This document shows positions 1 to 31,480 of a DNA stretch of 31,480 nucleotides, in pieces. Under the pieces are notes generated by a model. It did no database searches, was not told where the DNA came from, and saw only the letters and a program-made list of their open reading frames with translations. The translations under genes and the position numbers were made by a program. Source of the DNA: Lachnospiraceae bacterium (lineage in GTDB: Bacteria > Bacillota_A > Clostridia > Lachnospirales > Lachnospiraceae); contig JAFTZF010000012.1 of NCBI GenBank assembly GCA_017464645.1, positions 1 to 31,480 on the forward strand, in the 5' to 3' direction. Every line of letters starts with the position of its first letter. The stretch's first letter is position 1.

Positions 1-2
1 AC

Positions 3-797
3 TTCCAGAAGAACCTGCAGGGGGATGTGATCGCCCTTGTGGATGCCAATGCCCAGGTGGTGGCAAGATATACCTACGATGCCTGGGGCAGCGTGACAGG
101 CGTGAAGACGAAGGATGGCACAGCCATCACCAGTTCCACACATGTGGCAAACATCAACCCATTCCGATATCGGGGCTACTATTTGGATCGTGAGACGGGG
201 CTGTATTATCTGCAGAGCCGGTATTATGATCCGGTGGTTGGTAGGTTTGTGAATGGGGATGAGGCTGGATTTGCTTGTGTTGAAATCAACCATTTGAAAT
301 GCAATTTGTATTGCTATTGTATGAATAATGTTATGAACTATGTTGATTACACTGGATATGATGCATGGGCAATTCTGTTCGATGTTGTTATTCTTATTCT
401 GCCTTTTGTGCTAATGAACTTGACACCAGTTGGGTTGATGTATAAAATTGTTAAATCGCTTTTGGTTGCAGCCTATATAGCACGGATAATTAAAGCAATA
501 GTAGATATAAAAAATGCAAAAGAAGATATAAAAAATGGAAGAAATGATTATAACACATGGTGGACTTTGTACACATCCTGGTTGGCAGTTATTTCTAATT
601 CTATTTTATTAGTTTTAGCAATAATTGGAATTACATTTAAAATGTTTTCAAGTCGTGTTCAAGAAACACTTATTGCAGAGACTCTTCATATAATGAATTT
701 AGTATGGGGCACAGCATTTTTTGGATCACTAGTTCTAAATGATATTGTTGTATTACTTACTACCAATAAAAAACCCAAAAGGAGAGAGGTGGGATAG
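3..797 (+). CDS. RHS/YD-repeat polymorphic toxin, C-terminal part (5' end outside window)
   Basis: The reading frame is open from the window edge, so this is the 3' end of a larger gene; GTG at 27 is not a credible start because the coding sense continues upstream. The first ~75 residues are the conserved RHS-associated core, with YTYDAWG, NPFRYRGYYLD, ETGLYYLQSRYYDP and GRFVNGDE. In this family the core closes a shell around a variable C-terminal toxin. After YVDYTG (near residue 110) the composition changes: the DNA becomes AT-rich and the protein strongly hydrophobic, with about three or four possible membrane segments (roughly residues 114-150, 183-208 and 222-247). No nuclease, deaminase or ADP-ribosyltransferase motif is visible. 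A membrane-acting or pore-forming tip is inferred from hydrophobicity only. The next gene begins 2 nt after the stop and is the likely immunity gene. RHS identity is secure; toxin activity is not shown. Confidence 0.88.
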   Translation, partial: FQKNLQGDVIALVDANAQVVARYTYDAWGSVTGVKTKDGTAITSSTHVANINPFRYRGYYLDRETGLYYLQSRYYDPVVGRFVNGDEAGFACVEINHLKCNLYCYCMNNVMNYVDYTGYDAWAILFDVVILILPFVLMNLTPVGLMYKIVKSLLVAAYIARIIKAIVDIKNAKEDIKNGRNDYNTWWTLYTSWLAVISNSILLVLAIIGITFKMFSSRVQETLIAETLHIMNLVWGTAFFGSLVLNDIVVLLTTNKKPKRREVG

Positions 798-798
798 T

Positions 799-1317
799 TT
801 GTTTTTTTGGCCGGAAGAAGTGTATGATGCTTGGTATGAATCTATAGCAAGAGATGTTGGAAGAGGATTAGGAGGCCTTGTAGCAATTATTGTGGCAATT
901 TTTCTTGTGAGAGTTATAATTCAAAAGCAAGATGATAGAAAGTTGATTTTAGGATTAAACATCTTTTGGGCAATTATCGGATCTTATGATCTTGTGCTAT
1001 ATGTTAGGGCCCCACTTAGCGTTGTATTTTTCGGAGTTGCGACTGTTTTTGGATGTTATATTTTCTGTAGTAAAGAAACACAGAAAGCTTGGGATGATAA
1101 GGAGCGAGAAGGTGTTATATCTTCTCATAAATCTGTTTTCGAAAAACAGAGAGCGGATTTTCAAGCCCTCTCTCCAGAAGAACAACAGGAGTGGTATGAA
1201 AATTATTTAAAAGGGGCTCCGCATAGATTGACTATAAAAGATGTTATACTAATGAATTTATTAGCTTTTTTCTTGGCAAATTCTGTTAAGTTGGGATATT
1301 GGTTCTTGGTTAGTTGA
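799..1317 (+). CDS. Small membrane protein, candidate immunity protein for the RHS tip
   Basis: This 172-aa protein belongs to no family I recognise. I chose TTG at 799: GGAGAGAGG at 781-789 lies about 9 nt upstream, inside the end of the RHS gene, and the RHS stop is at 795-797. An in-frame ATG at 739 exists but has no Shine-Dalgarno and would overlap the RHS coding sequence by 59 nt. Hydrophobic segments lie near residues 22-40, 50-66, 71-85 and 152-170, with a charged cytoplasm-like stretch rich in Glu, Lys and Gln between them (about 88-145). The DNA is as AT-rich as the RHS tip, unlike the GC-rich genes further right. A small gene directly after an RHS C-terminus is the usual place for cognate immunity, and a membrane immunity protein would suit a membrane toxin. 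That role is inferred from position and topology. Confidence 0.65.
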   Translation: MFFWPEEVYDAWYESIARDVGRGLGGLVAIIVAIFLVRVIIQKQDDRKLILGLNIFWAIIGSYDLVLYVRAPLSVVFFGVATVFGCYIFCSKETQKAWDDKEREGVISSHKSVFEKQRADFQALSPEEQQEWYENYLKGAPHRLTIKDVILMNLLAFFLANSVKLGYWFLVS

Positions 1318-1398
1318 AAGATAGACTGGTATCGAACTATATGAGCAGTAAATGAGTATATGCGCTAAATAGAATACTTTAATGCAAATAAAATGAGA

Positions 1399-1421
1399 GC
1401 CCCAAGTCATCGACTTGGGGC
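1399..1421 (-). terminator. Likely terminator of argG, possibly bidirectional
   Basis: A perfect 10-bp inverted repeat, GCCCCAAGTC / GACTTGGGGC, encloses a 3-nt loop. Read on the minus strand it lies about 40 nt past the argG stop and is followed by a T-rich stretch (TCTCATTTTATTT). On the plus strand the flank is less T-rich, so termination of the RHS/immunity transcript from the other side is only possible. Confidence 0.65.
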
Positions 1422-1459
1422 GCCTACATTTATTTATCGCAACAATATTTTCTCAACCC

Positions 1460-2686
1460 TTATTTCTGGCTGTTCTTAACCTCAGCCATCTTCATGGCGC
1501 GAACCTTCAGGGGCAGACCGAACAGGGTGATGAAGCCGCTGGCGTCGTTGTGGTCGTACAGGTCGCCGGTGGTGAAGGAAGCCAGGGACTCATTGTACAG
1601 GCTGTAGGGAGAGGTGGTGCCGGCCTTGATGATGTTGCCCTTGTAGAGCTTGAATTTTACTTCGCCGGTCACATATTCCTGGGTGCTGGTCACGAAAGCC
1701 TGGATCGCTTCCCGCAGGGGAGTGAACCATTTTCCTTCGTATACTACCTGAGCCAGCTTGTTGCCCATGTCCTTCTTGGTCTCCATGGTGGCGCGGTCTA
1801 ATACCAGCTCTTCCAGCTGCTCATGGGCTGCCATCAGGATGGTTCCGCCGGGAGTCTCGTATACGCCACGGGACTTCATACCAACCACACGGTTCTCTAC
1901 GATATCTACGATACCGATACCGTGCTTTCCGCCCAGAGCGTTCAGCTCTCTGATGATATCGGAAACCTTCATGGATTTGCCGTTTACGGAGGTGGGAACA
2001 CCCTTTTCAAAGGTCATGGTTACATATTCGCCTTCATCCGGTGCATTTTCGGGAGAAACGCCCAGCACCAGCATGTTGTCAAAGTGGGGTTCGTTTGCCG
2101 GGTCTTCCAGCTCCAGACCCTCGTGGCTTAAGTGCCACAGGTTGCGGTCACGGCTGTAGCTGTGGCTGTGGTCGAAGGGCAGGTCGATGCCGTGCTTTTT
2201 GCAGTAGTCGATCTCGTCTTCCCGGGACTGCATGGTCCATACATCCGTCATTCTCCAGGGAGCGATGATCTTCAGGTCCGGAGCAAGAGCGCGGATGCCC
2301 AGCTCGAAACGGATCTGGTCATTTCCTTTGCCGGTAGCACCGTGGCAGATGGCAGAAGCACCTTCTTTGCGGGCGATCTCCACCAGCTTCTTTGCGATGG
2401 CAGGACGAGCCATGGAGGTTCCCAGCAGATATTTGTGCTCGTAAACAGCGCCTGCCTGCACACAGGGCATAATGTACTCGTCGCAGAATTCATCTACGAT
2501 ATCTTCAATATATAATTTGGATGCGCCGGAGAGCTTTGCACGCTCATCCAGTCCCTCCAGCTCGTTTCCCTGTCCGCAGTCTACGCAGCAGCAGATAACG
2601 TCGTAATCAAAATTTTCCTTTAACCAGGGAATGATGGCAGTGGTATCCAGACCACCGGAATAGGCCAAAACAACTTTTTCTTTCAT
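1460..2686 (-). CDS. argG: Argininosuccinate synthase
   Basis: ArgG joins citrulline and aspartate using ATP to form argininosuccinate, the penultimate step of arginine synthesis, in the cytoplasm. The 408-aa length fits the family (about 400). The N-terminal ATP pyrophosphatase loop AYSGGLDTT (residues 8-16) is intact, as are GATGKGNDQ for the substrate site and the later [15 protein letters not shown] block. The ATG at 2686 is preceded by AGGAGG (plus-strand CCTCCT at 2697-2702), about 10 nt away. The gene diverges from argC-GNAT-argJ-argB-argD across a shared regulatory region, and its promoter overlaps an ARG-box-like site, so ArgR repression by arginine is expected. argH, argF and carAB are not in the window, so the pathway must be completed elsewhere. 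The gene looks intact. Confidence 0.97.
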
Positions 2687-2740
2687 TTCTATAATCCTCC
2701 TGAATCCTTAACGATTTTCATCGGTCATTTCATAGTACCT

Positions 2741-2769
2741 AATATACAACAAATGTAATAAATATGCAA
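2741..2769 (-). promoter_or_regulatory. argG promoter
   Basis: On the minus strand, TTGCAT (plus 2764-2769) and TATATT (plus 2741-2746) are separated by exactly 17 bp. Transcription would begin near 2734, giving a leader of about 48 nt before the argG ATG at 2686. The -35 lies inside the ARG-box-like operator at 2753-2770. Confidence 0.65.
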
Positions 2770-2770
2770 G
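2753..2770. promoter_or_regulatory. ARG-box-like ArgR operator over the argG -35
   Basis: The 18-bp element ATGTAATAAATATGCAAG resembles the Gram-positive ARG box (ArgR/AhrC site, approximately CATGAATAAAAATGCAAG). A weaker second half follows directly (TGAAAATTTATACAT, 2771-2785), so a tandem site is possible. A repressor bound here would cover the argG -35. The match is by eye. Confidence 0.55.
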
Positions 2771-2841
2771 TGAAAATTTATACATAGATTTCAAAAAATG
2801 GGGCCGGTCTTTATGCAAAGTGCCAGTATGAAAGAAAAGTA

Positions 2842-2870
2842 TTGAAAAATAGGGAAAACAGAGGTACAAT
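2842..2870 (+). promoter_or_regulatory. Candidate distal promoter P1 of the argC operon
   Basis: TTGAAA (2842-2847) and TACAAT (2865-2870) are spaced by 17 bp. The predicted start near 2877 would leave a leader of about 230 nt to the argC ATG, and that leader would contain the tandem ARG boxes at 2937-2974. Confidence 0.6.
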
Positions 2871-2936
2871 AGGGATCAAACAGAGCCATTGAAAGAAGTG
2901 CGAAAGATGATTTCAGCGGATTTTCAAGGAAAAAAA

Positions 2937-2974
2937 TATGCAAAATATTCATTAAAAATGCATAAAAATAAATT
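2937..2974. promoter_or_regulatory. Tandem ARG-box-like operators upstream of argC
   Basis: Two 18-bp AT-rich imperfect palindromes, TATGCAAAATATTCATTA (2937-2954) and AATGCATAAAAATAAATT (2957-2974), are separated by 2 bp. Both carry ATGCA/TTCAT-type arms of the ArgR/AhrC box. Paired boxes 2-3 bp apart are the usual ArgR hexamer target. They lie between two candidate promoters, downstream of P1 and about 60 bp upstream of P2. Confidence 0.6.
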
Positions 2975-3032
2975 TTGTGCGAAAAAGGAAAGGCAGAAGG
3001 GCGGGAAACATCCTTTTATTAGGTAGAATCTC

Positions 3033-3061
3033 TTGCATCTGCAGTTCAAAAGTGGTACGAT
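3033..3061 (+). promoter_or_regulatory. Candidate proximal promoter P2 of the argC operon
   Basis: TTGCAT (3033-3038) and TACGAT (3056-3061) are spaced by 17 bp. The start would lie near 3068, about 42 nt before the argC ATG at 3110. The -10 is weaker than that of P1, so which promoter is used cannot be decided from sequence. Confidence 0.45.
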
Positions 3062-3109
3062 ACGGTATTGGGTGAAAGTTTACCCATACAGGCAAGAAGG
3101 AGAATTGTG

Positions 3110-4150
3110 ATGGTTAAAGTAGGAATTATCGGATCTACAGGATATGCCGGCGGTGAGCTGGTGCGTCTGCTTATGGGACATCCCCAGGCAGAGATTAAAT
3201 GGTATGGTTCCAGAAGTTACATAGATAAAAAGTACGCAGATGTATATCAGAACATGTTCCAGATCGTGGAGGATGTGTGCAAGGATGATAATATGGAAGC
3301 TCTGGCACAGGAAGTGGATGTGATCTTCACGGCCACACCCCAGGGCCTGTGCGCTTCCCTGGTAAAGGAAGAGATTTTGTCCAAGGTAAAGATCATTGAC
3401 TTGAGCGCAGACTTCCGGATCAAGGATGTGGATGTTTACGAGAAGTGGTACGGGATTACCCATCCCTGTCCCCAGTACATTCCCGAGGCGGTGTACGGTC
3501 TTTGTGAGATCAACAGGGAAGCAGTGAAGGGCGCCCGCATTCTGGCAAATCCGGGATGCTATCCCACCTGCAGTACCCTGTCCATTTACCCGCTGGTAAA
3601 GGAGGGTATCATTGATCCGGCTACCATTATTATCGATGCCAAGTCCGGTACTTCCGGTGCAGGCCGCGGTGCAAAGGTAGATAATCTGTACTGTGAAGTC
3701 AATGAAAATATTAAGGCCTACGGCGTGGCAGGCCATCGCCACACTCCTGAGATCGAGGAGCAGCTGACTTACGCAGCAGGGGAGCCGGTGCTGCTTAACT
3801 TTACCCCGCACCTGGTGCCCATGAACCGTGGTATTCTGATCACTGCCTATGCTTCTTTAAAGAAGGATGTGACCTACGAGGAAGTAAAGGCCATTTATGA
3901 CAAATATTACGCAGACGAGCAGTTTGTCCGCGTGCTGAACAAGGATGTATGCCCCCAGACCAAATGGGTGGAGGGCAGCAACTATGTGGATGTGAACTTC
4001 AAGATCGATCCCAGGACCCGCCGCGTTATCATGATGGGTGCCATGGACAATCTGGTGAAGGGCGCAGCCGGTCAGGCTGTCCAGAACATGAACCTGATGT
4101 TTGGACTGCCGGAGAATATGGGACTGAATCTGGTGCCTATGTTCCCCTAG
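3110..4150 (+). CDS. argC: N-acetyl-gamma-glutamyl-phosphate reductase
   Basis: ArgC reduces N-acetylglutamyl phosphate to the semialdehyde with NADPH, the third step of ornithine synthesis. I start it at ATG 3110, giving 346 aa and the family-typical N-terminus MVKVGIIGSTGYAGGE. GAAGGAGA at 3096-3103 is correctly spaced. The frame is open further upstream to TTG 3068, but those residues are not family-like. The N-terminal Rossmann motif GSTGYAGG binds NADP. The catalytic cysteine is Cys150 in NPGCYPT, followed by the KSGTSGAGR and GHRHTPEIE substrate-site motifs. It is the first gene of a run that continues with a GNAT acetyltransferase, argJ, argB and argD. ArgR control through the upstream operators is inferred. 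The gene is complete. Confidence 0.96.
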   Translation: MVKVGIIGSTGYAGGELVRLLMGHPQAEIKWYGSRSYIDKKYADVYQNMFQIVEDVCKDDNMEALAQEVDVIFTATPQGLCASLVKEEILSKVKIIDLSADFRIKDVDVYEKWYGITHPCPQYIPEAVYGLCEINREAVKGARILANPGCYPTCSTLSIYPLVKEGIIDPATIIIDAKSGTSGAGRGAKVDNLYCEVNENIKAYGVAGHRHTPEIEEQLTYAAGEPVLLNFTPHLVPMNRGILITAYASLKKDVTYEEVKAIYDKYYADEQFVRVLNKDVCPQTKWVEGSNYVDVNFKIDPRTRRVIMMGAMDNLVKGAAGQAVQNMNLMFGLPENMGLNLVPMFP

Positions 4151-4202
4151 TGCGGGTGCGGCTGCCGGTTATAATGAACTTTTAAGAAAAGAGACGAGTG
4201 AT

Positions 4203-4649
4203 ATGGAAATACGGACAATGACCATAGAAGATTACGATGGAGTCTACGCCCTGTGGATGACCATCAAGGGCTTTGCCATCCGCAGCATTGATGATTCCCG
4301 GGTGGGCGTGGAGCGCTTCTTGAAGAGAAATCCCACCACCAGCGTGGTGGCTGTGGAGGACGGCAGGATCGTGGGAAGCATTCTGTGCGGACATGACGGA
4401 CGCCGGGGCTGCCTGTATCATGTGTGTGTCCATGAGGACTACCGCATGCGGGGCATCGGCAAGCAGATGGTGGTATTTTGCATGAATGCCCTGAAAGAGG
4501 AGCAGATCAGTAAGGTGTCCCTGATCGCATTTACCAGAAATGACATTGGAAATGCCTTCTGGAACCGCATCGGCTGGACCAGACGGCTGGACCTGAATTA
4601 CTATGACTTTACCTTAAATGAGGCAAATATTACGGCCTTTAACGAGTGA
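4203..4649 (+). CDS. GNAT-family N-acetyltransferase embedded in the arg operon
   Basis: This 148-aa single-domain protein has the acetyl-CoA pyrophosphate-binding motif YRMRGIGKQM (about residues 80-89) and a C-terminal FWNRIGW segment, typical of GNAT enzymes related to YpeA. GNATs move an acetyl group from acetyl-CoA to an amine. It lies 52 nt after argC, and its TGA (4647-4649) is 17 nt before the argJ ATG, so it is probably cotranscribed with the pathway. The position suggests an acetylation in arginine synthesis, such as N-acetylglutamate supply to prime the ArgJ cycle, or acetylation of a related amino acid. It is much shorter than the classical amino-acid-kinase-fused ArgA. The substrate cannot be read from the sequence. 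The Shine-Dalgarno is weak (AAAGAGACGAG), which may reflect translational coupling. Confidence 0.85.
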   Translation: MEIRTMTIEDYDGVYALWMTIKGFAIRSIDDSRVGVERFLKRNPTTSVVAVEDGRIVGSILCGHDGRRGCLYHVCVHEDYRMRGIGKQMVVFCMNALKEEQISKVSLIAFTRNDIGNAFWNRIGWTRRLDLNYYDFTLNEANITAFNE

Positions 4650-4666
4650 TGAGGAGGAATACGCAT

Positions 4667-5890
4667 ATGAAAGAAATCGCAGGCGGCGTTACAGCGGCAA
4701 AGGGCTTTGAGGCAGCAGCTGCAGCAGCCAGGATCAAATACGCAGGCAGAACCGATATGGCTCTGATCTACAGCCAGGCACCCTGTCAGGCGGCAGGCAC
4801 CTTTACCACCAATGTGGTAAAAGCAGCTCCGGTGAAATGGGACCGCCAGCTTGTGGAAGAGTCCCCCTATGTGCAGGCAGTTGTGATCAACGCAGGTATT
4901 GCCAATGCATGCACCGGCGAAGAGGGCATGGGCTATTGCAGGGAAACTGCAGAAGAGGCAGCCAAGGTATTTGATATTCCGGCCTCTGCGGTACTGGTGG
5001 CTTCCACAGGTGTGATCGGTATGCAGCTTCCCATGAACCGCATCAAAAACGGCATCCACTTGTTAAAGGAAGCTAAGGGCGAATCCCTGGAGCATGGAAC
5101 AGAGGCTTCCAAAGCCATTATGACTACTGATACTGTGAATAAAGAGATCGCAGTGGAGTTTACCGTAGGCGGCAAGACCGTTCACATGGGCGGCATGTGC
5201 AAAGGCTCCGGCATGATCCATCCCAACATGTGCACCATGCTGGGTTTTGTGACCACCGATGTGAAGATTTCCAAGGAGCTGCTGACCAAGGCAGTGAAAG
5301 AAGATGTAAAAGACACCTTCAATATGATCTCCGTGGATGGAGACACCTCCACCAATGACACCCTGCTGGTGCTGGCAAACGGTATGGCAGAGAACCCGGA
5401 GATTACCGAAGAAGGCGAGGATTTTGAAGCATTCAAGGCGGCTCTTCGCTATGTAAATACATATCTGGCCAAGAAGATGGCAGGAGACGGAGAGGGTGCT
5501 ACCGCACTTCTGGAAATCACCATGAAGGGCTGTGAGAGCAAGGAGCAGGCTGCTTTGCTGGCCAAGTCCGTGGTGACATCCAGTCTGGTAAAGGCAGCTA
5601 TGTATGGCCATGATGCCAACTGGGGCAGAATCCTCTGCGCCATGGGATATTCCGGCGCACAGTTCGACCCGGAGAAGGTGGATCTGTATTTTGAGAGCAC
5701 AGCCGGTTCTCTGAAGATTATTGAGAACGGCGTGTCCACCGGTTACAGCGAGGAGCTGGCGACTAAGATCCTCTCTGAGCCGGAAGTGACTGTCATCGCA
5801 GATGTGAAGATGGGAGAGGCCACCGCCACTGCCTGGGGCTGCGATCTGACTTATGACTATGTAAAAATCAACGGAGATTACCGCTCTTAA
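4667..5890 (+). CDS. argJ: Bifunctional ornithine acetyltransferase / N-acetylglutamate synthase
   Basis: ArgJ transfers acetyl from N-acetylornithine to glutamate, closing the acetyl cycle; bifunctional members also use acetyl-CoA. The start is ATG 4667, giving 407 aa, with GAGGAGG at 4651-4657; the frame runs open to GTG 4646, which overlaps the preceding stop and has no ribosome site. The precursor self-cleaves before a conserved threonine. Here the site is [12 protein letters not shown], so Thr190 is the nucleophile of the beta chain. The residue before it is Cys where many family members have Ala. The [19 protein letters not shown] and [11 protein letters not shown] blocks are intact. 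Presence of argJ means this organism uses the recycling (cyclic) route. Monofunctional and bifunctional forms cannot be told apart by eye. Confidence 0.96.
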
Positions 5891-5904
5891 GAAGGAGGTT
5901 TCCC

Positions 5905-6810
5905 ATGAGTATGAATACAGATATGGAAAAATACATGGAGAAAGCAGAGGTGCTTATTGAGGCCCTGCCCTACATCCAGCACTTCAACCGGAAGATCATT
6001 GTAGTGAAATACGGCGGCAGCGCCATGGTGGATGAAAATCTGAAAAAGAATGTCATCAAGGATGTGACCCTGCTAAAGCTGGTTGGCTTTAAGCCCATCA
6101 TCGTACACGGCGGCGGCAAGGAGATCAGCCGCTGGGTAGGCAAGGTAGGCATGGAGCCCCACTTTATCAATGGCCTGCGCGTGACTGATGCGGAGACCAT
6201 GGAGATCGCTGAGATGGTATTGAATAAAGTCAATAAGGAGCTGGTGCAGCTGGTCCAGAGCCTGGGCGAAAAGGCAGTGGGTATCAGCGGCAAGGACGGC
6301 GGACTCCTCAAGGTGGAGAAGCGTCTGTCTGACGGCCAGGACATTGGTTTTGTGGGCGAGATCACAGAGGTGCAGCCCAAGGTGCTTTATGACCTGCTGG
6401 AAAAGGATTTCCTGCCGATCGTATGCCCCGTTGGCATGGATGAAAGCTTCCAGACCTACAACATCAATGCAGATGACGCAGCCTGTGCCATTGCCCGTGC
6501 AGTGGGAGCAGATAAGCTGGCTTTCCTGACCGATATCGAAGGAGTGTACAGGGATAAAGACGATCCCTCCAGCCTGATTTCCGAGATCACTGTATCTGAG
6601 GCCCGTGAGCTGATTGCAGGAGGAACCATCGGAGGAGGCATGCTGCCTAAGCTGAACAACTGCATCGATGCCATTGAGAACGGTGTTTCCAGAGTACACA
6701 TTATTGACGGACGCATGGCACACAGCCTGCTGATGGAAATTTTTACAAATAAAGGTATCGGCACAGCCATTCTGGGAGATAAGGAGAATAAATTCTATGA
6801 TGGAAAATAA
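5905..6810 (+). CDS. argB: Acetylglutamate kinase
   Basis: ArgB phosphorylates N-acetylglutamate with ATP. The protein is 301 aa with a start at ATG 5905, 6 nt after AAGAAGGAGG (5889-5898). The kinase motifs VKYGGSAM (about 34-41), [10 protein letters not shown] and [12 protein letters not shown] are present. Two features match the arginine-sensitive hexameric class: an N-terminal helix before the kinase core (about residues 8-26, [20 protein letters not shown]) and the C-terminal [22 protein letters not shown] segment that forms the arginine site. End-product inhibition by arginine is therefore likely (family knowledge). It lies 14 nt after argJ, and argD overlaps its last 14 nt. Confidence 0.96.
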
Positions 6811-8002
6811 GATTCGGGAAGATGCCGAGCAGGTAGTTCTGCATACATACAACCGGTATCCGCTGGTGCTGGACAAGGGCCAGGGCGTATACCTGTATGA
6901 CGTGGACGGAAAGGAGTATCTGGATTTTGCAGCAGGTATTGCCGTACAGTCCCTGGGATATCACTATCCCGGCTATGACGAGGCTCTGAAGGCCCAGATC
7001 GACAAGCTGACCCATATTTCCAATCTGTACTACAGCGCTCCCATGGAGGAGGCTGCCCGCAGAGTGATCGCAGCTACCGGCATGAGCAAGGTGTTTTTCA
7101 CCAACAGCGGTACAGAGTCTATTGAGGGGGCACTGAAAGCTGCCCGTCGGTATTCCTACAACAAATACGGTGAGAACCGCTATGAGATCATTGCCATGAA
7201 CCATTCCTTCCATGGCAGAAGTAGGGGCGCGCTGGCTGTGACCGGAAACGAGAAGTATCAGATTCCCTTCCGTCCGCTGGTGGATGGAGTGAAATTTGCA
7301 GAGTATAACGATCTGGAGAGTGTAAAGGCTCAGATCACAGATAAGACCTGTGCCATTATCATGGAGACTGTCCAGGGTGAGGGCGGCATTTATCCGGCTA
7401 CAGAGGAGTTCTTAAAGGGCGTACGTGCCCTTTGCGATGAGAAGGATCTGATCCTGATCCTGGATGAGATCCAGTGCGGTATGGGCCGGACCGGTTCCAT
7501 GTTTGCATGGCAGGCGTACGGTGTAGAGCCGGATATCATGACCTGTGCGAAAGCGCTGGGCTGCGGTGTGCCTGTAGGAGCCTTTGTATTGAATGAGAAG
7601 GCGGCTGCCAATTCCCTGGCGCCCGGAGACCACGGAACCACCTATGGAGGCAATCCCTTTGTGTGCGCTGCAGTAGCTGCTGTACTGGAAATTTTTGAGA
7701 AAGATCACATTGTAGAGCATGTGCGCCAGGTTTCTGCTTATCTGGAGGAGAAGCTGGATGAACTGGTGGAAAAATACGATTGCATTGCCAGCCGCCGTGG
7801 AAAAGGCCTCATGCAGGGGCTGGTAATCCAGGGTAGACCTGTGGGTCAGGTTGTGGTAAAATCTTTAGAGGAAGGTTTGATTGTAATTACAGCCGGCTCT
7901 GATGTGCTTCGTCTCGTTCCGCCTCTGGTAATTGAGAAGGCCCATGTGGATGAGCTGGTAGAGAAACTCACCCGGGCGCTGGATAAGGTTCTGGCAGAAT
8001 AA
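6797..8002 (+). CDS. argD: Acetylornithine aminotransferase
   Basis: ArgD is a class-III PLP aminotransferase that converts N-acetylglutamate semialdehyde to N-acetylornithine with glutamate as donor. It is 401 aa. The PLP lysine is Lys252 in [10 protein letters not shown]; upstream are the cofactor motifs TNSGTES, NHSFHGR and [12 protein letters not shown]. The ATG at 6797 lies inside the end of argB (14-nt overlap) with AAGGAG at 6781-6786, so translational coupling is likely; a second ATG at 6800 is nearly equivalent. It is the last recognisable arginine gene of the run, but the next gene is only 37 nt away with no terminator, so the transcript probably continues. Confidence 0.95.
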
Positions 8003-8039
8003 GTGCTGCGTCCGGAAGTAGTATAGAAAGGATCGCAGT

Positions 8040-9299
8040 ATGAGACATACGATTTATCGCAGAGTGCTGGCTTGTCTGATAGTGCTGCTGGTGTTCATCC
8101 AGCTATTTAATGTGGCGTTTGACGCTCATGAGGCAGCCCGGGCAGAAGAGGGAGCAGGCTCCAAAGAGGAGACACTGACCCTTTGGTATACAGATGAGAA
8201 GCTGAATGCCTATCTGGTGGATGCAGCGTCCCAGTTTCAGGAGGAGACCGGTGTGGAGATTGTTCTGCAGCTGGTCACAGCGGTGGATTATATTGAGCTG
8301 ATCAATCGTGCCAGTATCTCGGATTCCGGCGGACCGGACTTGTTTGTTACCTCCAGCGAGCTGCTGGAAAAGGCCCGATTGGCCGGACTTACGGTAGAAA
8401 ATGACAGCTTTAAGCAGCGGGAACTGGAAAAGAACTTCCCTCAGAAGGCGCTGGATGCAGCCACCTGCGGCGGCAAACTCATGGCTTACCCCTTTTATTT
8501 TGAGACTTGCTTTTTGCTGTACAACCGCAGCTATGTAGACAGTGCTCCGGCTACCATCGATGATATTCTGGCCTACTCCGACACCTTTGAGGCTACCGGA
8601 GATATGGCGAAGGTAGAGAATATTTTAAAGTGGAATGTATCTGATATTTTCTATGACTTCTTCTTTATTGCAAATTATGTGAATCTGGGCGGACCTACGG
8701 GAGATGACCGGTCCCAGGTGGAACTGGACGCAGAGGAAGTGGTTCAGTGCCTGGAGTATTATCAAAGCCTGAACGAATTCTTTGCAATTGATGCAGAAGA
8801 GGTTACCACCGACAGTGTCATCCAGGAATTTATCGAGGGTAAGACGGTCTATACCATTGCCAAGACCGATGCCCTTCTCTGGCTGGATGCCATTGCAGAA
8901 CAGGGAGGCGGAGACTTTTACAGTATCTCCATGCTGCCGGATCTGACAACAGAGCTGCAGACAAAAGGTTTGTCCGTAACCAATTCCGTAGTGGTGAACG
9001 CCTATTCCAAAAACCGGGAGCGGGCACAGGAGTTTGCCAAATATATTACCTATGACAAGGTGGATGCCTTGTATGAAAAGACCAACAAGATGCCGGTAAA
9101 GATCGGTGTGGAATATGAAAATGACCAGATGCAGGTGTTGCTGGATCAGTACGAGGATTCCGTAGAGGTTCACAAGATTACAGACCTGAGCAATTACTGG
9201 ATCTGGATGGAGCTTACCTTTGCAGATATCTGGAAAGGCAACGATGTAAGAACAGAAATAGAGTCCGTGTCAGAACGGATACAGGCGCAGCTGCAATAG
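8040..9299 (+). CDS. Extracellular solute-binding protein (family 1), orphan, no lipobox
   Basis: The 419-aa protein resembles family-1 periplasmic-type binding proteins (MalE-like): the mature part opens with TLTLWYTDEKLNAYLVDAASQF, and later GGPDLFVTSS and LMAYPFYFETCFLLYNR fit this fold. These proteins usually deliver sugars or similar solutes to an ABC importer. The N-terminus has a basic start, a hydrophobic stretch (about residues 9-26) and ARA/EE as a possible signal-peptidase-I site. There is no Cys to be lipidated, which is unusual for a Gram-positive binding protein, so it would be secreted or held by an uncleaved signal. AAAGGA lies 7 nt before the ATG. No permease or ATPase adjoins it. 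Its place 37 nt after argD suggests co-expression with arginine synthesis. The ligand is unknown. Confidence 0.85.
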   Translation: MRHTIYRRVLACLIVLLVFIQLFNVAFDAHEAARAEEGAGSKEETLTLWYTDEKLNAYLVDAASQFQEETGVEIVLQLVTAVDYIELINRASISDSGGPDLFVTSSELLEKARLAGLTVENDSFKQRELEKNFPQKALDAATCGGKLMAYPFYFETCFLLYNRSYVDSAPATIDDILAYSDTFEATGDMAKVENILKWNVSDIFYDFFFIANYVNLGGPTGDDRSQVELDAEEVVQCLEYYQSLNEFFAIDAEEVTTDSVIQEFIEGKTVYTIAKTDALLWLDAIAEQGGGDFYSISMLPDLTTELQTKGLSVTNSVVVNAYSKNRERAQEFAKYITYDKVDALYEKTNKMPVKIGVEYENDQMQVLLDQYEDSVEVHKITDLSNYWIWMELTFADIWKGNDVRTEIESVSERIQAQLQ

Positions 9300-9312
9300 G
9301 TTGCGCTTTTTT
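9285..9312 (+). terminator. Weak intrinsic terminator ending the argC operon
   Basis: GCGCA (9285-9289) can pair with TGCGC (9302-9306), followed directly by six T residues (9307-9312). The stem overlaps the stop codon of the binding-protein gene. It is short, so partial read-through is possible. Confidence 0.5.
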
Positions 9313-9375
9313 GTATTAAATTTCCAAATTCGGGAAACCCTATGTTATAAAACAAAGACGGAGGTTTGCCGGAGT

Positions 9376-9807
9376 ATGACAGGAGTTTTGATTGCATTGA
9401 TTTCAGGTGCTCTTATGAGTGTACAGGGAGTGTTTAATACAGGAGTGACGGAAAAAACCAGTGTGTGGGTGTCTGCCAGCTGGGTGCAATTTTCTGCCCT
9501 TTTGACTTGCCTTATCATCTGGGCCATCACCGATCGGCAAAGTTTGCTTGGGGTAATTCAGGTACAGCCTAAATACATGCTGCTGGGTGGAGTGATTGGA
9601 GCATTTATCACCTTTACCGTCATTCAGAGCATGAGCAGTCTGGGCCCTGCCAAGGCGGTTATGCTGATCGTGATTTCCCAGCTGATCGTGGCTTATGTCA
9701 TTGAACTTTTCGGTTTATTTGGAGCGGAAAAGGTGGATTTTGAGTGGAGAAAAGCCATTGGCATGGTGGTTGCCATCGTGGGTGTAATTTTGTTTAAATG
9801 GGAGTAA
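9376..9807 (+). CDS. YdcZ (DMT superfamily) small membrane transporter
   Basis: This 143-aa integral membrane protein starts at ATG 9376, with GGAGG at 9360-9364 about 11 nt upstream; the open frame back to 9301 adds residues that do not look like a membrane N-terminus. It has about four or five membrane helices. GVLIALISGALMSVQGVFNT, a family-typical N-terminus, is followed by GVIGAFITFTVIQ, an AKAVMLIVISQLIVAYVIELFG helix and a final IGMVVAIVGVILF helix. These match the YdcZ/DUF606 half-size group of the drug/metabolite transporter superfamily. The substrate is unknown; members often work as pairs, but no partner is next to it. It follows the arg operon after a weak terminator and may be partly co-transcribed with it. 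Confidence 0.85.
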   Translation: MTGVLIALISGALMSVQGVFNTGVTEKTSVWVSASWVQFSALLTCLIIWAITDRQSLLGVIQVQPKYMLLGGVIGAFITFTVIQSMSSLGPAKAVMLIVISQLIVAYVIELFGLFGAEKVDFEWRKAIGMVVAIVGVILFKWE

Positions 9808-9814
9808 AAAAGTA

Positions 9815-9843
9815 TTGTAATCAGGGGAAAAGTCCGTTACAAT
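9815..9843 (+). promoter_or_regulatory. Promoter of comEA
   Basis: TTGTAA (9815-9820) and TACAAT (9838-9843) are spaced by 17 bp, with a predicted start near 9850 and the comEA ATG at 9899. It starts just after the ydcZ stop and has the same -10 as argC P1. Confidence 0.65.
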
Positions 9844-9898
9844 AAAGGTATCTTATCTGGCGCAGAGGGGCCTTTTCGTGAGGGAAAGGCAGGTACAG

Positions 9899-10593
9899 AT
9901 GGAGAAAAAAGAAAACACCGGAGGTTTTTATTCCGGGTGTTGGAGGCTTTTGGGTATACTTCTTATGGTGGTATGCCTCTTTTGTAATTGTGGCAAAGAA
10001 GAGGCTGTATTTACCGCAGGAGGCGAGGGCGGGCAGGAAAGTCTGCCGGATACTGCAGAGCCTTCAAAAGAATTGAAAATTCAGAGGAAAAAATACCGGA
10101 CAGTGAAACAAAAAGACCGGTCAAAGCGTCAGATATTGTGGTGGTGTATGTCTGCGGTCAGGTGCGAAGTCCGGGGGTATATGAGCTGGAAGCAGGAGAG
10201 CGCATAGCGGACGCTATAGAGCTGGCCGGAGGGATGACCGAGGAAGCCGCAGCGGATGCTTTAAATCTGGCCCGGGAGCTTACAGATGCTCAGATGATTC
10301 GGGTGCCCTCTCAGGAAGAAGTGGAGAAGGGTGTGTTTTCTGAGAATACATGGCCAGGACAAACCGAAGAAGCTTCGGGGATCTCAGGCGTAGACAACCA
10401 GGGGCGGATTTCTCTGAATACAGCGACCCGGGAACAGTTGATGACTCTGTCCGGCATCGGAGAAGCAAAAGCTGATGCCATTTTGCAGTACCGTCAGGAG
10501 CATGGCAGCTTTAACAGTATTGAGGAAATTATGAATATTCCCGGGATTAAGCAAGGCGTATTTTTAAAAATCAAGGATCAGATAACCGTTTAA
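9899..10593 (+). CDS. comEA: ComEA-type DNA-binding competence protein with an apparent frameshift
   Basis: ComEA is the membrane-tethered receptor that binds double-stranded DNA for uptake. Its parts sit in two frames. The first, from ATG 9899 (AGGGAAAGG at 9881-9889), encodes a basic start, a membrane or lipoprotein-like segment (LLGILLMVVCLFCNC) and an acidic linker, then runs out of frame to a stop at 10207. The second, read to 10593, encodes the SLBB domain (VVVYVCGQVRSPGVYEL to DALNLARELTDAQMIRVP) and a C-terminal helix-hairpin-helix DNA-binding domain (ISLNTATREQLMTLSGIG, IEEIMNIPGIK). The switch lies around 10060-10093, near an A6 run at 10088-10093; one added base there restores a single ~230-residue protein. 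It could be a real mutation, recoding or a sequence error. The only upstream start in the second frame, TTG 9988, gives a non-family N-terminus. Confidence 0.8.
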
Positions 10594-10620
10594 CAAAAGC
10601 AGCATGATAGGGATGAGAAC

Positions 10621-11307
10621 ATGGGAAAGAAAATTTTAGTAGTGGATGATGAGAAATTAATTGTAAAAGGACTACGCTTCAGTCTGGAGCAGGAGGGTAT
10701 GGAGGTAGACTGTGCCTATGATGGAGAAGAGGCTTTGGAAAAGGCAAGAGGAAAAGAATATGACATGGTGCTGCTGGATGTGATGCTGCCCAAGCTGGAT
10801 GGATTCCAGGTGTGCCAGCAGATTCGGGATTTTTCCATGATGCCCATTATCATGTTGACTGCCAAAGGTGAAGATATGGATAAGATCCTGGGCCTGGAAT
10901 ATGGCGCAGATGATTATATTACCAAGCCTTTTAATATTCTGGAGATCAAAGCCCGCATGAAGGCCATTATGCGGAGAACTACGCCCAAGCCCGGCAAGGC
11001 ATCCAGTAAGATGATCGAGACTTCCGGCATGAAGATGGATGTGGAGAGCCGGCGTCTGTATATCTCCGGAAAGGAAATCAATCTGACTGCTAAAGAGTTT
11101 GATTTGCTGGAACTGATGGTCATGAATCCGGGCAAGGTGTACAGCAGAGAGAATCTGTTAAATCTGGTCTGGGGATACGAGTATCCCGGTGATGTGCGGA
11201 CAGTAGATGTACATATCCGTCGTCTGCGTGAGAAGATTGAGGCGAGCCCCAGCGAGCCTAAATATGTGCATACCAAGTGGGGAGTGGGTTATTATTTTCA
11301 GGCATAA
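10621..11307 (+). CDS. OmpR/PhoB-family response regulator
   Basis: The 228-aa protein has an N-terminal receiver domain (about 1-118) with the acidic pair DDE at 9-11, the phosphoacceptor Asp53 in LLDVMLP, Thr near LTAKGE, and the KPF lysine. A C-terminal winged-helix DNA-binding domain (about 130-228) contains LTAKEFDLLELM, VRTVDVHIRRLREKI and the final WGVGYYF. It would bind promoter DNA after phosphorylation by the kinase encoded next. It is close to PhoP/WalR-type regulators in sequence, but the target genes are unknown. It begins 27 nt after comEA and ends 25 nt before the kinase start, so the genes are likely one transcript. In Bacillus the corresponding place between comEA and comEC is held by comEB, so the module is an insertion relative to that order. 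Confidence 0.95.
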   Translation: MGKKILVVDDEKLIVKGLRFSLEQEGMEVDCAYDGEEALEKARGKEYDMVLLDVMLPKLDGFQVCQQIRDFSMMPIIMLTAKGEDMDKILGLEYGADDYITKPFNILEIKARMKAIMRRTTPKPGKASSKMIETSGMKMDVESRRLYISGKEINLTAKEFDLLELMVMNPGKVYSRENLLNLVWGYEYPGDVRTVDVHIRRLREKIEASPSEPKYVHTKWGVGYYFQA

Positions 11308-11332
11308 TATTTTTAGTGGATTGATCAAAAGC

Positions 11333-12721
11333 ATGGGAGTTCGCATTTTCCTGTGCTTTCTGATTCTGGGGCTCATGCCCATGATTGTCATAAGACATAC
11401 CATTATGAACAGCTATGAGAAGCGGGCAGTGACTGTGCGCTGTACAGAGGTACAGAACCAGTGCAAGATCCTGTCCAATCAGCTGGTCAGCAGCAATTAC
11501 ATGGAAGGCGAGTCTTCGGAGTCAGTAGAGGCGGATTTGAATCAGTTGGCCAATCTTTATGATGGACGTATCCTGCTGATCGATGAGGACTTCCGTATTA
11601 TCAAGGATACATACAATCTGGAAGAAAACAAGATCATGGTAGCAGAAGAGGTGGTAAAGTGTTACAAAGGGCAGAGTACCAGCCCTGTGGTGGGCAGCCG
11701 CTTCATTGAGATCACGGTACCGGTGCAGGATGCGGAAACGGAAAACATCCTGGGCGTTATTCTGATCAGTGTATCTACAGACAGTATCCGGGATAACCGG
11801 GAGTATCTGGAGTACAATGCAGATATGATGCTGGCAGCGCTGGCAGTAATTTTGCTGGCAGTGGCTGCAGTGCTGGGATATCTGCTCATGCGGCCCATTT
11901 ACAATATGAGCGATTATCTGGAGAGCTTTTCTGTAGGTCATACAGACTCGGATATGGAGATTGAAAGCTATACAGAGACCCGGGGGATTTCCAAGTCTTT
12001 CAACCGTATCATTACCCAGATGCGGGCCTTGGATGAATCCCGTCAGGAGTTTGTGTCTAACGTGTCCCATGAACTGAAGACTCCGCTGACATCCATGAAG
12101 GTGCTGGCCGATTCTTTGATGATGCAGGAGGAAGTGCCGGCTGAGTTGTATAAAGAATTCATGGGCGATATTGCAGAGGAGATCGACCGGGAAAATAAGA
12201 TCATTACAGACCTGCTGTCTCTGGTAAAGATGGATAAAAAGGAAGCAGACTTGAACATTGCTCCTGTAAGTGTGAACGATTTGCTGGAATTGGTGTTAAA
12301 GCGCCTGCGTCCCATTGCTGCAAAGAAAAATATTGAGGTGGTACTGGAGAGCTTTCGGCCGGTTGTGGCAGAGATCGATGAGGTGAAGCTGAACCTGGCC
12401 TTTACCAATCTGGTGGAGAATGCCATTAAGTATAACCATGAAAATGGCTGGGTGCATGTATCGCTGGATGCGGATCACAAGTTCTTCTATGTGAAAGTGA
12501 TAGATTCCGGTATTGGTATTCCGGAGGAGTCCAAACAGCATATTTTTGAGCGGTTTTACAGGGTGGACAAGTCACATTCCAATGAGATCGATGGTACAGG
12601 CCTGGGCCTTGCCATCACCAGAAGCGCGATCTTGCTTCATAAGGGAGCTATCAAGGTTTCCAGCGTGCCGGGAGAGGGAACTACTTTTTCCGTGCGGATA
12701 CCTTTGAAGTATATTGTGTAA
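11333..12721 (+). CDS. Membrane sensor histidine kinase (PhoR/MtrB-like architecture)
   Basis: From ATG 11333 the protein is 462 aa. Order: TM1 (about 5-22); an extracellular sensor region (~30-155); TM2 (about 162-185, LAALAVILLAVAAVLGYLLM); HAMP; the dimerisation/phosphotransfer domain with His246 in SNVSHELKTPLTSMK; then the ATPase domain with the N box NLVENAIKYN, DSGIGIPEES and GTGLGLAI. It autophosphorylates and passes phosphate to the adjacent regulator. The start is uncertain: the frame is open well upstream through the response regulator, TTG at 11321 would add four residues, and no strong Shine-Dalgarno precedes either. Translation may depend on coupling to the regulator gene. The signal sensed is unknown; the lipoprotein encoded next is a plausible partner. 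Confidence 0.93.
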   Translation: MGVRIFLCFLILGLMPMIVIRHTIMNSYEKRAVTVRCTEVQNQCKILSNQLVSSNYMEGESSESVEADLNQLANLYDGRILLIDEDFRIIKDTYNLEENKIMVAEEVVKCYKGQSTSPVVGSRFIEITVPVQDAETENILGVILISVSTDSIRDNREYLEYNADMMLAALAVILLAVAAVLGYLLMRPIYNMSDYLESFSVGHTDSDMEIESYTETRGISKSFNRIITQMRALDESRQEFVSNVSHELKTPLTSMKVLADSLMMQEEVPAELYKEFMGDIAEEIDRENKIITDLLSLVKMDKKEADLNIAPVSVNDLLELVLKRLRPIAAKKNIEVVLESFRPVVAEIDEVKLNLAFTNLVENAIKYNHENGWVHVSLDADHKFFYVKVIDSGIGIPEESKQHIFERFYRVDKSHSNEIDGTGLGLAITRSAILLHKGAIKVSSVPGEGTTFSVRIPLKYIV

Positions 12722-12766
12722 AGAGCCTTTTGTCTGAGAAGCCGGGAAATAGGGAAGGGAACTGCT

Positions 12767-13774
12767 ATGAAAAAGACAAGGTTATGGTTTTTGCTGGTTT
12801 TGCTTTTGCTGGCGCAGCTTTGGGGCTGTCAGAAGCAGGAAGCAGAAGAAGCGGATTATCAAATCTATTATATCAATAAAGATGACACCGCTGTGGTATC
12901 GGAAAATTATGAGCCGGAAAATACAGAGGGGACCGCGATGATTGAGGAGTTTATCGGGAAACTGCAGGAGACTCCCGAAAATCCGGAATACAAGAAGGCT
13001 TTGCCGGACAGTGTGAAGCTTTTGGATTATTATCTGGAAGACGGACAGATGTCCCTGTATTTTGATGTAAGCTATCAGTTGATGGATGAGGTCTATGAGG
13101 TGCTGTGCCGTGCAGCCATTGTGCGTACAGTCTGCCAGCTTCCTCAGGTGGATTATGTGGCCTTTTTTGTTAATGATGAAGCTCTCGTGGATTCTAATGA
13201 TATGCCGGTAGGCTTTATGACTGCGGAGCTGTTTATTGAGAATGCGGGCCAGCAGATCAATACCTATGACCGTGTGACCTTGAGTTTGTATTTTGCCAAT
13301 GAGGAAGGGGACAAGCTGGTAAGAGAACGGGATACATTCAACTACAGTACCAATATATCCCTGGAAAAATTAGTGGTAGAACAGCTGATCAAGGGCCCGT
13401 TATCCGACCAGGCATACCCCTGTATCCCTCCGGAGACCAAGCTGCTCAGTGTGACTACCAAGGATGGCATTTGTTATGTAAACCTGGATGCGGGATTTAT
13501 GGGACAGGGCTATGATGTGAAAGAGGCTATCCCTATATACTCCATTGTAAATTCCCTGACCCAGCTGCAGCACGTAAAAAAAGTGCAGATCCTGATCAAT
13601 GGAGAGACGCCTAAGGTGTATCGGGAGAGCATCAGCTTTACCACGATCTTTGAGTTTGACTTCCGGTACATTGAAACAGAGGGCAATAGCAGCAACAAGG
13701 ATAAAACACAGGACACGCACGAGGAGACTACCCAGAGCGAAAGCAAGGGAAATAAAGAAGAAAATAAAAACTAA
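12767..13774 (+). CDS. GerMN-domain lipoprotein
   Basis: The 335-aa protein starts at ATG 12767 (GGGAAGGGA upstream). A short signal peptide ends in the lipobox LWGC (Cys21), so it should be anchored to the outer face of the membrane. Two tandem GerMN-type repeats follow, about residues 60-150 and 165-295. The second has the diagnostic LEKLVVEQLIKGP, ETKLLSVTTKDGICYVNLD and IPIYSIVNSLTQL. The C-terminal ~30 residues are a charged Lys/Glu/Gln tail. GerMN domains occur in GerM of Bacillus, acting at the cell wall in sporulation and germination, and in LpqB, an accessory lipoprotein of the actinobacterial MtrAB system. Being third after a regulator and kinase, it may modulate that kinase (inferred from the LpqB parallel). 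comEC follows 5 nt or so after its stop. Confidence 0.85.
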   Translation: MKKTRLWFLLVLLLLAQLWGCQKQEAEEADYQIYYINKDDTAVVSENYEPENTEGTAMIEEFIGKLQETPENPEYKKALPDSVKLLDYYLEDGQMSLYFDVSYQLMDEVYEVLCRAAIVRTVCQLPQVDYVAFFVNDEALVDSNDMPVGFMTAELFIENAGQQINTYDRVTLSLYFANEEGDKLVRERDTFNYSTNISLEKLVVEQLIKGPLSDQAYPCIPPETKLLSVTTKDGICYVNLDAGFMGQGYDVKEAIPIYSIVNSLTQLQHVKKVQILINGETPKVYRESISFTTIFEFDFRYIETEGNSSNKDKTQDTHEETTQSESKGNKEENKN

Positions 13775-13848
13775 GGAGATGAGTTCCTACGCATATAAGG
13801 AGGCCGCTCTACGGAGCAGCCTTCCTTCTGTTTCTTATCTGTCTCATA

Positions 13849-16047
13849 TTGCCGCCCTCTCTCTGGATGCATACGGATATTCAGGAGGGGACGGCTGTTT
13901 TTACCGGAACGGTGGGCAGACGGGAGCAGAAAGAAGGCACACAGGTATACTATCTGAAGGATACCGATATTTCCGGAACCAGATGGATTCTGGTCTATCT
14001 AAACCATTCGAACAGCCAATATTTCATTGGCAATACTCTGAAAATTTATGGAACAATAAAAAAATATGAAACACCAGGGAATCCGGGACAATTTGACGGC
14101 CTGATTTATTATCAGACCCGCAAAATCGATGGAATGTGCTTTGCACAGAAGGTGGAGCTGGTGGATGGGAAGAAAGATTCCCTGCGGGAGGGATTGCTGC
14201 AAATCCGCCTGAGGCTGGGTGGAGAATTGGAAAGATGCCTGGATCAGTCAGACAGCGGTATTTTAAAGGCTATGCTGCTGGGAGAGCGCCGGGACCTGGG
14301 ACCGGAAATCCGGGAGCTGTATCAGGAGAGCGGGATATCCCATCTGCTGGCGATTTCCGGTCTGCACATTTCGATTTTGGGAGCAGGCCTCTACAGGCTG
14401 CTGCGAAAAACCGGTCTGCCCTCTGCGGCAGCGGGAATTCCGGCACTGATTTTTATGGGATGCTATGGAATTCTGATCGGGGCAGGTACTTCTACTTTGC
14501 GGGCTTTGATCATGTTTGCTTTGACTGTGGGCGCAGATTTTCTGGGGCGCAGCTATGACATACGGACAGCTCTTGGAGTGACCGCCATAGGGCTTTTGCT
14601 GGAGCAGCCCCTGTATGCCCGGGATGGAGCTTTTCTGCTTTCTTTTGGGGCAATTCTGGGACTGACTCAGATCAATCCTGTCTTGAAAGGAATGTGGGAA
14701 AGAGAGAGCAGACCGGAGGAAAGCACAAAAGTGAAAGGGATGATAGGCTTTCTGAAAGATGGATTTTGTACTTCTCTCAGTGTCCAGATCATGACTTTAC
14801 CGGTGCTTTTATATTGCTTTTATCAGGTGCCGCTTTATGCGCCCCTTTTGAATCTGCTGGTAGTACCGCTTATGGGGCCGCTTCTGACAGCCGGCCTGGT
14901 GTGCGTAAGCCTTAGCTGGGCCAGCAGTTTTCCGGGGGTGGAAGTTCTGGTGGGAGGCCTGGCCGGAATTGCCCGGATTTTCGCTTGGGTCTGCCATGGG
15001 ATTTTGTGGGTGGTGGAACAGGGAGCCCGCATCAGCAGTAGTTTTGTGGGGGCAATGCTCACGACCGGCCGCCCTGAGACGTGGCAGATAGTGGTCTATT
15101 ATCTGGGTGTACTTGGCTTTTTGCTGTTTGCAGGAATGCATCGATGGAAAAGAGAGAAGAACCGGTCCCAGGAGAAGAGTAAGGAGTGGAGTTTCAAGGC
15201 ACGGCTGCTGGCAGGCGCAGTATATGCAGCTGCGCTATTGGTGCTTTTTTTGAGACCGGAGCCGGAATTTACCATGACCATGCTGGATGTGGGCCAGGGG
15301 GATTCCATATATTTTAAGACCCGGGGCGGCAGCAGCTTTTTGATGGACGGGGGGAGCAGCAGCGAAGAGCTGGTGGGACAGTATATTCTGGAGCCGTTTT
15401 TGAAGTGTCAGGGACAGGCGGAGCTTGACTATGTGCTGATAAGCCATGGGGACGAGGACCATGTTTCCGGGATTCGGGAAATCCTGGACGGAAATCTGTT
15501 GTCTGTGGGCTGTCTCATTTTGCCGGAGAGCGGACGAGAGGATGAAACATGCCGGGAACTGGCTGCTTTGGCCAAGGGCCGGGGCACATCCGTGATCTGG
15601 ATGAAGGCGGGAGATCGCCTGCAGGACAGAAAACTGCTGCTCCGCTGTCTGGCGCCGGAAAAAGGCCGGGTGTATGAAGACAAAAATGCAGGTTCTCTGG
15701 TGCTCAGCCTGGAATACAAAAGCCTGCATATTTTGCTGACGGGAGATTTGGAAGGAAGCGGAGAGCGTCTGGTATTGGAGCAGGGATTGTTGGAAAAAGA
15801 CTATGATATTTTGAAGGTGGCTCATCACGGCTCCAGGTATTCCACAGGAGAGGACTGGCTTTCGAAAGTGCAGCCTGAGGTGAGCCTGATCTCCTGCGGG
15901 GAGGATAATTCCTACGGACATCCACATGGGGAGCTGCTGGAGCGGCTAAAAAAAGCTGGCAGCAGAATTTACCGGACCTCCCAAAAGGGAGCGGTGACTG
16001 TTACCAGCAATGGACAGACTTATGAAGTTCAAACTTATTTGCCTTAA
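13849..16047 (+). CDS. comEC: ComEC/Rec2 DNA-uptake channel protein (N-terminus displaced from a normal start)
   Basis: ComEC forms the inner-membrane channel that takes in single-stranded DNA during transformation. Domains in order: an N-terminal OB-like domain (FTGTVGRRE...); a competence domain of many membrane helices (AMLLGERRDLGPEIRELYQESGISHLLAISGLHISILG, then hydrophobic runs to about residue 465); and a metallo-beta-lactamase-like nuclease domain (MLDVGQGDSIYF, SHGDEDHVSG, LKVAHHGSRYST, GHPHGE). TTG 13849 is the first canonical start in frame, but it lacks a Shine-Dalgarno and lies inside a hydrophobic helix. The frame is open back to 13783 and encodes the expected N-terminus, RRPLYGAAFLLFLICLILP. 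The only ATG at the right place, 13779, is one base out of frame. Removing one base near 13797 would give MSSYAYRRPLYG. The 3' end overlaps holA tail-to-tail by 4 nt. Confidence 0.9.
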   Translation: MPPSLWMHTDIQEGTAVFTGTVGRREQKEGTQVYYLKDTDISGTRWILVYLNHSNSQYFIGNTLKIYGTIKKYETPGNPGQFDGLIYYQTRKIDGMCFAQKVELVDGKKDSLREGLLQIRLRLGGELERCLDQSDSGILKAMLLGERRDLGPEIRELYQESGISHLLAISGLHISILGAGLYRLLRKTGLPSAAAGIPALIFMGCYGILIGAGTSTLRALIMFALTVGADFLGRSYDIRTALGVTAIGLLLEQPLYARDGAFLLSFGAILGLTQINPVLKGMWERESRPEESTKVKGMIGFLKDGFCTSLSVQIMTLPVLLYCFYQVPLYAPLLNLLVVPLMGPLLTAGLVCVSLSWASSFPGVEVLVGGLAGIARIFAWVCHGILWVVEQGARISSSFVGAMLTTGRPETWQIVVYYLGVLGFLLFAGMHRWKREKNRSQEKSKEWSFKARLLAGAVYAAALLVLFLRPEPEFTMTMLDVGQGDSIYFKTRGGSSFLMDGGSSSEELVGQYILEPFLKCQGQAELDYVLISHGDEDHVSGIREILDGNLLSVGCLILPESGREDETCRELAALAKGRGTSVIWMKAGDRLQDRKLLLRCLAPEKGRVYEDKNAGSLVLSLEYKSLHILLTGDLEGSGERLVLEQGLLEKDYDILKVAHHGSRYSTGEDWLSKVQPEVSLISCGEDNSYGHPHGELLERLKKAGSRIYRTSQKGAVTVTSNGQTYEVQTYLP

Positions 16048-17030
16048 GATTCGGGCCGGCTGTATCGGATGATCAGCAGCTCTACGCTCAGGATGTCCTC
16101 CATGCGGCCGGTCTTTACAGCTTCTTCCGTCCGGACGCAGTCCTCTACGGCCTGAGCCAGAGCCTCCGTGGTAAAACGACGGGCCTGCTGAATGTATTTC
16201 CCTGCAATAAAAGGAGACATGGAAAGCCGGGAAGCAATAGCATTTTTGTCGTAGCCCTTGCTCATGAGACTGCGGACGGACAGCAGCTGGTTGAACTGGC
16301 GGGCCAGCAAAAAGAGGATTCGCATGGGCGGCTCTTTTAAAGCCAGCAGGTCATAGTACAGATCCAGGGCCAGCTTCTGACGGCGCTCGGCAATGGCGTT
16401 GATCATGTCAAAGATTTTGTTAGTGGTCTGGGTAGTGCAGATTTCCTCCACATCCTGGGGGGTAATGGTTTCCTGGTCCAGGCAGTAGGAAATCAGTTTT
16501 TCCAGTTCCCGGGAGATATTCTCCATGTCAGTACCGGTCTTTTCCAGAAACAGGCCCAGGGCCTCATCGGTAATGCCTTTCTTTTCCTGAAGGAGCTGCT
16601 TCCAGATCCAGCGGGTCAGGGTCTTCTCATCCTGAGTGGCAAATTCCACCACGCGTCCGTTGTCCTTTACTGCCTTGAACATGCGGCTGCGCTTGTCCAC
16701 CTCCGTCTCGGTAAATACCAGACAGGTGCTGTCCGGTATCTGAGCAAGATAATCCGCCAGCTCGTCGCACTTATTTTTGAAGAAGCCGCTGTCATCCACA
16801 CCGATGTAGCGGCGCTGGGCAAAGAAGGGCATGGTCTCGGCCAGGTCAATGATTTCCTTGGGGTCGCAGCCCTTTCCTTCAAAGAAGGCCTGATTCATGG
16901 TGTCGTCCGGGGATACCAGGGCAGCACGAAGCCGCTGCTTGTACTGGGTGCGGAGATAAGCCTCGTCGCCGTACAGCAGATACACCTTTTTAAAAGAATT
17001 GTTTTTGATATCTTCCAGAAGCATTTTCAT
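16044..17030 (-). CDS. holA: DNA polymerase III, delta subunit (clamp loader)
   Basis: The delta subunit opens the sliding clamp in the clamp-loader complex at the replication fork. The 328-aa protein matches the family: the N-terminus FKKVYLLYGDEAYL, the DDSGFF segment, LVFTETEVDKRSRMFKAVK, TRWIWKQLLQEKKGI, and a C-terminal helical region (LLALKEPPMRILFLLARQFNQLL). The start ATG at 17030 has GAGGA about 9 nt upstream on the minus strand; a second in-frame ATG two codons later is possible. It is read opposite to comEC, overlapping by 4 nt. It follows rpsT on the same strand after a hairpin terminator, and no separate promoter is obvious in the 75-nt gap. Adjacency to comEC and rpsT reproduces the Bacillus gene order. 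Confidence 0.93.
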   Translation of the reverse strand: MKMLLEDIKNNSFKKVYLLYGDEAYLRTQYKQRLRAALVSPDDTMNQAFFEGKGCDPKEIIDLAETMPFFAQRRYIGVDDSGFFKNKCDELADYLAQIPDSTCLVFTETEVDKRSRMFKAVKDNGRVVEFATQDEKTLTRWIWKQLLQEKKGITDEALGLFLEKTGTDMENISRELEKLISYCLDQETITPQDVEEICTTQTTNKIFDMINAIAERRQKLALDLYYDLLALKEPPMRILFLLARQFNQLLSVRSLMSKGYDKNAIASRLSMSPFIAGKYIQQARRFTTEALAQAVEDCVRTEEAVKTGRMEDILSVELLIIRYSRPES

Positions 17031-17053
17031 AAATCGGGTTCCTCATGAATAAG

Positions 17054-17086
17054 AAAGGCATCCAACTGACGGGATTGGATGCCTTT
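17054..17086 (-). terminator. Hairpin between rpsT and holA (terminator/attenuator)
   Basis: A perfect 12-bp inverted repeat, AAAGGCATCCAA / TTGGATGCCTTT, has a 9-nt loop. On the minus strand it is 20 nt past the rpsT stop and is followed by TTTCTTATTCAT, only moderately T-rich. It would end most rpsT transcripts and allow limited read-through into holA, whose Shine-Dalgarno begins about 10 nt beyond. Confidence 0.65.
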
Positions 17087-17105
17087 GAATGTTCTATGTG
17101 ACAAA

Positions 17106-17369
17106 TTAAGCGATGCTGTCAACAGCTTTGGTCATACGAGAAACTTTTCTAGAAGCTGTTTTCTTGTGATAAACACCCTTGGCAGCAGCCTTGTTCAGAG
17201 TAGAGATAGCAGCTCTTAAAGCAGCCTTTGCAGTCTCAGCATCCTTTGCAGCTACAGCAGCATCAACCTTCTTGATTGCGGTCTTCACTTCAGATTTGAT
17301 TGCTTTGTTTCTGGCAGTTCTTGCCTCAGCAACCTGGATTCTCTTCTTTGCAGATTTAATATTAGCCAA
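17106..17369 (-). CDS. rpsT: Ribosomal protein S20, TTG start
   Basis: S20 is a primary 16S-rRNA-binding protein of the small subunit. The 87-aa protein begins ANIKSAKKRIQV after its start codon, as in the family. It is Lys/Ala-rich, with NKAIKSEVKTAIKKV, NKAAAKGVYHKKTASRKVSRM and a short C-terminal tail. I use TTG at 17369 because GGAGGTG (plus-strand CACCTCC, 17376-17382) lies 6 nt upstream; the in-frame ATG at 17393 would add eight residues (MNHLEVYK) not seen in S20 and has no ribosome site. E. coli rpsT also begins with UUG, which is part of its autoregulation. The promoter at 17464-17492 leaves a leader of about 90 nt containing inverted repeats around two GTTAAC sites, which may fold for feedback control. 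Confidence 0.95.
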   Translation of the reverse strand: MANIKSAKKRIQVAEARTARNKAIKSEVKTAIKKVDAAVAAKDAETAKAALRAAISTLNKAAAKGVYHKKTASRKVSRMTKAVDSIA

Positions 17370-17463
17370 CTTGTACACCTCCAAATGGTTCAAATTCTTA
17401 TTATGATCATCGGTCTTGTTCCGTTAACTCGGACACGGACATGTTAACAAAACACACTTACTT

Positions 17464-17492
17464 ATTTTATGGCAGGAAATCAATTCTGTCAA
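17464..17492 (-). promoter_or_regulatory. rpsT promoter
   Basis: On the minus strand, TTGACA (plus 17487-17492) and TAAAAT (plus 17464-17469) are separated by exactly 17 bp. It is a near-consensus housekeeping promoter, as expected for a ribosomal protein gene. It faces away from gpr. Confidence 0.75.
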
Positions 17493-17556
17493 TACATATT
17501 TCTTAAAAAACTGAGAAAAAATAGGGAAAAAGACCGGAAAAAAGGCGGGAAATAAG

Positions 17557-18441
17557 ATGGGAGTAACGGAAATGGAGAAATTTCAGGTGCGAACGGATCT
17601 GGCTCTGGAGGCCAGGGAAAGTTTTGAAGGAGAGGATGTGGAAATCCGGGGGGTTTCCATTGAGGAGCAATATGACGAGGACCGGGATATCCGGGTGACC
17701 CGCGTGAAGATTGAGACGGAAAACGGTGCCAGGGCCATGGGGAAACCTGTGGGCGAATATTTGACTTTGGAAGCACCCGGGTTGTCGGAGGAGGATGAGG
17801 ACTATCATAGAGAAGTATCCATGGAGCTGGCAAAACACATTCGGCAGCTCATGGGAGAGGGTGAGCAGTCCGTACTGGTGGTAGGACTGGGAAACCGGGA
17901 GGTGACACCGGATGCTCTGGGGCCCCAGGTGGTTAATAATCTTATGATCACCCGTCACATTATCCGGGAATTTGGCAGCAGAGCCTTTGGAAGAGAGCAG
18001 ATGAATCAGGTCAGTGCCATTGTACCCGGTGTCATGGCACAGACGGGCATGGAGACCTTTGAAATTGTGAAGGGAATCGTGGAGGAAACCAAGCCGGACT
18101 GGATCATTGCGGTGGATGCCCTGGCGGCCCGGGCCAGCAAACGTCTCAATCGTACCATCCAGCTGTGCGATGTGGGGATTTATCCGGGTTCAGGTGTGGG
18201 AAATCATCGAAACGGCCTGACCCGCGACAATCTGGGCATTCCTGTTTTGGCCATTGGCGTACCTACGGTAGTGGACGCGGCCACTATTGTCTATGATGCT
18301 ACGGGAGACAGAGAGCGTATTGCGCCGAACCTGAATGGAATGTTCGTGACACCGAAAAATGTGGACGAGATGATCAAGCGCCTGAGCTATACCATTTCTG
18401 AGGCTATTAATATTGCTCTGGAGGGCAGAGTGCAGGCATAG
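17557..18441 (+). CDS. gpr: Spore germination protease GPR
   Basis: GPR is the aspartic-type protease (family A25) that degrades small acid-soluble proteins when spores germinate. It is made as an inactive zymogen in the forespore. The 294-aa protein has the family signature: FQVRTDLALEA at the processing site, VLVVGLGNREVTPDALGP, IVPGVMAQTGMET, and the core IIAVDALAARASKRLNRTIQLCDVGI through GSGVGNHRNGL. The pro-segment before FQVRTDLA is very short: eight residues from ATG 17557, or three from ATG 17572, which has GGAG 9 nt upstream. I keep 17557, but either is possible. The gene is followed 44 nt later by spoIIP, the same pairing as in Bacillus. I could not identify a confident forespore sigma-factor promoter upstream. 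Confidence 0.95.
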   Translation: MGVTEMEKFQVRTDLALEARESFEGEDVEIRGVSIEEQYDEDRDIRVTRVKIETENGARAMGKPVGEYLTLEAPGLSEEDEDYHREVSMELAKHIRQLMGEGEQSVLVVGLGNREVTPDALGPQVVNNLMITRHIIREFGSRAFGREQMNQVSAIVPGVMAQTGMETFEIVKGIVEETKPDWIIAVDALAARASKRLNRTIQLCDVGIYPGSGVGNHRNGLTRDNLGIPVLAIGVPTVVDAATIVYDATGDRERIAPNLNGMFVTPKNVDEMIKRLSYTISEAINIALEGRVQA

Positions 18442-18485
18442 CATATCCGGTTTCTGAATATATTTAGACCACATGGAGTGATGGA

Positions 18486-19775
18486 ATGAACCGGAAGCAG
18501 AAAATAGTGAACAAAGGCATCTGGCTGGTAATTTTCCTGCTGGGTGCCTGGATTTTGATATATGGAATGCAGGGGCAGCTTGTAAAGCGGGCTGCCTATG
18601 CTTGTGTACGTTTCCTGAGCGATGCGGAATTTGCCCTGCAAAAGGCGGCAGCCAGGACCATTGTCCCGGGGCTTTTGTATTCGGCCAGGGATGCGGGGGG
18701 ATCTGAGACTACGGAGGATTTTCTTGTGGCCAGCGCATGGGAGATGTTTCCCATTTATCCCTTTGTGTGCCAGCAGGAGGTCTACGAGACGGAGATTGAA
18801 GGAGGAGCTGTCTTAGATCTTCTGCTGGCCAGGGAGGAGACGTTGGAGGAGTCGGAGGAACAGACAGAACTGACCCGGGAAGAACTGTCCCGGGAACAGC
18901 TGCTGCAGCAGATGGAAGCAGAAAACCGGCTGGCAGCCGACGGAGGGCAGACAGCCGGGGATCCCTCGGGAACGGAGAGCTTTCCGGGAGTGGAATACAG
19001 CCTGGAGCAGCTGGCAGATTATGATTTTGTCCGGGGGGCCTTTTATAATGTTGCATCCAATACGGATATCAGCGCGGAGGTCCTGGACGGAGCAGCCCTT
19101 GCCAGCATGGACCTGCGCCTGGAAAATGATGCTGCGGAGCCTCAGATCCTCATCTATCACACCCACTCCCAGGAAGGCTTTGTGGATTCCGTAGAAGGAG
19201 ATCTGAGCACCACCATTGTGGGCGTGGGTGCGCGGCTGGCAGAGATTTTAAGGGAAGACTATGGTTACAATGTGATCCACAACACCAATGTGTATGATTT
19301 CGTTGATGGAAAACTGGATCGGAACCAGGCCTATTCCATGGCGCTGCCGGAGATAGAAGCTATTCTGGCCCAGTATCCGTCCATTGAGATCGTCATTGAT
19401 CTGCACCGGGACGGAGTGGATGAGGATCTCCATCTGGTAACGGATGTCAATGGAAAGCCCACAGCGCAGCTGATGTTTTTCAATGGGCTCAGCTACAGTT
19501 CCCGTAACGGCCCCATTTCCTATCTGGAAAATCCCTACATAACGGACAATCTGGCCTTTTCTCTCCAATTGAAGCTGGCCTGCGAGAAATATTACCCCGG
19601 AGTGGCCAGGCGGATCTATTTGAAGAGCCTGCGGTACAACCTGCATGTGCGGCCCAGAAGCGTGCTGGTGGAGGCGGGGGCCCAGACCAATACTCTGGAG
19701 GAAATGATGAATGCCATGGAGCCCCTGGCGAATGTGCTGCATCAGGTTCTGGGAGACGCGTCAGGGAAGGGATAA
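18486..19775 (+). CDS. spoIIP: Stage II sporulation protein P (peptidoglycan amidase)
   Basis: SpoIIP is a zinc-dependent amidase/endopeptidase that works with SpoIID and SpoIIM to thin septal peptidoglycan and drive engulfment. The 429-aa protein has an N-terminal membrane anchor (about 12-30, WLVIFLLGAWILIYG), a low-conservation extracytoplasmic region with an acidic Glu/Gln-rich stretch (~110-150), and a C-terminal catalytic domain beginning QILIYHTHSQE. The metal/catalytic residues visible are His225 and Glu230 in YHTHSQE, and DLHRDG further on. SLRYNLHVRPRSVLVEAGAQTNT closes the domain with the other conserved His and Glu. It follows gpr by 44 nt, with a probable ribosome site GGAGTGATGG overlapping the ATG region. 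A strong hairpin terminator lies 26 nt downstream. Confidence 0.95.
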   Translation: MNRKQKIVNKGIWLVIFLLGAWILIYGMQGQLVKRAAYACVRFLSDAEFALQKAAARTIVPGLLYSARDAGGSETTEDFLVASAWEMFPIYPFVCQQEVYETEIEGGAVLDLLLAREETLEESEEQTELTREELSREQLLQQMEAENRLAADGGQTAGDPSGTESFPGVEYSLEQLADYDFVRGAFYNVASNTDISAEVLDGAALASMDLRLENDAAEPQILIYHTHSQEGFVDSVEGDLSTTIVGVGARLAEILREDYGYNVIHNTNVYDFVDGKLDRNQAYSMALPEIEAILAQYPSIEIVIDLHRDGVDEDLHLVTDVNGKPTAQLMFFNGLSYSSRNGPISYLENPYITDNLAFSLQLKLACEKYYPGVARRIYLKSLRYNLHVRPRSVLVEAGAQTNTLEEMMNAMEPLANVLHQVLGDASGKG

Positions 19776-19801
19776 TCTGCAAAATAGTACATAGATATAA
19801 A

Positions 19802-19833
19802 AAACTGCTCTTGGAAATCCGAGGGCAGTTTGT
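19802..19833 (+). terminator. spoIIP terminator, overlapping the next promoter
   Basis: A 13-bp stem with wobble pairs, AAACTGCTCTTGG / CCGAGGGCAGTTT, and an AAAT tetraloop begins 26 nt after the spoIIP stop. It ends TTTGTTA, a short U-run. The right half of the hairpin is also the spacer of the promoter for the following peptidase gene. Confidence 0.7.
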
Positions 19834-19839
19834 TATAAT
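19811..19839 (+). promoter_or_regulatory. Promoter of the peptidase-lepA pair
   Basis: TTGGAA (19811-19816) and a consensus TATAAT (19834-19839) are spaced by 17 bp, with transcription from about 19846 and the peptidase ATG at 19873. The -35 sits in the loop side of the spoIIP terminator hairpin. Confidence 0.65.
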
Positions 19840-19872
19840 GGAAGAAAATTATGAAAAAAGGAGCACAACAGG

Positions 19873-20943
19873 ATGAATCAGGAGAGAATTCAGAGAGTCG
19901 TTGCCAATATGAAGCGGGAAGGCTTAAGTCAGATTATTGTGTCTTCTACAGCTTCCCTCTATTATTTGACAGGATTGTGGATAGATCCCCATGAGCGCAT
20001 GATCGCTCTGTATCTGGAGGATACCGGCAAGGCGCTGTTGTTTGGAAATGAAATTTTCGGAATCGAGCCCATGGAGGACTTCCCCTTATATATTCACAAG
20101 GATGCGGACAACCCTGTGAAGGATCTGGCTAAATACATTCAGCCGGGAAAGCTGGGTATTGATAAATTCTGGTCCAGTAAGTTTTTGATCGGGCTCATGG
20201 AGCTGCGGCCGGATATGACGCCGGTGCTGGGCTCTGCACCTGTGGACCGGGCCCGTATGCTGAAGGATGCCAGGGAAGCAGAGGCCCTGCGCAGAGCATC
20301 TGCGTTCAATGATGAAGTGGTGGAGGCCATTATTGCCCAGGTAAAAGAGGGTGCTGTGGAGTCTAAACTGGAAGAAGAAGTAAACCGTCTGTATCTGGAG
20401 CGGGGAGCGGATCAGTCCGGCCGTCAGGCAGCTATGTTTGGCCCTAACTGTGCAGATCCCCATCATGCTTCCGATGGCACAGTGATCAAGCCGGGCGACA
20501 GTGTGATCTTTGATATTTTCACACCCTTTGACCGTTACTGGTGCGATATGACCAGAACCGTGTTCTATAAAGAGGTCAGTGACAAGCAAAGAGAAGTATA
20601 CGAGCTGGTAAAGAAAGCTAATCTCGCTGCTATTGCCAAGATCAAACCGGGTGTGTTCCTGGCTGATATCGACAAAGAGGCCCGGGATATTATTACCGAG
20701 GGCGGCTACGGCCCCTACTTTACCCATCGTTTAGGCCACGGAATCGGTCTGGAGTGCCACGAGCCCCCCGATGTGGGAGAGGCTTCTTTGTTTCCGCTGG
20801 AGCCGGGCATGGTATTCTCAGTAGAGCCGGGTATCTATCTGCCGGGCGAATTTGGCGTACGTATCGAGGATCTGGTACTGGTGACGGAGGACGGCTGTGA
20901 GGTACTGAACAAGTATTCCAAAGAGCTGCGTGTGGTAGAATAA
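19873..20943 (+). CDS. M24-family Xaa-Pro-type aminopeptidase
   Basis: This 356-aa cytoplasmic peptidase would remove N-terminal residues from peptides with proline in second position. It has an N-terminal creatinase-like domain (about 1-125, with [12 protein letters not shown]) and a C-terminal pita-bread catalytic domain. The expected dinuclear metal ligands are visible: Asp in VIFDIFTPF, Asp in WCDMTRTVF, His in [14 protein letters not shown], Glu in [11 protein letters not shown] and Glu in [17 protein letters not shown] lies 8 nt before the ATG. It starts after its own promoter and ends 20 nt before lepA, so the two are probably cotranscribed. In Bacillus lepA follows spoIIP and yqxA instead, so this gene is an insertion relative to that order. 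M24 members also include prolidases, so the exact dipeptide preference is open. Confidence 0.92.
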
Positions 20944-20963
20944 AGCAGGAGGAAAACAAACAG

Positions 20964-22778
20964 ATGGCAACAATTGATCAGAGCAAAATTCGCAATTTTT
21001 GTATTATTGCTCATATAGACCATGGCAAATCCACGCTGGCAGACCGTATTATCGAGCATACCGGTCTTCTGACCAGCCGTGAGATGCAGGCCCAGGTCCT
21101 GGACAACATGGACCTGGAGCGGGAGAGAGGTATTACCATCAAGGCTCAGACCGTTCGGACTGTGTACAAGGCCCAGGATGGAGAGGAATATATTTTCAAT
21201 TTGATCGACACCCCGGGACACGTGGATTTTAACTATGAGGTATCCCGGTCTCTGGCTGCCTGTGACGGAGCCATTCTGGTGGTGGATGCGGCCCAGGGTA
21301 TTGAGGCGCAGACACTGGCCAATGTATATCTGGCTCTGGATCACAATCTGGACGTGGTGCCGGTCATCAACAAGATCGATCTGCCCAGCGCAGATCCCCA
21401 GAGAGTGATAGAAGAGATTGAGGACATCATCGGCCTGGAAGCCCAGGATGCGCCCCAGATCTCCGCTAAGACAGGTCTGAATGTGGAGCAGGTGCTGGAG
21501 GCTATTGTGGAGCGGATCCCTGCGCCCAAAGGGGATGCGGATGCGCCTCTGCAGGCATTGATTTTTGATTCCTTATATGACTCTTACAAAGGAGTTATTG
21601 TATTTTGCCGGATCAAAGAGGGCAGTGTGAGAAAGGGCACACCCATTCAGATGATGGCTACAGGAGCCACTGCGGAAGTGGTGGAAGTGGGTTATTTCGG
21701 TGCAGGCCAGTTTCTGCCCTGCCAGGAGCTTACGGCCGGCATGGTTGGCTACATTACCGCCAGCATCAAAAATGTAAAAGACACCCGTGTGGGCGATACC
21801 ATTACCAATCGCCAGAATCCCTGTGCAGAGCCTCTGCCCGGCTATAAAAAGGTGCTGCCTATGGTGTACTGCGGTATGTATCCGGCGGATGGCGCCAAGT
21901 ATCCGGATCTGCGGGATGCATTGGAGAAGCTTCAGTTAAATGATGCCTCTTTGCAGTTTGAGCCGGAGACATCTGTCGCGCTGGGCTTTGGATTCCGCTG
22001 CGGTTTTTTGGGCCTTTTGCATCTGGAGATCATCCAGGAACGCCTGGAGCGGGAGTACAATCTGGATTTGGTGACCACAGCGCCCGGTGTTATTTACAAG
22101 GTGCATAAATCCAACGGAGAGGTTATCGAACTGACAAACCCCACCAACCTGCCTGACCCCTCTGAGATTGAATATATGGAAGAGCCCATGGTCAGCGCTG
22201 AGATCATGGTAACTACCGAGTTTATCGGCTCTATCATGGAACTGTGCCAGGAGCGCCGGGGCGTTTATCTGGGCATGGAGTACATGGAGGAGACCCGTGC
22301 GCTTTTGAAATATGAACTGCCTTTGAACGAAATTATTTATGATTTCTTTGATGCGCTGAAGTCACGCTCCCGCGGCTATGCATCCTTCGACTATGAACTG
22401 AAGGGATATGTACAGTCCGAGCTGGTGAAGCTGGACATTCTGATCAACAAAGAAGAAGTGGACGCGCTGTCCTTTATTGTGCACAGCGGAACTGCTTATG
22501 AGCGGGGACGCAGGATGTGTGAGAAGCTGAAGGAAGAGATTCCGCGGCAGCTGTTTGAGATCCCCATCCAGGCGGCGGTGGGCAGCAAGATCATTGCCCG
22601 TGAGACCGTAAAGGCTATGCGCAAGGATGTATTGGCCAAGTGCTACGGCGGCGATATTACCCGTAAGAAGAAGCTGCTGGAGAAGCAGAAAGAGGGTAAG
22701 AAGCGCATGCGCCAGGTGGGCAATGTGGAGATTCCGCAGAAGGCATTCATGAGCGTGCTGAAATTGGACGATAAATAA
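20964..22778 (+). CDS. lepA: Elongation factor 4 (LepA), ribosome-associated GTPase
   Basis: LepA is a translational GTPase of the EF-G group that acts on ribosomes in initiation, ribosome biogenesis or back-translocation (the role is debated). The 604-aa length is normal. The G motifs are intact: G1 AHIDHGKST (about 17-25), the switch-I region [14 protein letters not shown]3 DTPGHVDF, G4 NKIDLP and G5 SAKTG. Domain II begins around residue 185; the C-terminal half has [14 protein letters not shown] and the LepA-specific C-terminal domain with [27 protein letters not shown] lies about 9 nt before the ATG. The gene is intact and 20 nt downstream of the peptidase. A terminator is not obvious right after it; the next strong one follows the TM2 gene. 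Confidence 0.97.
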
Positions 22779-22931
22779 GTGTTTGTGCTTCAAATCGTTG
22801 CCGAAGAAAGAAGTGTCTGTTTTGGTGTGAAAAAGTAATGAAAAATCCTGCAATTTGTCGAAAAATATTGTAAGATATATCCATCAGTTTGAAGAAAACA
22901 GATAATTCTAAGAGGCGAAAGGAGACAGGAC

Positions 22932-23132
22932 ATGAGTAAAGTAGCAGCAATCTTAATCACATTTTTCTTAGGAGGACTGGGAGTGCATCGTTTCCTGGCT
23001 GGCAAGATCGGAACCGGTATTATTTGGCTTCTGACAGGCGGATGTTTTGGCATTGGCTGGTTGATCGACTTTATCATGGTTTGCACCGGTAAGTTTGCAA
23101 AGAAGGACGGAACACTCTGGATTACCGAATAA
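22932..23132 (+). CDS. TM2-domain small membrane protein
   Basis: The 66-aa protein has the TM2 fold: two hydrophobic helices (about 3-20 and 24-50) joined by the diagnostic GGLGVHRFLAGKIGTGI motif, with the conserved Gly/His/Arg/Phe turn, and a C-terminal GWLIDFIMV segment. AAAGGAG (22918-22924) precedes the ATG. TM2 proteins are common in bacteria; a general function is not established. It stands alone between lepA and the T-box operon, with a 153-nt leader in which I see only a weak promoter candidate and a strong hairpin terminator after it. It is not obviously linked to either neighbour. Confidence 0.88.
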   Translation: MSKVAAILITFFLGGLGVHRFLAGKIGTGIIWLLTGGCFGIGWLIDFIMVCTGKFAKKDGTLWITE

Positions 23133-23181
23133 GGTTTTCAAAGTTTTAGTAGTAAAAGAATTGATTAGGTAATGAAAAGAG

Positions 23182-23209
23182 GAAGGCAGCATGGGCTGTC
23201 TTCTTTTTT
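23182..23209 (+). terminator. Terminator after the TM2 gene
   Basis: A 9-bp stem, GAAGGCAGC / GCTGTCTTC, with one wobble pair and an ATGG loop is followed directly by a T6 tract (23204-23209). It is a textbook intrinsic terminator about 50 nt after the TM2 stop and insulates the T-box promoter. Confidence 0.85.
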
Positions 23210-23282
23210 GGCTTTGCAGAAAATTTGCAGGTAAGCTTTTTTGATAGTCTTGAAAAAAGTCTGAAAGTTTTCAAAAAAATGT

Positions 23283-23311
23283 TTGACATTTTAAAGGTTC
23301 GGGTATATGAT
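23283..23311 (+). promoter_or_regulatory. Promoter of the T-box/ABC operon
   Basis: TTGACA (23283-23288) and TATGAT (23306-23311) are spaced by 17 bp. The predicted start near 23318 gives the T-box leader its 5' end. Confidence 0.75.
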
Positions 23312-23317
23312 AATACA

Positions 23318-23600
23318 AATTAAAGAATTAAACCGTTGAGAAAGAGAAGTAAGCCTTTCTACGAAGTTACAGAGAGCCGCAGGCGGTGGGATTGCGGTAC
23401 GGAGTGGCTGGCTGAATGGCCTTTCGAGGGTGGCTTGAAATCTTAGGAGAGTAGACGTCACCGGGATTCGAACCCGTTATCAAGTCGAGATGCATGATAG
23501 TGCATTACAAAGTGGACCGACGTGTCAATTTGAGTGGTACCGCGATAATAACAAGTTTATTACCGTCTCAAGCAAGTGCTTGAGGCGGTTTTTGTTTTTC
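23318..23600 (+). promoter_or_regulatory. T-box riboswitch with tryptophan (UGG) specifier
   Basis: The leader senses uncharged tRNA by codon-anticodon pairing at stem I and by the tRNA 3' end at the antiterminator. Stem I can close through AAGCC (about 23352) and GGCTT (about 23436) and holds ACAGAGAGCC, the usual AGAGAG element. On its 3' side the specifier loop reads GAA-TGG-CC, with the codon UGG at 23417-23419 (Trp). The T-box itself, GAGTGGTACCGCGA, lies at 23532-23545, with the TGGT bulge that pairs with the tRNA acceptor end. A terminator stem at 23562-23589 ends in a T-run. Uncharged tRNA-Trp should favour read-through into the ABC importer. The Trp assignment depends on the specifier alignment by eye and agrees with the downstream genes. 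Confidence 0.88.
23562..23600 (+). terminator. Regulated terminator of the T-box
   Basis: A 12-bp stem, ACCGTCTCAAGC / GCTTGAGGCGGT, with one G-T wobble and an AAGT loop is followed by TTTTGTTTTTC. Its left side competes with the antiterminator formed from the T-box sequence just upstream. Confidence 0.85.
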
Positions 23601-23692
23601 AAGGAAGTGTGTTCCGGGAGAGAAAAACAGACCTGTTTCTTGACGCAGTAGATTCTTTAATTAAAAAAATTAATTAAAAAGGAGAATCGAGT

Positions 23693-24703
23693 ATGAAAAA
23701 GACAACAGTAGCAGCAATCGTATTAGCAGGAGTTATGGCATTGGCAGCAGGATGCGGAGCAAAGGAACAGACAGCAGCAAATAAGGACGGCTATACCATC
23801 GGTATCAGCCAGTTTGCGGAGCACGGCTCCCTGGATAACTGCCGCACCGGATTTTTAAAGGGCCTGGCAGAAGAGGGCATCGTAGAGGGCGAAAACCTGG
23901 AGGTCTCCTTCCAGAATTCCCAGGCAGACACCGGTACAGCCAGCCAGATTGCTGACAATTTTATTTCCCAGAAGGTAGATATGATCTGTGCCATTGCAAC
24001 ACCCAGCGCAGCAGCCGCTTACACAGCAGCTATGAAGACCGATGTGCCTGTGATCTACACTGCAGTATCTGATCCGGTGGCAGCAGGCCTGGCAAAAGAG
24101 GACGGCTCTCCCGTAGGCGAGATTACCGGAACTTCCGATAAGCTGCCGGTAGAAGCACAGCTGCAGATGATCCGTGAGATTCTGCCGGATGCAAAGACCA
24201 TCGGTATCATGTATACCACCAGCGAGACCAACTCTGAAGCAACCCTGAAGGAATACGAGGCTCTGGTTGGAGAATATGGCTTTGAACTGGTAACCGCAGG
24301 TATTTCCAACAGCTCTGAGATCGCTCTGGCAGCTGACAATCTGATCGCACAGGTAGACTGCCTGAACAATCTGACTGACAACACCGTAGTACAGGGCCTG
24401 CCCACTATTCTGGAAAAGGCAAATGCAGCAGGCATCCCCGTATTTGGTTCTGAGCAGGAACAGGTTAAGGTAGGCTGTCTGGCAGCAGTAGGCCTGGATT
24501 ATGAGGCACTGGGTGTACAGACCGGTAAGATGGCAGCAAAGGTGCTGAAGGGCGAAGCAAAGGCATCTGAACTGAACTTTGAACTGATCTCCGAGTTTGG
24601 CCTGTACCTGAACACCCAGGTGGCAGAGAACCTGCAGCTGACTCTGGATGAGGCTTATGTAGGATCCGCACTGGAGGTTTACGACACCATCAGTGCAGAA
24701 TAA
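23693..24703 (+). CDS. trpX: Tryptophan-type ABC importer, substrate-binding lipoprotein
   Basis: The 336-aa protein has a signal peptide ending in the lipobox LAAGC (Cys21), so it is anchored on the outer face of the membrane. The rest is a two-lobe binding fold of the ABC_sub_bind type: YTIGISQFAEHGSLDNCRTGFLKGL, FQNSQADTGTASQIADNFI, DVPVIYTAVSDPVAAGL and IPVFGSEQEQVKVGCLAAVGLDY. This family is known as TrpX when it is under a Trp T-box, as here. AAAGGAG lies 8 nt before the ATG. It is followed 27 nt later by the permease and then the ATPase, making a full importer. Substrate: tryptophan is inferred from the UGG T-box, since the binding site cannot be read by eye. It could also take a Trp precursor or indole compound. 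Confidence 0.9.
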   Translation: MKKTTVAAIVLAGVMALAAGCGAKEQTAANKDGYTIGISQFAEHGSLDNCRTGFLKGLAEEGIVEGENLEVSFQNSQADTGTASQIADNFISQKVDMICAIATPSAAAAYTAAMKTDVPVIYTAVSDPVAAGLAKEDGSPVGEITGTSDKLPVEAQLQMIREILPDAKTIGIMYTTSETNSEATLKEYEALVGEYGFELVTAGISNSSEIALAADNLIAQVDCLNNLTDNTVVQGLPTILEKANAAGIPVFGSEQEQVKVGCLAAVGLDYEALGVQTGKMAAKVLKGEAKASELNFELISEFGLYLNTQVAENLQLTLDEAYVGSALEVYDTISAE

Positions 24704-24730
24704 AAAGTAAAAGAAAAAGAGGTTGAAACC

Positions 24731-25600
24731 ATGGCGATTTTAATCGGTATTCTGGAGCAGGGTTTAAGCTACGGCATCATGGCTCTGGGCGCGTACATTA
24801 CTTACAAAATATTGGATTTTCCGGATCTGACGGTAGACGGAAGCTTTCCGCTGGGAGCGGCCGTTACAGCGGTGCTTTTGGGGGCGGGAGTGAATCCTTT
24901 CCTGACACTGCTGATTGCTTTTGCCGCAGGCGTTCTGGCGGGCATCTGCACCGGTCTTATCCATGTGAAACTGAAGGTGCGTGACCTGCTTTCCGGTATT
25001 ATCATGTTTACCGCTTTGTATACCATCAACTTAAAGATTCCGGGCAAGGCCTATGTGCCTCTGTTTACAGAAACTACCATTTTTGACGGAGGATTTTTGC
25101 AGGCGCTGGGCAGCTTTGGCTGCGTAGTTATGACACTGCTGGTAGCGCTGGTGGCTAAGATCCTTCTGGATCTGTACCTGAAGACCAAATCCGGCTATCT
25201 GCTGCGGGCCGTAGGGGACAATGATGTGATTGTTACCGCACTTGCAAAGGATCAGGGTCTGGTAAAAATCGTGGGTCTGGCCATTGCCAATGGTCTGGTG
25301 GCTCTGGGGGGCAGCGTTTACTGCCAGCAGCAGCGCTATTATGACATTTCCATGGGAACCGGTACGGTGGTCATCGGTCTTGCCAGTGTCATCATCGGAA
25401 CCAACCTCTTTAAAAATATGACCTTCATGAAAGCGACCTCAGCCGTACTCATCGGCTCCATCCTTTACAAGGCTTGCGTGGCAGGGGCCATGGCCCTGGG
25501 ACTGGACCCGCAGAATATGAAGCTGGTAACCGCAGTCCTGTTCCTGGTGATTCTGGTCATCAGCATGGACAGAAAGAAGAAGGTGAAGGGAAATGCTTGA
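24731..25600 (+). CDS. trpY: ABC importer permease (TrpY type)
   Basis: This 289-aa integral membrane protein has about eight or nine hydrophobic segments and begins GILEQGLSYGIMALGAYITYKILDFPDLTVDGSFPLGAA, close to the branched-chain/ribose-type (BPD_transp_2) permease group. Conserved cytoplasmic loops with charged residues (LKTKSGYLLRAVGDN and later KNMTFMKATSA) would meet the ATPase. The start ATG 24731 has AGAGG 9 nt upstream. It lies between the binding protein and the ATPase genes and overlaps the latter by 8 nt, so translation is probably coupled. With TrpX and TrpZ it forms the T-box-controlled importer. Confidence 0.9.
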   Translation: MAILIGILEQGLSYGIMALGAYITYKILDFPDLTVDGSFPLGAAVTAVLLGAGVNPFLTLLIAFAAGVLAGICTGLIHVKLKVRDLLSGIIMFTALYTINLKIPGKAYVPLFTETTIFDGGFLQALGSFGCVVMTLLVALVAKILLDLYLKTKSGYLLRAVGDNDVIVTALAKDQGLVKIVGLAIANGLVALGGSVYCQQQRYYDISMGTGTVVIGLASVIIGTNLFKNMTFMKATSAVLIGSILYKACVAGAMALGLDPQNMKLVTAVLFLVILVISMDRKKKVKGNA

Positions 25601-26366
25601 ATTAAGGGAAATCAGTAAGTATTACAATCCGGGTACAGTCAATGAAATGTGCCTGTTCGACCATTTTAACCTGCAGATTGACCAGGGCGAGTTTGTTTCC
25701 GTGGTAGGCAGCAACGGCTCCGGCAAGACCTCCATGCTGAACATCATCTGTGGCAGCATTGATGTGGAGGGCGGCCAGGTTCTCGTAGGCCAGGAAAACA
25801 TCACCGGCAAGAAGGAGTTTGAGCGGAACCGCCGCATTGGCCGGGTCTATCAGAATCCCGCCATGGGCACCTGTCCCAATATGACCATTCTGGAGAATAT
25901 GTCTTTGGCAGACAACAAGGGCAAGCGCTTCGGCCTGGCCCCCGGTGTCAACAAGGCCAGAACCCAGTATTATCGGGAACTGCTTTCGGGCTTAGGCCTG
26001 GGTCTGGAGGACAAAATGAATATTAAGGTGGGCTCCCTTTCCGGTGGCCAGCGCCAGGCTATGGCACTTCTCATGGCAACCCTGACACCCATCGAATTTT
26101 TGATCCTGGATGAGCACACCGCAGCTTTGGACCCCAAGACCGCAGACATTATCATGGAGCTGACGGATAAAATCGTCCGGGAAAAACAGATCACCACTAT
26201 CATGGTAACCCACAACCTGCGCTACGCCGTAGAATACGGCAACCGCCTGCTGATGATGCATGAAGGCAAGGTCATTCTGGATAAGAAGCAGGAAGAAAAA
26301 CAGGCTGTGAAGATAGATGATATTTTAGGACTCTTCAACGAAATCAGTATAGAGTGCGGAAATTAA
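25593..26366 (+). CDS. trpZ: ABC importer ATPase (TrpZ type)
   Basis: The 257-aa protein is the nucleotide-binding subunit. Walker A is GSNGSGKTS (about 39-47), the Q loop is VYQNPAMG, the ABC signature is LSGGQRQ (about 149-155), Walker B is FLILDEHTA, and the switch His lies in VTHNLRYA. It drives transport by ATP hydrolysis at the inner face of the permease. Its ATG at 25593 lies 8 nt before the permease stop with GGTGAAGGGAAATG as ribosome site. The gene ends about 3 nt before a long hairpin terminator at 26369. All catalytic motifs look intact. Confidence 0.93.
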   Translation: MLELREISKYYNPGTVNEMCLFDHFNLQIDQGEFVSVVGSNGSGKTSMLNIICGSIDVEGGQVLVGQENITGKKEFERNRRIGRVYQNPAMGTCPNMTILENMSLADNKGKRFGLAPGVNKARTQYYRELLSGLGLGLEDKMNIKVGSLSGGQRQAMALLMATLTPIEFLILDEHTAALDPKTADIIMELTDKIVREKQITTIMVTHNLRYAVEYGNRLLMMHEGKVILDKKQEEKQAVKIDDILGLFNEISIECGN

Positions 26367-26368
26367 AG

Positions 26369-26459
26369 ATCAGGAATTCTCAATCCGTGTCTGTCTCATC
26401 TGTGCAGTTGGCGCAGATGGGATGGACATTTGGGTAAGAGAGTTCCTGATTTGTTTTTT
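26369..26459 (+). terminator. Long branched terminator after trpZ
   Basis: Outer arms ATCAGGAATTCTC (26369-26381) and GAGAGTTCCTGAT (26438-26450) form a 13-bp stem with one wobble, followed by TTGTTTTTT. The 56-nt loop holds its own hairpin, CATCTGTGC / GCGCAGATG (26397-26419). The outer stem plus T-run indicates termination of the importer operon; the large internal loop is unusual for a simple terminator. Confidence 0.65.
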
Positions 26460-26862
26460 GGAAGGGGCAGAAGTTGTGTCAAAAAACATAGCGCGAGCAG
26501 TTTGGCATATAGAATGTCTGAGAGAGAATGATCTATCTGCCCGATATTTGTACTACTCGGTCAAACTGACAGATAGAAACGCAAAAAGTCAACAATCTAT
26601 CTTGCGGCAAATCCTATAGAAGTATTAGAAACGACAATTCTATTTGTCGAAAAACACAATGGTCAGTTTACAGTCGTCCATTCTTGGTAGATAAAATCCC
26701 AGAAAGCAGAGTATCTATCTACCGAAGAAAGATTTTTCTCTTGGAAGCCGCCAGATAGAAGTTCGCGCTTCGGGGAAAATGTACGCCCGATCCACCAAAA
26801 TTTGCGCAAAAGGATGTCTGCAGACGAGGGCACAAAATCTTTTCTTCTTTACGGCAGTCTTC
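26460..26862. other. Hairpin-rich noncoding region before hemW
   Basis: About 400 bp with no gene I can support. A 65-codon ORF (26422-26619) overlaps the terminator and has no convincing ribosome site. The stretch holds five exact copies of TCTATCT or its complement AGATAGA (starting at 26532, 26571, 26596, 26714 and 26753). It also has several hairpins: TCTATCTG/CAGATAGA (26532-26539, 26570-26577) around an inner CCGA/TCGG; CGACAA/TTGTCG (26632-26649); and GGTAGATA/TATCTACC (26686-26723). It ends just before the hemW promoter. It may be a small RNA, a remnant of a mobile element, or a repeat cluster. Confidence 0.4.
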
Positions 26863-26891
26863 TTGTACTTTTCTTTAAAATCCTTTATACT
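26863..26891 (+). promoter_or_regulatory. hemW promoter placing transcription start at the ATG
   Basis: TTGTAC (26863-26868) and TATACT (26886-26891) are spaced by 17 bp. A start 6-8 nt beyond the -10 falls at 26897-26899, on the hemW ATG (26898-26900), so the mRNA would have no leader. Confidence 0.6.
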
Positions 26892-26897
26892 ATACCC

Positions 26898-28064
26898 ATG
26901 AAAAATCAAAAACCAAATTTGGAACTTTACATTCACATTCCCTTCTGTGTACGTAAGTGCGCTTACTGTGATTTTTTGTCGGCGCCGGCCACGGAGGATG
27001 TGCAAACTGAATATGTGGAAGCTTTGAAGCAGGAGATTCGGGAGAATCGGCAGTTAGGAGAACAGTATCAGGTGTCCACCATCTTTTTTGGCGGAGGGAC
27101 GCCCTCTATCTTGCCGGGAGAACAGCTGGCCGGGATTCTGGAGGAGATAAAAAGGTATTTCGTGCTGCAGGCAGATGCGGAAATTTCGGTAGAGTGCAAT
27201 CCTGGCACCTTGACGGAAGAAAAGCTGACCAGGTACAGACGGGCAGGCGTGAATCGCCTGAGCCTGGGGCTTCAGTCGACGGACAATGAAGAGCTGCGCC
27301 TGCTGGGCCGGATCCATACCTGGGAGGAGTTTCAGACAAGCTATACGCTGGCCAGAAAGGCCGGATTTACTAATATTAACGTAGATCTGATGTCGGCGCT
27401 TCCGGGACAGACTCTGGAGAGCTGGCAGAAATCTTTGTATCAGGTGCTGGACCTGGAGCCGGAGCATGTTTCCGCCTACAGCCTGATCATCGAAGAGGGC
27501 ACACCATTTTATGAACGGTACGCAGAAGCGGCCGGGCAGAAGGGGCAAGAGGGACAGCAGGCGGAGCTTGCAAAACTGCCGGATGAGGACACAGAGCGGC
27601 AGATGTATTATGATACCGGTGGGATTTTGCAGAAAGCGGGCTATGACCGCTACGAGATTTCCAACTATGCCAAGCCGGGCCGGGAGTGCCGGCACAATCT
27701 GGGTTACTGGCGCAGGGTGGACTATAAGGGCTTTGGAATCGGAGCGGCCTCCTTGCTGAATGGATGGCGCCTGCAGAACAGGACAGAGCTGCAGCCTTAT
27801 TTACAGCGGCAGTTTGGCTACGAGAGCCGGGAGCAGCTGACGGAGGCGGATACCCTGGCAGAGACTATGTTTTTGGGGCTTCGCACCATGAAAGGCGTGG
27901 AACTGACGGAGCAGATGCGGCGGGTTTATGCAAAGGTGCTGGAGAAGTATGTAGGCCAGGGCTTTCTGGAAGAAAGAGAAGGCTGGCTGAGGCTGACTGA
28001 ACGAGGGATAGATGTGAGCAACCGGATCCTGGCGGAATTTCTGCCGGAGGAGACGCAGGAGTAG
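26898..28064 (+). CDS. hemW: HemW, radical-SAM heme chaperone
   Basis: HemW belongs to the radical-SAM group once annotated as oxygen-independent coproporphyrinogen oxidase; HemW members bind heme and deliver it to respiratory enzymes. From ATG 26898 the protein is 388 aa, beginning MKNQKPNLELYIHIPFC, the family N-terminus. The iron-sulfur cluster cysteines Cys17, Cys21 and Cys24 form CVRKCAYC, the HemW spacing. Downstream are IFFGGGTPSILP, SVECNPGTL, RLSLGLQS, and the C-terminal HemW domain with LGYWRRVDYKGFGIGAASLL. The frame runs open to 26802, but that upstream stretch is poorly coding and not family-like. No Shine-Dalgarno precedes the ATG; the promoter lies directly against it. In Bacillus hemW follows lepA directly; here an importer operon separates them. 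Confidence 0.93.
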   Translation: MKNQKPNLELYIHIPFCVRKCAYCDFLSAPATEDVQTEYVEALKQEIRENRQLGEQYQVSTIFFGGGTPSILPGEQLAGILEEIKRYFVLQADAEISVECNPGTLTEEKLTRYRRAGVNRLSLGLQSTDNEELRLLGRIHTWEEFQTSYTLARKAGFTNINVDLMSALPGQTLESWQKSLYQVLDLEPEHVSAYSLIIEEGTPFYERYAEAAGQKGQEGQQAELAKLPDEDTERQMYYDTGGILQKAGYDRYEISNYAKPGRECRHNLGYWRRVDYKGFGIGAASLLNGWRLQNRTELQPYLQRQFGYESREQLTEADTLAETMFLGLRTMKGVELTEQMRRVYAKVLEKYVGQGFLEEREGWLRLTERGIDVSNRILAEFLPEETQE

Positions 28065-28114
28065 AAAGGCCGGGATCGGCCACAGTTAAGAGAAAGAGAG
28101 AGGAGACAAGGAAG

Positions 28115-29029
28115 ATGAATCCTTTGGAAATACTAAAAGAACAGAAAATCAGTGAGGCGTTGATCCGGGAACTGGATAAGTTCCGTCTGGAGCATCCCCT
28201 GGAGGATTCCCAGAATGATCGGGTGGCTCAGCCGCCCATTCCCTTTTACGGAAAAGAGATCCTGGAGATGGCTATTGCGGCCCTGCTGCAGGGAGAGAAC
28301 CTGCTGCTGTGCGGCGCCAAGGCCACCGGTAAAAATATTCTGGCAGAGAATCTGGCCTGGCTTTTCAACCGGCCCATGTATAACATTTCCTTTCATGTAA
28401 ACACGGACAGCAGCACCCTGATCGGAACGGATACCTTCAAGGATAACGAGGTGCAGCTGCGAAAGGGGCCTGTGTATCAGTGCGCCCAGTACGGAGGATT
28501 CGGTGTGCTGGACGAGATCAATATGGCAAAGAATGATGCAGTATCCGTGCTGCATGAAACCCTGGATTACCGCCGGATGATTGATGTGCCCGGTTATGAC
28601 CGGATCTGCCTGCACCCGGCCACACGTTTTATCGGAACCATGAACTATGGTTACGCAGGTACCAGAGAGTTAAATGAGGCGCTGGTTTCCCGATTCTTGG
28701 TGATCCGCATGCCGGATCTGACAGAGGAGACCCTCATGAAGATCCTGGGAACCAGCTTCCCGGATGCAAAGAAGGAGGCTCTGGGTCAGTTTGCAGGCCT
28801 GTTCCTGGATCTGCAGACCAAGGCGGCCAACAGTGAGATTTCTACCAAGGCCATGGACTTGCGCGGCCTTCTGGCGGCTCTGAAAACTATTCGAGGCGGC
28901 TTGAATCCCCGGGCAGCCATTACCATGGGCCTTACGAATAAGTGCTTCGACAATTTTGAACGGGAACTCATTGAGGATATGGTGATGACCCGTGTGCCGG
29001 AGAGCTGGACACCGGGAAATGTATTTTAG
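28115..29029 (+). CDS. MoxR/NorQ-type AAA+ ATPase with a variant Walker A
   Basis: MoxR-type AAA+ proteins work as chaperone-like motors with a partner that has a von Willebrand A domain. The 304-aa protein has an N-terminal ~40 residues of charged sequence, then the P-loop GAKATGKN (residues 67-74), Walker B FGVLDEIN (about 127-134), sensor 1 in FIGTMNYG, and the arginine-finger region ALVSRFLVIRM. In the P-loop the residue after Lys73 is Asn74 instead of the usual Ser/Thr that coordinates magnesium. The rest of the domain is intact, so it may still bind ATP with altered hydrolysis, or the change may be typical of its subgroup. The partner VWA gene starts 18 nt downstream. GAGGAGACAAGGAAG precedes the ATG. 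Its target is unknown. Confidence 0.9.
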   Translation: MNPLEILKEQKISEALIRELDKFRLEHPLEDSQNDRVAQPPIPFYGKEILEMAIAALLQGENLLLCGAKATGKNILAENLAWLFNRPMYNISFHVNTDSSTLIGTDTFKDNEVQLRKGPVYQCAQYGGFGVLDEINMAKNDAVSVLHETLDYRRMIDVPGYDRICLHPATRFIGTMNYGYAGTRELNEALVSRFLVIRMPDLTEETLMKILGTSFPDAKKEALGQFAGLFLDLQTKAANSEISTKAMDLRGLLAALKTIRGGLNPRAAITMGLTNKCFDNFERELIEDMVMTRVPESWTPGNVF

Positions 29030-29047
29030 AATGGCAGGAGAAGAGGA

Positions 29048-30829
29048 ATGGCAACAGATTTGGAGCTCACCCAGGAAGAATATCAGATGGCGCTGGAGCA
29101 GCGCATGCAGAATCTTAGCTGGACCGTCAGCGGGGATTATTCCCTGCGCTTGAAACTGGATACGGCGGCCTTTGAGCGTTCCAAATATGCGGCTTTGTAC
29201 GACGCCATCAAGCAGGGCGCCTTTGCCAAATATTTTTCCAAGGAAGAGCTTGGCATGTATCTGGTAAAGAAGCTGTATTTTGGCGCTTCGGAGCAGGATC
29301 TGCTGCAGCTGTCCCAGCTGTGCGTGGACTGCGCGGTGGTGGATAAGATCGGTGCCGAGCGTCTTGGCGTAGAAGAGGTTCGAAAGAAAGCCTTTGCAGA
29401 TTTACTGGAGCTGGATTTTACCCGCATGGCATCTTCTTTTCTGGGGCAGATCAAGATCAGTCTGATGAAGGAGGCTGTCTATGGGCAGGAGGCCATGACG
29501 GCCCGTATCCGTCAGACTGTGGGCCGGCTTTATGAATTGCGAAAGGCCCGGGAGACCATGGAGGTCATCCGTTGCCTGGATGAACTTTACAATGAGCTGG
29601 TTGACCGGCGGTTTGAAGAAAAATATGGTCCCCTGGAAACGGTTCTGGCTGTTACCATGGAGGATTTAAAAGAATTTAATTGGAAAGATTTTCTGGAAGA
29701 AGAGCTGTATGAGGAGGACCTGGACCGGTATCTGGAGCAGCTGGCCAATGCAGCCACTACTATGCAGCAGAAGGAAAAAGAGACGGATGAGGAGCGCAGC
29801 AAGGCCAAGGCCCGGGTGATCCTGGTGGATGAAGAAGCCGCTGCCAAAATGTACTCCTATATTGAACTGAACTACGGCAGGTCCTATCTGCCGCAGCGGG
29901 AGCAGAAACGCCTGAACGCTTTGCTGTGCAGGGGCGCCCACGCGGACTGCCAGCTGTATTTTACCGATGGAATCCTGGCAAATATGGTCCGTAAGAATTA
30001 TCAGAGCGAATACGCGCGGCGGGCGAAAGAGGTAAATACCCGCATTTTCGGAAATCACCGCAGAGCGGCCAGACGCAATATTGAGCAGCTGACGGATACT
30101 TTAAAGCGTTCTTTGCAGGCCCGCAGTGAGCGGGAACTGATTGCTATGGATTATGGCAGCATTGTGCCGGGCAAGCTGTGGAAGGTGGGACGCACCCGGG
30201 ATACCCGGCTGTTCCAGAAGGAGATCCGCAAGAACAGCTCGGATTTTGTAGTGCATGTACTCATTGATGCCAGCGGTTCCCAGCGAAACCGCCAGAGCCT
30301 GGTGGCGATCCAGGGATACATGCTGAGCGAGGCTCTGAGCAATGTGGGTATCCCCCACATGGTGACCGGCTTTTGCACCTTCTGGGATTATACGGTCATG
30401 CGCAGATTCCGGGACTATGACGAGGGCCGGGAAGCCAATCGACGGATCTTCGAGTTCCATTCCTCCTCCAACAACCGGGATGGACTGGCCATTCGGACGG
30501 CGGCCTACAGCCTTTCCCAGCGGGAAGAGGAAAACAAAATCCTCATTGTACTCAGCGACGGGCGGCCCAATGATCAGATCGTAAACCGGCAGGGCAGCAA
30601 GAATCCGGTTTCTTACTGCGGAGACTACGCCGTGCGGGATACAGCTTTTGAGGTGCGCAAGGTCCGCAGCCAGGGGATTTCCGTGCTGGGGGTATTCGCA
30701 GGCGAAGAGCAGGATCTGCAGGCGGAGCGGAAGATTTTTGGCAAGGACTTTGCCTATATACGAAATATTATGAATTTTTCCCATGTGGTGGGATTATATC
30801 TGCAGAAGCAGCTGGATGAGATGTATTAA
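29048..30829 (+). CDS. VWA-domain partner of the MoxR ATPase (NorD/CobT-like)
   Basis: The 593-aa cytoplasmic protein has a long, largely helical, charged N-terminal region (about 1-390, with acidic coiled-coil-like EEELYEEDLDRYLEQL near 215-235). A C-terminal von Willebrand factor A domain (about 400-590) follows. The metal-ion-dependent adhesion site DASGS is at residues 407-411, with a later NRDGLAIRTAA and ILIVLSDGRPNDQ, so the site looks complete. The layout resembles NorD and the CobT C-terminal region, which pair with NorQ/CobS AAA+ proteins for metal or cofactor insertion into enzymes. No nitric oxide reductase or cobalamin genes are nearby, so the client here is unknown. AGGAGAAGAGG lies upstream of the ATG. 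It follows the ATPase by 18 nt in one probable operon. Confidence 0.88.
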   Translation: MATDLELTQEEYQMALEQRMQNLSWTVSGDYSLRLKLDTAAFERSKYAALYDAIKQGAFAKYFSKEELGMYLVKKLYFGASEQDLLQLSQLCVDCAVVDKIGAERLGVEEVRKKAFADLLELDFTRMASSFLGQIKISLMKEAVYGQEAMTARIRQTVGRLYELRKARETMEVIRCLDELYNELVDRRFEEKYGPLETVLAVTMEDLKEFNWKDFLEEELYEEDLDRYLEQLANAATTMQQKEKETDEERSKAKARVILVDEEAAAKMYSYIELNYGRSYLPQREQKRLNALLCRGAHADCQLYFTDGILANMVRKNYQSEYARRAKEVNTRIFGNHRRAARRNIEQLTDTLKRSLQARSERELIAMDYGSIVPGKLWKVGRTRDTRLFQKEIRKNSSDFVVHVLIDASGSQRNRQSLVAIQGYMLSEALSNVGIPHMVTGFCTFWDYTVMRRFRDYDEGREANRRIFEFHSSSNNRDGLAIRTAAYSLSQREEENKILIVLSDGRPNDQIVNRQGSKNPVSYCGDYAVRDTAFEVRKVRSQGISVLGVFAGEEQDLQAERKIFGKDFAYIRNIMNFSHVVGLYLQKQLDEMY

Positions 30830-30842
30830 AGGAGGCGGCTCT

Positions 30843-31070
30843 ATGAAAGAATATGAAGTGGTTCATGAGATTTTTAATCAGTGTTCCGGCAATCAGATGC
30901 GGGACGTGTTTATTGAGGAGGCTTTTATTGAGGATCTGGAAACTTATGTGAAGAGTCGTCATACGGAGCCCAGCGCTACTTTTGCGAGGGAGGATCTGGC
31001 TGATGGAACGGTCCTGTATCATGTAAATATTGCAGGACTGCTGCAGCGGTATACTTTCACAGAACTGTAG
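30843..31070 (+). CDS. Small conserved-looking unknown protein downstream of the MoxR-VWA pair
   Basis: The 75-aa protein starts at ATG 30843, with AAAGGAGG (30828-30835) 7 nt upstream; the frame is open further back inside the VWA gene, but that has no ribosome site. It is soluble, acidic in the first half (EEAFIEDLETY), and ends HVNIAGLLQRYTFTEL. I do not recognise a domain or catalytic motif. It begins 13 nt after the VWA gene and 17 nt before the phosphatase start, so it is in the same transcript. A role with the ATPase-VWA pair, as an adaptor or client, is possible but rests on position only. Confidence 0.7.
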   Translation: MKEYEVVHEIFNQCSGNQMRDVFIEEAFIEDLETYVKSRHTEPSATFAREDLADGTVLYHVNIAGLLQRYTFTEL

Positions 31071-31087
31071 AGAGCAGGAGGATGAGC

Positions 31088-31480
31088 ATGGAATTCGGAT
31101 TTGTGTGGGAAGAGAGTTTTTTGTTAGTTTTGCAGGAACAGGTACGCAGACCATGGCTGGATACCTTCATGAATGGGGTGACGCAGCTGGGAGAGGCTGG
31201 AATTTTTGAAATTCTGGTGTGTCTGGTGCTGCTTTGTATCCCTGCCACCCGCCTGCTGGGAAAGATGGGAGCCACGTCTCTGGCCCTGGACTATGTTTTT
31301 TTGAATCTGTGTCTGAAAAATCTGGTGGCCCGGGTGCGGCCCTATGTGGCCATCAAGGGACTGGAGCCCATTACGCACCTGCCTTCAGACTATTCTTTTC
31401 CATCGGGGCACACCGGCATTGCCTTTGCCCTGGCCAGTGTGATTTTTTTCAAATGTCCCCGGAAAATCGGTGTGCCGGCC
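31088..31480 (+). CDS. PAP2-family membrane phosphatase (3' end outside window)
   Basis: The frame stays open to the window edge (131 codons). Two of the three phosphatase motifs of the PAP2 superfamily are visible: KNLVARVRP (motif 1, K-x6-RP) and SFPSGHTG (motif 2, PSGH). The third, with a second catalytic His, would lie beyond the edge. Hydrophobic helices occur around residues 37-52, 60-75 and 112-124. Enzymes of this kind act on undecaprenyl pyrophosphate, phosphatidate or related lipids at the membrane. I choose ATG 31088, 6 nt after AGGAGG (31076-31081); the in-frame ATG at 31082 directly abuts the Shine-Dalgarno. It is in line with the MoxR-VWA operon, with no promoter seen between. 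Confidence 0.85.
   Translation, partial: MEFGFVWEESFLLVLQEQVRRPWLDTFMNGVTQLGEAGIFEILVCLVLLCIPATRLLGKMGATSLALDYVFLNLCLKNLVARVRPYVAIKGLEPITHLPSDYSFPSGHTGIAFALASVIFFKCPRKIGVPA

Follow-up and report, generated by a model that had tools for sequence, protein, structure and literature searches.

The 3' end of an RHS gene in a Lachnospiraceae-like bacterium raises the question of whether a C-terminal tip that is hydrophobic along almost its whole length could be a toxin acting on membranes, and whether the membrane protein encoded immediately behind it could be the cognate immunity protein. The gene lies at the start of a stretch of 31,480 nt, which we call the window. It had been proposed from the letters of this DNA that tip and neighbour form a membrane-disrupting toxin-immunity pair exchanged as a cassette. 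The observations on which that proposal was built have held up, whereas membrane disruption by the tip and protection by its neighbour are what we infer from them, and are plausible. The locus is an orphan all-membrane Rhs tip in a Lachnospiraceae-like bacterium, belonging to a kind of system that is already known. Among the literature titles covered, which mostly leave aside subscription journals, none announced such a tip in Lachnospiraceae.

Results

The RHS core and its junction with the tip

The contig begins inside the RHS gene, whose N-terminus and delivery part lie outside it, leaving a 5'-open ORF of 264 residues (nt 3–797, + strand). Residues 1–118 (nt 3–356, + strand) are the 3' end of the RHS core: TIGR03696 matched residues 25–118 (E 8e-20; 71 bits, cut-off 32.5), a PF05593 repeat scored 21 bits, just below its cut-off of 22, and phmmer matched RHS structures, 7q97, 8h8b and 8cp6 among them, over the core only, the Tse5 chain 8cp6_B being matched by core residues 50–91 (E 9e-6). 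The core closes with a D-x-x-G stretch (window 258–356) reading DEAG ... DYTG, in which the aspartates are present and the prolines absent. The aspartyl self-cleavage motif described for Tse5, DPXGL...DPXGL, contains prolines (PMC9637101), and because DEAG and DYTG are without them, self-cleavage of this RHS protein is uncertain. Elsewhere the core was found to end in DYDG (locus L153) or DPSG (locus L177). A regular expression written for the second D-x-x-G motif fitted 13 of 121 proteins, five of them with a tyrosine after the aspartate, and was too narrow for use.

A tip that is hydrophobic almost to its end

The tip comprises residues 119–264 of the ORF, i.e. 146 residues encoded by nt 357–794 and followed by a TAG stop at 795–797 (feature 357–797, + strand), and is a putative pore-forming or ionophore toxin with a basic C-terminal tail. 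Its GRAVY is +0.68, as against −0.25 for the core, and its four hydrophobic segments (tip residues 5–23, 31–49, 76–94 and 115–133, the second carrying four basic residues) agree with the original prediction of several possible membrane helices in the last 145 residues or so. TM-like windows take up 52% of the tip and only 13 residues follow the last of them; since the tip is hydrophobic almost to its end, there is little room for a separate enzyme. The AlphaFold model, built from the single sequence and of middling confidence (mean pLDDT 72), consists of four helices (model residues 4–25, 30–64, 70–99 and 104–141), and no fold stood out when it was compared with those in the PDB. Open frames of 146 and of 172 codons, the lengths of the tip and of the gene behind it, were each found in 0 of 20,000 simulated sequences of the same composition, and neither frame is open by chance.

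The downstream gene

The putative immunity gene (nt 799–1317, + strand) starts at a TTG at 799, 2 nt past the TAG of the tip, and encodes a protein of 172 residues. Four hydrophobic segments are present in this protein, a charged loop of about 50 residues lying between the third and the fourth. That it would be a membrane protein lying 2 nt behind the stop, and would share the AT-rich composition of the tip, was borne out, the GC content of the two being 0.36 and 0.32, respectively. The same frame is open back to an alternative start, ATG 739, 60 nt into the tip gene, and the public database source predicted the 192-residue form that begins there. We favour the short form because a Shine-Dalgarno-like sequence, AGGAGAGAGGTGG, is present at 780–792 (+ strand) within the last codons of the tip. 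The single-sequence AlphaFold model of the downstream protein has six helices, and its confidence is low (mean pLDDT 59).

Exchange of tip and downstream gene as a cassette

A query of residues 1–122 of the ORF matched 4788 proteins, and the comparisons that follow use the best 120 of these. Apart from the window itself, the closest to the window core among those 120 was P0003, a Lachnospiraceae fragment that shares 84 of the first 86 core residues with the window and then continues into an unrelated tip. Near this point of divergence, around nt 261, the GC content drops from roughly 0.5 to roughly 0.3; over the whole features it is 0.48 for the core, as against the values given above for the tip and the downstream gene, and 0.51–0.54 for five other genes of the window. 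Because of the P0003 divergence and the drop in GC, the last 32 or so residues of the core, the tip and the next gene look as though they were imported together, and the presumed cassette, with the D-x-x-G stretch included, spans nt 261–1317 (+ strand), its 3' limit being placed from the end of the downstream gene and the rise in GC beyond it. P0003 thus gives direct support to the view that tip and neighbour were exchanged as a cassette, but a start of the foreign segment at nt 330, as first drawn, has to be moved upstream to near nt 261, within those last core residues. Nearly all of the D-x-x-G stretch falls beyond the exchange point, on the imported side. The tip is shared by none of the 119 other core relatives among the best 120 (best blastp E 0.3). 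Recombination of polymorphic toxins with toxin-coding cassettes is described as established (PMC3482391).

Searches for relatives of the pair

Neither the tip nor the downstream protein matched anything above chance in Pfam, NCBIfam, PHROGs, PADLOC or the sequences of the PDB, where the tip had no match at E values up to 10, and this is in keeping with the earlier statement that the tip carries no known enzymatic motif; specifically, no soluble enzyme family was matched in the profile search of the tip. Three sub-threshold leads were set aside: NF041559 (BTH_I2691/Tke5), the best NCBIfam lead for the tip, which covers residues 41–109 of the translation of window 348–794 and was treated as chance (E 0.063, 11.8 bits against a cut-off of 150), YIF1 for the entire 264-residue ORF (E 0.1) and phrog_27111 for the downstream protein (E 0.064). 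Searching plasmids by tblastn with both proteins, genome contigs by a pattern scan with the tip, and viral contigs by a pattern scan with the tip, the downstream protein and the L153 tip likewise gave nothing above chance.

A search of 5.8 billion clustered proteins takes in those of 0.55–1.75 times the length of the query, which for the tip was the 264-residue ORF; among fragments of about 145–462 residues the tip found only itself, a result that leaves aside full-length RHS proteins, which these length limits made non-candidates. For the downstream protein, for which the limit was no handicap, the same search returned one relative, P0002, with two differences in 192 residues from the long form, which stands for four sequences from two contigs, neither longer than 1424 bases. 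The first 20 residues of P0002 match those of the window without a difference and correspond to the last part of the tip gene in its other reading frame; as this overlap peptide is the same, the end of the tip should adjoin the P0002 gene too. P0002 is one further strain-level occurrence and says nothing on travel between backgrounds. A wide occurrence of the downstream gene away from the tip, which would have counted against the pairing, was not what we found: its one occurrence elsewhere in the protein search carries the overlap peptide, which marks the end of the tip gene next to it.

When 397 Lachnospiraceae genomes were searched in six frames, a comparison that sets no limit on length, the tip had marginal matches in 64 of them (E of at most 0.1, best 2e-4 with internal stops) and the downstream protein in 35 (best 0.002, again with internal stops), and no RHS core (E of at most 0.1) was present in the 2.2–3.4 kb around the 15 tip loci and 15 downstream-protein loci kept. 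The four genomes of the nearest genus covered gave no tip match, an empty answer that shows little.

Tips of other Lachnospiraceae RHS proteins

The same 397 genomes contained 110 RHS core matches, distributed over 58 of them, of which 109 were taken and one at a contig edge (G242:C40) was omitted. Together with seven further loci these gave 116 regions and 111 distinct tips; two regions were without a usable core end, and eight core matches had no stop before the end of the region. At least 80 residues were present in 95 of the 111 tips, and 71 also had a closed next ORF starting between −60 and +100 nt from the stop, 40 being dropped for failing one or the other criterion. The 'next gene' of this survey is the longest ORF in place, uncurated, and the window pair is outside both the 71 and the 95. 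With a GRAVY of 0.68 the window tip exceeds all 95 (maximum 0.56), and its coverage by TM-like windows compares with at most 43% among them. In 45 of the 95 tips the first 65 residues include a hydrophobic window, and 42 of these tips continue for at least 80 residues after their last such window, so that hydrophobicity after the core need not by itself mean a membrane toxin. Tips with a hydrophobic start are common, and this start may serve Lachnospiraceae RHS toxins generally as an entry segment, whereas a tip that is hydrophobic to its end is rare. Fragments P0004 and P0106 have a hydrophobic stretch after the core as well as a Pfam domain, PF14412 and PF01541, respectively, which we take to be AHH and GIY-YIG nucleases. 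Two arrays were also seen in the survey. Contig C1 of genome G237 (loci L154, L155 and L158) has four RHS core matches within 12 kb, with tips that look related, three of them followed by related-looking genes of 390–404 aa with four TM windows. A large tip array is present on contig C33 of G293, where eight core matches lie in about 18 kb (L205–L208, L210–L212 and L219).

One survey locus resembles the window in its layout. In L153 (genome G302), an RHS core 49% identical to that of the window carries a 134-residue tip of GRAVY 0.54, followed 9 nt on by a membrane gene of 166 aa and similar layout; MAFFT alignment with the window gave 24% identity for the tips and 25% for the downstream proteins. 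Against ordinary shuffles the L153 tip reached z 4.0, second among 79 loci, with L188 at z 4.7 (judged a chance match) and fragment P0049 at 4.3, and the L153 next gene did not rank among the top six matches of the downstream protein. When the shuffles kept the hydrophobic pattern, 62 of 2000 reached the score of the L153 tip (p about 0.03) and 1514 of 2000 the score of its next gene, which is random level. A single-sequence hhalign comparison of L153 with the window was not significant, and over the 397 genomes the L153 tip found itself and otherwise, at best, a match of E 3.6e-4 with an internal stop. L153 was accordingly rejected as a proven homologue, the pattern-keeping shuffles leaving similar anatomy with homology unproven. 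A second family of very hydrophobic RHS tips is formed by L177 (G287), P0068 and L273 (G223), the last being an open frame of 144 residues, part of which is 38% identical to the L177 tip.

Hydrophobic tips and hydrophobic next genes

Over the 71 loci, the window excluded, the GRAVY of the tip correlated with that of the next gene (rho 0.48, p 2e-5), and it did so with one locus per tip family (rho 0.48, p 4e-4, n=50) and after correction for GC (partial correlation 0.53). In the 45 loci with a second downstream gene, that gene also leaned positive, though not significantly (rho 0.21, p 0.16), as against 0.49 for the first gene of the same loci. Counted in helices, the next gene had at least two TM windows behind 12 of the 23 tips with at least two windows and behind 6 of the 48 others (p 8e-4); at a threshold of 1.6 the contrast weakened to 7 of 15 and 11 of 56 (p 0.046), and with one locus per family to 4 of 9 and 8 of 41 (p 0.19). 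The rank correlation of TM counts was 0.22 with one locus per family at a threshold of 1.5 (p 0.12) and vanished at 1.6 (rho 0.04). Individual loci point both ways. The two most hydrophobic tips after that of the window, L177 and L153, have next genes with four and three TM windows, respectively; the third most hydrophobic survey tip, L190, has a next gene with a single TM window, and L178, a tip of 132 aa with 9 residues after its last window, a next gene with none. As the statistics were designed after 79 tips had been viewed and were then extended to the remaining loci, all these p-values are exploratory, and on that footing the pairing trend stands for hydrophobicity as a whole but is fragile when helices are counted. 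The expectation that a membrane toxin comes with a membrane immunity protein is thus favoured by the hydrophobicity trend and gains little from helix counts at the stricter threshold.

The rest of the window

Names for the genes beyond the cassette (argG, argC, argJ and others) come from reading the translations, without a domain search. Among the best 80 argC relatives protein identity reached 87%, and the closest flanks of such relatives (L001 and L008) were about 77% identical at the DNA level over aligned pieces of 11–12 kb. In the stretches covered around these 80 relatives no RHS core was matched better than E 1. At gathering thresholds Rfam gave a single match, a T-box leader (RF00230, nt 23327–23573, + strand, 97.4 bits). 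It lies upstream of genes at 23693–26366 that we take, again without a domain search, to encode a substrate-binding protein, a permease and an ATPase, and leader and genes together may be an amino-acid-regulated importer. Promoter-like and terminator-like sites in nt 1–3200 were no commoner than in shuffles (8 against 7.1 and 3 against 2.8, respectively); one terminator-like stem of 10 pairs lies at 1399–1421 on the − strand, immediately beyond the 3' end of the gene that we take to be argG.

Discussion

That the tip and its neighbour are a polymorphic toxin-immunity pair, whatever the mode of action, seems to us very likely, and a pore- or ionophore-type tip with a cognate membrane immunity protein is the reading that we think probable. 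In its anatomy the locus resembles a polymorphic toxin that acts on membranes and has a membrane immunity protein, for which Tse5-Tsi5 and the ionophores of contact-dependent inhibition (CDI) are precedents. The Rhs tip of Tse5, of 149 residues, forms pores and is neutralized by Tsi5, a protein with two predicted TM regions (PMC9637101; PMC10684867). Like that pair, the locus described here has an RHS core, a tip of closely similar length with several (here predicted) membrane helices and no predicted enzyme activity, and a putative membrane immunity protein, which differs from Tsi5 in having four hydrophobic segments. Tse5 is, moreover, a type VI effector of Gram-negative bacteria, whereas the window comes from a Lachnospiraceae-like bacterium and the delivery part of the protein is outside the contig. 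The lack of a PDB match of the tip has to be read with the fact that the Tse5 entry listed, 8cp6_B (1121 residues), is the shell, so that Tse5-CT itself may not have been compared. The CDI ionophores are described as polymorphic C-terminal domains with very hydrophobic, small membrane immunity proteins, in highly variable pairs (PMC11630599), and the CdiA-CT EC93 group with its CdiI proteins resembles our locus in combining a variable membrane toxin with a hydrophobic (here putative) membrane immunity protein. This likeness is one of description: the carrier here is an RHS core rather than CdiA, the CDI ionophore has five helices and an entry domain, and CdiI has two helices in 72–100 residues as against four hydrophobic segments in 172 (PMC11630599).

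Two further comparisons concern the tip and the carrier, respectively. W-TIP, like the tip studied here, is small, very hydrophobic and non-catalytic and is predicted to make a pore across the membrane, but it is described as having two predicted helices with RxxR and W-TIP motifs and as being restricted to proteobacteria (PMC3482391); the TIP tripeptide is absent from the window tip. The WapA-CT/Imm system of Streptococcus suis is, like ours, a Gram-positive RHS/YD protein with an exchangeable tip and an adjacent (here putative) immunity gene; the passages of PMC12704120 that deal with it describe no all-membrane tip, and they present the route of WapA through the cell wall as unsettled. Tke5, to whose family the best NCBIfam lead for the tip belongs, far under its cut-off, is a pore-forming toxin (PMC12909789).

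Several other readings of the locus have to be weighed. The abundance of early hydrophobic windows in the survey, nearly always with a long continuation behind them, and fragments such as P0004 and P0106, in which a presumed nuclease domain accompanies the hydrophobic stretch, would fit a tip that is only a delivery or entry segment whose real toxin has been lost or truncated. We nevertheless regard such a decayed tip as unlikely, since the hydrophobic helices run to within 13 residues of the end, the stop, the Shine-Dalgarno-like site and the next gene are tightly spaced, with an overlap peptide that is the same in P0002, and the longest other open stretch in nt 261–1400 is 83 codons, as against 178 for the tip frame and 192 for the downstream frame. 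The organization of the boundary also bears on the idea that tip and downstream ORF are one membrane protein split by a frameshift that would be an assembly error. The downstream frame is indeed open from 739 and overlaps the tip, but P0002 gives the same overlap peptide in the same frame and a Shine-Dalgarno-like site and a start stand at the boundary, so that we give this idea very little credence.

If the tip instead anchored the RHS protein in the membrane of the producer, as a display stalk, the next gene would encode an accessory partner and not an immunity protein. Two proteins with several hydrophobic segments encoded side by side would suit such an arrangement, as would an RHS N-terminus that is outside the contig. 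It is the tip that has been swapped, however, while an anchor should be conserved like the core, and the downstream protein has a single relative in the search of 5.8 billion proteins; this we consider improbable. We put at the same low level a tip that would block a specific protein of the target membrane, such as a transporter, Sec or a lipid carrier, making no pore, with an immunity protein that would compete for the site. A mode of this kind is conceivable in view of the particular inner-membrane receptors that CDI ionophores are described as using (PMC11630599), and the basic residues of the second tip segment might be read in its favour, but the sequence gives no positive sign of it and the all-membrane Rhs tip whose action is described in PMC9637101, that of Tse5, makes pores.

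On the reading that we prefer, a pore- or ionophore-type tip with a cognate immunity protein, this RHS polymorphic-toxin gene would have received a toxin-immunity cassette at its 3' end by exchange. The 146-residue tip would be an integral membrane toxin, carried inside or on the RHS shell and freed by cleavage after the core; in a neighbouring cell it would then insert into the cytoplasmic membrane and form an ion-leaking pore, with collapse of the membrane potential. The downstream protein, probably made by translational coupling from the ribosome site in the last codons of the tip, would block the cognate tip in the producer's own membrane. How a hydrophobic cargo could be delivered through the cell wall is, to our knowledge, an open problem. 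A broader view, that RHS proteins of gut Clostridia deliver a large, fast-diverging class of pore toxins with multi-helix immunity proteins, of which the window pair, L153 (then a true distant homologue pair) and L177/P0068 would be separate orphans that sequence search cannot join, appears to us possible but rather doubtful.

The point of exchange between two nearly identical cores shows where cassettes of this type swap, and the pair of the tip and the 172-residue protein is small enough for a direct test of toxicity and immunity. Should the tip form pores, the range of all-membrane Rhs toxins would extend to Gram-positive gut bacteria.
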